DNA from: Acidobacteriota bacterium | GTDB lineage: Bacteria; Acidobacteriota; Terriglobia; Bryobacterales; UBA6623 | Direction: 5' to 3' | Assembly: GCA_016125275.1 (NCBI GenBank) | Contig: WGMB01000003.1 | Coordinates: 1,281,896-1,345,895 of the forward strand | Length of the DNA stretch: 64,000 bases | Shown: one piece after another, positions 1-64,000 of the stretch | Layout of the letters: each line of letters opens with the position of its first letter | How positions within the stretch are numbered: the first letter of the stretch is position 1 | Position numbers and translations under genes: made by a program | The notes under the pieces: generated by a model | What the model saw: only the letters and a program-made list of their open reading frames with translations | Database searches by the model: none | Told to the model about the DNA's origin: nothing

Positions 1-156
1 GAAGAAGCCCGTCAGGGGATCTCGCGAACAGGGCTCGAGCTCGCCGCCCAGCACATTGCGCGACGACCGGCGCGAGACGACCGCGTGGCCGTTGGTCGGC
101 CGGTGGCCGTTGACGGGAAATCCGTTACTCGACGACATCGTGTTGCTACCCAGCAT
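1..156 (-). CDS. DUF2237 family protein, 3' part outside the window
   Basis: Only the first 52 codons lie in the window; the frame runs open through base 1. After a Ser/Asn-rich start (ATG at 156, or a second in-frame ATG at 138) comes NVLGGELEPCSRDPLTGFF, which matches the N-terminal signature of the DUF2237 family as I know it (NVLG.. LEPCS.DP.TGF). The family is a small cysteine-containing protein of unknown biochemical role. It lies 45 nt downstream of the ABC permease on the same strand, so it may be its last operon member. The identification rests on this short motif. Confidence 0.72.
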   Translation of the reverse strand, partial: MLGSNTMSSSNGFPVNGHRPTNGHAVVSRRSSRNVLGGELEPCSRDPLTGFF

Positions 157-201
157 GCCAGATTCAGCACGCCTTCCGGCCCTCGAGCCCGGGCCGAGCC
201 G

Positions 202-840
202 TCAACGGGCGATGCGGCGTTCCGCCCATCCGAGCCCGAAATCGGCGGCCAGCGCCAGCAGCGCCGACGGAACGGCCCCTAGCAGAATCAGCCGCGCGTT
301 GACCGTCTGCAGCCCCGTAAAGATGAACGTCCCCAGCCCGCCGGCGCCGATCAGGGCCGCAATCGTCGTCACTCCCACGCAGGTCACCGTCGCCACGCGT
401 AGCCCGGCCAGAATCAGCGGCGCGGCCAGCGGCAGTTCCACCAGACGCAGCAACTGCCAGTCCGTCATCCCCATCGCCAGGGCCGATTCGCGCACCGAGG
501 GGTCCACGCCGCGCACGCCCTCGTAGGCGTTGCGCAGGATGGGCAGTAGCGCGTAGAGCGTGAGCGCGATGACCGCCGAGCGCGCGCCGATGCCGCCGAT
601 CAGCGGGATGGGGATCAGGAAGCCGAACAGCGCCAGGCTCGGAATCGTCTGCACCACGTTGGCGAAGCCCAGCGCCCAACGCTCCAGCCTCGGCCGGCGG
701 GTGACGGCCACGCCCAGCGGAATCCCGATGGCGGCCGCGATGCCGATGGCCAACAGCGTCAGCCAAAGGTGCTCTCCGGTCCGTCGCAACAGCTCGGGGG
801 CGTGCAGCGCCAGAAACTCGCCCAGCGGCTGAGGGTTCAT
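202..840 (-). CDS. Osmoprotectant-type ABC transporter permease (OpuCB/YehY-like)
   Basis: A 212-residue inner-membrane permease with about five to six hydrophobic segments and the binding-protein-dependent transport loop near residues 125-165 (ESALAMGMTDWQLLRLVELP), where the ATPase docks. Length and sequence resemble the OpuCB/ProW/YehY permeases that import glycine betaine, choline or related compounds. The ATG at 840 is chosen because it overlaps the stop codon of the ATPase gene by 4 bp (ATGA), which implies translational coupling; a longer frame would reach back into the ATPase gene. No substrate-binding protein is in the window, so the substrate is unknown; the binding protein could lie beyond base 1. 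Confidence 0.88.
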   Translation of the reverse strand: MNPQPLGEFLALHAPELLRRTGEHLWLTLLAIGIAAAIGIPLGVAVTRRPRLERWALGFANVVQTIPSLALFGFLIPIPLIGGIGARSAVIALTLYALLPILRNAYEGVRGVDPSVRESALAMGMTDWQLLRLVELPLAAPLILAGLRVATVTCVGVTTIAALIGAGGLGTFIFTGLQTVNARLILLGAVPSALLALAADFGLGWAERRIAR

Positions 841-1577
841 GCGGCGCTCTCCCGGAACCGGCGCACGCGCTCTTCGGGCGCGGCTTCGAACTCCGCCGGC
901 GTTCCGCGCCACACCACCCGGCCCTGCTCCAGCAGAGCGATCCGGTCCGCCAGCAGCAGGGCTTCGCGCACGTCATGGGTCACCAGCACGATCGTCTTGC
1001 GCAGCGCGCCTTGCAGCCGCAGCAACTCCTGTTGCAGGTCGCGCCGCGTGATCGGGTCGAGGGCGCCGAAAGGCTCGTCGAGCAGCAGGATGGGCGGGTC
1101 CGCCGCCAAGGCCCGGGCGACGCCCACACGCTGCCGCTGGCCGCCGGAGAGCTCGCGGGGCCGCCGGGCGGCGACAGCGTCGGGCTCCAGACCCACCAAC
1201 TCCAGCAACTCCCGCACGCGCCGGCGGACGGCCTCCTCCGGCCGGCCCTCCAGCCGCGGCACGACGCCCACGTTGCGCTCCACGCTCCAGTGTGGAAAGA
1301 GCCCCACCTCCTGGATTACGTAGCCGATGCGGCGGCGTAAGCGGATGGGGTCCCAGTCGAGCGTGCGGCGGTCCTCCACCCACACCTCGCCGGCCGAGGG
1401 CGACTGCAGGCGGTTGATGAGCCGCAGGAGCGAGGTTTTGCCGGAACCGCTGCGGCCCAGCAGGGCCAGCGTTTGGCCGGCCGCCGCGTCGAGCGTGACG
1501 TCGTCGAGAATCAGCGCCTCGCCGATTTGATAGCGAACGCTTTCCAGGCGGACCGGCGAGATCGCGGCGGAGTCCAT
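837..1577 (-). CDS. ABC transporter ATP-binding protein (osmoprotectant type)
   Basis: A 246-residue ATPase with all nucleotide-binding motifs: Walker A GRSGSGKT near residue 42, signature LSGGQRQRV, Walker B ILLLDEP, and the switch histidine in LVTHD. It would energise the permease encoded immediately downstream, with which it shares a 4-bp ATGA overlap. The sequence is closest in feel to OpuCA/ProV ATPases, but it stops after the ATPase domain and lacks the C-terminal CBS pair that those ion-strength sensors carry, so direct osmotic gating is doubtful. The substrate cannot be read from the sequence. Confidence 0.9.
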   Translation of the reverse strand: MDSAAISPVRLESVRYQIGEALILDDVTLDAAAGQTLALLGRSGSGKTSLLRLINRLQSPSAGEVWVEDRRTLDWDPIRLRRRIGYVIQEVGLFPHWSVERNVGVVPRLEGRPEEAVRRRVRELLELVGLEPDAVAARRPRELSGGQRQRVGVARALAADPPILLLDEPFGALDPITRRDLQQELLRLQGALRKTIVLVTHDVREALLLADRIALLEQGRVVWRGTPAEFEAAPEERVRRFRESAA

Positions 1578-1611
1578 GGGGGCTCCGCGTTATGGTAGCT
1601 CGCCGCGGCCG

Positions 1612-1932
1612 TCAGGCGACCCGGTCCAGTGAGATGTCGATGACCTCCAGGCCGATGCGGTAGCGGCCCGCCGCCGTGAGCTTGGAGTGCGCCACGCGCG
1701 CCGCGGCGTCCACACGGAGGCGCAGGTCGGGCCTGGAAAGGACCCCTTTGACTTCCACTTCCACGCCTCGATCCAGCGGCGTGAAGGTCTCCACGCCGAG
1801 ACCGCCGACGCTGACATCGACCAATTGGGCCATGATGGGCCGATAGGGCGGAGGCCCGCTGCGCGGCGTCAACCGCAAGCCGCAAGGGGTCTCCACCGGA
1901 ATCCGGCGCTTATCCCGGCGATCGCTGCTCAT
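1612..1932 (-). CDS. PilZ domain protein
   Basis: A 106-residue protein starting MSSDRRDKRRIPVE. It carries the two c-di-GMP-binding elements of PilZ: an Arg-rich RRDKRR box at residues 5-10 and D-V-S-V-G-G (the DxSxxG motif) about 40 residues later. PilZ proteins bind cyclic di-GMP and pass the signal to motility, polysaccharide or transcription targets; the target here is unknown. The ATG at 1932 is chosen because the PilZ homology starts straight after it and the 29 upstream in-frame residues look non-coding. It is divergent from the amidohydrolase gene at 2012. Confidence 0.8.
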   Translation of the reverse strand: MSSDRRDKRRIPVETPCGLRLTPRSGPPPYRPIMAQLVDVSVGGLGVETFTPLDRGVEVEVKGVLSRPDLRLRVDAAARVAHSKLTAAGRYRIGLEVIDISLDRVA

Positions 1933-1998
1933 ACGGAGCGCTATCGACCGGGCCGGGGTAATCCTATAGCAGCCTCCGGAAATATTCTTTGCTTTGCG

Positions 1999-2004
1999 AT
2001 AATC
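1999..2004 (+). promoter_or_regulatory. -10-like hexamer 7 nt before an ATG
   Basis: GATAAT (one mismatch to TATAAT) ends seven bases before the ATG at 2012. If used, transcription would start at or near the start codon and give a leaderless mRNA. No convincing -35 is visible, so the call rests on the hexamer and on the same spacing recurring at other genes in the window. Confidence 0.4.
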
Positions 2005-2011
2005 AGGCCCG

Positions 2012-3430
2012 ATGCGCACCGCTCTCCTCCCCCTCGCCCTGCTCGCTCTGCTGGCCGCCTCCGCCCCGGCCCAGACCTATGACATCGTCATTCGAGGAGG
2101 CCGCGTGATGGACCCGGCCACGGGCCTGGACAAGGTTCTCAACGTGGGCGTCGACGGCGGCGAGATCGCCGTGCTGGCCGACTACGACATCGAAGGCCGC
2201 ACGGTTCTGGAAGCCTCCGGCCGCGTGGTGGCCCCGGGCTTCATCGACCTCCATGAGCACGGCCAGAGCCCCGCCAACTACCGCGCGCAGATCCACGACG
2301 GAGTGACGACGGCGCTGGAGCTCGAGATCGGCGTGGAAGACATCCCGTCGTGGTACGCCGAACGCGAGGGCAAGGCCCCGGTCAACTACGGCGCCTCCAT
2401 CTCGCACCCCTACTCGCGCAACATCGCCGAGATCGGCAAGAACCCCGGCCTGGAGGGCGAGGCCCTGATGCGGCCGCTCACCGAGGACGAGCTCGTCAAG
2501 CTGGAACGACGCATCGCCATGCAGCTCGGCGAAGGCGCCGTCGCGGTCGGATTCGGCATCGCCTACACGCCGGGCGTCACGCAGCAGGAGCTGAACCGCA
2601 TCTTCACCAAGGCCGCCGGCTACAACGCCGTCTGCCACGTCCACATGCGCGGCGGCTACAACCTCGAGAACCTCAACGAGCTGCTGGCGGCGGCCGAGGC
2701 CAGCGGCGCCTCGCTGCACATCGTCCACATCAACTCCAGCGCCAAAAAGGAAGCGGCCAAGTACCTGGAGGCCATCGAGGCCGCCCGCAAGCGCGGCATC
2801 GACGTGACCACCGAGTGCTACCCCTACAACCAGGGCTCCACGCTGATCCAGTCCCACCTGTTCGACGACTGGGAGACCAACCCGCTCTACACCGACAAGT
2901 ACATCAACGAGTTCATCTGGGTGGAGACGGGAGAGCGCCTGAACCGCAAGACCTTCGCCGAGAAGCGCAAGATCGGCGGCACCATCATCACGCCCCCGGG
3001 CTACTCCATGGAGACCGTGGAGATGCTGGTGGCGCATCCGCTGACGATGATCGCCTCCGACGGCATGTGGATCGACCAGGGTCGCGCCCATCCGCGCACC
3101 TACGGCACCTACTCGCGCATCCTCGGCCACTACGTGCGGGAGCGGAAGGCGCTGACGCTGATGGAAGCGCTGAAGAAGATGACGATCATGCCGGCGGAGC
3201 GGGTGGCGGGCCGCGTCCCGAGCATGCGCAAGAAGGGCCGGGTCGAGCCGGGCATGGACGCCGACCTGGTCGTCTTCGACCCCAACACGGTGATCGACAA
3301 GGGCACCTACCAGGACCCGGCGCAATACTCGGCGGGCTTCTCGCACGTGCTGGTGAACGGCGTGATTACCTTGCGCGACGGCAAGTTCGTGGAAGACGCC
3401 GCCGGCGGCATCGCCATCCGGGCGCGCTGA
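2012..3430 (+). CDS. Secreted amidohydrolase, N-acyl-D-amino-acid deacylase-like
   Basis: A 472-residue metal-dependent hydrolase of the amidohydrolase superfamily with a cleavable signal peptide (hydrophobic residues 4-16, AxA-type site ASAPA). The metal-binding HxH is in PGFIDLHEHG near residue 85; later motifs ECYPYNQGS and IASDGMW and the C-terminal GMDADLVVFDP match the D-aminoacylase/dihydroorotase-like branch. The family hydrolyses N-acyl-D-amino acids or cyclic amides; export suggests action on peptidoglycan or peptide-derived material in the periplasm, which is inference. The gene stands alone: divergent from the PilZ gene and convergent with the sulfatase, with only 13 bp between stop codons. 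Confidence 0.85.
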   Translation: MRTALLPLALLALLAASAPAQTYDIVIRGGRVMDPATGLDKVLNVGVDGGEIAVLADYDIEGRTVLEASGRVVAPGFIDLHEHGQSPANYRAQIHDGVTTALELEIGVEDIPSWYAEREGKAPVNYGASISHPYSRNIAEIGKNPGLEGEALMRPLTEDELVKLERRIAMQLGEGAVAVGFGIAYTPGVTQQELNRIFTKAAGYNAVCHVHMRGGYNLENLNELLAAAEASGASLHIVHINSSAKKEAAKYLEAIEAARKRGIDVTTECYPYNQGSTLIQSHLFDDWETNPLYTDKYINEFIWVETGERLNRKTFAEKRKIGGTIITPPGYSMETVEMLVAHPLTMIASDGMWIDQGRAHPRTYGTYSRILGHYVRERKALTLMEALKKMTIMPAERVAGRVPSMRKKGRVEPGMDADLVVFDPNTVIDKGTYQDPAQYSAGFSHVLVNGVITLRDGKFVEDAAGGIAIRAR

Positions 3431-3443
3431 GGGCCTACCGACT

Positions 3444-4892
3444 TCAGCGCAGCTCGAGCGTGCTGCGGTCGACGTGTTCCACGTGGCCGCGGGGCCGCAG
3501 GCGGCTGCCCTTGACGCCTCGGTCGCCCAGGTCCCTCCGCGCCTGCTCGGCCAGCTCCGTCAACCGGCGCACCACGTCGGGGTGCTCCGCCGCCACGTCG
3601 TGCGTGGAGCTTACGTCTTCCACCACGTTGAACAGCAGCGGCTGCTTGCCCTCGCCCGGCGCGAAGTGCGGGTGCCGGTCAAAGCTTTCGAGCGGCACGA
3701 ACAGCTTCCAGGGACCGCTGCGGACTGCCTGGAGCTGCTCCCTCTCGTAGTAGTAGAAGGCCTTGTAGGGAGAGGCGCCGCAGGGCTTGCCGAACAGCAG
3801 CTCGCGAATGTCGTAACCGTCGAGCACGCGGTCGCTGGGCGGCTCTCCGCCGGCCAGCTTCGCGAAGGTCGGCAGCAGGTCCATGGTCGAGGCCATCTCG
3901 GCGCAAACGCTTCCCGCCGGGACGGCGCCGGGCTGCCACACGATCGTCGGAACGCGGAAAGCGCCCTCGCCGGTGGTATAGCCGCGGCCGTGCAGCGGAG
4001 CGTTGCTGCCGCGCGAGGGGTCCGTGGGGTCCTGGGCCAGCGGGGAGCCGTTGTCGGAGGTCCAGATCACCAGGGTGTTTTCGGCGATGCCCAGCTCGGT
4101 GAGCTTGTCGAGAATCTGTCCGGCCGACCAGTCCAGCTCCTCGATCGAGTCGCCCCAAGGCCCGTTGCGGCTCTTGCCCCGGAACGCCGGGCTGGAGAAC
4201 GGTTCCGGCGTGCTGCCGGGCATCGCCTGCGGCATGTAGAGGAAGAACGGCCGGTCGGCATTGGCTTCGATGAACGCCAGCGCCCGCTCGGTGTAGCGCT
4301 TGGTCAGCCAGTTGCGGTCCACCGGCGCGTCGATCACCTTCTCGTTCTCCATCAGCGGCAACGGAGGCCAATTGTTGCCGTCGTAGCGATCCCCCAGCCG
4401 CCGGCCGACCTCCTGGGTCATGTCGTCGCTGTAGGGGACCCCGTAGAAGAGGTCGAAACCTTGTCGCATCGGCAGAAACGGCGGCTGGTCGCCCAGGTGC
4501 CACTTGCCGATCATCGCCGAGGCGTAGCCCAGCGGCTGGAGCACCTCGGCGATGGTGATCTCGTCGGGGTTGAGCCCATAGGGCGACAAGGGGCGCAGCA
4601 CCTGGCCGTCGCGCGGATTGTCGTGCAGGCCGATGCGCTGGGAGTAGCTGCCGGTCATCAGGCTGGCCCGCGAAGGCGTGCAGACCCCGGCCGTCACGTA
4701 GAAATGCGTGAACTTGCGGCCTTCGGCGGCCATCCGGTTGAGGTGGGGGGTGCGGTGGAGCTGGGAGCCGAAGGGCTCGATGTCGCCGTAGCCCAGATTG
4801 TCGGTGTAGATGACGATGAAGCTGGGAGGCGCCGCCCGCAGCAGGCCCCCTAATAGCAGGCAGAGGCAGGCGGCCAGCGCGGTGTTCTTCAT
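3444..4892 (-). CDS. Secreted type I sulfatase (arylsulfatase family)
   Basis: A 482-residue alkaline-phosphatase-fold sulfatase with an N-terminal signal peptide. The C-T-P-S-R motif at residues 71-75 is the site where Cys71 is converted to formylglycine, the catalytic aldehyde. Metal-site elements are present (TDNLGYGD near residue 30, GKWHLG, TSDNGSP). The usual second Asp of the N-terminal metal motif is Asn here (DN rather than DD). It would hydrolyse sulfate esters of polysaccharides or small molecules outside the cytoplasm; no maturase is in the window. The ATG at 4892 is chosen because the signal peptide begins there; an in-frame ATG at 4904 is possible. It follows the PH-like gene by 41 bp on the same strand and may have its own promoter. 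Confidence 0.88.
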   Translation of the reverse strand: MKNTALAACLCLLLGGLLRAAPPSFIVIYTDNLGYGDIEPFGSQLHRTPHLNRMAAEGRKFTHFYVTAGVCTPSRASLMTGSYSQRIGLHDNPRDGQVLRPLSPYGLNPDEITIAEVLQPLGYASAMIGKWHLGDQPPFLPMRQGFDLFYGVPYSDDMTQEVGRRLGDRYDGNNWPPLPLMENEKVIDAPVDRNWLTKRYTERALAFIEANADRPFFLYMPQAMPGSTPEPFSSPAFRGKSRNGPWGDSIEELDWSAGQILDKLTELGIAENTLVIWTSDNGSPLAQDPTDPSRGSNAPLHGRGYTTGEGAFRVPTIVWQPGAVPAGSVCAEMASTMDLLPTFAKLAGGEPPSDRVLDGYDIRELLFGKPCGASPYKAFYYYEREQLQAVRSGPWKLFVPLESFDRHPHFAPGEGKQPLLFNVVEDVSSTHDVAAEHPDVVRRLTELAEQARRDLGDRGVKGSRLRPRGHVEHVDRSTLELR

Positions 4893-4902
4893 CGTTCGGC
4901 CC

Positions 4903-4908
4903 ATTGTA
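4903..4908 (-). promoter_or_regulatory. -10-like hexamer upstream of the sulfatase
   Basis: On the minus strand TACAAT ends ten bases before the ATG at 4892. It would let the sulfatase be transcribed apart from the cus operon upstream. The upstream -35 region is poor (a GACA core at best), so this is tentative. Confidence 0.35.
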
Positions 4909-4933
4909 ACGAGGGCGGTCTCAGGCTTGTCGC

Positions 4934-5620
4934 CTACGGGCGGTCGACCAGCGCATAGAGCTTCTGCTTCAGCGCCCGATAGAGCTCCGGGTCCAACCGA
5001 GTTCCCAACTGGAACCGCCAAGTCCGCAGCTCGCCCCGATGCCCCGCGCGGGATTCCCGGGTATGCGCCTCCAGCTCGAAGGGGTCCGCCGACCAGACGC
5101 TCTCCAGCCCCTGCCCCAGCCGCCAGTCGCGGTCGTGCGCGTCGTCCTCGGAGTCAAACACCACACGGTCCTGATAGAACAGCAGCTCGCCCTGGCAGCC
5201 GCCCAGCCCATGCAGGTGCTTGGCCGACAGCCGCAGACGCGGCTCGTCAGCCTCTGCAATCACGCGGTCCACGGCCGGGCGCGCCACGTGGGCGGCGACG
5301 GCGCGGAACAGCTCGTCGCCGATCTCCCCGGTCTGCAAGGTGAAGCGCAGCTCACGGTCCTGCCCCAGCCGCCAGGTCACGTCCTCGTAGGTCAGCAGCC
5401 GCAGCTCGGTGCGGCTCACCCGGTCGAGCGTCTGGATCTCGCCGTACTCCCAGCGCAGCGGCGGCTTGTCGCCCTTCGGTTGGAACTCGACGGCCTCGGG
5501 CGTGAGCTCCAGGCGCCCGGCCTGGTCCCGCCACAGCGGCTTGTGCAGAACGGCGTCAAACGCGGCGCTCTGGGCCAGGGCCTGGGCGGCCAGCAGCAGG
5601 GTCAGAATAGCGAGCCTCAT
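4934..5620 (-). CDS. Exported protein of unknown function with two PH-like halves
   Basis: I do not recognise a named family. The 228-residue product has a signal peptide (MRLAILTLLLAAQALAQS). The mature part looks like a tandem duplication: each half has a short amphipathic start, a run of predicted beta strands rich in W, R and E, and ends in a helix (LFRAVAAHVARP in the first half, LYRALKQKLYALVD in the second). That pattern resembles bacterial PH/GRAM-like folds, but this is inference from secondary-structure reading only. The ATG at 5620 overlaps the stop of the cusA-like gene by 4 bp (ATGA), so it is translated with the metal pump and is probably the last gene of that operon. A periplasmic accessory role is possible but unproven. 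Confidence 0.7.
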   Translation of the reverse strand: MRLAILTLLLAAQALAQSAAFDAVLHKPLWRDQAGRLELTPEAVEFQPKGDKPPLRWEYGEIQTLDRVSRTELRLLTYEDVTWRLGQDRELRFTLQTGEIGDELFRAVAAHVARPAVDRVIAEADEPRLRLSAKHLHGLGGCQGELLFYQDRVVFDSEDDAHDRDWRLGQGLESVWSADPFELEAHTRESRAGHRGELRTWRFQLGTRLDPELYRALKQKLYALVDRP

Positions 5621-8600
5621 AGCGTCTCCTCCATCGCGTGAAAGCCGGTGAATCGCCGGCCCGGCGGCAGCCCTCGGCTGCGCCACAGGTAGTAGATGAT
5701 CGGGTAGACCAGCAGCACCACGACGCCCGAGGTCAGCACGCCGCCCACCAGCGGCGTGGCGATGCGCTTCATCACGTCGGCGCCCGTTCCCGTGCTCCAC
5801 AGAATCGGGAACAAGCCGATCATGTCGGTGGCGATCGTCATCAGGATCGGCCGCACGCGCTTGACCGAGCCGTCATGGATCGACTGCAACAGGTCGTTGC
5901 GGTCCCTCATGCGGCCGGCCGCCACGTACTTGCGGTAGGAGCCGTCGAGGTACAGCAGCAGCACGATGGCCGTCTCGGCATACAGCCCGGCCAGCGCGAT
6001 CATCCCCACCCAGACGGCGATGCTGAGGTTGTAGTCCAGCCAGTAGAGCAGCCACACCGCGCCGATCAGCGCGAACGGCACGCCGGCCAGCACCAGGCCG
6101 GTCTCCATCACGGAGCCGCGGTTGAGGTAGATGATCACGAAGATCAGCAGCAGCGTCAGCGGAATCACATAGCGCAGCCGCCGCTCGGCCCGCTGCATGT
6201 ATTCGTATTGGCCGCTCCAGGAGATCGTGTAACCCGGCGGCAGAGGGACCTTCTCGGCCACCGTCGCCCGCGCCGCCTCCACATAGCCGCCGATGTCGTG
6301 CGTGCGGATGTCCACGTAGACCCAGGCGTTGGGCTTGGCGTTCTCGCTCTTGATCGCCGGCGGCCCCAACTGGTAGCGGATGTCTGCGAGCTGCCCTAGC
6401 GGAATCTGCAAGCCGGTGGGCGTGGAGACCAGCACTTGCCGCAGCCGCGGCAGATCGTCGCGCAGCTCCCGGCTGTAGCGCAGGTTCACCGGATAGCGCT
6501 CCAGCCCCTCGACGGTGGTGGTGATGTTCATGCCGCCGATGGCGCTCATGATCGTCTCCTGCACGTCGTCGACGGTCAGCCCGTAGCGGGCGATGGCGCG
6601 CCGGTCGATCTCGAAGTCCAGGTAGTTGCCGCCCATCACCCGCTCGGCGAAGGCGCTCAACGTGCCCGGAACCTCCCGCACGGCGCGCTCGACCTGCTTG
6701 CCCAGGTCCTCGAGCACGGTCAGGTCCGGCCCGGCGATCTTGATGCCGACCGGCGTCTTGATGCCGGTGGAGAGCATGTCGATGCGGGTCTTGATGGGCA
6801 TCGTCCAGGCGTTGGTGACGCCGGGAATCTGCAAGGCCGCGTTCATCTCGTCGATCAGTTTGTCCGGCGTCATTCCGGGCCGCCACTCGCTCTCCGGCTT
6901 GAGCGAGATGGTCGTCTCCACCATCGACAGCGGCGCCGGATCGGTGGCCGTGTCGGCCCGGCCGATCTTTCCGAAGACGTGGTCCACCTCCGGGAATGTC
7001 TTGATGACCTTGTCCGTCTGCTGCAGCAGCTCGCGCGCCTTGGTCGCCGACAGGCCCGGCAGGGTGGTCGGCATGTAGAGCAGGTCGCCCTCCCACAGCG
7101 GCGGCATGAACTCCGAGCCCAACTGCCGGTACGGCATCACGGTGAGCAGCAGCGCCGCCGCCATGGCCGACAGCACCAGCCAGCGGAACCGCAGGCTCAG
7201 CTCCAGCAACGGCCGGTAGAGCGCGATGAGCAAGCGGCTCACCGGGTTGCGCTCCTCCGGCAGGATTCGCCCGCGCACCCAGTAGCCGGTCAGCACCGGA
7301 ATCAGCGTGACCGCCAGGATCGCCGCCGCCGCCATCGAATAGGTCTTGGTGAAGGCCAACGGCTGGAACAGCCGCCCCTCCTGCGCCTCCAGCGTGAACA
7401 CCGGCAGGAACGACACCGTGATCACCAGCAGCGAGAAGAACAGCGACGGCCCGACCTCCTTCGACGAGGCCCGGATGATCTCCCAGTGCGGCTTCTTGCC
7501 GCGGTCGGCGGCCAGGTGCTGGTGGGCGTTCTCCACCATCACGATGCCGGCGTCGACCATCGTCCCGATCGCCACGGCGATGCCGCCCAGCGACATGATG
7601 TTCGCGCTCACGCCCTGCAGCCACATCACGATGAACGCCATCAAGATGCCGATGGGCAGCGACAGGATCGCCACCGCGGCGCTGCGGACGTGCAGTAGGA
7701 AGACCAGGCACACCAGCCCCACGATCACGAACTGCTGCGTCAGGCTCGACTCCAGGTTGTCGATGGTGCGCTCGATCAGCGCCGTGCGGTCGTAGGCCGT
7801 CCGGATCTGCACGCCTTCGGGCAGGCCCGCCTGCACCTCGGCCAGCCGCTTCTTCACGGCCTGGATCACGCCGCGCGCGTCGGCGCCGTGGCGCACCACC
7901 ACGATGCCGCCCACCACCTCGCCCTCGCCGTCCCAGTCGGCGATGCCGCGGCGAATGTCAGGGCCCATCTGCACGTGCGCCACGTCCTCGAGCAGGATCG
8001 GCGAGCCCGAGGAATCCACGCCCAGGGCGATCTGGCGGATGTCGTCGAGCGACTCGATGTAGCCCAGCCCGCGGATCATGAACTCTTTCTCGGCGACCTC
8101 CAGCAGCCGCCCGCCGGCGTCGCTGTTGCTGCGGGCCACCGCGCCGCGGATCTTCGAGATGGGGATGTCGTAGGCCCTGAGCTTGTTGGGGTCCACGGTG
8201 ATCTGGTACTGCCGCACGAAGCCGCCCAGCGAGGCGACTTCTGAGACGCCGGGCACGGAGGTGAGCTCGTACTTGAGGAACCAGTCCTGCATCGAGCGCA
8301 GCTCGCTGAGGTCGTGCCGGTCGGATTCGAGCGCATACAGGAACGCCCAACCCACGCCGGTCGCGTCCGGTCCCAGCGACGGCCGCACCCCGGCCGGCAA
8401 CCGGCCCGCGGCGTAGCTGAGCGACTCCAGCACGCGGCTGCGCGCCCAGTAGAGGTCCGTGCCGTCTTCGAAGATCACGTACACGAACGAAAAGCCGAAG
8501 AACGAGTAGCCGCGCACGACCTTGGCGAACGGCGCGGCCAGCAACTGCGTGGTCAGCGGATAGGTGACCTGGTCCTCCACGATCCGCGGCGCCTGCCCCG

Positions 8601-8760
8601 GGTACTCGGTGTAGACGATCACCTGCACGTCGGAGAGATCCGGGATGGCGTCCAGCGGCGTATGCGCCACCGCGTACACGCCCGCGGCGGTCACGAAGGC
8701 GGTCAGCAGCAGCACCAGAAAGCGGTTGTCCAGGCACCAGTCGATGAGTCGGTCGAACAT
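5617..8760 (-). CDS. cusA: CusA-like heavy-metal RND efflux pump (Cu(I)/Ag(I) type)
   Basis: A 1047-residue inner-membrane RND transporter, full length for the heavy-metal branch, with the usual twelve-TM layout and two large periplasmic loops. The three methionines that bind Cu(I)/Ag(I) in E. coli CusA (M573, M623, M672) are matched at M563 (DLLYMPTTLPG), M613 (PLSMVETT) and M662 (RIDMLSTGIK), all with the same offset of ten. The proton-relay aspartate lies in TM4 at D403 (GTMVDAGIVMVEN). This supports a monovalent metal substrate over Zn/Co/Cd. It works as a trimer with the adaptor and outer-membrane channel encoded just upstream; the adaptor gene ends 13 bp before it. Confidence 0.93.
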   Translation of the reverse strand: MFDRLIDWCLDNRFLVLLLTAFVTAAGVYAVAHTPLDAIPDLSDVQVIVYTEYPGQAPRIVEDQVTYPLTTQLLAAPFAKVVRGYSFFGFSFVYVIFEDGTDLYWARSRVLESLSYAAGRLPAGVRPSLGPDATGVGWAFLYALESDRHDLSELRSMQDWFLKYELTSVPGVSEVASLGGFVRQYQITVDPNKLRAYDIPISKIRGAVARSNSDAGGRLLEVAEKEFMIRGLGYIESLDDIRQIALGVDSSGSPILLEDVAHVQMGPDIRRGIADWDGEGEVVGGIVVVRHGADARGVIQAVKKRLAEVQAGLPEGVQIRTAYDRTALIERTIDNLESSLTQQFVIVGLVCLVFLLHVRSAAVAILSLPIGILMAFIVMWLQGVSANIMSLGGIAVAIGTMVDAGIVMVENAHQHLAADRGKKPHWEIIRASSKEVGPSLFFSLLVITVSFLPVFTLEAQEGRLFQPLAFTKTYSMAAAAILAVTLIPVLTGYWVRGRILPEERNPVSRLLIALYRPLLELSLRFRWLVLSAMAAALLLTVMPYRQLGSEFMPPLWEGDLLYMPTTLPGLSATKARELLQQTDKVIKTFPEVDHVFGKIGRADTATDPAPLSMVETTISLKPESEWRPGMTPDKLIDEMNAALQIPGVTNAWTMPIKTRIDMLSTGIKTPVGIKIAGPDLTVLEDLGKQVERAVREVPGTLSAFAERVMGGNYLDFEIDRRAIARYGLTVDDVQETIMSAIGGMNITTTVEGLERYPVNLRYSRELRDDLPRLRQVLVSTPTGLQIPLGQLADIRYQLGPPAIKSENAKPNAWVYVDIRTHDIGGYVEAARATVAEKVPLPPGYTISWSGQYEYMQRAERRLRYVIPLTLLLIFVIIYLNRGSVMETGLVLAGVPFALIGAVWLLYWLDYNLSIAVWVGMIALAGLYAETAIVLLLYLDGSYRKYVAAGRMRDRNDLLQSIHDGSVKRVRPILMTIATDMIGLFPILWSTGTGADVMKRIATPLVGGVLTSGVVVLLVYPIIYYLWRSRGLPPGRRFTGFHAMEETL

Positions 8761-8773
8761 GGCTGCGGCCTCC

Positions 8774-10288
8774 TCAGTGCGAATGCCCGGCGTGGCCCTG
8801 CGGCGCGGGAGCCTGCGCGGGCGGCGGGGCCGGCATCTTCATCCCCGGCATCGCCTCGGGCGGCGCCGGCTCCTCCGCCGCGCCACGGTTCCCCAGCAGT
8901 TGGCGAATGGCCGCCTTGAGATTGCTCTCCGAGTCGATCAGGAACTGCGACGAGGTCACCACGGTCTCGCCCGCCTCCACGCCGCTCCGGATCTCCTGGA
9001 ATCCCCCGCCCGACGGCCCGATCTCCACCTCGCGCGGCTCGAACGCCCCCCGGCCGGCCTGCACGATCACCAAGCTGCGCTCGCCGCTATGGATCACGGC
9101 CTCTTCGGGAACCTTCACGGCGCCGCCGGCGGCGGGCGGACGCAGCAGCACATCGGCGTACATCCCGGGCCGCAGCTTCAGGTCCTGGTTGGGGATCTCC
9201 ACGAAGGCCGTCAGCGTGCGGCTCTTGGGGTCGAGCGCCGGCCCGAACAGGTTCACCCGGCCGCGCCAGGTGCGGCCCGGAAACGCCTCCACGCTCACCT
9301 GCACCGGCATCCCTTGGCGCACGTATTGCATGTCGCGCTCGTAGACGGCGACCTCGGTCCACAGCTTGGTGTGGTTGGCGATGGTGAGAATCGTCATCCC
9401 CGGCGTCACCCGCATGCCGTCCAGCGCCGGGGCGCTCTTCCACATCAGGTGCCCGGAGGCCGGCGCAAAGATCGTGACGGTGCGCTCGGGCGCTCCCTCG
9501 CGGGCGATCTTCTCAATCTGCTCCTCGGTCAGGTCCCAGTAGTGCAGCCGCTCCTGGGCGGAGGCGAACAGCGACTTGGCGCGCTCCACCGCCTCGGGAT
9601 AGGCGCCGGATTTCTCCAGCCGCGCCACGTAGTCACGCGCCGCCAGAAACTCCTGCTCGGTGGTCAGCAGCGCCGGGCTGTAGACCTCGAACAGCGGCGT
9701 CCCCTCATGGATGTGCTCGCCGATGGTGTTGTGATAGGACTGCTCGATCCAGCCCTCGTAGCGCGTGGTCACCGCATGGACCGACTCCTCGTCGTGAGCC
9801 AGCACGCCGACGGTCCGAATCTCGATGGGGATCGATCCGCGCTCGGCCACGGCCGTCCGCACGGCGAAGTTTTGCAGAAAGCTCGGGTCGACGCGCACGA
9901 TGTTGGCCCCCTGCGCGCCGCCGGCCTCGTCCTCGTAGACCGGAACCAGATCCATACCCATCGGCGATTTGCCGGGCTTGTCGGAGACGTAGTTGGGGTC
10001 CATGGGGGCGCGCCAGTAGAGGACCTTGCGCTCGCCCGCGGCCGGCTCTTCTTGGGCCGCGGCATCGGGATGCTCCACCGGCGTCAGCCGCATGCCGCAC
10101 ACCGGGCAGTCGCCGGGGTGGTCGCGCACGATGTGCGGATGCATGGCGCAGGTGTAGAGCCGCTTGGACGCGGCGGGCTCGGCCGTTGCAGCGCCCTGCG
10201 GAGCCGGCCGCATCGCCCAGAACGTGGCGCCGACGCCGACCGCCAGCCCCAGCGCCGCCCACAACATCGCCTTCGCGCTCGCGCTCAT
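8774..10288 (-). CDS. cusB: CusB-like periplasmic adaptor with extra metal-binding domain
   Basis: A 504-residue membrane-fusion protein anchored by an N-terminal hydrophobic segment (residues 7-25). Residues 43-72 form a heavy-metal-binding domain with YTCAMHP and CPVCGM (Cys47, His50, Cys61, Cys64). Residues 91-118 carry the CusB signature around DKPGKSPMGMDLVP. Next come the lipoyl/alpha-hairpin and beta-barrel regions. The tail ends in a Met/His-rich stretch (MPGMKM ... GHAGHSH) likely to bind Cu or Ag. It joins the pump to the outer-membrane channel and hands over metal in the periplasm. Its ATG overlaps the stop of the channel gene by 4 bp, so the two are translationally coupled. Confidence 0.92.
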   Translation of the reverse strand: MSASAKAMLWAALGLAVGVGATFWAMRPAPQGAATAEPAASKRLYTCAMHPHIVRDHPGDCPVCGMRLTPVEHPDAAAQEEPAAGERKVLYWRAPMDPNYVSDKPGKSPMGMDLVPVYEDEAGGAQGANIVRVDPSFLQNFAVRTAVAERGSIPIEIRTVGVLAHDEESVHAVTTRYEGWIEQSYHNTIGEHIHEGTPLFEVYSPALLTTEQEFLAARDYVARLEKSGAYPEAVERAKSLFASAQERLHYWDLTEEQIEKIAREGAPERTVTIFAPASGHLMWKSAPALDGMRVTPGMTILTIANHTKLWTEVAVYERDMQYVRQGMPVQVSVEAFPGRTWRGRVNLFGPALDPKSRTLTAFVEIPNQDLKLRPGMYADVLLRPPAAGGAVKVPEEAVIHSGERSLVIVQAGRGAFEPREVEIGPSGGGFQEIRSGVEAGETVVTSSQFLIDSESNLKAAIRQLLGNRGAAEEPAPPEAMPGMKMPAPPPAQAPAPQGHAGHSH

Positions 10289-11604
10289 CGTTGCACCCCC
10301 TCCAACTCAGCCAACGGAGCGCCGGTGGCGCGCTCCAACTCCGCCGTGGACTTCCAGTAGTCGCTGCGCAACTGCGCCAGCCCCAGCCGGATCTCGAGCA
10401 GCGTGCGCTGGCTGTCGAGCAGGTCCAGCACGCCCACGCCGCCGTTGGCGTACGAAGACTCGCCCGAGCGCAGCGCCTGCTCGGCCTGCGGCAGCAAGGC
10501 GTCCTCGAAGAGCTTCAGTTGCGATTGCATCGTCTCCAGGTCGAAGGCGATCGAGCGCACGTCGGCCTGCACCTGGTTCCACAGGCCGCGGTAGCCCTGC
10601 TTGGAGGCGAGGAAATTCTCGGTCGCCTCGTAGACGGCGGCGTTGTATTTGCGCCGGAAGATCGGCAAGTTCACGCCGACGGTGACGCTATAGATGTCCT
10701 TACCGTTCGACGGCGGCGGCATCGCCCGGCCGGCCTCGTCCTGCCGCTGCCGCACCAGGGTGTAGCCTGCGCCGACGGTCACGTCCGGGTAGGCCTGCTT
10801 GCGGGCCGCGTCAATGCGCTTCTCCTCGGTCTCGATGCGCAGCAGCGCCGCGGCCATCTCGGGGCGCCGTTCCTGAGCCGCCGCGTAGAGGCGTTCGAGG
10901 TCGAGCGAGAGCGGCGCGGGGACCGGCAGCTCCGCCGGCGGAATCGGCGTACGGGCTTCGCGGTCGCACAGCGCGTTGAGAGAGGCCTCCAGGTCCACCC
11001 GGCGGCGGCGCAACGTCTGCAGCCGGTTCATGCCGCGGGTGATCTCGGCCTGCAGCTTGATGGCCGCCTGCTGCAGGCCCACGCCCTGGCTGTAGCGCGC
11101 CTCGGCCAGCGTCTCGAAGTGCCGCAGGACCTCCAGATCCTCGGAAGTGATCCGCGCGGCGCGATCCACATAGGCCAGATCCCAGTAGGCGACCTTCACG
11201 CGGCGAGCGACCTCGTCGCGCTGCGCCTCGAACATCGCAGCCTTCGCCGCCGCCTCCTTCTCCGCCGCCTGCCCCTGCGTGCGCAGCTTACTGAGCCAGG
11301 GGAAGCGCTGCGAAATCGACACCATCGTCGACTGCGGCCCCACCCGGGTCTCCGGCGAGCGGGCGTACTGCGTCAGCCCGATCTGCGGATCGGGCAGCCC
11401 GGTCACCTGCGGCGCCTTCTGCGCGGCGGCCCGGTAGCGCGCGAACGCCTCCTGAATGGACGGGTTGCGCTCCAGCGCCTGCTCGATCAGCTCCTCGAGC
11501 GCGGGGCTCGCCGGTCCGGCCGCCGCCGCCCCGGTGATGCCGGCGGCCCAGCACACGGCGACGCGCGCCAAGGCTCCCGCCGCGGTAGTCCATGCAACTC
11601 TCAC
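10285..11604 (-). CDS. cusC: TolC-family outer-membrane channel of the metal efflux system (CusC-like)
   Basis: A 439-residue outer-membrane efflux protein with a signal peptide and the two-fold repeated, heptad-rich helices of the TolC/OEP family (for example residues 90-190 and 310-430). It forms the exit duct for the CusA/CusB complex. The start is GTG at 11604, preceded five bases earlier by a strong ribosome-binding site (GAAGGGAGG). That site can pair with the sequence just after the previous stop codon (see the inverted repeat at 11610-11688), so its translation may depend on the upstream small gene. The downstream adaptor gene overlaps by 4 bp. Confidence 0.9.
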   Translation of the reverse strand: MRVAWTTAAGALARVAVCWAAGITGAAAAGPASPALEELIEQALERNPSIQEAFARYRAAAQKAPQVTGLPDPQIGLTQYARSPETRVGPQSTMVSISQRFPWLSKLRTQGQAAEKEAAAKAAMFEAQRDEVARRVKVAYWDLAYVDRAARITSEDLEVLRHFETLAEARYSQGVGLQQAAIKLQAEITRGMNRLQTLRRRRVDLEASLNALCDREARTPIPPAELPVPAPLSLDLERLYAAAQERRPEMAAALLRIETEEKRIDAARKQAYPDVTVGAGYTLVRQRQDEAGRAMPPPSNGKDIYSVTVGVNLPIFRRKYNAAVYEATENFLASKQGYRGLWNQVQADVRSIAFDLETMQSQLKLFEDALLPQAEQALRSGESSYANGGVGVLDLLDSQRTLLEIRLGLAQLRSDYWKSTAELERATGAPLAELEGVQR

Positions 11605-11609
11605 GAATG

Positions 11610-11688
11610 CCTCCCTTCGTCTCGCAAACCACGCGCCCGCCGGACGACGCGGGGTCGTCCGCCGGCGCGAACCGCAAGCGAAGGGAGG
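11610..11688 (-). repeat. Intergenic inverted repeat enclosing a hairpin and masking the cusC ribosome-binding site
   Basis: The 10-bp arms at 11610-11619 (CCTCCCTTCG) and 11679-11688 (CGAAGGGAGG) are perfect complements. The right-hand arm begins straight after the stop codon of the small Cys-rich gene, and the left-hand arm contains the ribosome-binding site of the channel gene. Inside lies a second hairpin, 7-bp arms GGACGAC (11642-11648) and GTCGTCC (11654-11660) with a 5-nt loop. In the mRNA the outer stem would hide the ribosome-binding site until ribosomes reading the upstream gene disturb it. There is no U tract, so it is not a simple terminator. Confidence 0.6.
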
Positions 11689-11689
11689 T

Positions 11690-12037
11690 CTAGATCAGCA
11701 GCGCGGAATGCGCGAGGTAGAGCAGGGGCGGAGAGGGAGAAGGCGCGGCTTCCGCCGGAGCCGCCTCAGCGCGGGCAAGCGCCGTGCCGGCCGCCAGGAC
11801 GGGCTCGCTGGCCGGCGGCGGCGTGGGGTCCGGGGCGACCGTCAGCACCGCATGGGAGTCCGACACGGCGCACAGCGTCAGGCACGAACGGTCAGTCTGT
11901 TCCTGATGGCAGCAGGCGTGCGCCGCCGAGCGCAGCGTGACGCCCAAGGCCACCGCTTGGCCGGCCAAGGCCACCACGGCGACGGCCAGCGCCAGCGCAA
12001 CCACCACGCCCCGACTTGCTTTGGCAGGGACCCTCAT
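11690..12037 (-). CDS. Small exported Cys/His-containing protein leading the metal efflux operon
   Basis: A 115-residue product with one N-terminal hydrophobic segment (residues 10-30, signal peptide or anchor) followed by a Cys/His cluster (HACCHQEQTDRSCLTLC near residues 37-53) and an Ala/Pro-rich linker ending in LYLAHSALLI. Such small proteins occur at the head of metal-resistance operons (compare DUF2946-like proteins), but I cannot place it firmly. The thiols and histidines suggest periplasmic metal binding. The ATG at 12037 is chosen because it lies just after the MerR-type promoter: transcription would start near 12044, leaving a leader of only about seven bases. It precedes cusC by 85 bp with a structured spacer. 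Confidence 0.65.
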   Translation of the reverse strand: MRVPAKASRGVVVALALAVAVVALAGQAVALGVTLRSAAHACCHQEQTDRSCLTLCAVSDSHAVLTVAPDPTPPPASEPVLAAGTALARAEAAPAEAAPSPSPPLLYLAHSALLI

Positions 12038-12050
12038 CGAAACCGACTTC

Positions 12051-12082
12051 AGTATAGACCCTGGAGTGCGCTCCAGAGTCAA
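12051..12082 (-). promoter_or_regulatory. MerR-family-type promoter of the cus operon
   Basis: Reading leftwards: -35 TTGACT (12077-12082), a 20-bp spacer, and -10 TATACT (12051-12056). A near-perfect 24-bp dyad fills 12057-12080, with inner arms CTGGAG and CTCCAG and outer GACT/GGTC; one position breaks symmetry. Good hexamers, a 19-20 bp spacer and a dyad between them are the hallmark of promoters activated by MerR-family metal sensors through DNA untwisting. The half-sites resemble the ZntR/PbrR type (ACTCTGGAG) more than the CueR type (ACCTTCC). No merR-like gene is in the window. Confidence 0.8.
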
Positions 12083-12116
12083 GCGCCTTTTGGCCGAAAA
12101 GAAGCTACGCCGCAAT

Positions 12117-13154
12117 CTATGCCGCGGACACGAGCTGCTCTTCAAAGAACCGATCGACGGTTTCGAGCACGTGCTCCGGCCCTTCGGCGCGGTAGATCGC
12201 CTTGCGCAGTTGCGAGCCGTTGCGGACGCCGCGAGTGAAGTAGGTGGCAAACTGCTTCATTTTGCCGCTGACTTCGCCGGAGATCTTGTCCTGCTTCTCC
12301 ACCAGCAGCTCGTAGTAGTCCTTGATCATGCGGTAGCGGTCGGCCTCGGTCGGCTCGTCGTAGCGTCCGGTGGCCACGTACTGCTGGATCTGGCGGAAGA
12401 TCCAGGGGTTCGAGGCGGCCGCCCGGCCGATCATCACGCCGTCGCAGCCGGTGTGCTCGAACATCCGCACGGCGTCTTCGGGCGAAAAGACGTCGCCGTT
12501 GCCGACCACGGGGATCGACACGGACTGCTTGAGGGCGGCGATCCAGTCCCAGTTGGCCGTCCCCGAGTAGCCCTGCGCCCGCGTGCGGCCGTGCAGCGCC
12601 ACGCCCTGCAATCCCACCTGCTCGGCGATCTTGCCCACTTCGCAGCAGACGATGTCGTCGTCGTCCCAACCGGTGCGGAACTTGCACGTGAACGGAATCG
12701 AGACCGCCTTGCGCACCGCCGTCAGAATCTCTTCGATCAGCGGCAGGTCGCGCAGCAGCCCCGAGCCGCCGTTGCACTTGACGACCTTCTTGACCGGGCA
12801 GCCGAAGTTCATGTCCACGCCGTCGAAGCCCAGATCCTCCACCACGCGGGCGGCGTCAGCCAGCACCTGCGGGTCGGACCCGAACAGTTGCGCCACGATG
12901 GGGTGCTCGTCGGGCTCGAAGTAGAGGTAGTTGAAGCTGCTGCGCCGGTGCGGCTTCTTGCCGCCCTTGCGCCGCCGGTCGTCCGCCAGAATGCCGTGCG
13001 AGCTGGTGAACTCCGTCATGATCAGCCCGCAGCCGCCGAGGTTGCGGATGAAGCGGCGAAACACCGTGTCGGTCACCCCGGCCATGGGGGCCAGGGTCAC
13101 GGCCGGAGACAGCTCCAGCGGGCCGAAGCACAGCTTCTGCGGAATCGAAGGCAC
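12117..13154 (-). CDS. dusB: tRNA-dihydrouridine synthase (DusB-like)
   Basis: A flavin enzyme that reduces uridines to dihydrouridine in the tRNA D-loop. It has a TIM-barrel with FMN-binding APMAGVTD at the N-terminus, the catalytic-cysteine motif NFGCPVKKVV, HGRTRAQGYSG, and phosphate-binding GNGDVFS and GVMIGRAA, then the C-terminal helical tRNA-recognition domain. I chose GTG at 13154, which has TACACT seven bases upstream and fits the family start; a TTG at 13181 would add nine residues and overlap the preceding stop codon. It is downstream of the PD-(D/E)XK-like gene on the same strand. The cus promoter begins 35 bp after its stop. Confidence 0.92.
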   Translation of the reverse strand: MPSIPQKLCFGPLELSPAVTLAPMAGVTDTVFRRFIRNLGGCGLIMTEFTSSHGILADDRRRKGGKKPHRRSSFNYLYFEPDEHPIVAQLFGSDPQVLADAARVVEDLGFDGVDMNFGCPVKKVVKCNGGSGLLRDLPLIEEILTAVRKAVSIPFTCKFRTGWDDDDIVCCEVGKIAEQVGLQGVALHGRTRAQGYSGTANWDWIAALKQSVSIPVVGNGDVFSPEDAVRMFEHTGCDGVMIGRAAASNPWIFRQIQQYVATGRYDEPTEADRYRMIKDYYELLVEKQDKISGEVSGKMKQFATYFTRGVRNGSQLRKAIYRAEGPEHVLETVDRFFEEQLVSAA

Positions 13155-13177
13155 TGTTTTGAGTGTAACCCGGCCGC

Positions 13178-13831
13178 TCAATCCCGAAAACTCCGCCGCA
13201 ACCGCTCCGGCACGTCGAACGCCGGCAGCATCTCATGCAGCAGCGGGTCGCGCATGAAGTCCACCACCCGGAAGCACAAGCCCTCCAGGTGACTGCGGGC
13301 CGAGGGGTCGCAGCCTTGCAGAAACCACCACACCGGGATCACCGGCGCGTGGCCGGCGATCCTCGGGTTGAGCAGCTTGCAGTCCTTGTCCACCTGCTTG
13401 GCCAGGTGGCCGGACGACAGCGTGGACTGCGTCACCCGCACGTAGTTCTTCGCCTCGATCAGGAACGCCACCGACCCTCGGCTCGAGCGCGGCGTGCGCA
13501 TCAGGAACAGGATGTCCATCTGGCGCACCGGGTAGCGGTCGGCCACGCCGCGGCCGGCCCACAGCTCGTACTGCAGCATCAGGTCGCCGCGGCCTTCGAA
13601 GGTGGCGAAAAAGTGATGCAGCGTCGCCGCGACGACGGCCTCGCCCACCGCGCCCTTCTCCTGGATCGCCGCCAGCCCGTGCCGCAGCATGTTCGACTCC
13701 TCGATCAGGGCGCGGGCGTCGTCGAGGTCGAACTGCTCGAACAGACGCCGCAGATTCTCCCTGCGCTCGGGCGTCCGGATCCGCAGTAGAGCCTCCGTCT
13801 GCCAGGAACGCAGCTCTCCGAGTCCCGCCAT
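13178..13831 (-). CDS. PD-(D/E)XK nuclease-like protein of unknown function
   Basis: A 217-residue cytoplasmic protein without signal peptide. The central part has the arrangement of a PD-(D/E)XK nuclease core: GEAVVAATLHHFF helix, Asp in VRQMDILFLM, and E-A-K in VAFLIEAKNYVR about 20 residues later, followed by a Gln/Lys-containing helix (HLAKQVDKDCK). That is the pattern of NERD-like and restriction-endonuclease-like folds. I do not recognise a specific family, and no methylase or defence genes are next to it, so a restriction role is not supported. It sits directly before dusB on the same strand. Confidence 0.68.
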   Translation of the reverse strand: MAGLGELRSWQTEALLRIRTPERRENLRRLFEQFDLDDARALIEESNMLRHGLAAIQEKGAVGEAVVAATLHHFFATFEGRGDLMLQYELWAGRGVADRYPVRQMDILFLMRTPRSSRGSVAFLIEAKNYVRVTQSTLSSGHLAKQVDKDCKLLNPRIAGHAPVIPVWWFLQGCDPSARSHLEGLCFRVVDFMRDPLLHEMLPAFDVPERLRRSFRD

Positions 13832-13897
13832 GGCTCATCTCTCCCGTGAGCCCGAGAGTAAGGGCAAGCCGCCAAGGAATCAACAACTTTCCGGCCG

Positions 13898-13925
13898 CAG
13901 TGGGGCCGGACATTCCTGTCCGGCC
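13898..13925. repeat. Dispersed palindromic repeat, copy 1
   Basis: A perfect 9-bp palindrome: arms GGCCGGACA (13904-13912) and TGTCCGGCC (13917-13925) around a TTCC loop, preceded by CAGTGG. The whole 28-bp unit recurs in opposite orientation at 36560-36587. Here it lies between the stop of the cytochrome gene (13928) and the start of the PD-(D/E)XK-like gene. It behaves like a REP-type element; a hairpin with a terminator-like role is possible, but no T run follows. Confidence 0.7.
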
Positions 13926-13927
13926 GG

Positions 13928-16873
13928 CTAGTCGATGTACAGGAACTCGTTCGAGCTCAGCAGCATGTGCACGAAGCTCTCGGCCGCCTTGCGGTCGGCC
14001 TCCTCGGCGGTCTGGTTGGATTTCTCGTACAGCGCACGCTGGCCCGCCATGTGCTCGACGGCCAAGTCGATCTCCTGCTCGGTCGGCTTGCGCGCGAACA
14101 GCAAGCCGTACGCTTGCTGCACCAGCGCCGCCGAATCCGCCGCTGCGCCCGCCATCTCCGCGGCCCTCTCGGCCGCCGCGCCGGCGTTGTGCAGCACGAA
14201 CTCGCTGTTCATCATCGTCAGCGATTGCAGCGGCGTCGCCGAAGGCGCCCGCCGCGTGCAATTGGTGTCGATGTTGGGAAAGTCGAAGACCGACAGGAAC
14301 GTCGACGGCCAGGTCCGGCGCGCCGTCAGGTAGACGCTGCGCCGCGCCGTCTCGCCGTCGTCGGCGGCGAACTGCAAGCCGTCGGCGCGCGCCGTCAGCT
14401 CCACCGGCGGCCCGGCCAGCGCGGTGTCGAGCCGCCCGGCGACGGCCAAAATCGAGTCTCGCAGCGCCTCCGCCTCCAACCGCCGCAAGGGCATGCGCCA
14501 CAGCAGCTTGTCGTCGGGGTCCTCGGTCTCGGCGCGAGCCGCCAGCGGGTTGGCGCTGCGGTTCGACGACTGCCGGTAGGTCGACGACAGCAGGATCATC
14601 TTGTGCAGCCGCTTGGCCTTCCAGCCGTGCTCCATGAAGTCGACCGCCAGCCAGTCCAGCAGCTCCGGGTGCGACGGCTCGGCGCCCATCTTGCCGAAGT
14701 TGTCCGGCGTCGCCACGATGCCCGTTCCGAAGTGGTGCTGCCAGATGCGGTTGACGATCACGCGCGCCGTCAGCGGATGCTTCGGATTCGTCATCCACTC
14801 CGCCAGCGCCAGCCGGTAGCCGGTCGTCTCGCCAACCCGATTCGGCGAAGGCTCGGCCGAGCAGTCCTCGCCGTCCCCGCACAGCACCGTCAGGAAGCCC
14901 GGCGTCACCTTCGGCCCGGGCGACTCCACGCTACCGCGCTGCAGCAGCCGCATCACCGGCAGCTCCGGGCCGTCCCACAGCGCGCGGATGTCGTGCAGCT
15001 CGCGGCGGTAGCCCTTCCAGGTAGCCACATCCTTGCGCAGCTCGGCCACGCTCGCGGCGTGATCCTTCGACAGCGTGGCGTCCAGCTCCTTGTCGCTGAT
15101 CTTGCCGAGCGCCCCGAACTTGGCGACCAGGTACTTCTGGACCTCGTCGCGCTTCTTGGCGGGCGCCGCCAGGGCCTTCTTCAGGTCGGCCCGGATCGGC
15201 TCCGGGGCTTGTTCCAGCTTCTTGTCGAGCAGCCGCTCGCGGTAGGGCGCCAGGATCTCCTCGATCCTCTCGTCGAGCTTGGCGAGCTCGGCGTCCACCG
15301 TCTTGTTGTGCTCCTCGATCTCCTTCCGCTCCGGCTCGGCCTCGGTGTAGAGCAGCCGCTTCTTGGGCTGAATCCAGGCCGAGGGATTGTAGGCCGCCGA
15401 GAACACGGACAGGAAGCGGTAGTAGTCCCGCTGCGGGATCGGGTCGAACTTGTGCGTGTGGCAGCGCGCGCACGAGACCGTCAGCCCCAGCGCGCTGGCC
15501 GAAACCTTGTCCATCAGCGCGAACATCGCCTCGTAGCGGTCCACCGGACGATCCGAGATGTCCTCGTCGGTGGCGTCGAGCTGCGTGCGCAGATAGCCGG
15601 TGGCAACCAGCGACTCCAGCATCTCCGGCGTGTAGCGCTCGGCGTTGCGAAAGTCGTAGAGCTCGTCGCCGGCCAACTGTTCGGTCAGAAAGCGGTCCCA
15701 GGGCTTGTCGTCGTTGAAGGCCCGGATCACGTAGTCGCGATAGCGCCACATGCCCGGCGCGAGCGCCACGTTCTCGGCCTGGAAGTCCTTGCCCGTGGTG
15801 TCCACGTAGCCCGCCGCGTCGAGCCAGAAGCGGCCCCAGCGCTGGCCGTAGTTCGGCGAGGCCAGCAGCCGGTCCAGCAGCCGCTCGTAGGCGTCGGGCC
15901 GCGCGTCGGCCAGAAACTCCGCGGTCTGCTCCGGCGTCGGCGGCAGGCCCCACAGGTCGAAGTAGGCGCGCCGCAGCAGAGTCTGCTTGGAAGCCTCGGG
16001 CGAGAGCCCCAGGCCGCGCTCCTCGAGCTTGGCGGCCACGAAGGCGTCGATTGGCGTGCGCACGCGGTCCTTGCTCTTCACCCGCGGCGGCTCGACGGCG
16101 CGCGGCGTCCGGAAGGCCCAGCGGTCGCGGTCTTCGGCGGTGATCTTCGGCGCCTCGGCTTCGGTGAAGGCGCGATCGAGGGTGTCGCCCTTGTCCACGT
16201 AGTCGGCAAAGCCGCCTTCATCGATCCAAGCCCGGATCGTGTCGACCTCGGCCTTGCTCAGCGGCTCGCCCGCGCCTTGCGGCGGCATCGCTCCGCGGTC
16301 GAGCTGCCGAATCAGGATGCTCTTGTCGGAGAAGCCTTCCTCAATCACCGGCCCGTGCTCGCCGCCGCGCAGCACGGCCGCCAGGGAGCGCAGGTCGAGC
16401 CCCGACTGCGGCGTCTCCCCGTGGCAGGCCACGCAGCGAGCCTGCAGCAGCGGCAGCACCTGCTCTTCAAAACGCTGGATCTGTCGCTGAGCCGACTCGG
16501 GGATCTCGGAGCCCGCCTCCGAGGTCGCGCCGGTCTCGATCCAGCGCCGAATCGTCTCCACGTCGGCCTCCGGCACCACGCTCTCAAACGCCGGCGGCGG
16601 CATCTCGTGCTTGGAAACCTTCAAGTACAGCCGGCTCTTCTCCGGCGAGCCCTTTTCGATGACCGGGCCGTTGAAGCTGCCCCGCAGAACCGAGGCGGCC
16701 GTCCGCAAGTCCATTCCCAGCTCCGGCGAGCTCTTGCCATGGCAGGTGAAGCAGTAGGTGGACAGGATCGGCAGCACGTCCTTTTCGAAGACGGGCGCGT
16801 TGCCAGCCGTCGGGGCCGCCGCCAGCGCCGCCGACGCGATGAGTCCGAGCCACGCCAGCCGAGCCGCCCTCAT
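13928..16873 (-). CDS. Secreted multiheme DUF1549/DUF1553 (PSCyt2/PSD1) protein
   Basis: A 981-residue exported protein: signal peptide (residues 1-20), two PSCyt1 heme modules with CFTCH (41-45) and CVACH (147-151), a PSCyt2/DUF1549 domain (about 275-490) with a third heme motif CARCH (468-472), a charged coiled-coil-like insert (about 515-630), and a C-terminal PSD1/DUF1553 domain (about 690-970). This architecture is typical of large families in Planctomycetes and Solibacter-like Acidobacteria; the reaction is unknown but three c-type hemes imply electron transfer outside the cytoplasm. Its ATG overlaps the stop of the DUF1501 gene by 4 bp, its usual partner. Confidence 0.92.
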   Translation of the reverse strand: MRAARLAWLGLIASAALAAAPTAGNAPVFEKDVLPILSTYCFTCHGKSSPELGMDLRTAASVLRGSFNGPVIEKGSPEKSRLYLKVSKHEMPPPAFESVVPEADVETIRRWIETGATSEAGSEIPESAQRQIQRFEEQVLPLLQARCVACHGETPQSGLDLRSLAAVLRGGEHGPVIEEGFSDKSILIRQLDRGAMPPQGAGEPLSKAEVDTIRAWIDEGGFADYVDKGDTLDRAFTEAEAPKITAEDRDRWAFRTPRAVEPPRVKSKDRVRTPIDAFVAAKLEERGLGLSPEASKQTLLRRAYFDLWGLPPTPEQTAEFLADARPDAYERLLDRLLASPNYGQRWGRFWLDAAGYVDTTGKDFQAENVALAPGMWRYRDYVIRAFNDDKPWDRFLTEQLAGDELYDFRNAERYTPEMLESLVATGYLRTQLDATDEDISDRPVDRYEAMFALMDKVSASALGLTVSCARCHTHKFDPIPQRDYYRFLSVFSAAYNPSAWIQPKKRLLYTEAEPERKEIEEHNKTVDAELAKLDERIEEILAPYRERLLDKKLEQAPEPIRADLKKALAAPAKKRDEVQKYLVAKFGALGKISDKELDATLSKDHAASVAELRKDVATWKGYRRELHDIRALWDGPELPVMRLLQRGSVESPGPKVTPGFLTVLCGDGEDCSAEPSPNRVGETTGYRLALAEWMTNPKHPLTARVIVNRIWQHHFGTGIVATPDNFGKMGAEPSHPELLDWLAVDFMEHGWKAKRLHKMILLSSTYRQSSNRSANPLAARAETEDPDDKLLWRMPLRRLEAEALRDSILAVAGRLDTALAGPPVELTARADGLQFAADDGETARRSVYLTARRTWPSTFLSVFDFPNIDTNCTRRAPSATPLQSLTMMNSEFVLHNAGAAAERAAEMAGAAADSAALVQQAYGLLFARKPTEQEIDLAVEHMAGQRALYEKSNQTAEEADRKAAESFVHMLLSSNEFLYID

Positions 16874-18294
16874 GCCGCCTGCACCTCGTTCGAAACCAGG
16901 TCGCCCACCACCCGCGCGCCGGTGACGGTCACGTCGGCCGGCGTCTCCAGGCGCCCGCCGTGCGCGTACTGCACCTTGCGATGGTCCAGGCCGAGCTGGT
17001 GCAACACGGTGGCGATCATGTCGGGCACGCTCACGCGGTCCACCACCGACTTGTAGCCGAAGTCATCGGTCTCGCCGTAGATCAGGCCGGGCTTGAAGCC
17101 TCCGCCGGCGAACCACAGCGTAAAGGCGTTGCGGTTGTGGTCGCGGCCTTCGGCGTTCTGCGTCGTCGGCAGCCGCCCGAACTCGCCGGCCCACATCACG
17201 ACGGTGCTGTCGAGCAGGCCGCGCTGCTCCAGATCCTGCACCAGCGCCGCCGCGCCCTGGTCGGTCTCCTGGGAGATTACCGGCAGGCCTTTGCGGATGT
17301 CGGAGTGGTGATCCCAGGGCTGCCCGGGCCGCGTGGTCACCTGCACGAAGCGCACCCCGGCTTCCACCAGCCGCCGCGCCATCAGGCAGCGCAGGCCGTA
17401 CTGGCCGGAGACCGGATCGTCGATGCCGTAGAGCTTCTTGACGGCGTCGGACTCCTGCTTCAGGCTCAGCACGTCCATGGCCTCCACCTGCATGCGGGCG
17501 GCCAGCTCATAGTTCTGGATGCGCGAGTCGAGCTCCGTCTCCCCCGGCCGCTGGTCGCGGTGCAGGGCGTTGAGCTTGCGCAGGTACTCCAGGCTGTTGC
17601 GCTGCGCACCGGGAGGCAGCGGCTCCGAGGGCTGCAGGTGGTGCACCGGCGAGCCGCTCATGTTGAACTCCACGCCCTGATACAGCGCCGGCAGGTAGCC
17701 GTTGGCCCAGAGCTGCTTGCCGCCCACCGTGTAGCCGGTCGGGTCGCGCAACACCACGTAAGCCGGCAGATTCTGGTTCTCGGTGCCCAGCGCGTAGGCG
17801 ATCCACGAGCCCATCACCGGCCTTCCGGGAAAGATCTTGCACGTCAGCAGCATGTTCAACCCCTCGAGGTGGTTGTTGTGCTCGGTGTGCATCGACCGGA
17901 TGAAGCAGAGCTTGTCAGCGATCTCGGCCTGGCGCGGCAGCGCCTCGGAGATGTCCATGCCGCACTGGCCGTACTTGCGGAAGGAGAAGGGCGAGGGCAG
18001 CAGCGTGTTCTTGTTGCCGGGCTGGTGGATCTCCACGCCGTCCGGGTGCGGCTTGCCGGCGTACTTCGCCAGCATCGGCTTGGGGTCGAACAGGTCCATC
18101 TGGCTGGGGCCGCCGTTCTGGACCAGTTGGATGACGGCCTTGGCCCGCGCCGGGAAGTGCCCCGAGCGGTTGCGCAGGTCGTTGTAGACCGGCGGCGCCG
18201 CGGCGCCCGTTTCAGCAAGCAGATGCGCGAGCGCGACGCGCCCAAAACCGAGAGCCGTGAGCTCGAGCGCTCTGCGGCGCGAAAACAGTTCCAC
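16870..18294 (-). CDS. Tat-exported DUF1501 protein
   Basis: A 474-residue protein of the DUF1501 family, which has an alkaline-phosphatase/sulfatase-like fold. The N-terminus has a twin-arginine signal (FSRRRALELTALGFG) and hydrophobic stretch, so it is exported folded. Conserved family pieces are QNGGPSQMDLFDPKP, the HTEHNNH region and GEFGRLPTTQNAEGRDH. The function is unknown; it is nearly always paired with DUF1549/DUF1553 cytochromes, as here. GTG at 18294 is preferred because GGGAGGA lies just upstream; GTG at 18306 is the only longer choice. It sits between the DUF1552 gene and its cytochrome partner, overlapping the latter by 4 bp. Confidence 0.9.
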   Translation of the reverse strand: MELFSRRRALELTALGFGRVALAHLLAETGAAAPPVYNDLRNRSGHFPARAKAVIQLVQNGGPSQMDLFDPKPMLAKYAGKPHPDGVEIHQPGNKNTLLPSPFSFRKYGQCGMDISEALPRQAEIADKLCFIRSMHTEHNNHLEGLNMLLTCKIFPGRPVMGSWIAYALGTENQNLPAYVVLRDPTGYTVGGKQLWANGYLPALYQGVEFNMSGSPVHHLQPSEPLPPGAQRNSLEYLRKLNALHRDQRPGETELDSRIQNYELAARMQVEAMDVLSLKQESDAVKKLYGIDDPVSGQYGLRCLMARRLVEAGVRFVQVTTRPGQPWDHHSDIRKGLPVISQETDQGAAALVQDLEQRGLLDSTVVMWAGEFGRLPTTQNAEGRDHNRNAFTLWFAGGGFKPGLIYGETDDFGYKSVVDRVSVPDMIATVLHQLGLDHRKVQYAHGGRLETPADVTVTGARVVGDLVSNEVQAA

Positions 18295-18346
18295 GTGTCC
18301 TCCCACGAGCCCTCTCGAGCCGGGTGCGGCCGCTCGCCCGGAGCGG

Positions 18347-19642
18347 CTAGGCGGTCTCGAAACCCGCCACCGATTCCGCCGTGCTCGTCACGAAGCTGCG
18401 GGTCTCCAGGCCCATCCGCTGCAACATCTGTACGTAGAGGTTCGGCAGCGGATAGTTGTCCTTGCGGTCGAAGGCCAGGTGCTGACCATGGCGGAAGCCG
18501 CCGCCGGCCAGCAGCACCGGCATGTTCTTGGTGTCATGCGCGGAGGCGTTGCCGAGGTTCGACGTCAGCAGCGCCATGGTGCGGTCGAGCAGCGTCGCCG
18601 AACCCTGCTCGGAGCTCTTCAGGCTGCGCAGGAAGTCCGCCCAGGTGTCGATCAGCGTCTTCTCCACCCGGCCGAGCTGCTCGATCTTGCCGGCGTCGAG
18701 GCCGTGGTGGCTGAGGGCGTGGTAGCCCTCGTGCACGCCGGCCACCTGCTGCACGTCGCCGATGCCGTCGCTGTGCAGCGTGATGAAGCGCGTCGAATCG
18801 GTCTCCAAGGCCAGCCGAATCACGCCGAAGAAGGTCCGCTCGCGAGCGGCCAAGTCGTTCAGCCCGGCGTCGTCGGTCGGCGGCGGCGCATCCACCTTCG
18901 GCTTCGGCCGCTTCACCCAATCCTCGTTGGCGGCCAGCCGCAGCTCCAGGTCGCGCACGCTGGTGAAGTAGGCGTCGAGCTTCACACGGTCCTGGGCGCC
19001 CAGGTCGCGTTCGAGCGAATGCGCGTCCTCGGTGACGATGTCCATGATGCTGCGGCCTTCCCGCAGCCGCTGCACCTGCTTGGCCTGCTCCTCGGCGCTG
19101 TCGTCCACGAACAGCTTCGCGAACAGCCCGGACGCCGACTGCAGCGCTGGAATCATCGAGCCGTTCTCGGTGTACGACGGGCTGCTCGGGCCGGTGGCGT
19201 TGAGCACCAGCGACGGGAACCGCGTCTCGCCGCCCAGGTGCTTGGCCATCAACTGGTCCAGCGAGATGGAATTCTTGAACGAGCCCGCGCCGCCCTTCAT
19301 CGGCGCCGCCGTCAGGATCGACGCCTCGGCCTGATGGCCGCCGTTGACTCCCGGGTGCGACACGCCGGAGAACACCGTCATGTCGCCGCGCAGATCCTCC
19401 AGGCCCCGCAAGTACGGCGAGGGCTCATAGTCCGCCCCGGCTTGTTCCGGAAACAGGTGCGCCGCGTGGAACCCCAGCGCGTTGCTCACCGCCACGAACC
19501 GTCGCGGCGAGGCCTCGGCCGACTCCCGCGCGAACGCCGGCTGCATGGCCTCCAGCCAAGGCAGCGCCAGAGCCACCCCCGCCCCGCGCAGCAGCGTGCG
19601 GCGGTCGAGCTTCTTGCGAAAGGCGGTCTGGACTCGTGGCAT
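18347..19642 (-). CDS. Tat-exported DUF1552 protein
   Basis: A 431-residue DUF1552 protein with a twin-arginine signal (KKLDRRTLLRGAGVALALPWLEAM). Family features include the SHPGVNGGHQAE region, the LDQLMAKHLG stretch and, near the end, MPVLLAGGGFRHGQHL. DUF1552 proteins accompany DUF1587/1592-type cytochromes, and that gene is immediately upstream. The biochemical role is unknown; co-export with heme proteins suggests a periplasmic or surface oxidoreductase complex (inference). The ATG at 19642 has an upstream AAGGAG, though with a long spacing of about 12 bases. Confidence 0.9.
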   Translation of the reverse strand: MPRVQTAFRKKLDRRTLLRGAGVALALPWLEAMQPAFARESAEASPRRFVAVSNALGFHAAHLFPEQAGADYEPSPYLRGLEDLRGDMTVFSGVSHPGVNGGHQAEASILTAAPMKGGAGSFKNSISLDQLMAKHLGGETRFPSLVLNATGPSSPSYTENGSMIPALQSASGLFAKLFVDDSAEEQAKQVQRLREGRSIMDIVTEDAHSLERDLGAQDRVKLDAYFTSVRDLELRLAANEDWVKRPKPKVDAPPPTDDAGLNDLAARERTFFGVIRLALETDSTRFITLHSDGIGDVQQVAGVHEGYHALSHHGLDAGKIEQLGRVEKTLIDTWADFLRSLKSSEQGSATLLDRTMALLTSNLGNASAHDTKNMPVLLAGGGFRHGQHLAFDRKDNYPLPNLYVQMLQRMGLETRSFVTSTAESVAGFETA

Positions 19643-19665
19643 GGTTCTCTCGGCTCCTTGCGCTG

Positions 19666-19686
19666 GGTTCGATCACGGCTCGAACC
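19666..19686. repeat. Intergenic inverted repeat between the cytochrome and DUF1552 genes
   Basis: 7-bp perfect arms GGTTCGA (19666-19672) and TCGAACC (19680-19686) with a 7-nt loop, flanked by a further GCGC pair. It lies in the 77-bp spacer upstream of the DUF1552 start. The arms resemble a T-stem but there is no tRNA around them. It may be an RNA hairpin that protects or tunes part of the operon mRNA. Confidence 0.45.
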
Positions 19687-19694
19687 AAGGCGCA

Positions 19695-19730
19695 ACGTCT
19701 CAACTCGGACGTCTCAGGCTCAACGTCTCA
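19695..19730. repeat. Three 14-bp-spaced ACGTCTCA repeats
   Basis: ACGTCTCA occurs at 19695-19702, 19709-19716 and 19723-19730, period 14 bp, spanning the 3' end of the DUF1592-type gene and the following spacer. On the coding strand it reads TGAGACGT. Short satellite-like repeats of this kind occur in intergenic DNA of several phyla; no function is evident. Confidence 0.55.
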
Positions 19731-22122
19731 AAAACACAGGACTTTCGACGGCCGCGTGCACGATCGACCGCACGCCGTAATCGCTCGACGCGGTCGATTC
19801 TACCAGCTCCCGTACGGTCGCGCGATCGGCGTACGACAACGACGCGCCGGTCGCATAGGTCAGCAGATGCTCGGCAAACGACTCGGCCACCCGCTCGGGA
19901 TGCCGCATCACCGCCTCGCGGAACTCGTTGACGTCGCTGAAAGGCGTCCCGTCGGGCAAGGTGTAGCTGGGGTCCACGGCCGGACCTTCCCGCCACGTCG
20001 CCCCGCCCTTGGGCTTGTCCACCAGCGCCCGGTAGTGGTCGCGCCAGCCGCCCACCGGATCGAAGCTCTCGAGCGCAAAGCCCGGCGGGTCGATCTTCAC
20101 GTGGCACGAGGCGCACGCCGGGATCGAGCGGTGCTTGGCGAGCTGCTCGCGGATCGTTTTGGCGCCGCGGATGTCCGGCTCCACGGCGGGTACGTCGGCC
20201 GGCGGCGGCGGAACCGGCGATCCCAGCAGCCGCTCGTTCACCCAGGCCCCGCGCAACACCGGCGAGGTCGTGGTGCCGTTGGCGGTGATCTTCAGAATCG
20301 CGCCCTGCCCCAGCAGTCCGCCGCGCGGACTGTCTTTCGGCAGCTCGAAGCGCGTGATCGCCTCGAAGTCCGCCGCCGGCAGCCCGTAGTGCTTGCCCAG
20401 CCGCGCGTCGAGCATCGCAAAGTCCGAATCCACGAAGTTCCGCGCGCTCAGGTCCTTGGCGAGCAGCTCGGCGAAGAACCCTTCGGTCTCCTCCACCATC
20501 GACCGTTTGAGCACGTCGTCGAACTCCGGGTACAGCGTAGGGTCCGGCAGCGTCGTATCGATCTCGCGCAGCCCCAGCCACTGGCCGGTGAAGTTCTGCA
20601 CGAAGGCCTGCGAGCGCGGCGAATCGAGCAGCCGCTCCACCTGCGCCCGCAGCGTCTCGGGCTGGCGCAGGCGGCCCGCGGCGGCGTCGGCCAGCAGCGC
20701 CTCGTCCGGCGTCGTGCTCCACAGCAAATAACTCAGCCGCGAGGCGATCGAGTAATCGTCGAGCTCCCCGGGATTCTCCTGGAAATACAGGAAGCGCGGC
20801 GACGACAGCAACGCCCGGTACCCGGCCCGCAGCGCCTCGCGCAACGGCTCGCCGCGCTCCAGCGTGCGGTTGGCCAGCGACAGGTACGGCGCGATGCGCT
20901 CCTCGTCCACCGGCCGCCGGAAGGCCTTTTCGGCGAACGCCAGCATCCGCTGCTTCAAATCAGCGGCCGGATCGGCCGAAACCGGCGCGCCGTCCACGAT
21001 CGGCAGCTCTCCGAACAGCGCCCGCGCGGCCGACGCCGCCGGCCCCGCCGGGTAAACCCTCTCCATCGACAGCGACTGGATAGCCACCGCCGGCACGCCT
21101 TTCGCCTCCACCGCTTCGGCCCCGCCCTTCGCCTGCACTTCCTTGTACGTCACCCGCTCGAGAGTCTTATCGCCGGGACGCAGCTCCAGCATGTGGCCTT
21201 CCTCGATCCAGGCCGTGAACTCGTAGTCCTGCGGCTCGGGCGTGACCCGCATCTTGCCGATCCAGTACATCATCGGAGCCCGCGCATAGCAGACGCCGCT
21301 GCGCAGCATCGTCCAGATGTGCCCCTCGGGCGGCGTATTCACCGACTTCACCCGAAACCGCACGCGGTACCAGCCCGACTGGTCGACCACGGTCGAATTC
21401 ATGCGGCCCACGAAGACCAGGTTGGTGGAAAAGACCAGCACCTCCTCGCCGTTGGCCCGCAGCACCGGGTCGCGGTTGTTACCGCCCGTGCTGGTCAGCT
21501 CCTTGAGGGTGAACTCGTGGCGATACTCGGCCCGCGGCTCGAGCGCCCGCCGGAACGACTCGTCCAGCGCCGCGTCCGCCGCCGCCAAGTAGGCCTCGAG
21601 CTGGAAGTGCGACATCTGCTGGCCGCTCGCCAAGGTGTCGAACGAGCCCGGGCGGCTGTCTTCGGGAAGCAACTGCACCAGAGGAATGTCGATCGCCAGC
21701 AGATCATGCAGGGTGTTCTCGTACTCCACGCGGTTCAGGCGCCGCCCATGCACGCGGCCGTGCTTGTCTTGCCACTGCGCGGAGGCGTCTTCGAGGTTGG
21801 CGCGCAGCGACTCCACGAAGGCCTGCTTGCTGGCCGTCTCCGGTTGCGGCATGCCCTGCGGCGGCATCTCGCCGTCGCGAACCCTCTCCATCACGCGGCC
21901 CCAGCGGGCGATCGAATCGGGGTCTTCGGGATCGAGCCGGAAGGCCGACAGGTCCAGGCTCGCCGCCGGAGAAGCCGCCCCGTGGCAGGCCGTGCAGTTC
22001 GACTCCAGAAACGGCTCGAGCGTCGCGGCCGCCGGCGGAGCCCCCGGCGCCGACGCGGCCAGCATCAGGGCCGCGACAAAGGCGCGCGAGAGTTTCCGGA
22101 GCTGTGGCACGACTTTCCGCAA
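19720..22122 (-). CDS. Secreted diheme DUF1587/DUF1592/DUF1588/DUF1585 protein
   Basis: An 800-residue exported protein with a signal peptide, an N-terminal cytochrome-c-like module (CTACH, 43-47), the PSD2/DUF1587 motif RLNRVEYENTLHDLL near 130, the DUF1595/DUF1592 region (about 430-560), DUF1588 with a second heme site CASCH (670-674), and a C-terminal DUF1585 domain. It is the first gene of the four-gene secreted operon and the usual partner of the DUF1552 protein encoded next. The start is uncertain: TTG at 22122 fits the TATACT hexamer 13 bases upstream; GTG at 22110 would also leave an intact signal peptide. Confidence 0.9.
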   Translation of the reverse strand: MRKVVPQLRKLSRAFVAALMLAASAPGAPPAAATLEPFLESNCTACHGAASPAASLDLSAFRLDPEDPDSIARWGRVMERVRDGEMPPQGMPQPETASKQAFVESLRANLEDASAQWQDKHGRVHGRRLNRVEYENTLHDLLAIDIPLVQLLPEDSRPGSFDTLASGQQMSHFQLEAYLAAADAALDESFRRALEPRAEYRHEFTLKELTSTGGNNRDPVLRANGEEVLVFSTNLVFVGRMNSTVVDQSGWYRVRFRVKSVNTPPEGHIWTMLRSGVCYARAPMMYWIGKMRVTPEPQDYEFTAWIEEGHMLELRPGDKTLERVTYKEVQAKGGAEAVEAKGVPAVAIQSLSMERVYPAGPAASAARALFGELPIVDGAPVSADPAADLKQRMLAFAEKAFRRPVDEERIAPYLSLANRTLERGEPLREALRAGYRALLSSPRFLYFQENPGELDDYSIASRLSYLLWSTTPDEALLADAAAGRLRQPETLRAQVERLLDSPRSQAFVQNFTGQWLGLREIDTTLPDPTLYPEFDDVLKRSMVEETEGFFAELLAKDLSARNFVDSDFAMLDARLGKHYGLPAADFEAITRFELPKDSPRGGLLGQGAILKITANGTTTSPVLRGAWVNERLLGSPVPPPPADVPAVEPDIRGAKTIREQLAKHRSIPACASCHVKIDPPGFALESFDPVGGWRDHYRALVDKPKGGATWREGPAVDPSYTLPDGTPFSDVNEFREAVMRHPERVAESFAEHLLTYATGASLSYADRATVRELVESTASSDYGVRSIVHAAVESPVFLRR

Positions 22123-22134
22123 AAACGGCGTTCA

Positions 22135-22143
22135 TAGTATAGT
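22135..22143. promoter_or_regulatory. Overlapping divergent -10 elements
   Basis: The 9 bp contain TATACT on the minus strand (22136-22141) facing the cytochrome operon, and TATAGT (22138-22143) or TAGTAT (22135-22140) on the plus strand facing the DUF1080 gene. Only one RNA polymerase could open this site at a time, so the two transcripts would compete. The -35 regions are weak on both sides (TTTCCG about 18 bp upstream on the plus strand). Confidence 0.45.
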
Positions 22144-22202
22144 GCAGTGCGGCCCGGGGCGGGCCCGTTCTCCGCCCTGGCGCCAACTGGAGGAAAACAC
22201 GC

Positions 22203-22886
22203 ATGTTGCGCCGTCTGTCGATCGCTGTTTTGGGGCTCGGCCTGGCGCCGCTGCTCTTCGCCGCCGGCCCGACTCCGCCGGAGACCCGCCTGGCGACTCC
22301 CGGCGAGCTCATCATCAGCCAGCCCTTCCACACCGCCGACGGCTTGGCGGCCAAGGGCGCTCCGGGCTTTCAGCAGCTCATCGGCCACTGGGAAGTCCGC
22401 GACGGCGTGCTGGTCGGCAACGAGCTCGCCTCGGACCACCACACGGCCTCTTGCATCGACCGCACGGTCTTTACCGACGCCGTCATCACGGCGCAGGTGC
22501 AGCTCGGCGACGCCGAACGCATCGCCATCCTGATGCGCGACGACATCGCCCCCAACCACCACCTCGCCCGAGTCTTCCTGACGCCGGACTCGCTGTGGGT
22601 GCAGCACATGAGCGGCATCTCCAAGTCCACCAAGTCCGAGATCCTCGAGAAGAAGGCCGCCCCGTTCGACCCGTCCCAGTGGTACACGGTGGTCATCGAG
22701 GTCGTGGGCGACGAGATCCTGGCGCGCATCGGCGACCAGACGATCTACGCCAAGCACGCGCGCTTCCAGGCCACCAAGGGCATCGTCGGGATGTTGGTGA
22801 AGGGCCAGAACGCCCGCTTCCGCAACGTAGCCGTCTGGCACGCCACGCCGAACCCAGCCTGGCGCGCCCCGGCCTCCGAACAGTAG
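22203..22886 (+). CDS. Secreted DUF1080-like (3-keto-disaccharide hydrolase family) protein
   Basis: A 227-residue protein with a signal peptide (hydrophobic residues 6-20). The rest is a single jelly-roll of the DUF1080/concanavalin-like type: HWEVRDGVLVGNEL, then HHLARVFLTP, WYTVVIEVVGDEILARIGDQTI, and a final GIVGMLVKGQNARFRNVAVW strand typical of the family. DUF1080 members bind or hydrolyse sugars, including 3-keto-glycosides, in Planctomycetes and Acidobacteria; activity here is inferred. A GGAGG lies 8 bases before the ATG. It is divergent from the cytochrome operon and shares its promoter region. Confidence 0.8.
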   Translation: MLRRLSIAVLGLGLAPLLFAAGPTPPETRLATPGELIISQPFHTADGLAAKGAPGFQQLIGHWEVRDGVLVGNELASDHHTASCIDRTVFTDAVITAQVQLGDAERIAILMRDDIAPNHHLARVFLTPDSLWVQHMSGISKSTKSEILEKKAAPFDPSQWYTVVIEVVGDEILARIGDQTIYAKHARFQATKGIVGMLVKGQNARFRNVAVWHATPNPAWRAPASEQ

Positions 22887-22908
22887 CGGTAGGCCCGAGC
22901 GAAACCGC

Positions 22909-22936
22909 ACCCCGGACGTGAAGTCCCGGGGTTTCT
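22909..22936 (+). terminator. Rho-independent terminator after the DUF1080 gene
   Basis: Stem ACCCCGG / CCGGGGT (22909-22915 and 22926-22932) with an outer-loop AC/GT extension and one bulge, followed by TTTCTT. It sits in the 54-bp gap between convergent genes and best fits the plus-strand transcript; in the other direction the T run is missing. Confidence 0.65.
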
Positions 22937-22940
22937 TCCG

Positions 22941-24200
22941 TCAAGCCGCCTTCGCCTTCGGGCGGTTCGCCGGCCACCACAGCGCCGCCGCCGCGAAGTT
23001 GGCCGCCACCGTCAGCAGCAGCACCGCGTTCCAGTCGCCCCACTGGTCGAGCGCCCAGCCGATGACCACCGGCGAGACGAAGCCGCCCAGGTTCGAGGCC
23101 GCGTTCGCCAGGCCGCCCGCCGTGCCGCCGGCGTTGCCTCCGGCGCTGATCGTCGAAGCCCAGAACGGCCCCAGCATCATGTCGCCCGCGAAGGCCGCCA
23201 GCGCCATCAGCAGGGCGCCCGCCATCGCCCACGGCGCCAGGATGCCCGCCAGCATCAGCGCGCCCGCCGTCAGCAGCCCGGCAAACCCCACCAGCCGCCG
23301 AGCCCTCGACGGCGCCATCCGGCGGCACAGCGCGTCGGTCAGCAGCCCTCCCACCCAGTTCGCCGCCACTCCGAACAGGAACGGCAGCCCGGACACAAAG
23401 CCGGCCTGCTCGAGCGAAAACCCTCTCTCCTCGATCAGATACGTCGGGAACCAGGTGATGTAGAACTGCCACATCACCGTGTAGCCGAACGAGACGCCCA
23501 GCAGCAGAACCAGTTGCGGCGAGCCCTTCAGCAGCCGCCAAGGCCCCGGCCGATCCTCGCTCACCGGCCCTTCGGCCGCCAGGCCGGCCTCGATGATCGC
23601 CAGCTCCTCGGCATTGATCCGCGGGTGCTCCCTCGGAGTGTTGCGGTACCACCAGCGCCACGCCACGGCCCACAGCAACCCCAGGCCGGCGAAGGCCATG
23701 AACATCGTCCGCCAACCGTAGCCCAGCAGCAGCGCCGCCGCGATGGGCGGGGCCACCGCGCCGCCGATGCGTCCGCCGCTCAGAAACGCCCCAAACGCCG
23801 TCGAGCGCTCGCCCACCGGCGCCCAACGCGAGAACGCCGAGGCGATCGAGGGCGACAGAGCGGCCTCCACGGCCCCGAACCAGAACCGTATGAACAGCAG
23901 CGAAACGTAGCTCCAGGCCGCGCCCGTCAGCGCCGTGAACGCCGACCACCACACGATCGCTCCCGCCACGATGTTTCGCGCGCCCAGGCGGTCCGCCAGC
24001 ATGCCCCACGGGGTTTGGCCCAGAAAGTACGCCAGGCTGAAGATGCTGAACACCCAACCCATCTGCGACTTCGACAGCGCGAACTCCTGCTCGAGCGCCG
24101 GCGCCGCCACCGAGATGCACACCCTGTCCATGTAGCTCGTCATGTCGACGAGCAGGGCCAACAGGTAGATCGTGTAGCGGATGCGGGTGGGGCGAGCCAC
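22941..24200 (-). CDS. MFS transporter (anion:cation symporter-like)
   Basis: A 419-residue inner-membrane protein with twelve predicted membrane segments. The loop between TM2 and TM3 reads GMLADRLGARNIV, the classic MFS motif A. N-terminal MDRVCISVAAP and SQMGWVFSIFSLAYFLGQ are typical of the ACS branch that takes up sugar acids such as hexuronates and glucarate with protons. The substrate cannot be fixed from the sequence. The start is GTG at 24200, only 4 bp after the stop of the M81 peptidase gene, so the two form an operon; it may import or export a compound handled by that enzyme. Confidence 0.88.
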   Translation of the reverse strand: MARPTRIRYTIYLLALLVDMTSYMDRVCISVAAPALEQEFALSKSQMGWVFSIFSLAYFLGQTPWGMLADRLGARNIVAGAIVWWSAFTALTGAAWSYVSLLFIRFWFGAVEAALSPSIASAFSRWAPVGERSTAFGAFLSGGRIGGAVAPPIAAALLLGYGWRTMFMAFAGLGLLWAVAWRWWYRNTPREHPRINAEELAIIEAGLAAEGPVSEDRPGPWRLLKGSPQLVLLLGVSFGYTVMWQFYITWFPTYLIEERGFSLEQAGFVSGLPFLFGVAANWVGGLLTDALCRRMAPSRARRLVGFAGLLTAGALMLAGILAPWAMAGALLMALAAFAGDMMLGPFWASTISAGGNAGGTAGGLANAASNLGGFVSPVVIGWALDQWGDWNAVLLLTVAANFAAAALWWPANRPKAKAA

Positions 24201-24204
24201 AGCC

Positions 24205-25686
24205 CTAGAAGTCCTTCGGAAGCCGCGTCCGCGGGTCGAGCGGATCGATCGGGCGCGGAACCCGCTGGAAGGGCAAACTCACGAGGTTGGCCGTGCTGAC
24301 GCCGGGCGTGTCGACGACCAGCATCTCCTTTGCAAACGATTCGTAGGCGGCCCGAAAGCCGTTCGGCGACTTCACCGCCACGATCTTCATGTACAGCGGA
24401 TCGAGCCCGTGGCTACGGAACAGCTCCGGATCGACAGTCATGGTCGAGCGCTCGCCGACGAGGATGTGGACGGCGCCTACGTCGAGCACTGCCGCCCGGC
24501 CCATCGACTGCTCGATGCCGGGATTGTAGCCGCGCGCCCGCGGCGTCCAGCGGCCTTCGGAGAGCATCCGCACCCGGGCCTTCACCGCCACGGGCTTGGA
24601 GTTCAAGCGGTCGAAGCCGCCGCCGATGCGCAGCTTCACCGTTGCGCCCACGCCGGCTTCCATCGCCGCCGCCACGGCCTTGGGGTCCACCAGAAAGATG
24701 CAGGCCGGCTCGGCCAAGCGGGCCGCCAGCAGCTCCTTGAGCAGCCCCGTGCTGTCTCCTGGCGAGCCCGAGCCGGTGCTGTCCGACGACTCCGACAGCA
24801 CCACCGGACCGCCCTCCACCTGCAGGGCGCGCTCGATCGCCTGTTTCGGCGGAACCAGTTGCACGTCGAACTCCCGGCGCCGCTCCCAGAACTCTCGCCC
24901 CAGCTCCGCGGCCGCCCGCTCGGCCGCCGCCGCATCGCCGTCGGCGGTCACCGTCACCGAGCAGCCCATCTCCTCGATGTCCATCCAGGGCTGCACGCCG
25001 AACACCGAGACGGCCTCGATGCGCCGGCGCCGCTCCAGGCGCCGCGCGTGCTGCTGCAAGGCCAGCATCGGCCCGCTGGTCGTCTGCATGTTCTCCGCCG
25101 GCGCGATCAGCGGCAGCTTGCGCAGCGCCACCACCGGCGAGACTTGGCCCGCGATGATTCGCAGCGCCCAGTCGGCGGCTCGGCCGCCCATCTCGAACAT
25201 GTCCACGTGCGGATAGGTGCGGTAGCCGAAGATCCCGTCGGCGATCTCGGCCATCCGCTGGGTGACGTTGGCGTGCAGGTCGAGCGTGATGACGATCGGC
25301 ACCCGGGGGCCGAGGACCTCGCGCGCGATCCCCAACAAATGCCCTTCGGCGTCGTCCACGCCTTCGGCCGTCTGGGCGCCGTGCAGCGACAGCAGCAAGG
25401 CCTCCGGCTTGGCGCCCTTCGCCAAGCGATCGGCGAACTCCCCGGCCAGCCGATCGAAATCCTCGCGCAGCATCCGCCCGGCGGTGATCGCCCAGGCCGC
25501 CATCACCGGCCGGACGGCCACGCCCTGCCGCTCGAGCGCGGCCAGGAAGCCGCCCATCTCGGTCAGCTTGCCGCGGTGCTTCTCCAGCGCGGCGGCCCCG
25601 AAAACGGGCGCGAAGTCGTCGTAGCGGGTCGGAACGGGGGAGAACGTGTTGCTCTCCTGCATGATCGAAGCGACGGCGACGGGCAT
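24205..25686 (-). CDS. M81 family metallopeptidase (MlrC-like)
   Basis: A 493-residue protein covering both MlrC domains (DUF1485 and the MlrC C-terminal domain). Conserved pieces are IMQESNTFSP at the N-terminus, LLSLHGAQ, the metal-motif-like ITLDLHANVT, and GYRTYPHVDMFEMG. MlrC was named for the last step of microcystin breakdown, but most homologues occur in bacteria with no link to that toxin and probably cleave small cyclic or D-amino-acid-containing amides. The ATG at 25686 is chosen since the family starts at MPVAVASI. Minus-strand TACACT lies about 18 bases upstream. The MFS gene follows 4 bp later. Confidence 0.9.
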   Translation of the reverse strand: MPVAVASIMQESNTFSPVPTRYDDFAPVFGAAALEKHRGKLTEMGGFLAALERQGVAVRPVMAAWAITAGRMLREDFDRLAGEFADRLAKGAKPEALLLSLHGAQTAEGVDDAEGHLLGIAREVLGPRVPIVITLDLHANVTQRMAEIADGIFGYRTYPHVDMFEMGGRAADWALRIIAGQVSPVVALRKLPLIAPAENMQTTSGPMLALQQHARRLERRRRIEAVSVFGVQPWMDIEEMGCSVTVTADGDAAAAERAAAELGREFWERRREFDVQLVPPKQAIERALQVEGGPVVLSESSDSTGSGSPGDSTGLLKELLAARLAEPACIFLVDPKAVAAAMEAGVGATVKLRIGGGFDRLNSKPVAVKARVRMLSEGRWTPRARGYNPGIEQSMGRAAVLDVGAVHILVGERSTMTVDPELFRSHGLDPLYMKIVAVKSPNGFRAAYESFAKEMLVVDTPGVSTANLVSLPFQRVPRPIDPLDPRTRLPKDF

Positions 25687-25732
25687 GGCTGGATCGGACC
25701 CTGGAGTGTACCGCAGCCGCGCGCCGGGGCCC

Positions 25733-25770
25733 AAAAAACCGGCGGCTCTCGCTATCCAGGAGGCCGCCGG
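25733..25770 (-). terminator. Rho-independent terminator after the BON-domain gene
   Basis: On the minus strand a perfect 8-bp stem (CCGGCGGC / GCCGCCGG; 25739-25746 and 25763-25770) is followed directly by six T residues (25733-25738). It lies 31 bp after the BON gene stop and before the M81 gene, so it separates the two transcription units. Confidence 0.85.
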
Positions 25771-25801
25771 GCGACTTGTCCGCCGGGAGGGAGAAGATTG
25801 T

Positions 25802-26365
25802 TCAAACTGTGCGGGGCGACTCGACGCGAAGCTCGTTGGTCACCGAAAAGACTCCCGGAACCTGGCTTGCCAGCAGGCCGGCCGCTTCCCGCTCTCGGGC
25901 GGACGTCACGCAGCCCACCAGCGTCACATCGCCGTGCCGCACCAGAATACGGACGGGCGGCATCGACTGCACTCCGCAACGCGCCAGCTTGCCGTGGTTG
26001 TAGATCTGGTGCGCCGCCTGCTGGCGGATCTGGTCATCGAAGCGCGATTTCGGCAGCAACTCCACCTGGTTGTCCACGCGCTCCACGCCTTCCACCGCGA
26101 GGGCGGCGTGTTCGGCGGCCGGACGCAGCGACGGACGGCGAACCGCGCCGCGCAGGGTCGCCACGCCGTCCTGAAAAGTGGCCGAGATATCGTCGAACAC
26201 GCTGAAGAACGGCAGCTTACCGATCTGGTAGCGCAGTTGCGCCGTCACGCGGGCCGCATCGACGCCCGGCGCGGTCGCGGCGGGAGCCGCGGAGGCGGAA
26301 CTCGCAGCGGCGGAAGTTGGGGAAGCGGAAGGCGGGCATTCGATGGTGTGCAGCATGGTCGTCAT
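25802..26365 (-). CDS. Protein with two BON domains
   Basis: A 187-residue protein: an Ala/Ser/Pro-rich N-terminal stretch of about 35 residues, then two BON domains (about 37-105 and 112-185). Each ends with the conserved Gly plus hydrophobic strand pattern (VATLRGAVRR, and VTLVGCVTSARERE followed by GVFSVTNEL). BON domains bind phospholipid or membrane surfaces and occur in OsmY-like stress proteins, but I see no clear signal peptide, so its location is open. The ATG at 26365 (or 26356) fits better than the longer frame. Transcription appears to end at the adjacent terminator. Confidence 0.75.
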   Translation of the reverse strand: MTTMLHTIECPPSASPTSAAASSASAAPAATAPGVDAARVTAQLRYQIGKLPFFSVFDDISATFQDGVATLRGAVRRPSLRPAAEHAALAVEGVERVDNQVELLPKSRFDDQIRQQAAHQIYNHGKLARCGVQSMPPVRILVRHGDVTLVGCVTSAREREAAGLLASQVPGVFSVTNELRVESPRTV

Positions 26366-26557
26366 GCTCCTTGGCGCTGGGGGCGCCGGTCCGCGGCGGG
26401 AGAAGCGGGGCGGCCTGCCTTCCTCGCCGCGCACACCTCAATAGACGTAGGCCCCGTGCGGCGGGTTCACTGAAATTTCTCCCTTATATCGCGAGCTCAT
26501 ATTTCATCGCGCGCTCGCGGTTCATTCCGTACAATTCGGCTGCGCTAAGCTAGGCGC
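26366..26557. promoter_or_regulatory. Divergent intergenic region, BON / YkgJ genes
   Basis: 192 bp, clearly AT-richer in its right half (around 26470-26535) than the surrounding genes, as expected of a promoter zone. TACAAT at 26529-26534 is the best -10 candidate for the YkgJ gene; no good -35 precedes it. No RNA gene or conserved ORF is seen. Confidence 0.4.
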
Positions 26558-27049
26558 TTGGCTCGTCGTCGCAAAGCCCCGGTCGTGTCGTCGTCGGCGG
26601 GATTCGTCCCGCTCCAGATCCTGTTCTCGCCGGCCGCACGGCACGAGCCGGACTCCGAGCTCGGCGGTCCCTGCCACCTGTGCACGGCGAGCTGCTGCCG
26701 CTACTTCGCCCTGCAGCTCGACAAGCCGCGGACCAAGCAGGACCACGACCACATCCGCTGGTACTTGATGCACGAAGGCATCGTCGTCTGGGTGCAGGAC
26801 GGCGACTGGTACCTGGAGGTGCGCACCGCCTGCCGGCACCTATTGCCGGACAACCGCTGCGGCATCTACGACGACCGCCCGCAGATCTGCCGCGACTACG
26901 GCCTGCCCGGCGCGGACCCCTGCGAGTACTTCACCGACGACCTCGAGTACGACGTGCTGTTCGAGAACGACGCCGAGTTCGTGGCCTGGCTCGAAGCCAA
27001 GAAGGCCAAGCGCAAGAAGGCCGCCCCCAAGAAGGCTCCGGCCGGCTAG
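26558..27049 (+). CDS. YkgJ-family cysteine-cluster protein
   Basis: A 163-residue soluble protein of the YkgJ/CxxCxxCC family, thought to chelate zinc or an iron-sulfur cluster. The cysteine pattern is C-x2-C-x3-CC (GGPCHLCTASCCRYF), then C in RTACRHLLPDNRCGIYDDRPQICRDYG, then DPCEYF. The C-terminus is Lys/Ala-rich (AKKAKRKKAAPKKAP) and may bind nucleic acid or be disordered. The frame starts at TTG (26558); GTG codons a few residues further in are possible. Its stop overlaps the stop of the convergent GT-C gene by 4 bp. Confidence 0.83.
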   Translation: MARRRKAPVVSSSAGFVPLQILFSPAARHEPDSELGGPCHLCTASCCRYFALQLDKPRTKQDHDHIRWYLMHEGIVVWVQDGDWYLEVRTACRHLLPDNRCGIYDDRPQICRDYGLPGADPCEYFTDDLEYDVLFENDAEFVAWLEAKKAKRKKAAPKKAPAG

Positions 27050-28947
27050 CCGCCCGCGTCCTTCACAAACACCAGCAGATTGTCGATCCGCCGCGGCGCC
27101 CCGAAGCGGGCGTAGCGCTCGCGCTTCTCCGGCAGCTCGCCGCATTCCAGGCAGACCACCGCACAGGGCTCCCGAAAGGGAATCCGCGCGGTGTAGCGGC
27201 GGCTGGCGTTGGCGACGCCCATTTGGCGGAATTGCGTCGAAAAATCGTGCCGCCGTAGGCGCGCCGCGATGGGATATTCCATCTGGAAGTTCGTCGCGTC
27301 GAAGCCCACCTGCTTGCAGCCGCTGCGGATGATCAGGTCGGCCGCCAGCCGATAGGGCTCGCGCATCCCCGGCCAGTCGTGGAAGTAGTCGTTGAACCGC
27401 TCGGTCTCGAAGACCGGGCGCGGTCCGGCCAGCGGACGCAGCGAGTTGTGCAGCACGGGCGCGCGCAGGTTCCAGGCCAGCCAAACCAGCGCCAATGTCG
27501 CCGGCCAGCGCGGCCGCCAAGCCTCCAGAAACAGCGCCAGCACGGGAACGGCCGCCACGAACAGCGGCAGATGCATGCGGGCGTGCCAGGGCTGCCACTT
27601 CAGCAGCGCGCAGAACAGCACGGCCCCGCACAGCACGCCCGCCGCCAGCCCCGCCGCGGCGTCGAGCTTGCGCCGCCAAACCAGCCAGGGGACGGACAGA
27701 AACAGCAGCAGCAAGTGCCGCACGTTCGACACTTCGCCTTCATGCGTCGAGACCGAGGCCGGGCGGTAGTGCAACCCCGACCAGCTCGTGGCCGGGTCGT
27801 TCGGGTCCATCCCCAGCCGCTCGTGCGCGGCGACAACGGCCTCGTAGATCGCCTCGTTCCAGGCCGGCCGAAAGGTGAGCTGCTGCGGCAGGTTGCGCAG
27901 AATGTTGGACAGCGTCACGTCCAGCCCCAGCCGGTCGTTGGCGAAGCGGTCGTCGGCCCCGCCCCCGCTGGCCGAGCCGTCCCCCAGCGGCTGCCCGTTG
28001 TACCGGTAGTTGCGCGCGTAGAACGGCAGGTTCGCCAGCAGCGCCACGGCCAGGATCGCTGGCGCCGCCCGCAGGAACCGCAGGCGTCCCCGCGGCGACA
28101 GGCCCAGCAGCAGCCCCACGCCCAGCCCGGCCCCAAAAATGTACGCCGTACCCTTGCTCAGCAGCGCCAGCCCGGCCGCCAGCCCCGCCGCCGGAATGTC
28201 TCCGCGCTGCGGCCGGTCCTCGTCGAGGCTCAGCGCAAAGTACACGAACAGCAGCAGCCAGGCCGCCGCCATGATGTCCGGCTTGGCGCCGGAGGCCTGC
28301 ACAGCCCCGGCCGGCAGGGTCGCGCACAACCCGGCCGCCAGCGCCTGCCCGCGTCCGCCCGCGCCCAGCCGCTTGGCGACCAGAGACGAGGCCACGATCG
28401 CCGTCAGCCACACCGCCCATTGCGCCAACTGCACAAAGCGGTTGCTCTCGGCCAAGGCGTAGAGCTGCAGCATCGAGTACTCCATGAAGGGCTGGAGCGA
28501 GAGCTGCTGGTAGTAGCTGGTGGGGTAGAAGTCGACCGTCCGGTTGATCTGCCAATAGACCACCCGCGGCATGTGATAGTTCATCACGTCGACCATGTTC
28601 GGCGGACCGTACACGGCCGACAGGAACGAGCCGCCCAGCGCGAACGCCGCGGCCGCCAAGGCGACCCAAGCGGTAGGGCTGCGCAGCGGGAACCGGATGC
28701 TCGCCAAGCCGTCGCGGAGGCCCGCCCAGCGAATGCGGGCGAGGGCCGCCAGCGCCGCCAGGGCCCACGCCACGGCCAGCGGCGTCCGGGCCAGGGCCTC
28801 GAAGCGGCTCAGCGCCTCGGTGGTCAGCAGCACGAAGCCGCCGCCCGCCAGCGCCGTCCGCAGCAGGGCCCGGCGGGCCTCCTCGCCGCGCGAAACCAGC
28901 GCGAGCCAGTACGCAACCAGGGCGCCGAGGGGAAGCAGCAGCGGCAT
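27046..28947 (-). CDS. Multi-pass GT-C type glycosyltransferase-like membrane protein
   Basis: A 633-residue integral membrane protein with about a dozen hydrophobic segments. The first periplasmic loop carries MVDVMNYHMPRVVYWQI and SYYQQLSLQPFMEYS, resembling GT39/ArnT-like GT-C enzymes that use lipid-linked sugars; the acidic residue in that loop would be catalytic. A C-terminal soluble domain (about 500-633) contains several cysteines. Donor and acceptor are unknown. Its ATG directly abuts the stop codon of the M28 peptidase gene upstream, so the two are co-transcribed. Confidence 0.72.
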   Translation of the reverse strand: MPLLLPLGALVAYWLALVSRGEEARRALLRTALAGGGFVLLTTEALSRFEALARTPLAVAWALAALAALARIRWAGLRDGLASIRFPLRSPTAWVALAAAAFALGGSFLSAVYGPPNMVDVMNYHMPRVVYWQINRTVDFYPTSYYQQLSLQPFMEYSMLQLYALAESNRFVQLAQWAVWLTAIVASSLVAKRLGAGGRGQALAAGLCATLPAGAVQASGAKPDIMAAAWLLLFVYFALSLDEDRPQRGDIPAAGLAAGLALLSKGTAYIFGAGLGVGLLLGLSPRGRLRFLRAAPAILAVALLANLPFYARNYRYNGQPLGDGSASGGGADDRFANDRLGLDVTLSNILRNLPQQLTFRPAWNEAIYEAVVAAHERLGMDPNDPATSWSGLHYRPASVSTHEGEVSNVRHLLLLFLSVPWLVWRRKLDAAAGLAAGVLCGAVLFCALLKWQPWHARMHLPLFVAAVPVLALFLEAWRPRWPATLALVWLAWNLRAPVLHNSLRPLAGPRPVFETERFNDYFHDWPGMREPYRLAADLIIRSGCKQVGFDATNFQMEYPIAARLRRHDFSTQFRQMGVANASRRYTARIPFREPCAVVCLECGELPEKRERYARFGAPRRIDNLLVFVKDAGG

Positions 28948-30603
28948 CTACGGCGTGGGGCGCTCGAGCGGCTGCGGCTGGGGCAGCGGCTTGCGCGGCA
29001 ACTTCTCCGGGCGATTGGCCGTATGGTAGACGAACGACGCCACGATGGCCGCCGCCTGCATCAGGTCCGCCGGTTGGATGCGGTCGTAGGCGTCCATGTT
29101 CGAGTGGTGCGTCCGCGTGGAGTACTCGATCGGGTCCTGGATGAACTGGAAGCCCGGCAGCCCCACCGCGTCGAACGACAAGTGGTCCGTCCCGCCGGTG
29201 TCTCGGATCGACAGCGTCTTGGCCCCCAGGTCCGCGAACGGCTCCAGCCAGCTCTTGAAGATCGGCCGCGCCATGTCATTGCCCTGCAAGTACACGCCGC
29301 GAATCTTGCCCGAGCCGTTGTCCACGTTGAAGTAGCCGGCGAATTCGTCGTGCCTTGCCGTCAGCTTCATCGTCTCCGGGTCGCCGAAGTGCTCCTTCAC
29401 ATAGGCCTTCGAGCCCAGCAGGCCTTGCTCTTCCCCGCCCCACAGCGCGATGCGCACGGTGCGGTCGAGCTTCAGATCGAGCGTCTTGAGGATGCGGATG
29501 ACCTCCAGCATCACCGAGCAGCCGGCTGCGTTGTCGGTGGCGCCCAGCGCCGCCGCGGTCGAGTCCAGGTGGCCGCCGATCATCACCACCTCGCCGGCCT
29601 TCGAGCCGCCCGGAATCTCGCCCACCACGTTCAGCGAGTCCAGCGAATCCTTGTGGAACGTCGTCTTGACCTCCACCTCGATCACCGGCTTCAGGCCCTT
29701 CTCGGTCAAGCGCCACACGCGGTTGTACTGCTCCGGCGTGATGGCGATGGCCGGCGGCGGCAGCGGATGGTCGGGGTCCCGGTCGCCCATGCGCGGCGGA
29801 AAGATCGTGCCGCCGTCGCCCAGAGCCGCCGGGTGCAGCACCAGCTTCACGCCCTCGCTGGTCAAGAACGTGTTCAGCTTGCCCTGGATGCGCTTGGACT
29901 CGTCCCGCCGCCACTGGTTGAACCAGGCCGGCGCCTGCGTGTACATCTCGGCGCGCTTCTCGGCGTCCTCGGGAATCTCCAGGTTCGGGTCCGAAAAATC
30001 GATGGGAATCTGCGGCTCCGGCGCCTCGGCCCGCGCGGTCAACTCGGCGTCGGTGTAGCGGTGCATCGCCGCCTTCTGCTGCGGCTTCACGTCCTTGAGC
30101 GGCGCGATCATCACCATCTTGCCGCTGAGCTTGCCCTTGTACTTGGCGATGAACTCGTCGATCGCCGCCTCGTCGCGCCGAAACGTCGCGTGCCGCTCCA
30201 GCGGAGCCTGCACCGGAGTGCCGCGCAGCTTGCCGTCGGTGGAAGGCGTCCAGCCCAGCGGCACCGCAATCAGCATCTCGTAGCCCGGCTCCACCAGATG
30301 CGCCGAGATGTACTCGCGCGACCAGCCCACGCCGAACGGCCCCCACTTCTCCAGCCGAACGTTTTCCAGCCCCCATTCCCCGAGCTGCCCGGCGGCCCAC
30401 TCGGCCGCTCCCTGAAAGCCCGGCGAGCCCGTGATCCGCGGCCCATGCACGTCCACCAGGTAGAACAGGTGGTTCATCACCTGGGACTTCTGCAGGGCTT
30501 CCTGGCGGATGCGGTGGACGACTTCCAGATCCACGTCCTCCGCCCCGGCCCCGGGGGCAGCGAGCGAAACCGCCAAGGCCAGGATCAGGCTTTTTCGGAA
30601 CAT
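28948..30603 (-). CDS. Secreted M28 family zinc aminopeptidase
   Basis: A 551-residue protein with a signal peptide (MFRKSLILALAVSLAAPGAGA) and a PA-type insert region before the catalytic domain. The M28 zinc ligands are visible: H and D in GGHLDSTAAALGATDNAAG, the catalytic Glu pair in WGGEEQGLLGS, and the last ligand His in THHSNMDAYD after DTGGTDHLSFDAVG. It would remove N-terminal amino acids from peptides outside the cytoplasm. The ATG at 30603 is chosen for the signal peptide and an upstream GAGGAATTGAG. A short Pro/Gln tail ends the protein. The GT-C gene follows without a gap. Confidence 0.9.
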   Translation of the reverse strand: MFRKSLILALAVSLAAPGAGAEDVDLEVVHRIRQEALQKSQVMNHLFYLVDVHGPRITGSPGFQGAAEWAAGQLGEWGLENVRLEKWGPFGVGWSREYISAHLVEPGYEMLIAVPLGWTPSTDGKLRGTPVQAPLERHATFRRDEAAIDEFIAKYKGKLSGKMVMIAPLKDVKPQQKAAMHRYTDAELTARAEAPEPQIPIDFSDPNLEIPEDAEKRAEMYTQAPAWFNQWRRDESKRIQGKLNTFLTSEGVKLVLHPAALGDGGTIFPPRMGDRDPDHPLPPPAIAITPEQYNRVWRLTEKGLKPVIEVEVKTTFHKDSLDSLNVVGEIPGGSKAGEVVMIGGHLDSTAAALGATDNAAGCSVMLEVIRILKTLDLKLDRTVRIALWGGEEQGLLGSKAYVKEHFGDPETMKLTARHDEFAGYFNVDNGSGKIRGVYLQGNDMARPIFKSWLEPFADLGAKTLSIRDTGGTDHLSFDAVGLPGFQFIQDPIEYSTRTHHSNMDAYDRIQPADLMQAAAIVASFVYHTANRPEKLPRKPLPQPQPLERPTP

Positions 30604-30699
30604 TTTCTCAATTCCTCGTTTTCTGCTGTATTTGGAAGGGGTTACGGAAACGCTCCGTCCGCACCGGCGCACAAGGCCGCGACCGACAGCATAACTCGA

Positions 30700-30729
30700 T
30701 CGACAGCGGACTCGCCTTTCTGCTACAAC
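30700..30729 (+). promoter_or_regulatory. Promoter of the pnt operon
   Basis: -35 TCGACA (30700-30705, one mismatch), 18-bp spacer, -10 TACAAC (30724-30729, one mismatch). Transcription would start about 28 bases before the pntA ATG. It lies in the 160-bp divergent gap shared with the M28 gene, where nothing else is recognisable apart from a possible minus-strand TATGCT (30688-30693). Confidence 0.5.
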
Positions 30730-30763
30730 TGAGGGTCTTTCAAGCCCGGGGACTTGGCCGTCC

Positions 30764-31918
30764 ATGTTCGTAGCCGTCCCACGAGAAACCTATCCTGGCG
30801 AGGCGCGGGTTGCCATCATTCCGCAAGCCGTCTCCTCGCTCACAAAAGCCGGTCTGACCGTCGCTGTCGAGGCCGGAGCCGGAGCGCTCTCCTACCACTC
30901 CGACGCTGACTACGAGGCCGCGGGCGCACGCATCGAGTCCGACCGAGCCGCTTTGCTGGCGCACGCTGACGTCGTGCTGCTGGTGCGAGGGCCGGGCTCG
31001 GACCCCAAATTCCCCGAGAAAGACCTGCAAGCGATCAAGCCCGGCGCGGCGCTGATCGCCTTTCTCGACCCGATGGACTTGGCCACGCCGCTGCTCAGCG
31101 CGGCGCGCCGCGGCATCACCCTGCTGTCGATGGAGCTGATGCCGCGCATCACGCGGGCCCAATCGATGGATGCGCTTTCTTCGATGGCCTCCATCGCCGG
31201 CTACAAGTCCGTGCTGCTGGCCGCCGACCACGCGCCCACGGTGTTCCCCATGATGATGACCGCCGCCGGCACCCTCAAGCCGACGCGGGTGTTCGTGCTC
31301 GGCGCCGGCGTGGCCGGGCTACAGGCCATCGCCACCGCCAAGCGGCTCGGCGCTGTGGTGGAAGGCTATGACATTCGCGCCGAGGTCCGCGAGCAGGTCG
31401 AGAGCCTCGGCGCCAAGTTCGTCGAGATCAAGGTCGACGTCGAGACCGCCGAGGGCAAGGGCGGCTACGCCGCCGCGCAATCCAAGGAGTTCTACGAGCG
31501 GCAGCAGCAACTGCTGGGCGAGCACTTGGCGACCGTCGACGTCATCATCACCACGGCCGCCGTGCCGGGCCGCAAGGCCCCCATCCTGATCACCGAGAAG
31601 ATGCTCGCCGGCCTGCGCCCCGGCACCATCATCGTCGACCTGGCCGCCGAGCGCGGCGGCAACTGCGCGCTCACCCGCCCCGACCAGCGCGTGGACGTGG
31701 ACGGGCTGCACATCCTGGGGCCCATGAATGTGCCGGCCCAGGTGCCGGTGCACGCCAGCCAGATGTACGCCCGCAACATCTCCACTTTCTTGCTGCACCT
31801 GGTCAAGGACTCCGCCCTCCGGCTGGACCTCGAGGACGAGATCACGCGCGAAACCCTGGTGGCGCGCGACGGCAAGATCGTGCACCCGCGCGTGCTCGAG
31901 AGGATGGAGAAACGGTAA
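30764..31918 (+). CDS. pntAA: NAD(P) transhydrogenase subunit alpha, soluble domain I
   Basis: A 384-residue NAD(H)-binding subunit of the proton-translocating transhydrogenase, which uses the proton gradient to drive NADP reduction by NADH. The N-terminus shares the alanine-dehydrogenase-like start (VPRETYPGEARVAI), and the Rossmann motif GAGVAGLQAIATAKRLGA lies near residue 180. It ends after domain I, so the enzyme is of the three-subunit type in which the membrane part of alpha is a separate gene, as in Rhodospirillum. The next gene starts 7 bp later. Confidence 0.95.
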   Translation: MFVAVPRETYPGEARVAIIPQAVSSLTKAGLTVAVEAGAGALSYHSDADYEAAGARIESDRAALLAHADVVLLVRGPGSDPKFPEKDLQAIKPGAALIAFLDPMDLATPLLSAARRGITLLSMELMPRITRAQSMDALSSMASIAGYKSVLLAADHAPTVFPMMMTAAGTLKPTRVFVLGAGVAGLQAIATAKRLGAVVEGYDIRAEVREQVESLGAKFVEIKVDVETAEGKGGYAAAQSKEFYERQQQLLGEHLATVDVIITTAAVPGRKAPILITEKMLAGLRPGTIIVDLAAERGGNCALTRPDQRVDVDGLHILGPMNVPAQVPVHASQMYARNISTFLLHLVKDSALRLDLEDEITRETLVARDGKIVHPRVLERMEKR

Positions 31919-31925
31919 TCGCCCT

Positions 31926-32207
31926 ATGGACGCCTTCATCGCAGCGCTCACCGTCTTCACGCTGGCCGTCTTCGTCGGCTTCGCCATCATCGAGAAGATT
32001 CCGCCCACCCTGCACACGCCGCTGATGTCGGGGTCCAACGCCATCTCGGGCATCTCCATCGTCGGGGCCCTGGTGGCGGCGGGCGGCGAGGAGTCCGGCC
32101 TGGCCAAGATCCTCGGCGCGGTCGCCCTGGCCCTGGCGACGGTCAACGTCGTCGGCGGCTTCCTGGTCACGCACCGCATGCTGGCGATGTTCAAGAGGAA
32201 GAAGTAG
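31926..32207 (+). CDS. pntAB: NAD(P) transhydrogenase subunit alpha 2, membrane domain
   Basis: A 93-residue membrane protein with three hydrophobic segments. TPLMSGSNAISGISIVGAL is the hallmark of the PntA membrane domain II, and the sequence ends with a Lys/Arg tail (RMLAMFKRKK). It completes the proton channel together with PntB. It lies 7 bp after pntAA and 12 bp before pntB; no good ribosome-binding site precedes it, suggesting translational coupling. Confidence 0.95.
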   Translation: MDAFIAALTVFTLAVFVGFAIIEKIPPTLHTPLMSGSNAISGISIVGALVAAGGEESGLAKILGAVALALATVNVVGGFLVTHRMLAMFKRKK

Positions 32208-32219
32208 CGGGAACCGGAC

Positions 32220-33608
32220 GTGGCGCAAAGCTGGATCAACCTCGCCTATCTGATCGCCTCGGCCTTGTTCATCCTGGGCCTGCAGGGGCTGACCTCGCCC
32301 CGCACCGCGCGCAACGGCAACCTCATCGGCGCGCTCGGCATGCTCGTCGCCATCGTGGCGACGCTGGTCGACCGGAAGATCATCAGCTTCGAGCTCATCG
32401 CCCTCGGCATCGGAGTCGGCGCCTTGCTCGGCGTCGTGGCGGCGATTCGGGTCCAGATGACGGCCATGCCGGAGATGGTCGCCATCCTCAATGGTTTCGG
32501 CGGCGCCGCGTCGGCGCTGGTGGCCGCCACCGCGGTGCTGGCGCCGGAAATGATTCCCGACGTGCCGCCGCTGCAACTCTACGGCTCCTCGGCGGCCAGC
32601 TCGCTCATCGGCGCGGTCACCCTCACCGGCAGCCTGGTGGCTTTTCTCAAGCTGGCCGGCTGGTTGAACTGGAACCCCCGCGGCGGCGCCTACCAGATGC
32701 TCAGCGGAGGTTCCGCGCTGGTCGCCCTGGCCCTTTCGGTCTGGTATACGGCCGACCCCTCCCGCCTGGAGCTGTTCTGGGCGCTCACGGCCGTCTCCGC
32801 AATTTACGGCGTGCTGTTCACCGCCTCGGTGGGCGGCGCGGACATGCCGGTGGTCATCGCCCTGCTGAACTCTCTGTCGGGCCTGGCCGCTTCGGCCACC
32901 GGCTTCGTGCTCAACAACAACGTGCTCATCATCGCCGGCTCGCTGGTGGGCGCCTCGGGCTTCATCCTCACGGCGATCATGTGCAAGGCCATGAACCGCT
33001 CGCTGTGGGACGTGCTCAGCGGCGACCTGGGCGAAGCCGGCGCGGCGGGCCCGTCGGCGGACGACGTCTACGCCGGCCGCATCAAGAGCGCCGGGCCGGA
33101 CGAGATCGCGATGCTGTTCGACGTGGCGACGAAGGTGGCCATCGTGCCGGGCTACGGCATGGCGGTGGCGCAGGCGCAGCACGCCGTGCGGGACCTGGCG
33201 AACCTGCTGGAAAGCCGCGGCATCGAAGTCGTCTACGGCATCCACCCGGTAGCCGGCCGAATGCCCGGCCACATGAACGTGCTGCTGGCCGAAGCCGACG
33301 TGCCCTACGACAAGCTGCTCGACATGGACACGATCAACCCGATGTTCCCGGAGATCGACGTGGCGATCGTGCTCGGCGCCAACGACGTGGTCAACCCATC
33401 GGCCCGCGACCAGAAAGGCAGCCCGATCTACGGCATGCCGATCCTCAACGTCGACAAGGCCCGCACGGTGGTCGTGGTCAAGCGCTCCCTGAGCCCGGGC
33501 TTCGCCGGCATCCCGAACCCCCTGTTCGCCAACGACAACACCCTGATGTACTTCGCCGACGGCAAGGAAGCCGTGCGGGCGCTCACCCACGCGGTGAAAG
33601 AGCTGTAG
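32220..33608 (+). CDS. pntB: NAD(P) transhydrogenase subunit beta
   Basis: A 462-residue subunit: eight or nine membrane helices (residues 1-260) forming most of the proton channel, then the NADP(H)-binding domain III (about 285-462) with VPGYGMAVAQAQH, GRMPGHMNVLLAEA, and GANDVVNPSARDQ, all conserved nucleotide-site motifs. The start is GTG. The 3' end overlaps the convergent UPF0175 gene by 26 bp. Confidence 0.95.
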   Translation: MAQSWINLAYLIASALFILGLQGLTSPRTARNGNLIGALGMLVAIVATLVDRKIISFELIALGIGVGALLGVVAAIRVQMTAMPEMVAILNGFGGAASALVAATAVLAPEMIPDVPPLQLYGSSAASSLIGAVTLTGSLVAFLKLAGWLNWNPRGGAYQMLSGGSALVALALSVWYTADPSRLELFWALTAVSAIYGVLFTASVGGADMPVVIALLNSLSGLAASATGFVLNNNVLIIAGSLVGASGFILTAIMCKAMNRSLWDVLSGDLGEAGAAGPSADDVYAGRIKSAGPDEIAMLFDVATKVAIVPGYGMAVAQAQHAVRDLANLLESRGIEVVYGIHPVAGRMPGHMNVLLAEADVPYDKLLDMDTINPMFPEIDVAIVLGANDVVNPSARDQKGSPIYGMPILNVDKARTVVVVKRSLSPGFAGIPNPLFANDNTLMYFADGKEAVRALTHAVKEL

Positions 33609-33870
33609 AAAGTCTCATCCCTTCCACCGACGCCAAATCAGCCTCGAGGTCAGCGACGGTATAAGGCCGCGGCGCTTGATTGCGATCCAGCCAAGCGTAG
33701 ACGTCCTCGCGCGACTCCAGCCCCAGCATTTCGCCGAGTTGCCGCTCCGAGATCAACCCTTCGCGGTAGGCCAGCATCGCCAAGGACTCGACGGTCTTCC
33801 GGTTCAGGTCCGGCCAATCCTTTTCGAGTCGCCGGGCGATCTCGTCCGGCAATTGGATCTGGAGGGTCAT
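33583..33870 (-). CDS. UPF0175 family small protein (orphan antitoxin-like)
   Basis: A 95-residue protein. A beta-strand start (MTLQIQLPDEIARRLE) is followed by a helix and AMLAYREGLISERQLGEMLGLESREDVYAWLD, the helix-turn-helix-like core of UPF0175. In many genomes UPF0175 proteins sit beside a PIN or DUF3368 toxin and are read as antitoxins. No toxin is next to it here: the downstream side is the 3' end of pntB, with which it overlaps. It is therefore an orphan or a standalone regulator. Minus-strand TATAAT (33882-33887) lies 11 bases before its ATG. Confidence 0.7.
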   Translation of the reverse strand: MTLQIQLPDEIARRLEKDWPDLNRKTVESLAMLAYREGLISERQLGEMLGLESREDVYAWLDRNQAPRPYTVADLEADLASVEGMRLSTALSPRG

Positions 33871-34076
33871 GGCTTGCAGTGATTATAGGGCCGAATGAAG
33901 TAGGTTGGCGGCCCCGCCGCCTCCCTTGACAGCCCGCGCTATCCTGAGGGCGAACCGAGGTCCGGAGCCAGCCGGCGGACTCCGGCGGAAGCGACCGGCG
34001 CACCCGGCCCCCAAACCGTCAAAAAACTGCGACAAACCCCACGGCAACCCCGCCAATCCGGCCGCGGAAGTCTCCG

Positions 34077-34106
34077 TTTGGCTCGGTTTGGCTCACTCTG
34101 GCTCAC
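34077..34106. repeat. Three helically phased 10-bp direct repeats upstream of rplU
   Basis: Units TTTGGCTCGG (34077-34086), TTTGGCTCAC (34087-34096) and TCTGGCTCAC (34097-34106) follow each other with exactly one helical turn per unit, about 40 bp upstream of the -35 element of the ribosomal-protein promoter. The position would suit an activator or nucleoid-protein site; chance or a slippage product are alternatives. Confidence 0.5.
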
Positions 34107-34145
34107 TTTCGAGCGGTTTTCGCGCGATTGCGCCACCCTCTGCCA

Positions 34146-34174
34146 TTGACGCCACGGAGGCGCTCCCGTAAACT
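34146..34174 (+). promoter_or_regulatory. Sigma-70 promoter of rplU-rpmA
   Basis: -35 TTGACG (34146-34151), 17-bp spacer, -10 TAAACT (34169-34174): one and two mismatches to consensus at ideal spacing. Transcription would begin near 34181, leaving a leader of about 40 nt before rplU. Confidence 0.7.
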
Positions 34175-34220
34175 TGGAGATTGTGCGTCTGCTCGCGCCG
34201 GCGCTGGAGTGTGTCTCACC

Positions 34221-34532
34221 ATGTACGCCATCATTGAAACCGGCGGTCGCCAGATCGTCGCATCGCCCGGCGAGGTCATCCGGGTCGAGTCTCTCGTCGG
34301 CGAGCCCGGCGAGGCGGTCTCCTTCGACCGCGTTATCGCCGTCAGCCAGGACAACGGGACCATGCTCTCCGGGCCTGACGCCCAGGGCGTCCGCGTGACC
34401 GGCGTCATCGAGGACCATGGCCGCGGCAAGAAGGTCAAGGTCTTCAAGTTCAAGCGCCGCAAGATGTTCCGTTGGCACAAGGGCCACCGTCAGAACTTCA
34501 CGGCCGTCAAGATCGACGCGATCGCCGTCTAA
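34221..34532 (+). CDS. rplU: 50S ribosomal protein L21
   Basis: A 103-residue protein of exactly the family length: MYAIIETGGRQ at the N-terminus and KFKRRKMFRWHKGHRQ, the basic rRNA-binding stretch, near residue 75. It is a structural component of the large subunit. The ATG at 34221 is set by the family start. rpmA follows 21 bp later, the nearly universal bacterial order rplU-rpmA-obgE. Confidence 0.97.
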   Translation: MYAIIETGGRQIVASPGEVIRVESLVGEPGEAVSFDRVIAVSQDNGTMLSGPDAQGVRVTGVIEDHGRGKKVKVFKFKRRKMFRWHKGHRQNFTAVKIDAIAV

Positions 34533-34553
34533 GCACGCACACAGGAGCACCTC

Positions 34554-34850
34554 ATGGCCCATAAGAAAGGACAAGGCACTTCCAGAAACGGTCGCGATTC
34601 GCACTCCAAACGGCTCGGCGTGAAGCGGTTCGCCGGCGAGTGGGTGCACACCGGCACGATCATCGTGCGGCAGCGAGGCACCAAGTTCAAGCCGGGCGAA
34701 AACGTCGGCATCGGCAAGGACGACACGCTGTTCGCCATGGCGCACGGCCTGGTCGTCTTCCGCGACCGCGGGCAGAAGGGCCGCTTCATCGAGATCCAGC
34801 CCCAGGCTTCCAAGTACCCGGAAGCGGTGGAAGAAGCCGCGGCCGCCTAG
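34554..34850 (+). CDS. rpmA: 50S ribosomal protein L27
   Basis: A 98-residue protein starting [19 protein letters not shown], diagnostic for L27, whose N-terminal tail reaches the peptidyl-transferase centre. There is no N-terminal extension of the kind cleaved by Prp in Firmicutes. An AGGAG lies upstream of the ATG. A short Ala/Glu-rich tail ends it. Co-transcribed with rplU. Confidence 0.97.
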
Positions 34851-34880
34851 CGCGCCCCGATCGAATTGAGAATCCTCGAG

Positions 34881-34914
34881 AGGGCGGACGCGGGCTGATC
34901 CCCGCTTCCGCCCT
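34881..34914 (+). terminator. Strong hairpin between rpmA and obgE
   Basis: Outer arms AGGGCGGA (34881-34888) and TCCGCCCT (34907-34914) plus inner GCGGG/CCCGC give a near-continuous 13-bp stem. The tail is TCTCGC, without a T run, so it may be an attenuator or an mRNA-stabilising hairpin that sets a lower level of obgE relative to the ribosomal proteins. Confidence 0.5.
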
Positions 34915-34933
34915 TCTCGCTGTCTAGACCGTC

Positions 34934-35959
34934 ATGTTTCTCGACGAGGCGACCATCAAGGTCAAGGCCGGCGACGGCGGCAACGGCGTCACCGCCTTCC
35001 GCCGCGAAAAATTCGTGCCCCGCGGCGGCCCCTCCGGCGGCGACGGCGGACGCGGCGGCGACGTCGTGCTGCGCTCGTCCAAGCAGCACAACACGCTCAT
35101 CCACTTCCGCTACAACCCCGAGCACCGCGCCGACCGCGGCCGCCACGGCGAAGGTTCCAACCGCACCGGCCGCAGCGGCAAGCCGCTGGTGCTGTCGGTG
35201 CCGCCCGGCACCATCCTCTACGACGCCGTGACGGGCGAGAAGCTGTTCGACTTCGACCAGCCCGACCAGGAGTTCGTGGCCGCGCGCGGCGGCGACGGCG
35301 GACGCGGCAACGCCCGCTTCACCAGCTCCACCAACCAAGCCCCGCGTCATCATGAGGACGGCTGGCCCGGCGAGGAGCGCTCGCTGCGGCTGGAGCTGAA
35401 GCTGCTGGCCGACGTCGGCCTAGTCGGCTTCCCCAACGCCGGCAAGTCCACGCTGATCTCGCGCATCTCCGCCGCCAAGCCCAAGATCGCCGACTACCCC
35501 TTCACCACCCTCGAGCCCAGCCTCGGCGTGGTCGATCTGGGCGACTACGAGACCTTCGTCGTGGCCGACATCCCGGGCCTGATCGAGGGCGCCCACGAGG
35601 GCCACGGCCTCGGCGTGCAGTTCCTGCGCCACATCGAGCGCAACGCGGTCCTGCTGCACCTGATCGACGCCAGCGACCTGGCCACCGTCGACGCCGAAGA
35701 GAGCTTCCGCGTCATCTTGAGCGAGCTCGACAGCTTCTCGCCCGACCTGCTCGCCAAGCCCATGGTGCTGGCCGCCACCAAGATCGACGCCGCGCAGGAC
35801 GCCGGCCGGGTGGACCAGTTGCGCGCTCTGGCCGAGCGCGAGAAGATGCCCTTTTTCGCCATTTCCGCGGTCACCGGTGAAGGCCTGCAGCCCCTGCTGC
35901 GCGCTTTGTACGAGATCGTCCGGCGGCAGCGGGAGGAAGCGACCGCCGAAGAGTCGTGA
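34934..35959 (+). CDS. obgE: GTPase Obg/CgtA
   Basis: A 341-residue ribosome-assembly and stress GTPase. The glycine-rich Obg fold occupies residues 1-158 ([21 protein letters not shown]), then the G domain with G1 GFPNAGKST (165-173), G3 DIPGL and G4-like ATKID. It lacks the extra C-terminal OCT domain of Gram-positive Obg. The stop overlaps nadD by 4 bp (GTGA), linking the two in translation. Confidence 0.96.
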
Positions 35960-36588
35960 AGATCGCCCTGTTCGGAGGTTCCTTCGACCCCATCCATCAC
36001 GGTCACCTCACGGTGGCCCGGGCGGCGGCTGACGCCTTCGATCTCGACCGCGTGCTCTTTGTGGTCTCCGGCGATCCGCCTCACAAGGCCGGACTGCTGC
36101 GGGCGGCCTACGAGGATCGCCAACGCATGGCCGAGCTGGCCTGCCGCGCCGACGCCCGCTTCGAAGCCCCGCGGCTGGAAGACCCGGCCCGGCTCGACGG
36201 CCGGCGTAGCTATTCGGTGGACACCATCGAGCGCCTCCAGGCCGAGCTCGGCCCCGGCGACCGGCTCTACTTTCTGCTCGGCGAAGACGCCTTTCGGGAC
36301 CTGGGGATCTGGCACCGCCTCGACGACGTGATCCGCTCGGTCGAGTTCCTCGTCGTCAGCCGCCCGGACTCGGACTCGCAGCCGGAGCCGAACCAGCCCG
36401 GCCTCCGCGCGCACTGGCTGCGCGGAGTGAGCAACCCGGTCTCCTCGACCGAGGTGCGCCGCCGGATCGCTGCTGGGGAATCCGTGGACGGGCTGATGCC
36501 GCGGGAAGTCGCCGAATATGCCCAACGGCGCGGGCTGTATCGAGCTGCCGCAGCGGCAAGGCCGGACAGGAATGTCCGGCCCCACTGA
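35956..36588 (+). CDS. nadD: Nicotinate-nucleotide adenylyltransferase
   Basis: A 210-residue nucleotidyltransferase that makes nicotinate adenine dinucleotide in NAD synthesis. It has the HxGH-type site in [12 protein letters not shown] (7-18) and the C-terminal S-S-T-E-V-R motif of the family. It starts with GTG overlapping the obgE stop. The last residues (about 200-210, [10 protein letters not shown]) are encoded by a copy of the dispersed palindromic repeat at 36560-36587 and are probably not part of the ancestral protein. Confidence 0.95.
36560..36587. repeat. Dispersed palindromic repeat, copy 2 (inverted relative to copy 1)
   Basis: Arms GGCCGGACA (36560-36568) and TGTCCGGCC (36573-36581) around a GGAA loop, followed by CCACTG. 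The 28 bp equal the reverse complement of copy 1 at 13898-13925. This copy encodes the C-terminal residues and most of the stop codon of nadD. Confidence 0.72.
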
Positions 36589-36594
36589 GGCCCG

Positions 36595-37227
36595 TCAACT
36601 CCTCGTGGAGACGGACATTCCTGTCCGTCGCGCTTCCAGTTTTCCCTGTACAAGCCCCATCAGCTCTTCCGAACAGTAGCTCGGCGGAGCCACGACGTAG
36701 CTGCGGCCCGTCAGCAGGCTGCGGTCGAACCAGGGCCAAGGCTCTGCGTCCGGCGCGGTGAGGGCGAAGGCGTCGGCGCGCGCCAAGTGCCGCCGGGCGC
36801 TAGCCTTGAAGTCTTCCACCCGAAAATCGAGCACGCTCAGGTAGAGGTCGGGCTCGAAGAAGTCCAGGGCGCTGTTGGACTCCAGCAGCACGTGCTCGGC
36901 GCCGCGCAGCCGCTGCCGCAGGGCCTCCGCCGCCGGTCCCAGGGCGCCCTGCGGAGCGCGCGCCCACAGCACCCGCTTGGCGCCGGCGGCCAGCATCCGC
37001 TGAGTGTCCTCGGGGCCGTCGGGGTTGCTCTCCTGCCCGATGGCCCAGCGGTGCAAGGGCTCCTGCGGTTGGCAGTCGCAGGGCTTGCCGTCCTGGGTGC
37101 ACACACCGTGGCCGTACTGCGAGATCTTGACCGCCGTCCAGCCCAGCTCGCGCGTGGCCGACAGGATCGAGCAGGCCAGCGACGTCTTGCCGATATTGCG
37201 GCTGTGGCCGCCCACCGCCAGCAGCAT
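36595..37227 (-). CDS. P-loop NTPase-like protein (MobB/CobQ-like) of unknown function
   Basis: A 210-residue protein with a Walker A motif at its N-terminus (GGHSRNIGKTS, residues 6-16), like MobB and other small SIMIBI-type P-loop proteins, but no obvious MobB partner is nearby. A cysteine-rich stretch C-x7-C-x-C (VCTQDGKPCDCQP, near 42-54) could bind metal. The Asp/Glu in LLESNSALDFFEPDL may belong to the nucleotide site. Its ATG directly abuts the lpxD stop codon, so it is co-transcribed with lpxD. The last residues (TGMSVSTRS) come from palindrome copy 3. Confidence 0.65.
   Translation of the reverse strand: MLLAVGGHSRNIGKTSLACSILSATRELGWTAVKISQYGHGVCTQDGKPCDCQPQEPLHRWAIGQESNPDGPEDTQRMLAAGAKRVLWARAPQGALGPAAEALRQRLRGAEHVLLESNSALDFFEPDLYLSVLDFRVEDFKASARRHLARADAFALTAPDAEPWPWFDRSLLTGRSYVVAPPSYCSEELMGLVQGKLEARRTGMSVSTRS
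36610..36629. repeat. Palindromic repeat, variant copy 3
   Basis: 8-bp arms GACGGACA (36610-36617) and TGTCCGTC (36622-36629) around TTCC, the same core as copies 1 and 2 (GGACA, TTCC loop, TGTCC) with changed outer bases. With copy 2 it forms an inverted pair 28 bp apart, like a two-unit REP/BIME arrangement, at the junction of two convergent genes. Confidence 0.65.
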
Positions 37228-38253
37228 CTACTTGTCCTCGAGCTCCTTCAGCCGCGCCCGCATCTTCTCCACCTCGGCCGCCAGCTTCGGCAGCCGCTCC
37301 ACCAGCGCCAGCTTCTTCATGTGCTCGCGGTACGGGCGCGCCGGCGTGCCCCAATAAGCCTTGCCGCCTTCGAGCGTATGGTTGGGCAGCGGGCCCGCCT
37401 GCCCGCCGACCTGCGCCGCCTTGCCGATCCGGGCGCCCTCGCCCACGCCCACCTGGCCGCCCATCACCACGTAGTCTTCCACCACCACGCCGCCGGAGAA
37501 CCCGGTCTGCGCGGCGATCACCACGTGGTCGCCGAGCCGGCAGTTGTGGCCCACGTGCACCAGGTTGTCGAGCTTCACGCCGTTGCCGATCACCGTGTCG
37601 CCCAGGGCGCCGCGGTCGACCGTGGCGTTGGCCCCGATCTCCGCGTCGTCGCCGATCCGCAAGCCGCCGATCTGCGGAAACTTCTCGTGGCGGCCGTTCT
37701 CGAACACGAACCCAAAGCCGTCCGAGCCCAGCCGCGCCCCGGCGTGTACGATCGCCCGATCGCCGATCCGCACGCCCGGGTAGAGGCTCACGCCGTGGAA
37801 CAGCTTGCAGGCCTCGCCGATGCGAGCCCCCCGGCCGACCCACACGCCCGCCACCAGCGTCGTTCCGGCGCCGATCGCCACGTCGTCCTCGATCACGCAC
37901 TGCGGCCCGATCGAAACCCCTGCGCCCAGCCGAGCCGTGGCGGCCACCGTCGCCGAGGGATGCACGCCCGGCGGCCCCGGCTCAGGCGGATGCAGCGCCC
38001 GTAGCGCGCGGGCGAAGGCGTGGCGCGGCTTGGTCACGCGGATCACCGCAGCGCCGTCCGGGGCCGGAATGTCCGGCGGCAGCAGTAGGCAGCCGGCCTT
38101 CGACGCCAAGGCCGTGGTCGGCTCGCCGCGCCCGTCAAAGAACGCCAGGTGCGTTTCGTCCGCCGCTCCCAAGGCCGCTCCGCCCACGATTTCGCGGTCG
38201 GCGTCGCCCTCCAGGCGGGCGCCCAGCAAGCCGGCGATCTGTGCTGTTTTCAA
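37228..38253 (-). CDS. lpxD: UDP-3-O-acylglucosamine N-acyltransferase
   Basis: A 341-residue lipid A enzyme that adds the second acyl chain to UDP-3-O-acyl-glucosamine. The N-terminal uridine-binding domain (about 1-100) is followed by a left-handed beta-helix of hexapeptide repeats (about 100-290, with VHVGHNCRLGDHVVIAAQTGFSGG carrying the catalytic His) and a C-terminal helix (MKKLALVERLPKLAAEVEKMRARL). The start is TTG (MKTAQIAGLLGA), which fits the family. It shows the cell has a lipopolysaccharide outer membrane. Confidence 0.95.
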   Translation of the reverse strand: MKTAQIAGLLGARLEGDADREIVGGAALGAADETHLAFFDGRGEPTTALASKAGCLLLPPDIPAPDGAAVIRVTKPRHAFARALRALHPPEPGPPGVHPSATVAATARLGAGVSIGPQCVIEDDVAIGAGTTLVAGVWVGRGARIGEACKLFHGVSLYPGVRIGDRAIVHAGARLGSDGFGFVFENGRHEKFPQIGGLRIGDDAEIGANATVDRGALGDTVIGNGVKLDNLVHVGHNCRLGDHVVIAAQTGFSGGVVVEDYVVMGGQVGVGEGARIGKAAQVGGQAGPLPNHTLEGGKAYWGTPARPYREHMKKLALVERLPKLAAEVEKMRARLKELEDK

Positions 38254-38259
38254 ACCTTT

Positions 38260-38306
38260 GGTCCTGTCCCCAACCCGGTGGTCTGGTCCCTACCGGCCGG
38301 TCCCTT
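38260..38306. repeat. Short GGTC...GTCCC repeats between lpxD and the nuclease gene
   Basis: GGTCCTGTCCCC (38260-38271), GGTCTGGTCCCT (38280-38291) and GGTCCCTT (38299-38306) lie in tandem in the 66-bp divergent gap. On the minus strand they read GGGGACAGGACC-like, a type of short dispersed repeat seen in many GC-rich genomes. No function is assigned; the promoters of both flanking genes must be in or next to it. Confidence 0.35.
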
Positions 38307-38319
38307 GTATCTTACTAGG

Positions 38320-39123
38320 ATGGGTTTCGTTCGAGTTTCCCGGCGCTGGCTGGCCGCTGCGATGCTGCTGGCCGCCGCCGCGCCGCAAGCTTGGGGCTGG
38401 AATGAGCTGGTCCACCGGGCCGTCGCGCGGGTCGCTCATGAGCGCCTCACGCCCGAGGCCGAGCGCCGCCACCGGCTGCTGATGGGCGTCGGCTCCAAGC
38501 TCGAGGACGTCGCCGGCTGGGCCGACCAAATCATCGAGGAGCGCCCCGAAACCGAGGCCTGGCACTCCATCACCATTCCGCCCGACGCCACCGAGATCGA
38601 CCTCGACCGCGACTGCCCCGTCGGCGACTGCTCGCCCGTCAAGGTCCGCGAGTGCGTCGGCATCGTACGGCTGGCCTTCAAGACCAAGCCCGAGATCATC
38701 GAGGCCTTCCAGTTCCTGGTGAGCCTCACCGTCGACCTGCACCACCCGCTCAACGCCGGCTATCCGCCCGGCGGCGGCGGGGACGTCGTGCCCGTGGTGC
38801 TCGAAGGCCGCGACATGCGGCTGCGCCATGCCTGGGACGGCCCCATCCTCGGCGACGACGACGACGTGGACGCCCTCGCCGACCGCATCCGCTCGCACAT
38901 CACCTCCGAGAACGCCCGCGAGTGGAGCCGCGGCACCCTCAAGGACTGGACCTGGGAGACGCACCTCACGGCCGTGCGCGTGGCCTACGGCGGCCTGCCG
39001 CAGGGCTCGCCCAAAAAGCTCGACGAAGCCTACATCCGCCAGGCGCGCACCGCCGCCGAGATCCAGCTCGCCAAGGCGGCCGTGCGCCTCGCCGCTCTGC
39101 TCAACGAGACCTGGCTGCAGTAG
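38320..39123 (+). CDS. Secreted S1/P1-type nuclease
   Basis: A 267-residue protein with a signal peptide ending in PQAWG, leaving Trp27 (WNELVHRAV) at or near the mature N-terminus, as in S1/P1 nucleases where the terminal Trp and a nearby His bind zinc. Other ligands fit: DVAGWADQI, WHSITIP, and TVDLHHPLNAGY. These three-zinc enzymes cut single-stranded RNA and DNA and remove 3' phosphates, probably for phosphate or nucleotide scavenging. TATCTT (38308-38313) ends six bases before the ATG. lpxA starts 25 bp after it. Confidence 0.85.
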   Translation: MGFVRVSRRWLAAAMLLAAAAPQAWGWNELVHRAVARVAHERLTPEAERRHRLLMGVGSKLEDVAGWADQIIEERPETEAWHSITIPPDATEIDLDRDCPVGDCSPVKVRECVGIVRLAFKTKPEIIEAFQFLVSLTVDLHHPLNAGYPPGGGGDVVPVVLEGRDMRLRHAWDGPILGDDDDVDALADRIRSHITSENAREWSRGTLKDWTWETHLTAVRVAYGGLPQGSPKKLDEAYIRQARTAAEIQLAKAAVRLAALLNETWLQ

Positions 39124-39135
39124 CCCGGCTGCCGC

Positions 39136-39141
39136 TAGACT
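39136..39141 (+). promoter_or_regulatory. -10-like hexamer 7 nt before lpxA
   Basis: TAGACT ends exactly seven bases before the lpxA ATG, with no ribosome-binding site between. It matches the leaderless-type spacing seen at 1999-2004. No clear -35 is present in the coding end of the preceding gene. Confidence 0.35.
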
Positions 39142-39148
39142 GCTCTCG

Positions 39149-39958
39149 ATGGCCGTCCACCCCTCCGCCCGCGTCGCGCCGACGGCCCGCATCGCCCCGG
39201 GAGCCGAGATCGGCCCCGATGTCGAGATCGCCGACTTCGTCGTGATCGAAGACGACGTGGTCGTCGGTCCGCGCTGCCGCCTGGAGCCGCACGTCTACAT
39301 CAAGCGCTGGACCACGCTCGGCGCCGACAACGAGATCTCCGCCGGAACCGTGCTCGGCACCGATCCGCTCGACAAGAACTTCGACGGCCGCCGCAGCTAC
39401 CTGCGCATCGGCGACGGCAACAAGATCCGCGAGCACTACACCATCAGCCGCGGCACCGAGCCCGAGTCCGAAACCGTGCTCGGCGATCGCAACTACATCA
39501 TGACCTCGGGCCACATCGCCCACAACTGCCGCATCGGGTCGGACTGCGTGATCGCCAGTTGCGCGCTGGTGGCCGGCTACGTCGAGGTCGGCGACCGGGC
39601 GTTCCTGTCCGGTGGCGTGGTCGTACACCAGTTCTCGAAGATCGGCGAGCTGGCGATGATCGGCGGCAACACCCGCGTCAACAAAGACGCCCCGCCCTAC
39701 TTCCTCTATTCCGAGTTCGACATCGCGCCGCGCGGCGTGAACGTGGTGGGCCTGCGCCGGGCGGGCTTCTCCGCCGACCAGATCGCCGTCCTGCGCCGCG
39801 CCTACCGCATCCTGTTCCGCTCGCCCGGCTCGGTGGAGCAGGCCGTCGCCCGCCTGGAATCCGAGCTCGCCGGGCCGCACGTGGCGCGCTTGGTAGAATT
39901 CATCCGAGGCTCCAAGCGCGGCATCTGCCGCCGCAACCGGGCTGACGCGAGCGCCTGA
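39149..39958 (+). CDS. lpxA: UDP-N-acetylglucosamine O-acyltransferase
   Basis: A 269-residue enzyme for the first step of lipid A synthesis. Residues 1-190 form the hexapeptide beta-helix; the catalytic histidine is in SGHIAHNCRIG. Product-binding residues follow in the GGVVVHQFSKIG region and a helical C-terminus ends the protein (LRRAYRILFRS). The length fits the family. Its stop codon overlaps the ATG of the S46 peptidase gene by 1 bp (TGATG). lpxD lies on the other strand 0.9 kb away, an unusual separation from the common lpxD-fabZ-lpxA cluster. Confidence 0.95.
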   Translation: MAVHPSARVAPTARIAPGAEIGPDVEIADFVVIEDDVVVGPRCRLEPHVYIKRWTTLGADNEISAGTVLGTDPLDKNFDGRRSYLRIGDGNKIREHYTISRGTEPESETVLGDRNYIMTSGHIAHNCRIGSDCVIASCALVAGYVEVGDRAFLSGGVVVHQFSKIGELAMIGGNTRVNKDAPPYFLYSEFDIAPRGVNVVGLRRAGFSADQIAVLRRAYRILFRSPGSVEQAVARLESELAGPHVARLVEFIRGSKRGICRRNRADASA

Positions 39959-42012
39959 TGTCCATCCTCCGAATCGCCCTCTGCCTGCTGCTGCCGGCCT
40001 CTTTCGCCTTTGCCGACGAGGGCATGTGGCCCTACAACCGGCTGCCCTTCGACCAGCTCGAAAAGGCTCACCGGTTCCACCCGGACCAGGCCTTTTTGCA
40101 ACGCCTGCAGCAGGCTTCGGTACGGCTCAACAACGGCGGCTCGGGCTCCTTCGTCTCGCCCCAGGGGCTGCTGATGACCAACCATCACGTCGCCTCGGAC
40201 TGCATCCGCAAGGTCAGCTCGGAGGGCCACGACTACATCGCCGACGGCTTCTATGCCACCGCCCGCTCGCGCGAGCTCAAGTGCCCCGACCTCGAGCTCA
40301 ACGTGCTGATGAGCATCGAAGACGTCACCGAGCAGGTCAACGCCGACCTGAAGCCCGAGATGTCCGATGCCGAGCGGCTCGACGCCCAGAAGGCCGCCCA
40401 GGCGCGCATCTCCAAGGACTGCCAGGATTCCACGCTGCTGCGCTGCGACATCGTCAACCTCTACCAGGGCGGCGTCTTCGACCTCTACCGCTACAAACGC
40501 TACAGCGACGTGCGGCTGGTCTTCGCGCCGGAGTTCCAAGTGGCCTACTTCGGCGGCGATCCGGACAACTTCACCTATCCGCGCTACTGCCTCGACGTCT
40601 CGTTTCTGAGGGTCTACGAGAACGATCAGCCCGCCACCCCGCCGGCCTGGTTGCCGTTCGACGCCAAGGGATCCCAGGAGGGCGACTTCACCATCGTCTC
40701 CGGCCATCCCGGTACGACGCGCCGCCTGCTCACCGCCGACGAGCTGGCCTTCGAGCGCGACGTGCGGTTGCCGTTCACCCTGGACTGGCTGCACGCCCTG
40801 GCCAACGACGTGGAGGCCTACGGGCGCGGCGGCGGCGAGGCGGCCCGGCTCTCCCGCGACGAGCTGTTCCGCTTCAACAACTCCATCAAGGCGCTCACCG
40901 GCGAGCTCGCCGGCCTGCGTGACCGCGAGCTGTTCGACGCCAAGCGCGCCAAGGAGCAGCAGTTGCGCGAGCAGGTGGCCGCCAACCCGGACCTCCAGAA
41001 GAAGTTCGGCGACGCCTGGGAGCGCATCGCCGAAGCCCAGAAGACCAAGCGGCTGATCTATGAGGAGTACCGCCTGCTCGACGGCTACGGCTTCTACTCC
41101 AAGTACTTCACCATCGCCAAGACGCTCTACCGCCTCTCCGAGGAGCTGCCCAAGCCCAACGAGGAGCGGCTGGAGGAGTATCGCGACACGGCTTTGCAGT
41201 CGCTCGAGCAGCAGCTCTATTCCCCGGCGCCGATCTACCCGGAGATCGAGACCGTCAAGCTCGCCGCCAGCCTGCAGTTTCTGCGCGACCGGCTCGGCCC
41301 CAACCACCCGCTCGTCAAGAAGGTTCTGGGCGACCGCACCGCGCGGGAAGTCGCCGCCGAGCTGATCCAGGGCACCAAGTTGGCGGACGTGGAGCTGCGC
41401 AAGACACTCGCCGCCGACCAGGCCGCTCAGGCCAAGACCTCCGACGACCCCATGCTGGTGTTGGCGCGCGCCATCGACTCCGAGGCCCGCCGGCTGCGCA
41501 AGAAGTATGAGGACGAGGTCGAGGCGGTCGAGTCCGCCAACGGCGCCGCCATCGCCCGCGCCCGCTTCGCCGTCTCCGGCGATTCGGTCTACCCGGACGC
41601 CACCTTCACTCTGCGGCTGGCCTTCGGCCGGGTGCTGGCCTACCTGGAGAACCGCCGCCGCATCGACGCCTACACCACCATCGAAGGCCTGTTCGCGCGC
41701 GCCACCGGCGAGGACCCCTACGTGCTGCCCGACCGCATCCTCAAGGCCAAGGCCCGGCTCAAGAAGGACACGCCCTACAACCTGGTCAGCACCAACGACA
41801 TCACCGGCGGCAACTCCGGCAGCCCCCTGCTGAGCCGCGAGGGCAAGATCATCGGGCTGATCTTCGACGGCAACATCCAGTCGCTGTCCAACGACTTCCT
41901 CTATAGCGAGAAGCAGGCGCGGGCGGTGAGCGTGGACGTGCGCGGCATCCTCGAGATGCTGCGCAACGCCTACCGGGCCCGGCGCTTGGACGCCGAATTG
42001 ACCACGCACTGA
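39958..42012 (+). CDS. Secreted S46 family dipeptidyl-peptidase (DPP7-like)
   Basis: A 684-residue protease with signal peptide (MSILRIALCLLLPASFAFA). It has the S46 N-terminus DEGMWPYNRLP, the catalytic His in MTNHHVASDC (76-77), the Asp region YFGGDPDNFTYPRY and the catalytic Ser620 in TGGNSGSP. After it, Gly638 (LIFDGN) occupies the position that is Gly in DPP7 and Arg in DPP11, so dipeptides with hydrophobic P1 residues are the likely product. Periplasmic dipeptide release fits a protein-degrading lifestyle. It overlaps lpxA by 1 bp. Confidence 0.9.
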   Translation: MSILRIALCLLLPASFAFADEGMWPYNRLPFDQLEKAHRFHPDQAFLQRLQQASVRLNNGGSGSFVSPQGLLMTNHHVASDCIRKVSSEGHDYIADGFYATARSRELKCPDLELNVLMSIEDVTEQVNADLKPEMSDAERLDAQKAAQARISKDCQDSTLLRCDIVNLYQGGVFDLYRYKRYSDVRLVFAPEFQVAYFGGDPDNFTYPRYCLDVSFLRVYENDQPATPPAWLPFDAKGSQEGDFTIVSGHPGTTRRLLTADELAFERDVRLPFTLDWLHALANDVEAYGRGGGEAARLSRDELFRFNNSIKALTGELAGLRDRELFDAKRAKEQQLREQVAANPDLQKKFGDAWERIAEAQKTKRLIYEEYRLLDGYGFYSKYFTIAKTLYRLSEELPKPNEERLEEYRDTALQSLEQQLYSPAPIYPEIETVKLAASLQFLRDRLGPNHPLVKKVLGDRTAREVAAELIQGTKLADVELRKTLAADQAAQAKTSDDPMLVLARAIDSEARRLRKKYEDEVEAVESANGAAIARARFAVSGDSVYPDATFTLRLAFGRVLAYLENRRRIDAYTTIEGLFARATGEDPYVLPDRILKAKARLKKDTPYNLVSTNDITGGNSGSPLLSREGKIIGLIFDGNIQSLSNDFLYSEKQARAVSVDVRGILEMLRNAYRARRLDAELTTH

Positions 42013-42045
42013 GCGACGAGACCGGGCCCGCTTTGGCGGACCCTG

Positions 42046-42051
42046 GATAAT
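42046..42051 (+). promoter_or_regulatory. -10-like hexamer before the TonB-like gene
   Basis: GATAAT 44 bases upstream of the GTG at 42096, in the 83-bp gap after the S46 gene. It would give a leader of about 38 nt. The -35 side (CTTTGG) is weak. Confidence 0.3.
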
Positions 42052-42095
42052 GGGAGCTGAGACCGGGGCGCGAGCGCGGTCTCGGGTGCAACCTG

Positions 42096-44213
42096 GTGCT
42101 GTTTCGCGAGTATGCTCCTCGACGCAGAGGAGCCCTGCCGTCGTTCCTGACCTCGCTGGGTCTGCACAGCCTCGTCGTGCTCGGAATCTGGACCGTCAAC
42201 CCGACGCCGTCGGCGCGCTTTCCCGACCCTACGCTCGCCGACATCCTCGAGAAGGAACAGCGCCAGATCACCTGGTACACGCCCAAGGCGCCGCTGCCGG
42301 CGGTGGCCCCGGCCGAGCCCGCGCCCAACCCCAGCCCCGCCAAGCTGCCGCGCTACCAGGCGCCGCAACGGGTCGTGGCCGACAACGCCAACCCGCTCTC
42401 CGACAAGCAGATGATTCTGGGCGAGGCGCCGGAGATCGAGATCCGCCAGGACCAGGACATCCCGAACATGGTCTCCTGGACCGCGCCCAAGGTGGAACAG
42501 CCGCGCTACCAGCCCACCCAGCCGAAGCTGATCGCGCCGCCGAGGCCCAAGAAGATCGAGCTCGAGAAGGCGCCGGAGATCCAGGCCGCCAACCCCGGCT
42601 ACGACTTCACGGATCTCGAGAAGCTGCCCGCGCTGCGCTACCGGCGGGACCGCAAGGAGGCGCCCAAGCCGCAACAACGCAGCGTGGAGGCCGCCGAGGC
42701 GCCCCAAATTCAGGCGCAAACCGCGCCCACGGTCGACCCCTCGCAGTTCGAGTCCGTCGCCCGGCTGCGCTACCAAGGCCGGCAGCGGAACGAGCAAGCC
42801 GCGCCCTCACAGCGCGCGGTGGAAGCCGAGCAGGCGCCGGAGATTGCCGCAAACGCCGCCTCGAACGCCGTCGCCCCGGCCCAGGACCTGCCCCGGCTGC
42901 GCTACCAGGACCGCCAAGCCCCGCCAAAGGCCGCACCCCGGCAGACGGCCTTGGACGCCTCCGGCGCGCCGATCCTGCGCGACGCCCCCGGCGCCCCGGG
43001 CGTGCCGTCCACTGCGATCCTGGCGAACGATACGCCGCGGCTGCGCTACCAGTCCGGCGACGGCGGCCGCCCGGCCGAACCGGCGCCGCGGCAGAGGGCT
43101 CTGGCGGATCTCGGCGGCGCCGCGCCCCACGTCGGAGGCGGTCCGGCCTCTGCGGCGCCTTCGGCCGTGCCCGGCGGAGACGTGCCGCGCCTACGCTATC
43201 AGGGCGAGTCGGCGCCCGGTCCATCCGGCGCTCCCCGCGCGCGGGCTCTGGGCGAGCTCGCCGACGGCGCCGCGCCGGATGTGGGCGGCCCGGCCGGAAC
43301 CGACGGCGCGGCCCGCCAGGCCACGGCCTCGCTCAACAAATCCTTCGATCTGCCCGGCGCGCCCCCGCCCAGCCTCGGCGCGGACGCAGGGACGGCCTCC
43401 GGCGGCACGGGCGGCGACGCCAACCTGCTGGTGGTCGGCGTGAACCCGTCGGAGAAAGCGCCGGCCGAGCCGCCCCGCGGCTCCCGCTCGGCGCTTTTCG
43501 CCGCCGGCCCGGACGCCTCCCGCAACGGCGGACAGACCTCCTCGGGCGACCAGATGGCCGCCTTGCGGGCGCCGAACCTGTCCATCCGCGGCGATTCCAC
43601 GCCGCAAACCGCCTCGCCGCGGCGCCAACCCGGCGATACGGCCGCCGACGACCTGCGAAAGCTCACCAAATCCGGCGGATTTCGCGACATGGCCGCGCCG
43701 CCGCCGCAGATCGCCTACAAGATCGACGCGCCGGAGATCGACATCGAGCATCCCTTCGTGGGCCGGCCCGTCTACACCGTGGCCATCAACATGCCCAACG
43801 TCACCAGCTATCGCGGCGACTGGGTGATCCAGTTCGCCGAATGGCTGCCGCCGGAGGAAGCCCGTAAGCGCCAGCGCGAGACGCCCGACCAGATCGAGGC
43901 CCGCTTGGCCGTGAAGGACGAGGCCCTGACGCCGCCCCAGCCCAGCAAGAAGGTCGATCCGCGCTACGTGGCCGACGCCGTGCGCGAGAGGGTCGAAGGC
44001 GAGGTGGTGCTCTACGGCGTGATCGGCGTGGACGGCTCGGTGCAGGGCCTGCAAGTGCTGCGCAGCCTGGACAAACGTCTCGACTTGGCCTCGCGGGCGG
44101 CGATCGCGCAGTGGGTCTTCGAGCCGGCCCGCAAGCGCGGCCAGGCCGTTCCGGTGGAGGTGCTGGTGCGCATCCCCTTCCGGCTCGATCCCAACGTCAA
44201 GGTGCGGTACTGA
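42096..44213 (+). CDS. TonB-like protein with seven RYQ repeats
   Basis: A 705-residue protein: one N-terminal membrane segment (residues 16-34), a long Pro/Ala/Arg-rich middle and a C-terminal TonB domain (about 610-705) with DPRYVADAVRERVEGEVVL, DGSVQGLQVLRS and WVFEPARKRGQAVPVEVLV. The middle holds seven copies of a unit starting with RYQ/LRYQ (near residues 86, 136, 180, 224, 268, 316 and 366), each followed by a PxxRALxxxxAPxI-like part. It probably spans the periplasm to power outer-membrane uptake or acts in a related TonB/TolA-like role. No ExbB/ExbD genes are in the window. The start is GTG. Confidence 0.78.
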   Translation: MLFREYAPRRRGALPSFLTSLGLHSLVVLGIWTVNPTPSARFPDPTLADILEKEQRQITWYTPKAPLPAVAPAEPAPNPSPAKLPRYQAPQRVVADNANPLSDKQMILGEAPEIEIRQDQDIPNMVSWTAPKVEQPRYQPTQPKLIAPPRPKKIELEKAPEIQAANPGYDFTDLEKLPALRYRRDRKEAPKPQQRSVEAAEAPQIQAQTAPTVDPSQFESVARLRYQGRQRNEQAAPSQRAVEAEQAPEIAANAASNAVAPAQDLPRLRYQDRQAPPKAAPRQTALDASGAPILRDAPGAPGVPSTAILANDTPRLRYQSGDGGRPAEPAPRQRALADLGGAAPHVGGGPASAAPSAVPGGDVPRLRYQGESAPGPSGAPRARALGELADGAAPDVGGPAGTDGAARQATASLNKSFDLPGAPPPSLGADAGTASGGTGGDANLLVVGVNPSEKAPAEPPRGSRSALFAAGPDASRNGGQTSSGDQMAALRAPNLSIRGDSTPQTASPRRQPGDTAADDLRKLTKSGGFRDMAAPPPQIAYKIDAPEIDIEHPFVGRPVYTVAINMPNVTSYRGDWVIQFAEWLPPEEARKRQRETPDQIEARLAVKDEALTPPQPSKKVDPRYVADAVRERVEGEVVLYGVIGVDGSVQGLQVLRSLDKRLDLASRAAIAQWVFEPARKRGQAVPVEVLVRIPFRLDPNVKVRY

Positions 44214-44221
44214 GCTCGCCG

Positions 44222-44926
44222 GTGCCGTCCCCGCCCCTCCAGTCCCGCCAGTGGCTGTTCGTCGACGCCGACGACACCCTTTGGGAGAACGCCGTCTACT
44301 TCGAGGAGGCCATCGCCGAGTTCACGGAGTTCCTGGATCACTCCTCGCTGTCGCCGGCCGAGGTTCGCCAAGCCCTCGACGCCATCGAGCTGCGCAGCAT
44401 CCGTGTGCACGGCTACGGCTCCAAGAATTTCGCGCGCAACCTGCGCCACTGCTTCGAGCAGCTCGTCGAGCGGCCCTTCTCGCAGACCGACCTCGACCGC
44501 GTGGTCGCCATGGGCGAGAGCATCATGCACCGGCCGATCGACCTGCTCGAAGGCGTCGCCGAGACGCTCGAGTACCTCAGCCGGCGCCACCACCTGACGC
44601 TGTTCACCAAAGGCCACAGCGAGGAGCAGTTGTTCAAGTTTCAGCGCTCCGAGCTGGGCCCTTGGTTCCACGGCGTGCGGGTCGTCAAGGAGAAGGACGC
44701 CGCCGCCTACCGCAGCCTGCTCGCCGAGGGAGACGTCGAGCCCGACGCCGCCTGGATGATCGGCAACAGCCCGAAGTCGGACATCCATCCTGCGCTCGAA
44801 GCCGGCCTGCGCGCCGTGCTGGTGCCGCACGAGGCCACCTGGGCGCTCGAGCTCACCGACCTGCCCGAGCCGTCGGACCGCTTTCGCATCGTCGAAAGCT
44901 TTCGCGCACTCACTGAGCTGTTCTAA
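44222..44926 (+). CDS. HAD-superfamily hydrolase
   Basis: A 234-residue phosphatase-like protein with HAD motif I VDADDTLWEN (nucleophile Asp), a helical cap, motif II Thr in LTLFTKG, the motif III Lys in VVKEKDAAAY, and motif IV in WMIGNSPKSDIHPA. The substrate is unknown. The GTG at 44222 lies 8 bp after the TonB-like stop codon; a longer frame into that gene looks spurious. The next gene has its own promoter. Confidence 0.85.
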   Translation: MPSPPLQSRQWLFVDADDTLWENAVYFEEAIAEFTEFLDHSSLSPAEVRQALDAIELRSIRVHGYGSKNFARNLRHCFEQLVERPFSQTDLDRVVAMGESIMHRPIDLLEGVAETLEYLSRRHHLTLFTKGHSEEQLFKFQRSELGPWFHGVRVVKEKDAAAYRSLLAEGDVEPDAAWMIGNSPKSDIHPALEAGLRAVLVPHEATWALELTDLPEPSDRFRIVESFRALTELF

Positions 44927-44985
44927 GCCGTTTCCCCGACCCGGCCAATGGCGGATCGGCGGGCGAAGCTCCGTCTTGGGCTTGA

Positions 44986-45013
44986 TTGACAAAAATGACA
45001 TTTCCGTTAAGAT
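44986..45013 (+). promoter_or_regulatory. Promoter of the HELLH-protein gene
   Basis: Perfect -35 TTGACA (44986-44991), 16-bp spacer, -10 TAAGAT (45008-45013). The predicted start of transcription, near 45020, lies after the first in-frame ATG (45017), so it also shows that translation must begin at the ATG at 45056, which has GGAGGG before it. Confidence 0.72.
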
Positions 45014-45055
45014 TCGATGAAGACCCGTTCACTGGGTCGGGACGGAGGGCGCGCC

Positions 45056-45583
45056 ATGTCATCGAATCTGGCCAAAGCCGCAATCGCCGCCCTGCTGTGT
45101 CAGGGCGCGCTCGGAGCGACGGTCTTGCGATTGTGTTTGCAGGACCGCGCCGACCTGCGCATGCCCGCCCGGGCCGCCCTGATCCAGGAGCTGATCCGGC
45201 TCTTCCCGAGCGCCCGGCTCAGCCCCGACTGTCCCGGCGATCCCGGCGCTTTGGCGATCACCCTACTGCCGCAGTTGTCCGGCCAGCCTTCTGACGCGCT
45301 CGGCGCCATGGCCGTGCGGGCAGACGGCGTGATCGCGCCCCCGATCCTCGTGTTCGTCAACGCCGTGGTGGCCCACAGCTCCGCCAAGAGCGAAGAGGCG
45401 CTGGGTCTGGCCCTGGCCCGCGTGGCCGGCCACGAGCTTTTGCACTTCTTGAGCCAGTCGCGAGAACACAGTCCGGCCGGGCTGCTGCAGGAGCGGCTCA
45501 GCGCCGCCGACCTCACCAGCCGGTCGAGCCTCGGCAGTCCGCAGCGAGAACGAACGCCCGAGCCGGTCGCCACAGCCCGCTGA
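45056..45583 (+). CDS. Small secreted HELLH metallopeptidase-like protein
   Basis: A 175-residue protein with a signal peptide (residues 1-21). Near the C-terminus it has HELLH (126-130) and a third His at 138 in REHSPAGLLQERLSAADL: a zinc-site pattern close to metzincins but with the third ligand two residues late. I recall similar small proteins (GHE-x2-H ... H-x3-G ... LS-x2-DL) from Acidobacteria, without known function. Four cysteines may pair. The start at 45056 is fixed by the promoter and the GGAGGG ribosome-binding site. It appears to be a single-gene unit. Confidence 0.72.
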   Translation: MSSNLAKAAIAALLCQGALGATVLRLCLQDRADLRMPARAALIQELIRLFPSARLSPDCPGDPGALAITLLPQLSGQPSDALGAMAVRADGVIAPPILVFVNAVVAHSSAKSEEALGLALARVAGHELLHFLSQSREHSPAGLLQERLSAADLTSRSSLGSPQRERTPEPVATAR

Positions 45584-45618
45584 TCGGCTTGCGTCCGGCC
45601 CGGCCGTTTGCGAGAACT

Positions 45619-45650
45619 GAGGGACGGGGCGTTCAGCGCGCCCCGCCCTC
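45619..45650 (+). terminator. 12-bp hairpin abutting the ABC ATPase start codon
   Basis: Arms GAGGG-A-CGGGGCG (45619-45631, bulged A) and CGCCCCGCCCTC (45639-45650) form a 12-bp GC stem with a 7-nt loop, ending at the base before the ATG at 45651. No T run follows. It could end the upstream transcript, or restrain initiation at the ATG, which has no ribosome-binding site of its own. Confidence 0.45.
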
Positions 45651-46595
45651 ATGGACTCCCCTGCTCTGCTGTGCGAATCCCTGGTGAAGGTCTACCCGCC
45701 CGACGTACGGGCGGTCGACGGGCTGGACCTGGAGGTCCCGCGCGGCGAGTGCTTCGGCCTGCTGGGGCCGAACGGCGCCGGTAAAACGACAACTGTCGAG
45801 ATCTGCGAAGGCCTGCTGGAACCCACCTCCGGGCGCGTCGAGATCCTGGGGCGGCGCTGGGCTGACGCCGGCCGCGCCCTGCGCCTGCGCATCGGCGTCT
45901 CCCTGCAAGAGACCCGCCTGCCCGAAAAAGCCAGCGCGCTCGAAACCGCCCGCCTGTTCCGCAGCTTCTATGACGACGGCCTGGAACCGCTCGAAGTCCT
46001 GCGCGAGGTCGGGCTGGAGTCCAAGGCCGACGCCTGGGTCGGCAAGCTCTCCGGCGGCCAGAAGCGCCGTCTCGAGATCGCCTGCGCCCTGGTCGGCCGC
46101 CCCGAGCTGCTGTTCCTCGACGAGCCGACCACGGGCCTCGACCCGCAGGCCCGCCGCCAGCTCTGGGAGGTCATCCGCCGGCTGCGCGCCGAAGGCCGCA
46201 CCGTGCTGCTCACCACACATTACATGGACGAGGCCGAGCAACTCTGCGACCGCGTGGCGATCATCGACAAGGGCAGGGTCATCGCGCTGGGCTCGCCCGA
46301 AGAGCTGATCGGCGCGCTCGGCGGAGACCGCGTGCTCGAGGTCGTGCTCGACGGCCCCGCCCCGCCGCCGGACGAGAGCTTCTGGCGCGAGCGCGTGCAG
46401 GACGTCTGCGAGGCGCGCGTCGACGGCGACCGGGCGCTGCTCTCCGTCAACCGCCCGCACATCGCCATCCCCTCTCTGCTCGAAGCCATCGCTGCGGCCG
46501 GCCGCAGCCTGGAGGATCTCAAGACCCGGCACGCCACGCTCGAGGACGTCTTCCTCAAGCTCACCGGCCGTACGCTCGAAGGAGAGTCCCGCTGA
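45651..46595 (+). CDS. ABC-2 type exporter ATP-binding protein
   Basis: A 314-residue ATPase: Walker A GPNGAGKTTT, Q-loop LQETRLPEK, signature KLSGGQKRRLEIA, Walker B LLFLDEPTTGLDP, switch TTHYMDEAEQ, then a C-terminal DrrA-like extension (about 225-314). It powers the permease encoded next, whose ATG overlaps its stop by 1 bp (TGATG). The cargo (drug, lipid or polysaccharide) is unknown. Confidence 0.93.
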   Translation: MDSPALLCESLVKVYPPDVRAVDGLDLEVPRGECFGLLGPNGAGKTTTVEICEGLLEPTSGRVEILGRRWADAGRALRLRIGVSLQETRLPEKASALETARLFRSFYDDGLEPLEVLREVGLESKADAWVGKLSGGQKRRLEIACALVGRPELLFLDEPTTGLDPQARRQLWEVIRRLRAEGRTVLLTTHYMDEAEQLCDRVAIIDKGRVIALGSPEELIGALGGDRVLEVVLDGPAPPPDESFWRERVQDVCEARVDGDRALLSVNRPHIAIPSLLEAIAAAGRSLEDLKTRHATLEDVFLKLTGRTLEGESR

Positions 46596-47632
46596 TGCGT
46601 TGGCAAGCCTTTCGCGAGCTGCTGCTGGACCGTCTGCGGCAGTTTCACCGCGAACCCGAGGTCATCTTCTGGGTCTACCTGTTCCCCTTGCTGCTGATCG
46701 CCGGCCTGGGCGTGGCCTTCAGCGAGGACGGCCCCAAGCCCGTGCTGGTGCGCGTGGTCGCGGACTCCCCCGAGCGCACCGCCGAGCTCGCGCGGCAACT
46801 GGCCTCGCCGGAGATCGAGACCGAGACGGCCGGGCTCGACCAGCTCGACCGCGCCGGCATGGGAGGCCGCTGGGACCTCACCATCGTGGCGCGTGACGGC
46901 GGCGTCGAGTACCGCCTGGACCCCCAGCAGCCCGAGAGCCGCCTGGCGCGCGAGCTCGCCGACCGCGCGCTGCAGCAGTCCCAGGGCCGCGTCGACCCGG
47001 TCTCCACGACAACCGTCGCGGAAGTCCGGCCCGGCTCGCGCTACATCGACTGGGTCATCCCCGGTCTGCTGGGCCTCAACATCCTGGGCAGCAGCATGTG
47101 GGGCGTAGGATTCACGCTGGTGGACCTGCGCATCCGCAAGGTGCTCAAGCGGCTCAGCGCCACGCCGATGCGGCACGGCGACTTTCTGTTGGCCCTACTG
47201 GCTTCCCGCATGTTGTTCTTGGCGCTGGAGGTCGTGGCGATCCTGGCTTTCGGCCGGCTGGTCTTCCACATGCCCATCGTGGGCGACCCTCTCTCGATCG
47301 CCGGGCTGTGCTTCCTCGGCGCCTGCTCCTTCTCGGCGATCTCCTTGCTCACCGGCGCCCGCGCGGACAAGCTCGAGACCGTGACCGGCCTCATGAACGC
47401 CATCCAAGTGCCCATGTGGATCGCCTCGGGAGTCTTCTTCAGCGCCGACCGCTTTCCGCCCGTCGTGCAGCCGCTGATTCAGCTCTTGCCGCTCACGCAG
47501 CTCAACAACGGCTTGCGCGCCATCCTGCTGGAAGGCCACAACTTGCTCGACGAAGCCGCCGCCGTCGGAGTTCTGTCAGCCTGGGGAATTGTTTGCTTCG
47601 CGGCGGCCTTGCGCTTGTTCCGCTGGCAATGA
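46595..47632 (+). CDS. ABC-2 type exporter permease
   Basis: A 345-residue membrane protein of the ABC2_membrane_3 type: one N-terminal helix (about 25-43), a periplasmic domain of about 110 residues, then five helices with the typical PGLLGLNILGSSMWGVGF and MNAIQVPMWIASGVFFSADRFP segments. It forms the export pathway with the ATPase just upstream. Confidence 0.92.
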   Translation: MRWQAFRELLLDRLRQFHREPEVIFWVYLFPLLLIAGLGVAFSEDGPKPVLVRVVADSPERTAELARQLASPEIETETAGLDQLDRAGMGGRWDLTIVARDGGVEYRLDPQQPESRLARELADRALQQSQGRVDPVSTTTVAEVRPGSRYIDWVIPGLLGLNILGSSMWGVGFTLVDLRIRKVLKRLSATPMRHGDFLLALLASRMLFLALEVVAILAFGRLVFHMPIVGDPLSIAGLCFLGACSFSAISLLTGARADKLETVTGLMNAIQVPMWIASGVFFSADRFPPVVQPLIQLLPLTQLNNGLRAILLEGHNLLDEAAAVGVLSAWGIVCFAAALRLFRWQ

Positions 47633-47641
47633 GCGTTCGGC

Positions 47642-47647
47642 TACATT
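47642..47647 (+). promoter_or_regulatory. -10-like hexamer 8 nt before the dehydrogenase gene
   Basis: TACATT (one mismatch) ends eight bases before the ATG at 47656 with no ribosome-binding site between them. No convincing -35 is seen. Another case of the near-leaderless arrangement. Confidence 0.35.
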
Positions 47648-47655
47648 GGTAGTTT

Positions 47656-48627
47656 ATGGTCAAGCCTAAAATCTCGATTCCCGATGACTACCCCGCCGTG
47701 ATGGGGCCCAGCAACGCCTTCAAAATGCTCAAATTCCGAGCCGATGTCGACTACCACGAATCGTTGCCGCCATCGGAAGACGTTTTGCTCGAACGGATCG
47801 GCGAAGCTCCCTACGTCATCAATATTCGCTCCTCGGTCCGTTTTCCCGCCGCCACTCTCGAAAAGATGAAGACAGTCAAATTGCTGTCTTTGTGGGGAAC
47901 CGGCACCGACCACGTCGATTTGGAGGCCGCTGAAAAGCTCGGAATTACCGTCACCAACACGCCCGGCGTCTCCGCCATCGCCATGGCCGAGCATACGCTG
48001 GCGCTAATGCTGGCCACGGCCCGCGACCTGGTGCGCATCGACGCCAAGACCCGCCGCGGCGGCTGGCCGCGCGGCTTCGTGACGCAGCTCCACGGCAAGA
48101 CCCTCGGTATCGTCGGCCTCGGCGCCATCGGCCAGCAGGTCGCCCGCATCGCCCGCGGCATCGGCATGAAGGTGATCGCCTGGACCCGCCACGCCAACAT
48201 CCTGCTGGCGCAGGAACTCGACATCGAGCTGGTGCAGCTCGACGATCTCTACCGCCGGTCCGACGTCGTCAGCCTGCACGTCCGACAGACGCCGGAGACC
48301 GTGAACTTCTTCGGCGAGCGGCAGATCAACCTGATGAAGCGCTCGGCCATCCTGATCAACACGGCCCGCGGCGCCGTGGTGGACGAAGCCGCCCTGATCC
48401 AGGCGCTCGAGAGCGAGCGCATCGCCGGCGCCGGCCTCGACGTCTACTGCCAGGAGCCGCTGCCCGAAGGCCACCCCATCACCAAGCTCTCCAACGTGAT
48501 CCTCACGCCCCACTCCGGCGGCGTTAGCAAGGAAGCCTTGGAAGCCGGTCTGCAGATGTCCGTCGACAATGTGTTCGACTTCATCAACGGCGACCCGCAG
48601 CACGTAGTCGTCGGCCCGAAAGCATAG
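47656..48627 (+). CDS. D-isomer-specific 2-hydroxyacid dehydrogenase
   Basis: A 323-residue NAD-dependent dehydrogenase of the phosphoglycerate-dehydrogenase-like group. The Rossmann motif GIVGLGAIGQQVARIARGIG lies near residue 152; catalytic Arg, Glu and His are in NTARGAVVDEAAL, CQEPLPEGHP and ILTPHSGG. The substrate is not fixed; it could reduce 2-oxo acids or oxidise 3-phosphoglycerate, but it lacks the ACT domain of long SerA. The first 100 codons are visibly less GC-rich than the rest (see findings). Confidence 0.88.
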   Translation: MVKPKISIPDDYPAVMGPSNAFKMLKFRADVDYHESLPPSEDVLLERIGEAPYVINIRSSVRFPAATLEKMKTVKLLSLWGTGTDHVDLEAAEKLGITVTNTPGVSAIAMAEHTLALMLATARDLVRIDAKTRRGGWPRGFVTQLHGKTLGIVGLGAIGQQVARIARGIGMKVIAWTRHANILLAQELDIELVQLDDLYRRSDVVSLHVRQTPETVNFFGERQINLMKRSAILINTARGAVVDEAALIQALESERIAGAGLDVYCQEPLPEGHPITKLSNVILTPHSGGVSKEALEAGLQMSVDNVFDFINGDPQHVVVGPKA

Positions 48628-48642
48628 AATCAGCGCGCGGGC

Positions 48643-49392
48643 ATGCGCAACCTCAAGATCACCGTCTCCTACGAGGGGACGGACTTCTGCGGCTGGCAGG
48701 TGCAGCCGGACCAGCGCACGATCCAAGGCGAGATCGAGGCGGCTCTGGAAGCCGTCGAGGAACGCCCGGTGAAGGTGCACGGCTCCGGCCGCACCGACGC
48801 AGGGGTGCACGCCCTCGGCCAGGTCGCCTCGTTCCATCTGGCCAACCGCATCCCCTGCGAGAACCTGCAGCTCGCCCTCAACCACCGGCTGCCGCCGGCC
48901 ATCCGCGTGCTGCGCGTGGAAGAGGTCAGCGAGGGCTTCCACGCCCGCTACAGCGCCACGGCCAAGACCTACGAGTATCGAATCTGGCGGGGGCAGGTCT
49001 GCCCGCCGTTCATCCGCCGCTACGTCTGGAGGCTGCCCTACCCCCTCGACGAGGCGGCGATGGTCGCGGCGGCCCCTCTGTTCGAGGGCGAACGAGACTT
49101 CCGCTCGCTGGCCACCGGCGACGGCGCCGGCCTGGAGTCGACCGTGCGCACCATCTACTCCTCGCGCCTGGAACGGGAAGGCGAGCAGTTGACCTACCGC
49201 GTGCGCGGCTCGGGCTTCCTCTACAACATGGTCCGCAACATCGTGGGGACCCTGCTGGAGGTCGGCCGCGGCAACCTGCGCCCGGCCGACATCGAGCGCA
49301 TCCTGGCCGGCCGCAGCCGCGCCCTGGCGGGTCCCACGGCCCCCTCGGTCGGCCTCTTCCTGGTCAGCGTCGAGTATCCGGAGCCGTGCTAG
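48643..49392 (+). CDS. truA: tRNA pseudouridine synthase A
   Basis: A 249-residue enzyme that makes pseudouridine at positions 38-40 of tRNA anticodon arms. The catalytic Asp is in GSGRTDAGVHALGQ; YSATAKTYEYRIW and the C-terminal VRGSGFLYNMVRNIVGTLLEVGRG are also diagnostic. The length fits the family. TAGAAT (48625-48630) lies 12 bases before the ATG. Confidence 0.96.
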   Translation: MRNLKITVSYEGTDFCGWQVQPDQRTIQGEIEAALEAVEERPVKVHGSGRTDAGVHALGQVASFHLANRIPCENLQLALNHRLPPAIRVLRVEEVSEGFHARYSATAKTYEYRIWRGQVCPPFIRRYVWRLPYPLDEAAMVAAAPLFEGERDFRSLATGDGAGLESTVRTIYSSRLEREGEQLTYRVRGSGFLYNMVRNIVGTLLEVGRGNLRPADIERILAGRSRALAGPTAPSVGLFLVSVEYPEPC

Positions 49393-49426
49393 ACTTGGCC
49401 CGCGGAGTCCAAACGGAGGGCGCGCG

Positions 49427-50695
49427 ATGCATCGACGAAACTTTCTTCGGCGGTCCCTCGCCGGAGCCGCGGTCGTCAGTCAGTTCGGAGCGGTCGGCGA
49501 CGGCTTGTTGCGGGCCCAGGCGCCGCCGCGGCCCGAGTACGACCTGCTGATCAAGGGCGGCCGGCTGGTCGACCCGGCCCAGAACATCTCCGCCCGGCTC
49601 GATGTGGCGACCAAGGGCTCCAAGGTGGCCCGCGTCGCCGCCGACATCCCGGCTGACAGCGCCCGCCACGTGCTCGACGCCACCGGCCATCTGGTCACGC
49701 CCGGGCTCATTGACATCCACGTACACGTCTACGACGGCGTGGCGCCGCTGGGCATTCCCGCCGACCCCAACTGCATCGCCAAGGGCGTCACCACGGCGGT
49801 GGACGCCGGCTCGGCCGGCGCGCATACCTTTCCGGGGCTTCGCAAATACGTCATCAACGTGGCGGACACGCGGATCTTCGCACTGCTCAACATCTCCGTC
49901 ATCGGCCAGTCCACGCTGTCGGGCGAGAACGCCTGGGGCGAGCTGCTCGACCTGCGTTACGCCAACGTCGAGCTGGCGGCCAAGACGATCGAGCGGCACC
50001 GTGACGTGATCCTCGGCATGAAGGTGCGGCTGACCCGCAACATCGCCGGCGACCACGACCTCGAAGCGTTGCGACGCGCCCGCGAGGCGGCCGAGGCCGC
50101 CGGCACGCCGCTGATGGTCCACATCGGCGGGCAAGCCTCGCCCACCCAGACCGTGGTCAAGATGCTCCGCCCCGGCGACGTCATCACCCACAGCTTTCGC
50201 GGCGGAGAAGGCGGCATCCTCACCTCTGACGGGCGCGTGTTCGAAGAGGTGCTCGAAGCGGTCTCCAACGGCATCCACCTCGATATCGGGCACGGCGCCG
50301 GCAGCTTCTCTTTCGATACGGCCGAGAGGGTCCTGGCGCAGGGACTCAAGCCGGGCACGATCTCCAGCGACGTGCACCAGTTCAACGTGCATGGGCCGGT
50401 GTTCGACCTGGCGACGACCTTGTCGAAGTTCATGCACCTGGGGCTGTCGCTCGAAGAGACCATCGCGCGGGCCACCTCCAACCCCTCGCAGGTCTTCGGC
50501 AAGCTCCACGAGCTGGGCACGTTGAAGGAAGGCGCCGAGGCCGACGTGGCGATCTTCGCGCTGGACGAGGGGAAGTTCGAGTTCACTGACGCACTCGGCG
50601 CCCGCCGCACGGGCTCGCGCAAGCTGCGCCCCCTAGCCACGGTGAAAGGGGGCTCGCTTTACGGGGACGCCACCTTCCCAATCGAGCGGCTCTGA
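49427..50695 (+). CDS. Tat-exported amidohydrolase/deacetylase-family metalloenzyme
   Basis: A 422-residue amidohydrolase with a twin-arginine signal (MHRRNFLRRSLAGAAVVSQFG). The metal-binding HxH is in PGLIDIHVHVYDG, the lysine to be carboxylated is probably in ILGMKVRLTRN, and later His/Asp in MVHIGGQ and GTISSDVHQFN complete a two-metal site, as in dihydroorotase-like deacetylases. It likely hydrolyses a cyclic amide or N-acyl compound in the periplasm. GGAGGG precedes the ATG. It resembles the secreted hydrolase at 2012-3430 in logic but not in subfamily. Confidence 0.87.
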   Translation: MHRRNFLRRSLAGAAVVSQFGAVGDGLLRAQAPPRPEYDLLIKGGRLVDPAQNISARLDVATKGSKVARVAADIPADSARHVLDATGHLVTPGLIDIHVHVYDGVAPLGIPADPNCIAKGVTTAVDAGSAGAHTFPGLRKYVINVADTRIFALLNISVIGQSTLSGENAWGELLDLRYANVELAAKTIERHRDVILGMKVRLTRNIAGDHDLEALRRAREAAEAAGTPLMVHIGGQASPTQTVVKMLRPGDVITHSFRGGEGGILTSDGRVFEEVLEAVSNGIHLDIGHGAGSFSFDTAERVLAQGLKPGTISSDVHQFNVHGPVFDLATTLSKFMHLGLSLEETIARATSNPSQVFGKLHELGTLKEGAEADVAIFALDEGKFEFTDALGARRTGSRKLRPLATVKGGSLYGDATFPIERL

Positions 50696-50729
50696 CGTAT
50701 TTGGGGCTCGAGGGCCTTAACATTCGGTT

Positions 50730-50811
50730 TACAATCGAGGGACAGCCCGGCATCCGGCGTCCTTTTTCTTGGGACATCGGACCCGGGCTTTGCGTTGGAG
50801 GTAACCTCACT
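50730..50811 (+). promoter_or_regulatory. -10 hexamer and structured leader of the TIGR03437 gene
   Basis: TACAAT at 50730-50735 is a good -10 (no clear -35). The roughly 70-nt leader after it contains AGCCCGG near its start and CCGGGCT just before the GGAGGT ribosome-binding site (50797-50802), able to close a hairpin with an inner GTCC/GGAC pair. This may influence translation; no known riboswitch is recognised. Confidence 0.4.
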
Positions 50812-52551
50812 TTGTCTTTGTCTCGATCCTTTACTCTGGCCGGGCTGCTCGGTCTGGCGCTGTTCGCCTCGAGCGCGCCGGCGGCCATCAATCCCGGCGG
50901 CATCGTCAACGGAGCCAGCTACCGCTCGCCCAAGTTTCCCGGCAGCGGTGTGGCGAAGGGCTCCATCTTCATTGTGTTCGGCTCCGACCTCGCGGACGCC
51001 GGCCTGCAGACCGCCACGTCCTTCCCCCTGCAGTCGACCATGGGCGGCGCGTCCATCCAGGTGTCAGTGGGCGGAACGACGGTGGACTGCTTGATGATCT
51101 ACACCACGCCCGGCCAGGTGGCGGCGCTGTTGCCGTCCGCCGCCGCGGAAGGCACGGGCACGCTGACGCTGCGGCACAGCGGCCAGACCTTCACCGAGCC
51201 CATCACGGTGGTCGCGCACTCCCCCGGCATTTTTTCGCAGAACAGCCAGGGCTCCGGCCCCGCCAGCTTGACGAACTTCACACCCAACGGGGTTCCACCG
51301 GTAAATCAGCTTGACCAGGCACTGACAGCTGACCAGTACGGGATTGTCTGGTTGACGGGCCTCGGGGGAGTTTCCGGTGACGAGGCCGTCAATCCTGGCG
51401 AGGCCGGGACCATCGGCGACCTCCGCAGCCAGTACGACATCAAACTCTACGTTGGCGGCAAACCGGCCGCCGAGATACTCTATGCGGGCCGCTCCGGCTG
51501 CTGCTCCGGCGTCGACCAGATCGCGTTCAAGCCCGCCGCTGGCGTCGTCGGCTGCTACGTCCCGGTGGTGGTCACCGTCAACGGCGTGCCCAGCAACTAC
51601 ACCTCCGTGTCGATCGCCTCGAGCGGCTCGGTGTGCTCGGAGCCCGGTCTGTTCGACGCCACCCAGCTCTCCACGGCGCTGGGCAGCGGAGAGTTCCGGG
51701 TCGGCGTGGTGGATCTCATCAAGGTGACCGCCGACCTCGGTTTCGGCGGCTTCAGCGGCGATATCGAGGCGGCTTCGGCCGACTTCCAGAGCTTCAACGC
51801 CTCGTCCTACCGGCAATCTTCGGGCAACCAGCAGTTCCTGCCGGTCAATAGCTGCCTGGTCTTCACCTTTACGGGAGAGAGCGGCGACTTCTCGGAGTCG
51901 ATCCCGTACCAAGGCCTCAACGCCGGCACGGTCACCGTGCAAGGCCCGAACGGAATCCAAACTCTGGATATGGCCGAGGTCGGCACGTACTTCAAGAGCT
52001 TCCTGCAGCCCTCGATCCCGACCATCCCGGGGATTCCGCAGACGACCTCCTACCTCACGCCGGGAACCTACACCTTCGCGGCCACCGGAGGCAGCGGCGT
52101 CGGAGCCTTCTCCACCAGCCGCACCTATTCCGGCGGCATCACCTGGACGAACAAGGACGCCATCAGCAACGTTCCTCGCGGCCAGGGCTTGACCGTGACT
52201 TGGTCGGGCGGCAATGCCAACGAGGAGTACGCCTACATCTCGGGTACGTCGGTCGGCGGCATTGACCTGTCGGCCCTTGCGGAGGAAGGGAAGCTGCAGG
52301 AGTCGGATCAGGCCTACGGCGCCGCTTTCTTCTGTCAAGCCGACGCCAGCCTGGGCAGCTTCACGGTCGGTCCGGAAGTTCTGGCCGTCCTGCCGCCCAG
52401 CCAGTCGATCAGCACGCCCGTCGGCACGTTCGGGACCGGCCAGTTGCAGGTGGGCTCCTCGTCGAAGCCGCAGGAGTTCAACGCGCCGATGCTCGACTTG
52501 GGCGTGTTCGTCTACCAGCGGGCGACCTCCAAGTTCGTCGACTACAAGTAG
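50812..52551 (+). CDS. Secreted TIGR03437-domain protein
   Basis: A 579-residue exported protein: signal peptide ending near AINPGGIVNGASY, then a TIGR03437 domain (about 25-270) with IVFGSDLAD, the MIYTTPGQVAALLPS strand and LTVxxHSPGIF-like VVAHSPGIFSQN. That domain is a hallmark of Solibacter-like Acidobacteria, where it is normally the C-terminal part of large proteins; here it is at the front, followed by about 300 residues I cannot assign (beta-rich, with SVGGIDLSALAEEGKLQ). The start is TTG at 50812, supported by GGAGGT nine bases upstream; the frame stays open further up without a plausible start. Confidence 0.82.
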   Translation: MSLSRSFTLAGLLGLALFASSAPAAINPGGIVNGASYRSPKFPGSGVAKGSIFIVFGSDLADAGLQTATSFPLQSTMGGASIQVSVGGTTVDCLMIYTTPGQVAALLPSAAAEGTGTLTLRHSGQTFTEPITVVAHSPGIFSQNSQGSGPASLTNFTPNGVPPVNQLDQALTADQYGIVWLTGLGGVSGDEAVNPGEAGTIGDLRSQYDIKLYVGGKPAAEILYAGRSGCCSGVDQIAFKPAAGVVGCYVPVVVTVNGVPSNYTSVSIASSGSVCSEPGLFDATQLSTALGSGEFRVGVVDLIKVTADLGFGGFSGDIEAASADFQSFNASSYRQSSGNQQFLPVNSCLVFTFTGESGDFSESIPYQGLNAGTVTVQGPNGIQTLDMAEVGTYFKSFLQPSIPTIPGIPQTTSYLTPGTYTFAATGGSGVGAFSTSRTYSGGITWTNKDAISNVPRGQGLTVTWSGGNANEEYAYISGTSVGGIDLSALAEEGKLQESDQAYGAAFFCQADASLGSFTVGPEVLAVLPPSQSISTPVGTFGTGQLQVGSSSKPQEFNAPMLDLGVFVYQRATSKFVDYK

Positions 52552-52577
52552 GGCGGCGTTCGCAACCAAAGCAAGAA

Positions 52578-52610
52578 GGGCCCGGCCAAATCGGCCGGGC
52601 CCTTCGTCTT
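52578..52610. terminator. Bidirectional terminator between the TIGR03437 gene and cysC
   Basis: Perfect 10-bp arms GGGCCCGGCC (52578-52587) and GGCCGGGCCC (52593-52602) with a 5-nt loop, followed by TTCGTCTTTT on the plus strand and TTCTTGCTTT on the minus strand. It sits between convergent stops at 52551 and 52631 and can serve both. Confidence 0.88.
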
Positions 52611-52630
52611 TTCGACCCTCGCGGTACGGC

Positions 52631-53164
52631 CTAGACGGTAATCAGACCCATCGCCACGAGCTGGTTCCACACCTTCTCGGCGCTCTCTTCCGCGGTCTCC
52701 TGCCCGGAGTGGAAGTGGATCTCCGGGTTTTCCGGCGCCTCGTAGGGATCGGAGATGCCGGTGAAGTTCTTGATCTCGCCGGCGATGGCCTTCTTGTAGA
52801 GCCCCTTGGGGTCGCGCTCGACCAGCGTGTCGATGTCGCACTCCACGTAGACCTCGACGAAGTTCTCCGCGCCGGCGCGCACCTCATCGCGGATCTCCTT
52901 GTAGGGGGAGATGGCCGCCGACATCGCGATCACGCCGTTGCGCGAAAGCAGGTTGCAGACGAAGCCGATGCGGCGGATGTTGGTGTCGCGGTCCTCCTTG
53001 CTGAAGCCGAGGCCCTTGGACAGGTTCGTCCGCACGACGTCGCCGTCGAGAATCTCGACCTTCGCGCCGCCGTCCTGCAGCCGCTTCAAGAGGATGTTCG
53101 CCACCGTGGACTTGCCCGAGCCGGACAGACCGGTGAACCAGAGAGTGAATCCTTTGTGTTCCAT
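52631..53164 (-). CDS. cysC: Adenylylsulfate kinase
   Basis: A 177-residue kinase that phosphorylates APS to PAPS. The P-loop is GLSGSGKST (12-20); DGDVVRTNLSKGLGFSKEDRD and the APS-binding region IAMSAAISPYKEIRDEVR follow; FVEVYVECD is the later conserved strand. The length is typical for a standalone CysC. It is the last gene of the sat-cysH-cysC cluster, 82 bp after cysH. Confidence 0.95.
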   Translation of the reverse strand: MEHKGFTLWFTGLSGSGKSTVANILLKRLQDGGAKVEILDGDVVRTNLSKGLGFSKEDRDTNIRRIGFVCNLLSRNGVIAMSAAISPYKEIRDEVRAGAENFVEVYVECDIDTLVERDPKGLYKKAIAGEIKNFTGISDPYEAPENPEIHFHSGQETAEESAEKVWNQLVAMGLITV

Positions 53165-53173
53165 ATTCGTTTT

Positions 53174-53252
53174 CCGTGAACCGTGAACGGTGAACCGCGC
53201 TTCGGGTGTTTGCAGTGAAACCTATTCCCTGCTCACCGCTTACTGTTCACCG
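53174..53252. repeat. CCGTGAA tandem repeats with inverted copies between cysH and cysC
   Basis: Three 7-bp units (CCGTGAA, CCGTGAA, CGGTGAA; 53174-53194) face inverted CTCACCG/TTCACCG copies (53232-53238 and 53246-53252), so the spacer can fold back on itself. The last copy reaches the cysH stop codon. GTGAACGGTGAAC-type satellites occur between genes in many phyla; here the stem might uncouple cysC from cysH. Confidence 0.5.
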
Positions 53253-54023
53253 AATAGGAGGAAGCACTTCCTCCAAAAGAACGTCGAACGAGCGGCGCAA
53301 TTGTCCGGTGGGCGACACGTGAATGCCGCACTCCTTGTCCGCGTCCTCGTCTTCCCACCACCAGCGTCCGGCGCGCGGCGGTTCTCCGGGCTTCGTGGGC
53401 CGGGTGCACGGCGCGCAGCCGATGCTCGGATAGTTCTGGTCGTAGAGCTTGTGGTACGGCACGTCGTTGCGCCGAATGTAGTCCCAAACCCGCTCTTCGC
53501 TCCAATTCGCCAGCGGAGCGATCTTGACGAGCCCGCCGTGCTCTTCATCGAGCGAGACGGCGTCGAGCGCTTCCCGCGCCTGACTTTGCGACTTTCGCAA
53601 ACCTACGATCCAAGCGTCTAGCGTAGCCAATTTGCGCTTCAATGGCCGCACTTTTCGGATTTCGCAACACAAACGCCGCTTGGCCGTGGCCTCATAAAAG
53701 AGATTGGGCCCGTGCATAGTGAGCATCCGGGACAGCTCCACGCTGTCGGGCGTGAGCATTTCCACGTTGATGCCGTAACGCTTGCGGACGGCCACGATGA
53801 GATCGTAGGTCTCTTGATGGATGCGCCCGGTGTCGAGCGAGAAGACCCGGACATCGCCGCCCGTCAAGCAGGCGGCCATGTCGAGGATGACCATGCCGGT
53901 CGCCTGGAAGCTGGTCGAGATGGCGACTTTGTCGCCAAACTCGTCCAGCGCCCAGCGCAACACGTCCTCGGCCGAGGCGTCCCTGGCCGGCCAGCGAAAT
54001 TTCGAGCCGGACGAGGCGCGCAT
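53247..54023 (-). CDS. cysH: Assimilatory APS reductase (CysH family, iron-sulfur type)
   Basis: A 258-residue enzyme reducing adenylylsulfate to sulfite. STSFQATGMVILDM and SLDTGRIHQETYD form the nucleotide site; the two cysteine pairs Cys119-Cys120 and Cys203-x2-Cys206 bind a [4Fe-4S] cluster, which marks an APS rather than PAPS reductase, and Cys232 in KECGIH is the catalytic cysteine. The ATG at 54023 lies 8 bp after the sat stop; longer frames run into sat. Thioredoxin would be the electron donor. Confidence 0.93.
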   Translation of the reverse strand: MRASSGSKFRWPARDASAEDVLRWALDEFGDKVAISTSFQATGMVILDMAACLTGGDVRVFSLDTGRIHQETYDLIVAVRKRYGINVEMLTPDSVELSRMLTMHGPNLFYEATAKRRLCCEIRKVRPLKRKLATLDAWIVGLRKSQSQAREALDAVSLDEEHGGLVKIAPLANWSEERVWDYIRRNDVPYHKLYDQNYPSIGCAPCTRPTKPGEPPRAGRWWWEDEDADKECGIHVSPTGQLRRSFDVLLEEVLPPIR

Positions 54024-54031
54024 CGACGAAT

Positions 54032-55144
54032 TTACTGCTCCGCTTTGGCGGCCTCGAGCAGAATCATCGCGATCTCGGGCCGGGTGAACTCGGCCGGCGG
54101 CAACTGACCCTCGGCGAGCATCGCCCGGACCTTGGTGCCGCTCAAGTGCACGTGGTGCTCCGGTCCGTGGGGGCAGGTCTTCTTGGAAGCCATGCCGCCG
54201 CACTTGGCGCAGAAGTGCACGAAGTCGAAGAAGATCACGTCCACGCCCAGCTCGCCCGGCTGAAACTCCGAGAAGATGTGCTGCGCGTCAAACGAGCCGT
54301 AGTAGTTGCCGACGCCGGCGTGGTCGCGACCGACGATGAAGTGCGTGATGCCGTAGTTCTTGCGCACCTGGGCGTGGAAGACCGCCTCGCGCGGACCGGC
54401 GTAGCGCATCCAGGCCGGGAAGCCCGCCAGGAGCGTGTGGTTCGGCGAGTAGTAGTTCTTCACCAGCACGTCGTAGCAGGCCAAGCGCACCTCGGCCGGC
54501 GTGTCGCCCGGCTTGGTCTCGCCCAGCAGCGGGTGGATCACCAAACCGTCAGCGGTCTCGAGCGCGATCTTGGTGCAGAACTCGTGGGCGCGGTGGATCG
54601 GGTTGCGCGTCTGGAAGCCGACGACGGTGCGCCAGCCCATCTCGCTGATCTGATCCTTCACTTCGCGCGGGGAGATCGCCAGGCCGCCCGAGATCTCGAG
54701 CTTCCAGTCCGGGAAGACCTCCGCCTTACCGGCGATCGAGTAGTCGCCGGCGTCGCGCAGCCACTCCACGCCCGGGTGGGCCTCATCCTCGGTGCGGAAG
54801 ATGTGCTTGTTGTACAGCGGCTTGTTGATCTCGAAGATCTCTTCGATCGTGATGACGCCGGCCGGCTTGTCGCCGTCGAGCAGAATCACCGACGAGGCTC
54901 CTTCGAGCTGCTTGGCCTGTTCGGCGCTGATGGGGAAGATGATCGGAATCGACCAGGGCTCGCCCGTGGTCAGATGCATCGTCTCGCAGACGTGCTCGGT
55001 TTCCTTCTTGTTGAGGAACTGCGTGACGGGCAGGTAGCCGTCCTCTCCCAACAGGTACAGGTCGCTCAGATTGCGGAAGGTAGCTTCAATGCGCGGGGCC
55101 CCCGAGTCGAGGACCTCCGTCGCCTGGTCGGCGGTTAGGGCCAT
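54032..55144 (-). CDS. sat: Sulfate adenylyltransferase
   Basis: A 370-residue homo-oligomeric ATP sulfurylase (Sat type, not CysDN) that forms APS from sulfate and ATP. Diagnostic motifs: VVGFQTRNPIHRAHE, HPLLGETKPGD, VGRDHAGVGNYYG and the C-terminal zinc-site-like CAKCGGMASKKTCPH, followed by SGTKVR. It heads the sat-cysH-cysC operon. GAGGAG precedes the ATG; the AT-rich stretch around 55160-55195 is the likely promoter but I cannot fix its elements. Confidence 0.95.
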   Translation of the reverse strand: MALTADQATEVLDSGAPRIEATFRNLSDLYLLGEDGYLPVTQFLNKKETEHVCETMHLTTGEPWSIPIIFPISAEQAKQLEGASSVILLDGDKPAGVITIEEIFEINKPLYNKHIFRTEDEAHPGVEWLRDAGDYSIAGKAEVFPDWKLEISGGLAISPREVKDQISEMGWRTVVGFQTRNPIHRAHEFCTKIALETADGLVIHPLLGETKPGDTPAEVRLACYDVLVKNYYSPNHTLLAGFPAWMRYAGPREAVFHAQVRKNYGITHFIVGRDHAGVGNYYGSFDAQHIFSEFQPGELGVDVIFFDFVHFCAKCGGMASKKTCPHGPEHHVHLSGTKVRAMLAEGQLPPAEFTRPEIAMILLEAAKAEQ

Positions 55145-55256
55145 GCTTACTCCTCAATGTCTATCGGCTTACTAGGGATTAGATTAGCAAAGGTGACCGC
55201 CCGGCGGCAAGGCGCGAGCGGTAAGCGAAACAGGGCGCTTTTTGACCGATTTCGCC

Positions 55257-55766
55257 CTAGGCCGAGGCGGCCTTGGCGGCGGCGAGAGCGGCGTCGTAGT
55301 CGGGGTGTTCGGCGACTTCGGGCACCAACTGGCCGTAGGTGACCTTGTTGTCGGCGTCCACCACGTAGACCGCTCGGGCGAAGATCTTGAGCGGCTCGAT
55401 CATCACGCCCCAGGCCAGCCCGAAGTTGCCATCCTTGTAGTCGGACAGGGTGACGACCTTGTCGACGCCGGCGGCGCCGCACCAACGCTTCTGGGCGAAG
55501 GGCAGGTCACGGCTGACGGTATAGATGGTAACGTTGCCGAGCTCGGCGGCGGCTTCGTTGAAGCGGCGGGTCTGCGCGTCGCAAACCGGAGTATCCAGGG
55601 ACGGGACGATGCTGAAGATGCGGACGCCGCTGGTATCGCCCAGTGTGACGGTCTTCATATCGATGCCGGTGAGGGAGAAATCCGGGGCGGTTTGACCGAC
55701 CTGAACGTCCTTGCCCTCGAGCGGCAGGGGATTGCCCTTCATCGTGACTTGGCGCGAATCGGCCAT
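55257..55766 (-). CDS. tpx: Thiol peroxidase (atypical 2-Cys peroxiredoxin)
   Basis: A 169-residue peroxiredoxin of the Tpx group, reducing hydrogen and organic peroxides with thioredoxin. The peroxidatic Cys62 is in SLDTPVCDAQTRRFN and the resolving Cys96 in RWCGAAG; both are at family positions. GAGAAGAGG lies before the ATG. A weak hairpin (AGGGCG / CGCCCT, 55232-55258) after its stop may be a terminator. It precedes the sulfate-activation operon but is separated by 112 bp. Confidence 0.95.
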   Translation of the reverse strand: MADSRQVTMKGNPLPLEGKDVQVGQTAPDFSLTGIDMKTVTLGDTSGVRIFSIVPSLDTPVCDAQTRRFNEAAAELGNVTIYTVSRDLPFAQKRWCGAAGVDKVVTLSDYKDGNFGLAWGVMIEPLKIFARAVYVVDADNKVTYGQLVPEVAEHPDYDAALAAAKAASA

Positions 55767-55912
55767 CAGATCACCTCTTCTCGAACGGATTGGGGGTTGA
55801 ATATGGGCTCTAAAAGGCGCACTCGCGGAGAAATGCGCCCGTCAGACCTCCAACGCTATCAATCGCGGTCCGGGCGCGTCAATTTCCGGGCCCCTGTCGG
55901 CGCCGAAGCGTC

Positions 55913-55921
55913 TGATATGCT
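55913..55921 (+). promoter_or_regulatory. Extended -10 element before the M20 peptidase gene
   Basis: TGATATGCT holds an extended -10 (TG-n-TATGCT). It ends 8 bases before the ATG at 55930, so the mRNA would have almost no leader, although GAGGGG lies in the gap. Confidence 0.42.
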
Positions 55922-55929
55922 GAGGGGCC

Positions 55930-57222
55930 ATGCCGGACCGCCGGGAGCTCGGGGCGCTTGGCGCGGCTCTCGCCGCGCCCGGAGCGGCCGTCCGCGAGGT
56001 CGCCGAGCGGATGGCTTCCCGCGTGAGGGCCTTGGCCGAGACGCCCTCGTTTCGGCGCGGCGCGCGGGTTTTTCATGACGAACGCAAGTGGATTGACGAG
56101 CGGCATCTGCAGATTTGCCGCGTTCCGGCGCTGACTTTTCGCGAGCAGGAGCGGGCGGCGCTGTTGCAAGAGCTGTGGGCGGACCTGGGGTTGCGCTCCG
56201 AGCTCGATGAAGCCGGTAACGTGATCGCGCCGCTGACCTGGAACCCGGACGCGCCTTACGTCGCTGTGTCGGCCCACCTGGACACGACCCTGGCGCCGCG
56301 GCAGGAATCGGACATCTTCGTGGCCCCGGACGGTAGCTTCCAAGGCCCCGGCGTCACCGACAACGGCGTGGGGCTGGCAGCGCTGGTGGCCCTGGCGCGG
56401 GCCCTGCGCGAAGGGCCTTCGGTGGAAAACCCGCGCCGCAACGTGCTGCTGGTCGCGAACGTGGCCGAAGAGGGCGAGGGCAACCTGTTCGGCATGAAGC
56501 GCCTGGTGCACGGCTCGATCTGGGCGCCGAAGATTGCGGAGTACCTGGTGCTCGACGGGGCCTCGACGGCGCACGTGACGGTGGAGGCGCTGGGCAGCCG
56601 GCGCTTCGAGATCATCATCGAGGGCCGCGGCGGCCATAGCTGGAACGACTTCGGCCGGGCCAACCCGGTACACGCGCTGGCCCGGGCCGCCGCCCTGCTG
56701 TCGGACCTGGAGCTGCCGCGCTCGCCGCGAGCCACCCTAACGGTGACGACGATCGAAGGCGGCGCGGGCGTCAACTCGATCGCCTCGTCGGCGCGCGCCA
56801 AGGTGGACATCCGCTCGCGCAGCAACGCCGGCATCGACCAGGTGGTGGCCGCCATGGAGGACGCCGTGAGGCAGGCGGTCGAGCGCGAGAACCGTCGCTC
56901 CACCGACCGGCTTTCGGCCTACCGCATTCGGGAGATCGGACGCCGGCCCGCCGCCGGCCGCTCGCCGGACAACATCCTCATCGAGTGCCTGCAAACCGTG
57001 GACGCCTATCTCGGCATCCGCTCGCGGTTGGACTGCGCCTCCACCGACGCCAACGTGCCGCTGGCCGCTGGGCTGCCGGCAGCGGCGATCGGCGCAGGGG
57101 GCCGCGGCGGCGACGCCCACGCGCCCAGCGAGTGGTACCACCCTGAAGGCCGGCCGCTGGCCTTGCAGCGCATTCTGCTGGCGATCGCGCTACTGCAAGA
57201 CTGCTCCGACGCGGTCTCCTAG
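55930..57222 (+). CDS. M20 family metallopeptidase
   Basis: A 430-residue cytoplasmic peptidase/deacylase with two-zinc-site motifs: VSAHLDTTLAP, GPGVTDNGVGLAALVAL, catalytic Glu pair in VAEEGEGN, and the dimerisation domain with GRGGHSW around residue 235 (His in GGHS). The C-terminus has the last ligand His in SEWYHPEG. The PepT/M20F-like arrangement suggests a peptide or N-acyl amino acid substrate. No signal peptide is seen. Confidence 0.88.
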   Translation: MPDRRELGALGAALAAPGAAVREVAERMASRVRALAETPSFRRGARVFHDERKWIDERHLQICRVPALTFREQERAALLQELWADLGLRSELDEAGNVIAPLTWNPDAPYVAVSAHLDTTLAPRQESDIFVAPDGSFQGPGVTDNGVGLAALVALARALREGPSVENPRRNVLLVANVAEEGEGNLFGMKRLVHGSIWAPKIAEYLVLDGASTAHVTVEALGSRRFEIIIEGRGGHSWNDFGRANPVHALARAAALLSDLELPRSPRATLTVTTIEGGAGVNSIASSARAKVDIRSRSNAGIDQVVAAMEDAVRQAVERENRRSTDRLSAYRIREIGRRPAAGRSPDNILIECLQTVDAYLGIRSRLDCASTDANVPLAAGLPAAAIGAGGRGGDAHAPSEWYHPEGRPLALQRILLAIALLQDCSDAVS

Positions 57223-57297
57223 CAACTCGCTTGGATCGTTGGACTTGCGGCTTTCCCGCCGGCCCTCTCAAAAGCTGAACAAGCGCCGTCGGCTGGC

Positions 57298-57303
57298 TAG
57301 TCT
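57298..57303 (+). promoter_or_regulatory. -10-like hexamer 8 nt before the fusion gene
   Basis: TAGTCT (two mismatches) ends eight bases before the ATG at 57312, with GGAAAG between. Weak on its own; listed because it repeats the spacing seen elsewhere. Confidence 0.28.
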
Positions 57304-57311
57304 ACGGAAAG

Positions 57312-58295
57312 ATGTCGCCGTCCAGGCAAGCTCCGTGGATGCGTCGGGCGCTGCTGCTGGCCGCCGTCCACAACGGCGTGTGCGGGGCTCTGTTGCTCCG
57401 CTTTCCGCAGGCTTTGCCGGCGGCATTGGGATTCGGGCCGGCCGAGCCGACCGAGGCCTGGCGTTGGATCGGCTTGATGATGTGCGCGTTCGGCGTCGGC
57501 TATGCGGTGGCCGCCCGCGGCCCGCTGCGGCATTGGCCGATCGTGCTGGTCGGGCTGGCCTCCAAGCTGTGCAGCCCGCTCATCTTTCTGCAGGCGGCGG
57601 CGGAGGGCTCGGCGCCGTGGACGACGGGCGGGCTGATCCTGCTGAATGATTTGGTTTGGTGGGCGCCCTTCGGCCTGATCCTGCGGGCGGCGGCGGCGGA
57701 CTACGCCGCCGAAGCCGACGAGCCCGAGCCGCCGCCGCGCGACCGGGCCATGCTGCGGTTCCAGAGCCAGCACGGCTACTCGTTGTTCGAGCTCTCGCAA
57801 CTGAGCCCGACGCTGGTGATCTTCTTGCGCCACGCCGGCTGCACGTTTTGTCGGGAAGCGCTCCAGGAAGTGGCGCGACTGCGCCCGCGGATCGCCGCGC
57901 AGGGCGTGGAGGTGGCGTTCGTGACGATGTCGGAAGAACCGCGCGCGCAGGACGTGTTCGAGCGCTACGGTCTGGGCGACGCGCCACGCTTCTCGGACCC
58001 GCATTGCGAGCTCTACCGAGCCTTCGACCTGCGGCGGGGTTCGTGGGCCCAGATGCTGGCCCCTTCGGTCTGGTTGCGGGGCCTCCACAGCGGACTGGTC
58101 CGTCGCAACGGGCTGGGATTCTCCGACGGCGACGCCTTCCGGCTCCCCGGCGTCTTCCTGATCCAGGATGGCCGCGTGCTGTGCAGCTACCGCCACAGGG
58201 GACCGGCTGACCGGCCGGACTATCTGGCGCTGGCGGCGGTCGCTGCTCCCGAACCCCGCGCGGAGCCGGTCGGGCTGGCCGGCCGGCCGGTTTGA
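57312..58295 (+). CDS. Membrane protein fused to a peroxiredoxin-like (AhpC/TSA) domain
   Basis: A 327-residue two-part protein. Residues 10-130 hold four hydrophobic segments with conserved W, P and G but no family I can name. Residues 145-310 form a thioredoxin-fold domain of the AhpC/TSA peroxiredoxin-like 2 type: LSPTLVIFLRHAGCTFCREAL with the redox pair Cys177-x2-Cys180, then PRFSDPHCELYRAFDL and LPGVFLIQDGRVLCSYRHRGPADRPDY-like end. It probably acts as a membrane-tethered disulfide or peroxide reductase. Its stop overlaps the next gene's ATG by 1 bp, so the small membrane protein is likely its partner. Confidence 0.75.
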   Translation: MSPSRQAPWMRRALLLAAVHNGVCGALLLRFPQALPAALGFGPAEPTEAWRWIGLMMCAFGVGYAVAARGPLRHWPIVLVGLASKLCSPLIFLQAAAEGSAPWTTGGLILLNDLVWWAPFGLILRAAAADYAAEADEPEPPPRDRAMLRFQSQHGYSLFELSQLSPTLVIFLRHAGCTFCREALQEVARLRPRIAAQGVEVAFVTMSEEPRAQDVFERYGLGDAPRFSDPHCELYRAFDLRRGSWAQMLAPSVWLRGLHSGLVRRNGLGFSDGDAFRLPGVFLIQDGRVLCSYRHRGPADRPDYLALAAVAAPEPRAEPVGLAGRPV

Positions 58296-58741
58296 TGACC
58301 CTCTTCGTTCTGCACCTGGCGGCTACGCAGTGGATGACCGGGCTCATCTGGTTCGTGCAGATCGTCCACTATCCGCTGTTCGAGAAGGTGGGCGGCGACT
58401 TCCCGGCCTATCAGACGGCGCACATGCGGCTCACGACCTGGGTGGTAGGTCCTTGGATGCTGCTGGAGGCCGCCACGGCGGTGGCGCTGGCGGTGCGGCC
58501 CGAGCCGCTGTCGCGCCCCTTGGCTTGGTGCAACCTGGCCCTGCTGGCCGCCATCTGGCTCTCGACAGCCCTGCTGCAGGTTCCGCAACACGAGCGGTTG
58601 CTGTGCGGCTTCCAGCAGAGGCCTCACGCGGCCCTGGTGCGCACCAACTGGCTGCGCACGGGCCTGTGGAGCCTCCGCGCGGCCGGGCTGTTGGCGGTCC
58701 TCCTCGGCCTGCTGAGCTCCGCGGCGCCAAAAGGCGGCTAA
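58295..58741 (+). CDS. Small four-TM membrane protein of unknown function
   Basis: A 148-residue integral membrane protein, no named family recognised. It has about four hydrophobic segments and a motif IWFVQIVHYPLF near the N-terminus, then HMRLTTWVVGPWMLLE and a later VPQHERLL loop with His and Glu: a pattern I associate with a conserved unnamed family in several phyla. The ATG at 58295 shares its A with the stop codon of the peroxiredoxin-fusion gene, so the pair is translationally coupled. Confidence 0.72.
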   Translation: MTLFVLHLAATQWMTGLIWFVQIVHYPLFEKVGGDFPAYQTAHMRLTTWVVGPWMLLEAATAVALAVRPEPLSRPLAWCNLALLAAIWLSTALLQVPQHERLLCGFQQRPHAALVRTNWLRTGLWSLRAAGLLAVLLGLLSSAAPKGG

Positions 58742-58757
58742 AGCGCTCCGGCGAGTC

Positions 58758-58763
58758 TATAAT
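58758..58763 (+). promoter_or_regulatory. Consensus -10 upstream of the HtrA gene
   Basis: A perfect TATAAT about 95 bases before the GTG at 58859. The -35 position (58735-58740) falls in the end of the preceding gene and does not match TTGACA, which may mean activator dependence. Confidence 0.5.
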
Positions 58764-58858
58764 GAGGCGGTGCATTTTGTCGTAGCCGCCGGCGGACGAC
58801 GTGCGTCAGAGCTAGCATGCCGTCCCGGCCGGGGACCGGCTGGGGAGAGGGCACAGAA

Positions 58859-60471
<1,613 letters not shown>

Positions 60472-60475
<4 letters not shown>

Positions 60476-61884
60476 GAAGGGCGGGCGCCGCCGGACGCAA
60501 CCGGCGGCGCCGCGGTCCTTCGCGGCGTCAGGCGGCGGAGGGCTTCCAGGGCCAGCAAGGCGAGGACGGGCGCGTATTCGAGCCGGCGGTAGAAGGCCAG
60601 CTCTTCCCACACTCCCAAGATCGCGTAGTCGGTGACGACGTGATAGGCGAGCCCAGCCAGGGCCGTCCACAGCAGCAGCGCCGGGTTGGGATAAAGCGCC
60701 AGCAACGGCGCGAACCAGCACAGGTACCAGGGAAAGCAGTTGGCCGCGAGTAGCAGCAGCGCCACGATGGACCAAAGGGCGGCCTGTTCCCGCTCGCGCG
60801 CCGTGAACCAGAGCAACGTGGCGCACGCCAGCCAGAGCAGGCCCACCCGAGCGGCCGCTTGGCGCGGGTCGTCGCCGCTCCAGGCAAGAATCCAGCCGTA
60901 GAGGCTGTCGTTGTTCTGCCAGCCGCCGGCAAATCCCTCCAACACGTCGCCCGCCGCCAGCACGGCTCCGGCGTAGGGCCACACGGCCAGCGCGATCAGG
61001 GGCGCCGCGACCCAGGCCGCCGCCGCTCTGCTCCAGACTGTGGGGCGAGGGCCCTCGGACTCCCCCCGGAACAGCAGCAACGGCGCCAGCGCAGCCGGCC
61101 AGAGCTTGGCGAGCGCCGCACCCGTCAAACAAGCCCAGGCGCGACGGAGGCGTGCGGCTCGGGCCGCCGCCAGCGCCAGCACGACCAGCAGCATCGCCAA
61201 CGAGTCGTTGTGACCCTGGGCCCACAGCTCGACGACCACCAGCGGCGACCACAGATAGATCAACAGCCTCTCCGGCGGCAGCCGAGAGAGGCGCAGCAGC
61301 AGCCACACGGCCCAGCCCACGCCGAGCTCGAGCGCGGCGAAGGGAAACTTGAAGAACCGCTCCTGGGCGACCGGGTCGTCGGTGATGCGACGGGCAACCT
61401 CGTAGGAGGCGCGGTAGGAGAGCTCGAGCAGCGGGCCGTAAACCGAGGCCAAATCCTTGCGGGTAACGCGCGGCCAGGTCTCATCCCGCAGGCCGCTCCA
61501 TTCGGGGTCAGCCGGCGCGGCCAGATAGGGGTTGCCGCCGGCGGCCTGCAGGCGACCCTGCCAGCGGTAGCGCGCCAAGTCGTCCGACAGGCCGGCGGTC
61601 ATCGGCAGGACGGTGAAGCGAAAGACGAGAGCGGCGGTCCAGATGAGGGCCGTCGCCGCGGGGCGCATCGGGGGGCCCGGCAGGCAGGCGGCCCAGACCG
61701 CCGTGAGGTAGGCGCAGCAGCTCAGCAGGTAATATAGGAGGTAGTTGGGGACCTGTCCGCCGAGGTCGCCCAATCCGCGGATCGCCAGAAAGCCCGCTTC
61801 GAGCAGCGCCGCGCAGAGCAGCAGCAGGCGGAATCGCAAACCGGGGATGCGCCCAGGGATGCTTCTTGTGCTTTGGCCCAGCAT
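60472..61884 (-). CDS. GT-C type (GT87/DUF2029-like) membrane glycosyltransferase
   Basis: A 470-residue integral membrane protein with around ten to twelve hydrophobic segments. The first large loop has LSDDLARYRWQGRLQAAGGN, with the acidic pair typical of GT-C mannosyltransferases that use polyprenyl-phosphate sugars, and later WAQGHNDSLAMLL. The acceptor is unknown. Its ATG (61884) shares a CATG tetranucleotide with the ATG of the divergent GT2 gene; the next in-frame start, TTG at codon 16, is an alternative. The two neighbours may jointly build a glycolipid or polysaccharide. Confidence 0.78.
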
Positions 61885-63478
61885 GGGTACTGCGTTGTCC
61901 GCCGCCGTGGACGCACTCCGTTTCTTCTCGATTTCCGCCGCGCCCGTCCCGGCCGTTTGGCTGGAGGCGCCGCTCGGCGAATGGGAGACCTTGACGCTTC
62001 TCGCCTATTTTGGCGTCATGGGGCTGCTGGCCGTTTTCGGCCTGCACCGGCTTTTTCTGGTCCGACTCTATCTGAAACACCGCGACGTGCGCCCGCCGCG
62101 TCCGGAGCCCGACGGTCGCTGGCCTCGGGTGACCGTCCAATTGCCGCTGTACAACGAGCGGTTCGTGGCGCAGAACCTGCTGGAAGCCGTGGCCCGACTG
62201 GACTATCCCGCCGACAAGCTGGAGATCCAGGCGCTGGACGATTCGACCGACCTGACGACCGAGATCGTCCGCAACCGCGTGGAGGAGCTGGCCGCGCGGG
62301 GCGTCCCCATCCGGCTGATCCACCGGCGGGACCGCGTGGGCTACAAAGCGGGCGCGCTGCAAGCGGGGCTGGAGCAGGCGAAGGGCGAGCTGATCGCCAT
62401 CTTCGACGCGGACTTTCTGCCGGCGCCGGACTTTCTGCAGCGCCTGGTTCCCTACTTTCAGGACCCCGGCGTGGGGTGCGTGCAGGCGCGCTGGGCGTTT
62501 CGCAACCGGGAAGACTCGCTGCTGACCAGCGTCCAGGGCGTGATGCTGGACTCGCACTTCGTGATCGACCAGACGGCGCGGTCAGCATCCGGCCGGTTCT
62601 TCAACTTCAACGGGACGGCCGGCATCCTGCGGCGGCGGATGATCGAAGGGGCCGGCGGGTGGGAGTTCGACACGCTCACCGAGGACACCGACCTGAGCTA
62701 CCGCGGGCAGCTCGCGGGCTGGAAGATGCTGTACGTCCCGGAGGTCGAGGTCGACTCCGAGTTGCCGCAGGACATGGCCTCGTTCCAGGCGCAGCAGGCG
62801 CGCTGGGCCAAGGGTTTGGTGGAAACCGGACTCAAGCTGCGGCGGCCGATCGCCGAATCCGGGCAGCCGTGGCGGGTGAAGCTCGAGGCCTTCTTCCACT
62901 TCGCCTCGAACCTGAGCTACCCGCTGATGGCTCTGCTGGCCTTGCTGGTCTTTCCGGTCGGGCTGATTCGCTGGGAATGGCAGGAGCCCTGGCTGCTGCT
63001 GGCGGACGCGCCGCTGTTCGTGGCGACGTTCGGGTCGCTGGCGGCCTACTGCCTGCTGCCGCAGGTCTTGCGGGACGGCCGCCTACGGGCGCGGCACGGG
63101 GTCCTGTTTCTGGGCGTGCTGGCGATGGGCGTCGCGTTGTTGCTGAGCAACTTCGTGGCGACGATGGAGGCCTTGGCCGGGGTGCGGTCGCCGTTCCAAC
63201 GCACGGCCAAGTATTCGCAGGACCCGCGCCGGAATCGTTTGGCGCACGCTTTGTATCGGCCGCAGGGGGGCTGGCTCGCCTGGGCGAACTTGGCCGTAGC
63301 TGGTTATTTCTCACTCGGTTGCGGGTACCTGGCTTGGCTTGGAGCGTGGTCCACGCTACCATTCATGGGATTGTTCGTTGTTGGACACGCGTTGGCCGGG
63401 CTGCTCTCGCTGGGTTGGGAAGGACCGTCGTTCTCGACCCGTCTGGTGGGCAAGCCTGCGGGATCGTCCGTCCGCTAG
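61883..63478 (+). CDS. GT2 family membrane glycosyltransferase (cellulose-synthase-like)
   Basis: A 531-residue processive-type glycosyltransferase: one N-terminal membrane helix (about 34-55), a GT2 catalytic domain with QLPLYNE, ALDDSTD, DADF, TEDTDLSYRGQ and QQARWAKG (the D, D, D, Q-x2-RW signature), and four to five C-terminal helices. It resembles beta-mannan/glucan synthases (CslA-like). The ATG at 61883 starts right at the membrane region; upstream in-frame ATGs at 61847 and 61859 lie inside the divergent gene. Product unknown. Confidence 0.86.
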   Translation: MGTALSAAVDALRFFSISAAPVPAVWLEAPLGEWETLTLLAYFGVMGLLAVFGLHRLFLVRLYLKHRDVRPPRPEPDGRWPRVTVQLPLYNERFVAQNLLEAVARLDYPADKLEIQALDDSTDLTTEIVRNRVEELAARGVPIRLIHRRDRVGYKAGALQAGLEQAKGELIAIFDADFLPAPDFLQRLVPYFQDPGVGCVQARWAFRNREDSLLTSVQGVMLDSHFVIDQTARSASGRFFNFNGTAGILRRRMIEGAGGWEFDTLTEDTDLSYRGQLAGWKMLYVPEVEVDSELPQDMASFQAQQARWAKGLVETGLKLRRPIAESGQPWRVKLEAFFHFASNLSYPLMALLALLVFPVGLIRWEWQEPWLLLADAPLFVATFGSLAAYCLLPQVLRDGRLRARHGVLFLGVLAMGVALLLSNFVATMEALAGVRSPFQRTAKYSQDPRRNRLAHALYRPQGGWLAWANLAVAGYFSLGCGYLAWLGAWSTLPFMGLFVVGHALAGLLSLGWEGPSFSTRLVGKPAGSSVR

Positions 63479-63500
63479 CGCCCGCGGATCCTTCACAGCC

Positions 63501-63824
63501 ATGCCGCACTACGAGCTCTACCGTCTGATCGAGGCCCGCCGGGAGACTTACCGCAACGCCGCTCCCGAACCCGGGGCCGCCGCCGCGCGCGCCAAGCACT
63601 ATGAGCCGGCCGGCGAGATCGAGGCGCAGTCGCCCTACCAGGCTTGGCGCCGCCTGCAAGACGCAAAAGCTGAACAAGACGAGGCGGCGGAGCTGGGCGT
63701 GGGCGACGTGCTGCGCAACCGCGAAAGCGGTGAATGGCTCATCTGCAACTATTGGGGGTTCGACCCAGTTCAATGGGATGAGACCACCCCCTTGACGGAC
63801 GAGCAAATGCAAGCGTTAACATGA
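63501..63824 (+). CDS. Small conserved hypothetical protein
   Basis: A 107-residue soluble, acidic protein that I cannot assign. It starts MPHYELYRLIEARRETYR, has a helical middle (YQAWRRLQDAKAEQDEAAELGVGDVLR) and a strand pair near the end (SGEWLICNYWGFDPVQW). There are no catalytic motifs. It begins 22 bp after the GT2 gene stop on the same strand and could be its last operon member. The ATG at 63501 is chosen because upstream codons overlap the GT2 gene. Confidence 0.6.
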   Translation: MPHYELYRLIEARRETYRNAAPEPGAAAARAKHYEPAGEIEAQSPYQAWRRLQDAKAEQDEAAELGVGDVLRNRESGEWLICNYWGFDPVQWDETTPLTDEQMQALT

Positions 63825-63912
63825 GGGTGTCTCCATAGGGATATCGCTTCTCTTCATGAGACCGGCGGGAAGGAACCAAGCCGGCCGAGGGAAAGCGGGG
63901 TGAGGAGTGCGG
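63825..63912 (+). other. 88-bp intergenic leader before the last gene
   Basis: Contains a possible 5-bp hairpin CCGGC / GCCGG around 63864-63886 and a purine-rich end with GAGGAG just before the ATG at 63913. TAACAT (63817-63822) inside the end of the preceding gene, with TTGACG 19 bp further upstream, is a possible promoter. I compared it in mind with common riboswitch cores and recognised none. Confidence 0.3.
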
Positions 63913-64000
63913 ATGGAATCCGAACTTGTCAATCAGTACGCCGTGGTCGCGTATGTCCACGGCCCGCTCGCATTTTTTGTAGACAGTCTGCGCGGCGAGT
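63913..64000 (+). CDS. Probable 2'-5' RNA ligase family protein, 5' end only
   Basis: Only 29 codons are visible (MESELVNQYAVVAYVHGPLA...), running open to the window edge. The start resembles Acidobacteria 2'-5' RNA ligase/phosphodiesterase-family proteins (YALVxYxxGPLxxFLDxLR), which act on RNA or cyclic phosphates using two HxT motifs; those lie outside the window. TGAGGAG is a good ribosome-binding site. The assignment rests on memory of the N-terminus only. Confidence 0.5.
   Translation, partial: MESELVNQYAVVAYVHGPLAFFVDSLRGE

Follow-up and report, generated by a model that had tools for sequence, protein, structure and literature searches.

Evidence that a MerR-type promoter with a zinc-type operator drives a Cus-type copper/silver efflux operon in an Acidobacteriota bacterium

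Which regulator, and which metal, does an operator of the zinc type answer to when it stands in front of an efflux operon of the copper/silver type? Predictions of the metal of a MerR regulon routinely rely on the operator half-site and on the residue at the Ser77/Cys79 position of the regulator. Here, both predictors disagree with the gene context, and the same is true across an Acidobacteriota lineage (19 loci retrieved). The original prediction, made from the window (the whole 64-kb stretch of DNA that was analyzed), offered two ways out: either the regulator has a changed half-site preference, or the pump answers to another metal. The features concerned are the following.

12117..13181, minus strand: dusB, tRNA dihydrouridine synthase (TIGR00737 above cut-off), directly upstream and bounding the promoter region
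12051..12082, minus strand: MerR-type promoter, exact match, with -35 TTGACT (12082-12077), a 20-bp spacer and -10 TATACT (12056-12051)
12058..12079, minus strand: 22-bp operator ACTCTGGAGCGCACTCCAGGGT, 9/11 pairs
11690..12037, minus strand: Cys-rich ORF of 115 aa, signal-peptide-like, first operon gene; no Pfam or NCBIfam family
10285..11604, minus strand: CusC-like outer-membrane efflux protein (Pfam OEP)
8774..10288, minus strand: CusB-like adaptor (Pfam HlyD_D23 and HMBD) that has two heavy-metal-binding domains and ends in a tail rich in Met and His
5617..8760, minus strand: CusA-like heavy-metal RND pump (TIGR00914 above cut-off)
4934..5620, minus strand: secreted-looking ORF, its start codon and the stop of cusA overlapping in ATGA; in no family of Pfam or NCBIfam

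The boxes and the spacer called in the original prediction were recovered exactly. The 32-mer TTGACTCTGGAGCGCACTCCAGGGTCTATACT at 12051-12082 occurs as a single copy in the window and zero times in shuffles, and it has the layout of a MerR promoter, its boxes being 20 bp apart, within the 19–20 bp of the type, with a dyad in the spacer. The dyad GACTCTGGAGCGCACTCCAGGGTC between the boxes forms 10 of 12 pairs, a score matched by ~1 in 10,000 random 24-mers of the window; the claim of a near-perfect 24-bp dyad stands as far as the pairing goes, but the core operator is 22 bp long and reaches 24 bp only when the flanking G/C pair is included. As had also been predicted, the promoter lies immediately before the Cys-rich ORF and the efflux trio, on the same strand and wholly inside the short gap between the dusB stop (12117) and the ATG of the Cys-rich ORF (12037).

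The zinc-type fit proposed for the operator agrees with its 18/22 identity to the ZntR consensus (PMC1526738), and the 20-bp spacer holds an operator of the ACTCTGGAGTCGACTCCAGAGT type of ZntR, with nearly identical half-sites. The E. coli ZntR-zntA promoter thus has the spacer and the geometry in common with the promoter studied here, although its target is a Zn/Cd/Pb P-type ATPase and ZntR has the full Cys set, whereas here the target is a Cus-type operon; zntR is not autoregulated (PMC1526738). CueR operators, on the other hand, have ACCTTCC-type half-sites and 19-bp spacers (PMC1526738), whereas the half-sites here are of the CTGGAG/CTATAG type, 20 bp being the spacer length. The further operator copies that the original prediction would have searched for are absent from the genome in exact form, as the sole exact match to the ZntR-like consensus ACYCTGGAGNNNACTCCAGRGT in 7.55 Mb is the operator of the cus promoter. 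A loose promoter pattern gave 11 matches in the genome, six of which were discarded for want of a dyad and five kept. Across the class, 31 of 399 genomes contain the full promoter pattern with one mismatch allowed, whereas its reversed control matches in none of the 399, which argues that the cus-type pattern is not due to chance. The feature is real and functional-looking, and its mechanism is an ordinary one.

The predicted transcription start, at ~12044, would leave a leader of just a few bases. Both copper-type MerR promoters of the genome (12036-12044 and L012:11818-11827) end a few bases before a start codon, as do several MerR promoters in other Acidobacteriota, and this short distance suggests that the mRNAs from these copper-type promoters are leaderless or nearly so.

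That the operon served by this promoter is of the Cus type is evident from its genes, which run in the order Cys-rich ORF, cusC, cusB and cusA. The pump is a heavy-metal RND protein with the CusA methionine triad: its M563, M613 and M662, the three methionines already noted in the original prediction, align with M573, M623 and M672 of E. coli CusA, which bind Cu/Ag. Furthermore, the top PDB matches of the pump are all CusA (1216 bits, versus 527 for the CzcA-like ZneA), and the top NCBIfam match of the adaptor is CusB (PRK09783), under its cut-off. The ORF at 4934-5620 probably closes the operon, with its translation coupled to that of cusA, and dusB is not part of the efflux system. Control of a Cus-type Cu/Ag operon by a MerR-type promoter with a ZntR-like operator is, in our judgment, well supported.

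Could the Cys-rich ORF be a reading artefact? This is unlikely, because counterparts occupy the same position before CusC in many Acidobacteriota; one more lies on a verrucomicrobial contig. The counterparts, which belong to no Pfam or NCBIfam family, begin with a signal-like stretch, contain several Cys and close with a hydrophobic segment, mostly ending in LI, and members of the family directly before cusC lie at 11690-12037 (minus strand) in the window and at L211:6250-6627, L212:107-469, L109:6081-6566 and L130:1918-2268. Pfam and NCBIfam, searched at lax thresholds, returned only chance matches to the protein, which is possibly a periplasmic Cu binder in the place of CusF.

The E. coli cusCFBA operon is under the CusRS two-component system. 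A second cusCBA of the present genome, at C7:182746-189385 (G000; L014, L061), encodes a CusA 77% identical to that of the window and adjoins a divergent pair of histidine kinase and sigma54-type response regulator; no MerR promoter was found when this paralog was checked for one. The two operons encode paralogous pumps under different control.

Which MerR protein would act on the cus promoter? The original prediction had stated that the regulator gene is not nearby, which is true of the window, but MerR regulators exist elsewhere in the genome. The prediction was staked on the presence of such genes, and the genome search returned seven, three of them with the metal-site cysteines of metalloregulators: one gene coupled to copA on contig C14 and two genes on contig C7. 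None of the MerR proteins of the genome passes the ZntR equivalog cut-off (best 131 bits, 143 needed), and the C14 protein is also under the CueR cut-off (TIGR02044). The C14 gene (C14:877824-878279) lies 416 kb from the cus promoter and overlaps by four bases a copA gene whose product is a copper P1B-1 ATPase, with CPC in TM6, YN in TM7 and two N-terminal GMTCxxC domains, which scores 604 bits with TIGR01511 (copper; cut-off 397). The merR-copA promoter TTGACTCTATAGCAGACTCCAGACTCTACAAT agrees with the cus promoter at 24 of 32 positions, with a contiguous ACTCCAG in common, compared with 21 of 32 for the three C7 promoters. Its operator half-sites, ACTCTATAG and ACTCCAG, are of the same kind as those of the cus operator, although the left half has AT where the cus operator has GG, a difference that counts against the C14 regulator. 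The two C7 regulators have mercury-like surroundings (a MerT-HMA transporter and a thioredoxin-like gene) and CCGGAC-type operators.

The link between this MerR and copA is conserved. Orthologs of the C14 MerR (59–63% identity) are present in 4 of 17 other genomes of the family, with copA always next, so that synteny holds in 5/5 family genomes having a MerR of this type. In a wider Acidobacteriota sample, obtained by a scan of genome contigs at ≥50% identity (the 19 loci), copA lies directly downstream of merR in 17; of the two remaining loci, one is on a contig that stops just past merR and the other is without copA within 7 kb. The promoter half-sites of this subfamily are ACTCTATAG, ACTCTGTAG/C or ACTACAGGGT, and the right half in the G001 ortholog, ACTCCAGGGT, is that of the cus promoter itself. 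The closest precedent for the proposed pairing is the locus L109, in which merR-copA is divergent from Cys-rich-cusC-cusB-cusA and each direction has its own MerR promoter with a 20-bp spacer and a right half of ACTACAGG. Similarly, a heavy-metal RND gene lies ≤7 kb from the merR locus in L101 and L106, and the gene of a His-rich protein in L111 is preceded by another promoter of this MerR type, the second of that locus. In three loci (L104:7487, L105:7486 and L102:3715) a second MerR-type promoter is found between merR and copA, which would make the regulator and the pump separately tunable in some Acidobacteriota.

On the other hand, the cus operons of 25 other genomes gave no MerR promoter in a scan that required TTG at -35 and TA...T at -10 and could miss divergent ones. 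Since no recognizable MerR promoter precedes the other cus operons of the family, not even the one of G004, in which merR-copA is present, the link between this MerR and cus is not conserved among close relatives, which weighs against the C14 regulator; the MerR wiring of the cus operon appears to be local to the lineage.

Taken together, the likeness of the merR-copA operator, the copA synteny and the L109 locus favor a different half-site for the same metal (Cu/Ag), the first of the two alternatives of the original prediction; for the second, a pump for a metal other than Cu/Ag, no support was found. With a probability of roughly 60%, the regulator of the cus promoter would be the copA-linked MerR of contig C14, with Cu(I)/Ag(I) as the signal and CopA and CusCBA in one regulon. 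A dimer of the MerR type would sit on the dyad between boxes that, at 20 bp, are too distant for ordinary use; when bound by metal, it would twist the DNA, make both boxes accessible to RNA polymerase and so turn on the Cys-rich-cusCBA operon. The same MerR would control itself and the Cu+-ATPase CopA, so that a single Cu(I)/Ag(I) signal would join export from the cytoplasm (CopA) and from the periplasm (CusCBA). We infer the binding of this MerR to the cus operator, its metal, its activating role and the geometry of its site from sequence alone.

Is the sensor itself compatible with copper? The C14 MerR was aligned to E. coli CueR and ZntR, whose sequences agree exactly with the PDB, CueR over its full length and ZntR over residues 43-141, the solved part. 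It has Cys81 at the position of ZntR Cys79 (Ser77 in CueR), Trp116 where the first loop Cys would be and, as the last Cys, Cys127 (Cys120 in CueR). The three residues are conserved in the copA-linked subfamily, with Trp replaced by Phe once. They differ from the Ser77/Cys112/Cys120 set of CueR, and, with the first loop Cys absent, they do not make up the Cys triad of CadR/PbrR (positions 79, 114 and 123); judged by this conserved Cys81/Trp116/Cys127 pattern, the metal site is neither that of CueR nor a full ZntR/CadR/MerR site. We infer that Cys81 of one subunit and Cys127 of its partner hold Cu(I) between them, in a linear two-thiolate site that spans the dimer. However, Cys at 79/81 is usually a sign of divalent sensing (PMC11591864), which speaks against a Cu/Ag signal for this protein, and its closest solved structure by sequence is CadR. 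In CueR, the S77C mutation yields a protein that responds to ions of either kind (PMC11591864). On a Chthoniobacterales contig (L130:168-7697), a MerR with the same Cys79/Trp/last-Cys pattern is encoded upstream of Cys-rich-cusCBA and on the same strand, which links this type of sensor to Cus pumps beyond the Acidobacteriota.

The recognition helix points in another direction. Among the 81 regulator-operator pairs collected from the retrieved loci, GG in both halves was seen in 5/14 operators whose regulator has Asp at the main specificity position and in 1/50 of those with Glu. Similarly, of the 26 CTGGAG/CTCCAG-type sites of the class whose merR was readable, 25 have a regulator of the Asp type. 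This bias agrees with the published correlations, a G-Asp pairing in ZntR-like regulators and a T-Glu correlation (PMC5045206). The copA-linked MerR has Glu at this position, which counts against it. The residue after its YE is Lys, reported with ZntR-type sites, and within its subfamily GG half-sites occur at 4/10 sites if Lys or Ser follows YE and at 0/16 if Arg does, in a small and related sample.

Asp occupies the specificity position in only one metal-type MerR of this genome, the mercury-type protein at C7:162722-163135, which also has the full Cys triad. As CTGGAG/CTCCAG operators are usually read by an Asp-type helix, in this genome the rule points to the C7 protein, and the Cu/Ag-type pump might then be under a divalent sensor (Hg, perhaps Zn/Cd/Pb), acting alone or in cross-talk with the copA-linked MerR. 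An ortholog in G200 with an identical helix, GVKIDTLRYYERQG, has the operator TTGACCCTGGAGCGTACTCCAGGGTTTAAGCT, identical to the cus site at 27/32 and 20/22 positions, and action of a CadR on copA is known in Rubrivivax (PMC11591864). In the present genome, however, the operator of the C7 protein is ACCCCGGACCTAGGTCCGGGGT, both half-sites of which are unlike those of the cus operator; the gene precedes the MerT-HMA transporter and the thioredoxin-like gene rather than copper genes; no cus operon under a C7-type regulator was seen in the loci examined; and even the paralogous cusCBA on the same contig is without a MerR promoter. We consider the C7 protein an unlikely regulator, though a serious contender, and rank the copA-linked MerR above it because gene context and L109 outweigh the recognition rule, if not decisively. 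The two candidates differ by defined residues.

The regulator could also be encoded in the missing part of the assembly (completeness 97.57%), as the class often has Asp/Lys-type MerRs with operators of the CTGGAG/CTCCAG type; such MerRs nearly always lie directly behind their own operator, and the absence of a second such operator from the 7.55 Mb makes this improbable. Slightly less credible still is that the pump exports a divalent metal (Zn/Cd/Pb) under an ordinary ZntR-like regulator, as the identity of the operator to the ZntR consensus would suggest, since the pump has the methionine triad and only CusA among its top structural matches, the adaptor is CusB-like, every MerR of the genome falls short of the ZntR cut-off and the operator precedes no other operon of the genome. 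Least probable is that the promoter is a relic or constitutive, with the operon served by dusB read-through or by another system: related cus operons do without such a promoter and the C7 paralog adjoins a two-component pair, but the boxes, spacer and dyad are intact and matching promoter pairs exist in relatives.

To return to the copA-linked MerR, how would its regulon compare with known systems? The CueR regulon of enterobacteria (copA, cueO) likewise involves MerR activation of Cu+ export, CopA included, with the regulator gene far from some targets, and it differs in half-sites, spacer and sensor residues, as described above. With CadR/PbrR, the merR-copA subfamily has in common an AVET-type recognition helix and CTATAG/CTACAG half-sites; unlike them, it lacks the first loop Cys, has a Cu+-ATPase as neighbor and uses a 20-bp spacer instead of the usual 19 bp of CadR (PMC1526738). 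In Rubrivivax gelatinosus, CadR and CopR cross-talk at copA, so that a divalent-type MerR acts on Cu+ export genes as proposed here; the sharing of copA by two regulators was established there by experiment (PMC11591864), whereas our proposal is drawn from sequence. It is conceivable, though at somewhat less than even odds, that the Acidobacteriota have a Cu(I)/Ag(I) MerR class of their own, arisen from the divalent (CadR/ZntR-like) branch, with a Cys81/Cys127 two-thiolate site and CadR/ZntR-type half-sites, which controls CopA and Cys-rich-CusCBA. If so, the half-site and the Ser77/Cys79 rule would both fail as predictors of the metal. Since the zinc-type operator probably answers to an atypical sensor with a link to copper, the metal cannot be read from the DNA address by itself.

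No direct account of a copper MerR regulator in Acidobacteria came up in a search of the literature. One survey places CueR homologs in Pseudomonadota only and, for marine Acidobacteriota as for several further phyla, lists just copper systems of the two-component and ECF kinds (PMC10141476), a picture that a MerR-CopA-Cus regulon, if true, would alter. A further MerR branch among the retrieved loci (L036-L046, L052 and L054) has only the Cys79 equivalent and no C-terminal loop Cys (...PRGKQARLLE...), and TTCCA/TGGAA operators are frequent in it.

Follow-up and report, generated by a model that had tools for sequence, protein, structure and literature searches.

The window analysed here, a stretch of 64,000 nucleotides from an acidobacterium, corresponds to C14:1281896-1345895 of the source genome (handle G000), which was searched as an assembly of 7.55 Mb in 20 contigs, 97.57% complete. 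It houses two sites marked by the same short hairpin, one next to a gene for a multidomain protein, the other between nadD and a convergent ORF, in which no Pfam or NCBIfam match was found. Genes and repeats are listed in Table 1. The initial annotation had described an exact 28-bp unit at 13898-13925, found in inverted form at 36560-36587, and a variant stem at 36610-36629. All three are present; the 9-bp stem of the 28-bp unit (GGCCGGACA/TGTCCGGCC) is perfectly paired; what had been called a variant is the other of two regular stem types in a single REP family. With a repeat search, the inverted match grows to 33 nt at 97% identity.

Table 1. Genes and REP units at the two sites (window coordinates)
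Feature	Position	Strand	Remarks
Single C-type REP unit with leading GTGG tag	13900..13924	+	3 bp from stop codon of gene 13928-16873 (-)
Gene with PSCyt1/DUF1549/DUF1553 domains	13928..16873	-	its mRNA would bear the REP hairpin directly behind the stop
nadD (TIGR00482)	35956..36588	+	residues 202-210, RPDRNVRPH, read from C-type REP
Whole head-to-head BIME-like pair, 70 bp	36560..36629	.	both gene stops inside
C-type REP unit, left half of head-to-head pair, encodes NadD end	36561..36585	-	
Convergent ORF, 210 aa, P-loop-like by eye	36595..37227	-	residues 200-208, RRTGMSVST, read from A-type REP
A-type REP unit, right half of pair, encodes convergent ORF end	36605..36629	+	

The repeated unit measures 25 nt (GTGGNGNCGGACATTCCTGTCCGNC), and is made by a GTGG tag, one nucleotide, a stem of 8 bp (9 bp if the next bases also pair) and a TTCN loop. 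A GTGG-like tag adjoins the stem in every unit. Size and tag are those by which REP hairpins are recognized (20–40 nt, GT[AG]G beside the stem). Changes at stem pair 7/24 are compensatory, as 14 of the 28 distinct sequences pair A with T and 13 pair C with G, and units are accordingly sorted into A-type and C-type.

The string GACAGGAATGTC occurs 20 times in the genome, its reversed control never. Allowing up to 3 mismatches, the 25-mer has 48 matches genome-wide (19, 12, 10 and 7 with 0, 1, 2 and 3 mismatches, respectively), its control none. These figures are far above chance, and refute chance repetition of the palindrome, the probability of which is practically nil. A covariance model returned 74 rows at E<=5. 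Those kept are the top 53, all at E<=0.055, and the 21 weaker ones were dropped; the family can be estimated at about 53 copies at 44 sites. Two units reside at each of nine sites. Seven of these are clean inverted pairs with the tags inward, all made by one A-type and one C-type unit, and 16–21 nt separate the tags, as expected of BIME/REPIN dimers with their regular short spacing. Of the other two sites, C3:180360/180433 is a direct duplication, and one is ambiguous, the left unit matching on both strands. Inverted pairing, which the initial annotation had proposed to check, thus holds for seven sites; most other copies are single, and degenerate partners are visible beside a few of them.

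Gene models were home-made, by a codon-usage gene finder seeded from nadD and the preceding ORF of the window. According to these models, 49 of the 53 copies are intergenic (28 in convergent, 18 in tandem and 3 in divergent gaps), and the avoidance of gene interiors, which the initial annotation had proposed to check, is confirmed. Residence mostly in intergenic regions, between convergent or tandem genes, is typical of REPs. The four remaining copies are the two at nadD, one overlapping a gene by 4 bp (L072), and L076:3001-3025 (G000:C9:132552-132576). The last resides in the 5' part of a sulfatase-like ORF and encodes the residues RRTFLSV of its putative signal peptide, assigned by eye. A gene 3' end is found at 30 bp or less from 43 of the 53 copies. 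In the regions read, REP-free intergenic DNA amounts to 14018 bp, of which 1798 lie in convergent gaps (p 2.6e-13, paired units being counted as two); these regions are not a random sample because they were fetched around REPs.

Crowding at convergent 3' ends, together with the stability of the hairpin, would also suit bidirectional terminators or mRNA-end hairpins, maintained by selection where genes end, without any spread by transposition. We hold this unlikely, and reject the terminator reading because a U-run is missing: the 10 nt behind the hairpin contain, depending on the strand, 2.7 or 1.4 T on average, and a few copies feature T-rich flanks (up to 8 T in 10 nt). Terminators need no fixed sequence, tag or A/C pairing rule, and only 44 sites are found in the whole genome. 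Polarity toward the nearer gene shows no preference (23 versus 23 among the 46 copies located 60 bp or less from a 3' end), and the exact family was found in 1 of 257 genomes of the order, the source genome itself, being absent from the other 256 searched. The palindromic nature of the units might likewise point to binding sites of a DNA-binding protein. Such sites are very improbable here, as the units lie behind genes and rarely before them, divergent gaps holding 3 of the 49 intergenic copies, and their stem changes are compensatory.

At the nadD site, the stop codons of nadD (36586-36588) and of the convergent ORF (36595-36597) both lie inside the pair. The TGA of nadD falls in the flank CCACTGAGG, common to several other C-type copies, and the convergent ORF stops in the spacer. 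The earlier statements that the second copy encodes the end of nadD, that the variant encodes the end of the convergent gene, and that the repeat supplied both stop codons are thus correct, the last one as geometry. Folded as RNA, the pair is predicted to form a single long hairpin (-46 kcal/mol, z -6.2). The match of NadD to TIGR00482 is complete at residue 195, and comparison of the C-termini in 16 relatives from the taxonomic family shows that homology ends before the REP-encoded tail. Between the LYx motif and the NadD terminus these relatives have 1 to 16 residues (6 or fewer in 14 of the 16), the tails being unrelated. In the window NadD 14 residues follow the motif, a length which alone proves nothing because 2 of the 16 relatives have tails as long (15–16 residues), unrelated in sequence. 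Homologues of the convergent ORF were found neither at the nadD loci of these 16 relatives nor in plasmids. No empty site, that is a locus devoid of the pair, was found among the sampled genomes, which include no second member of the genus; the pair would have reached the nadD site by insertion. The view that the repeat extends coding sequences is valid for this site, where the C-termini are REP-encoded, and does not hold as a general rule, since this is 1 site out of 44.

Three Y1 transposase genes were identified in the genome by a PF01797 profile search. A search with NF047646 retrieved the same three, one broken remnant and one fragment near a contig end. No intact RAYT flanked on both sides by the GTGG-tagged REP was found in the genome (97.57% complete). 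The initial annotation had spoken of a mobile REP-type element: the dispersed REP-type nature is retained, whereas mobility in this genome is putative. None of the three Y1 genes and the two fragments has this REP on both sides.

Two of the Y1 genes are arranged in tandem at C2. With a REP copy nearby they recall a REPtron, but as candidates for the cognate RAYT they were discarded: the copy is found on one side only, 165 bp beyond the second gene, a different GTAG hairpin lies directly behind that gene, and the encoded proteins fall outside the clade of the tip-bracketed RAYTs described below. The region behind the second gene (L054:6584-6680, G000:C2) contains two GTAG hairpins with GC-rich stems, possibly a third REP family. 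The RAYT gene at C14:694163 was discarded because the flanking hairpins belong to another family, called here REP-B. This is the only canonical REPtron of the genome, an intact RAYT gene bracketed by REP-B units, GTAGCGCACGCCTCC(x)GGCGTGC (L055:3755-4750, G000:C14:693754-694749); REP-B supplies the TAG stop of the gene. The remnant (L207, G000:C14:1234645-1234797), not flanked by the GTGG-tagged REP, was similarly dismissed; a TAA is found in it where the catalytic tyrosine is expected. As the only canonical REPtron carries REP-B, the GTGG-tagged family is an orphan in this assembly. The cognate RAYT has probably been lost here, or resides in the missing part of the assembly.

Sequences resembling the family were searched in other genomes. 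A looser form was found in 2 of 395 genomes of the phylum sample. Scanning named genome contigs with GTGGNGNCGGACATTCNTGTCCGNC retrieved four records, two labelled Acidobacteriota, one Dehalococcoidia and one Ktedonobacteria, all MAGs; the genomes of these records contain 61, 46, 3 and 191 copies, respectively, of CGGACANTCNTGTCCG (controls 0). The same string counts 35 copies in the source genome and 20 in G330 (controls 0). In the phylum sample, 52 of the 396 genomes match GGACATTCNTGTCC, six of them with at least 28 copies: G279 (62), G291 (52), the source genome (33), G457 (33), G465 (32) and G301 (28). G279, G301, G457 and G465 belong to one genus, and the 52 copies in G291 compare with 0 or 1 in the other sampled genomes of its genus. 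In the Chloroflexota, the phylum of G652, 27 of 301 genomes have a match, and more than 2 copies were found only in G652 (199) and in G769 (9, all on one long contig). High copy numbers of the hairpin tip GACATTCYTGTC occur patchily, in some further Acidobacteriota and in Chloroflexota. The tag beside the tip varies (GTGG, GTAG, GGAG, GGAA-like). Numerous tip-bearing pairs in G291 (L220, L221, L222, L228) are in opposite orientation, with tags outward and hairpins inward.

In two other genomes, inverted tip-bearing copies, in which the tip is read from the same side, reside on both sides of a RAYT gene (L191 in G652, L218 in G576). The tag there is GGAG; the RAYT gene of L218 is apparently broken in frame. 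At L223 (G279) one tip copy lies about 430 bp before the RAYT gene, another about 1.5 kb behind. Among 63 rescanned RAYT/Y1 loci, two of which (L051 and L196) are one gene, the 12-mer tip was found in 7, and on both sides in L191 alone. A tree was made with 27 of the 37 collected Y1/RAYT rows, 10 being left out as IS200-like or broken; of the RAYT loci from the NF047646 search, L191 only was added. The row L056 represents a fragment together with foreign sequence; its long branch leaves its position uncertain. L191, L218 and L223 group together with support 93/83, below the star of the tool.

These bracketed genes bear on a further alternative, that the repeats are MITE-like remnants of a non-RAYT insertion sequence. 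In its favour, no cognate RAYT was found in the source genome, and the pair looks like a short element whose ends are inverted; most copies, however, are single units with the GTGG tag, as in REPs, and RAYT genes bracketed by this tip exist in two other genomes. We give little credit to the MITE-like origin. The tip shared across phyla may reflect common descent, transfer or convergence. That a single REP-RAYT lineage with a near-fixed tip, and a tag always on one side of the loop, crossed phyla, tag and lower stem changing with each host, is a tentative reading, to which we assign less than an even chance; if true, recognition would depend mainly on the tip and less on the tag.

The repeats are very probably members of a low-copy REP/BIME family, copied by a RAYT, the complete form of which is the head-to-head A+C pair, and which provided the tails at nadD. 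Beyond the anatomy, copy number, pairing rule, placement behind 3' ends and REP-encoded tails at nadD described above, the mechanism is deduced from published REP biology and from the bracketed RAYTs of other genomes, not from a transposase of the source genome. A TnpA_REP (RAYT) HUH transposase, supplied in trans, would copy the units by way of a single-stranded hairpin intermediate. Selection would remove those inserted into genes and keep those behind stop codons. At nadD, the pair would have inserted into the ends of two convergent genes, at the original stops or ahead of them, which would explain why both now end in REP codons, with stops inside the pair. In transcripts, the hairpin may serve to protect mRNA 3' ends or to insulate convergent transcripts from each other, functions already suggested for other REPs. 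Against the REP/BIME explanation speak the copy number, small by the standards of REP families, the search for an intact RAYT flanked by this REP in the source genome, which found none, and the lack of an empty site.

The family is new as sequence, known as kind. A search of literature text, which covers printed strings and not sequences inside figures, found no paper printing the core strings in a REP context. With it, an acidobacterium is shown to carry GTGG-tagged REP/BIME units that pair by a clear two-type rule, and a case is documented in which a REP pair came to encode the C-termini of both genes at a convergent junction. The presence of the tip in two phyla, and the bracketed RAYTs in two genomes, offer natural variants to address both transposase recognition and the question whether REP-RAYT systems move between phyla.

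BIMEs in E. coli combine two palindromic unit types in pairs. The source-genome family likewise has two types, and differs from the Y and Z units, named Y and Z2 in PMC2817692, by a short perfect stem without a bulge, and GTGG in place of GTAG. REP-B, in the same genome, is also made by tagged hairpins in inverted arrays; its stem is unrelated, and it brackets the intact RAYT gene at C14:694163. Published REPs, as described in PMC3733652, PMC2817692 and PMC6006769, resemble the family in tag, size, dimer formation and placement, and frequently supply genes with stop codons. The GTAG-20 elements of Opitutus terrae, mostly GTGG according to PMC3733652, have the GTGG tag in common with the present family. 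GTAG/GTGG REPs with BIME/REPIN dimers, as portrayed in PMC2817692 and PMC3733652 (see also PMC3116915), feature the same 20–40 nt hairpin with GT[AG]G 0–2 nt from the stem, form inverted dimers, reside between convergent and tandem genes, and can provide stop codons and protein tails. In contrast to these, the source-genome family has a new stem, about 53 copies only and no cognate RAYT found, and its dimers are strictly A+C.
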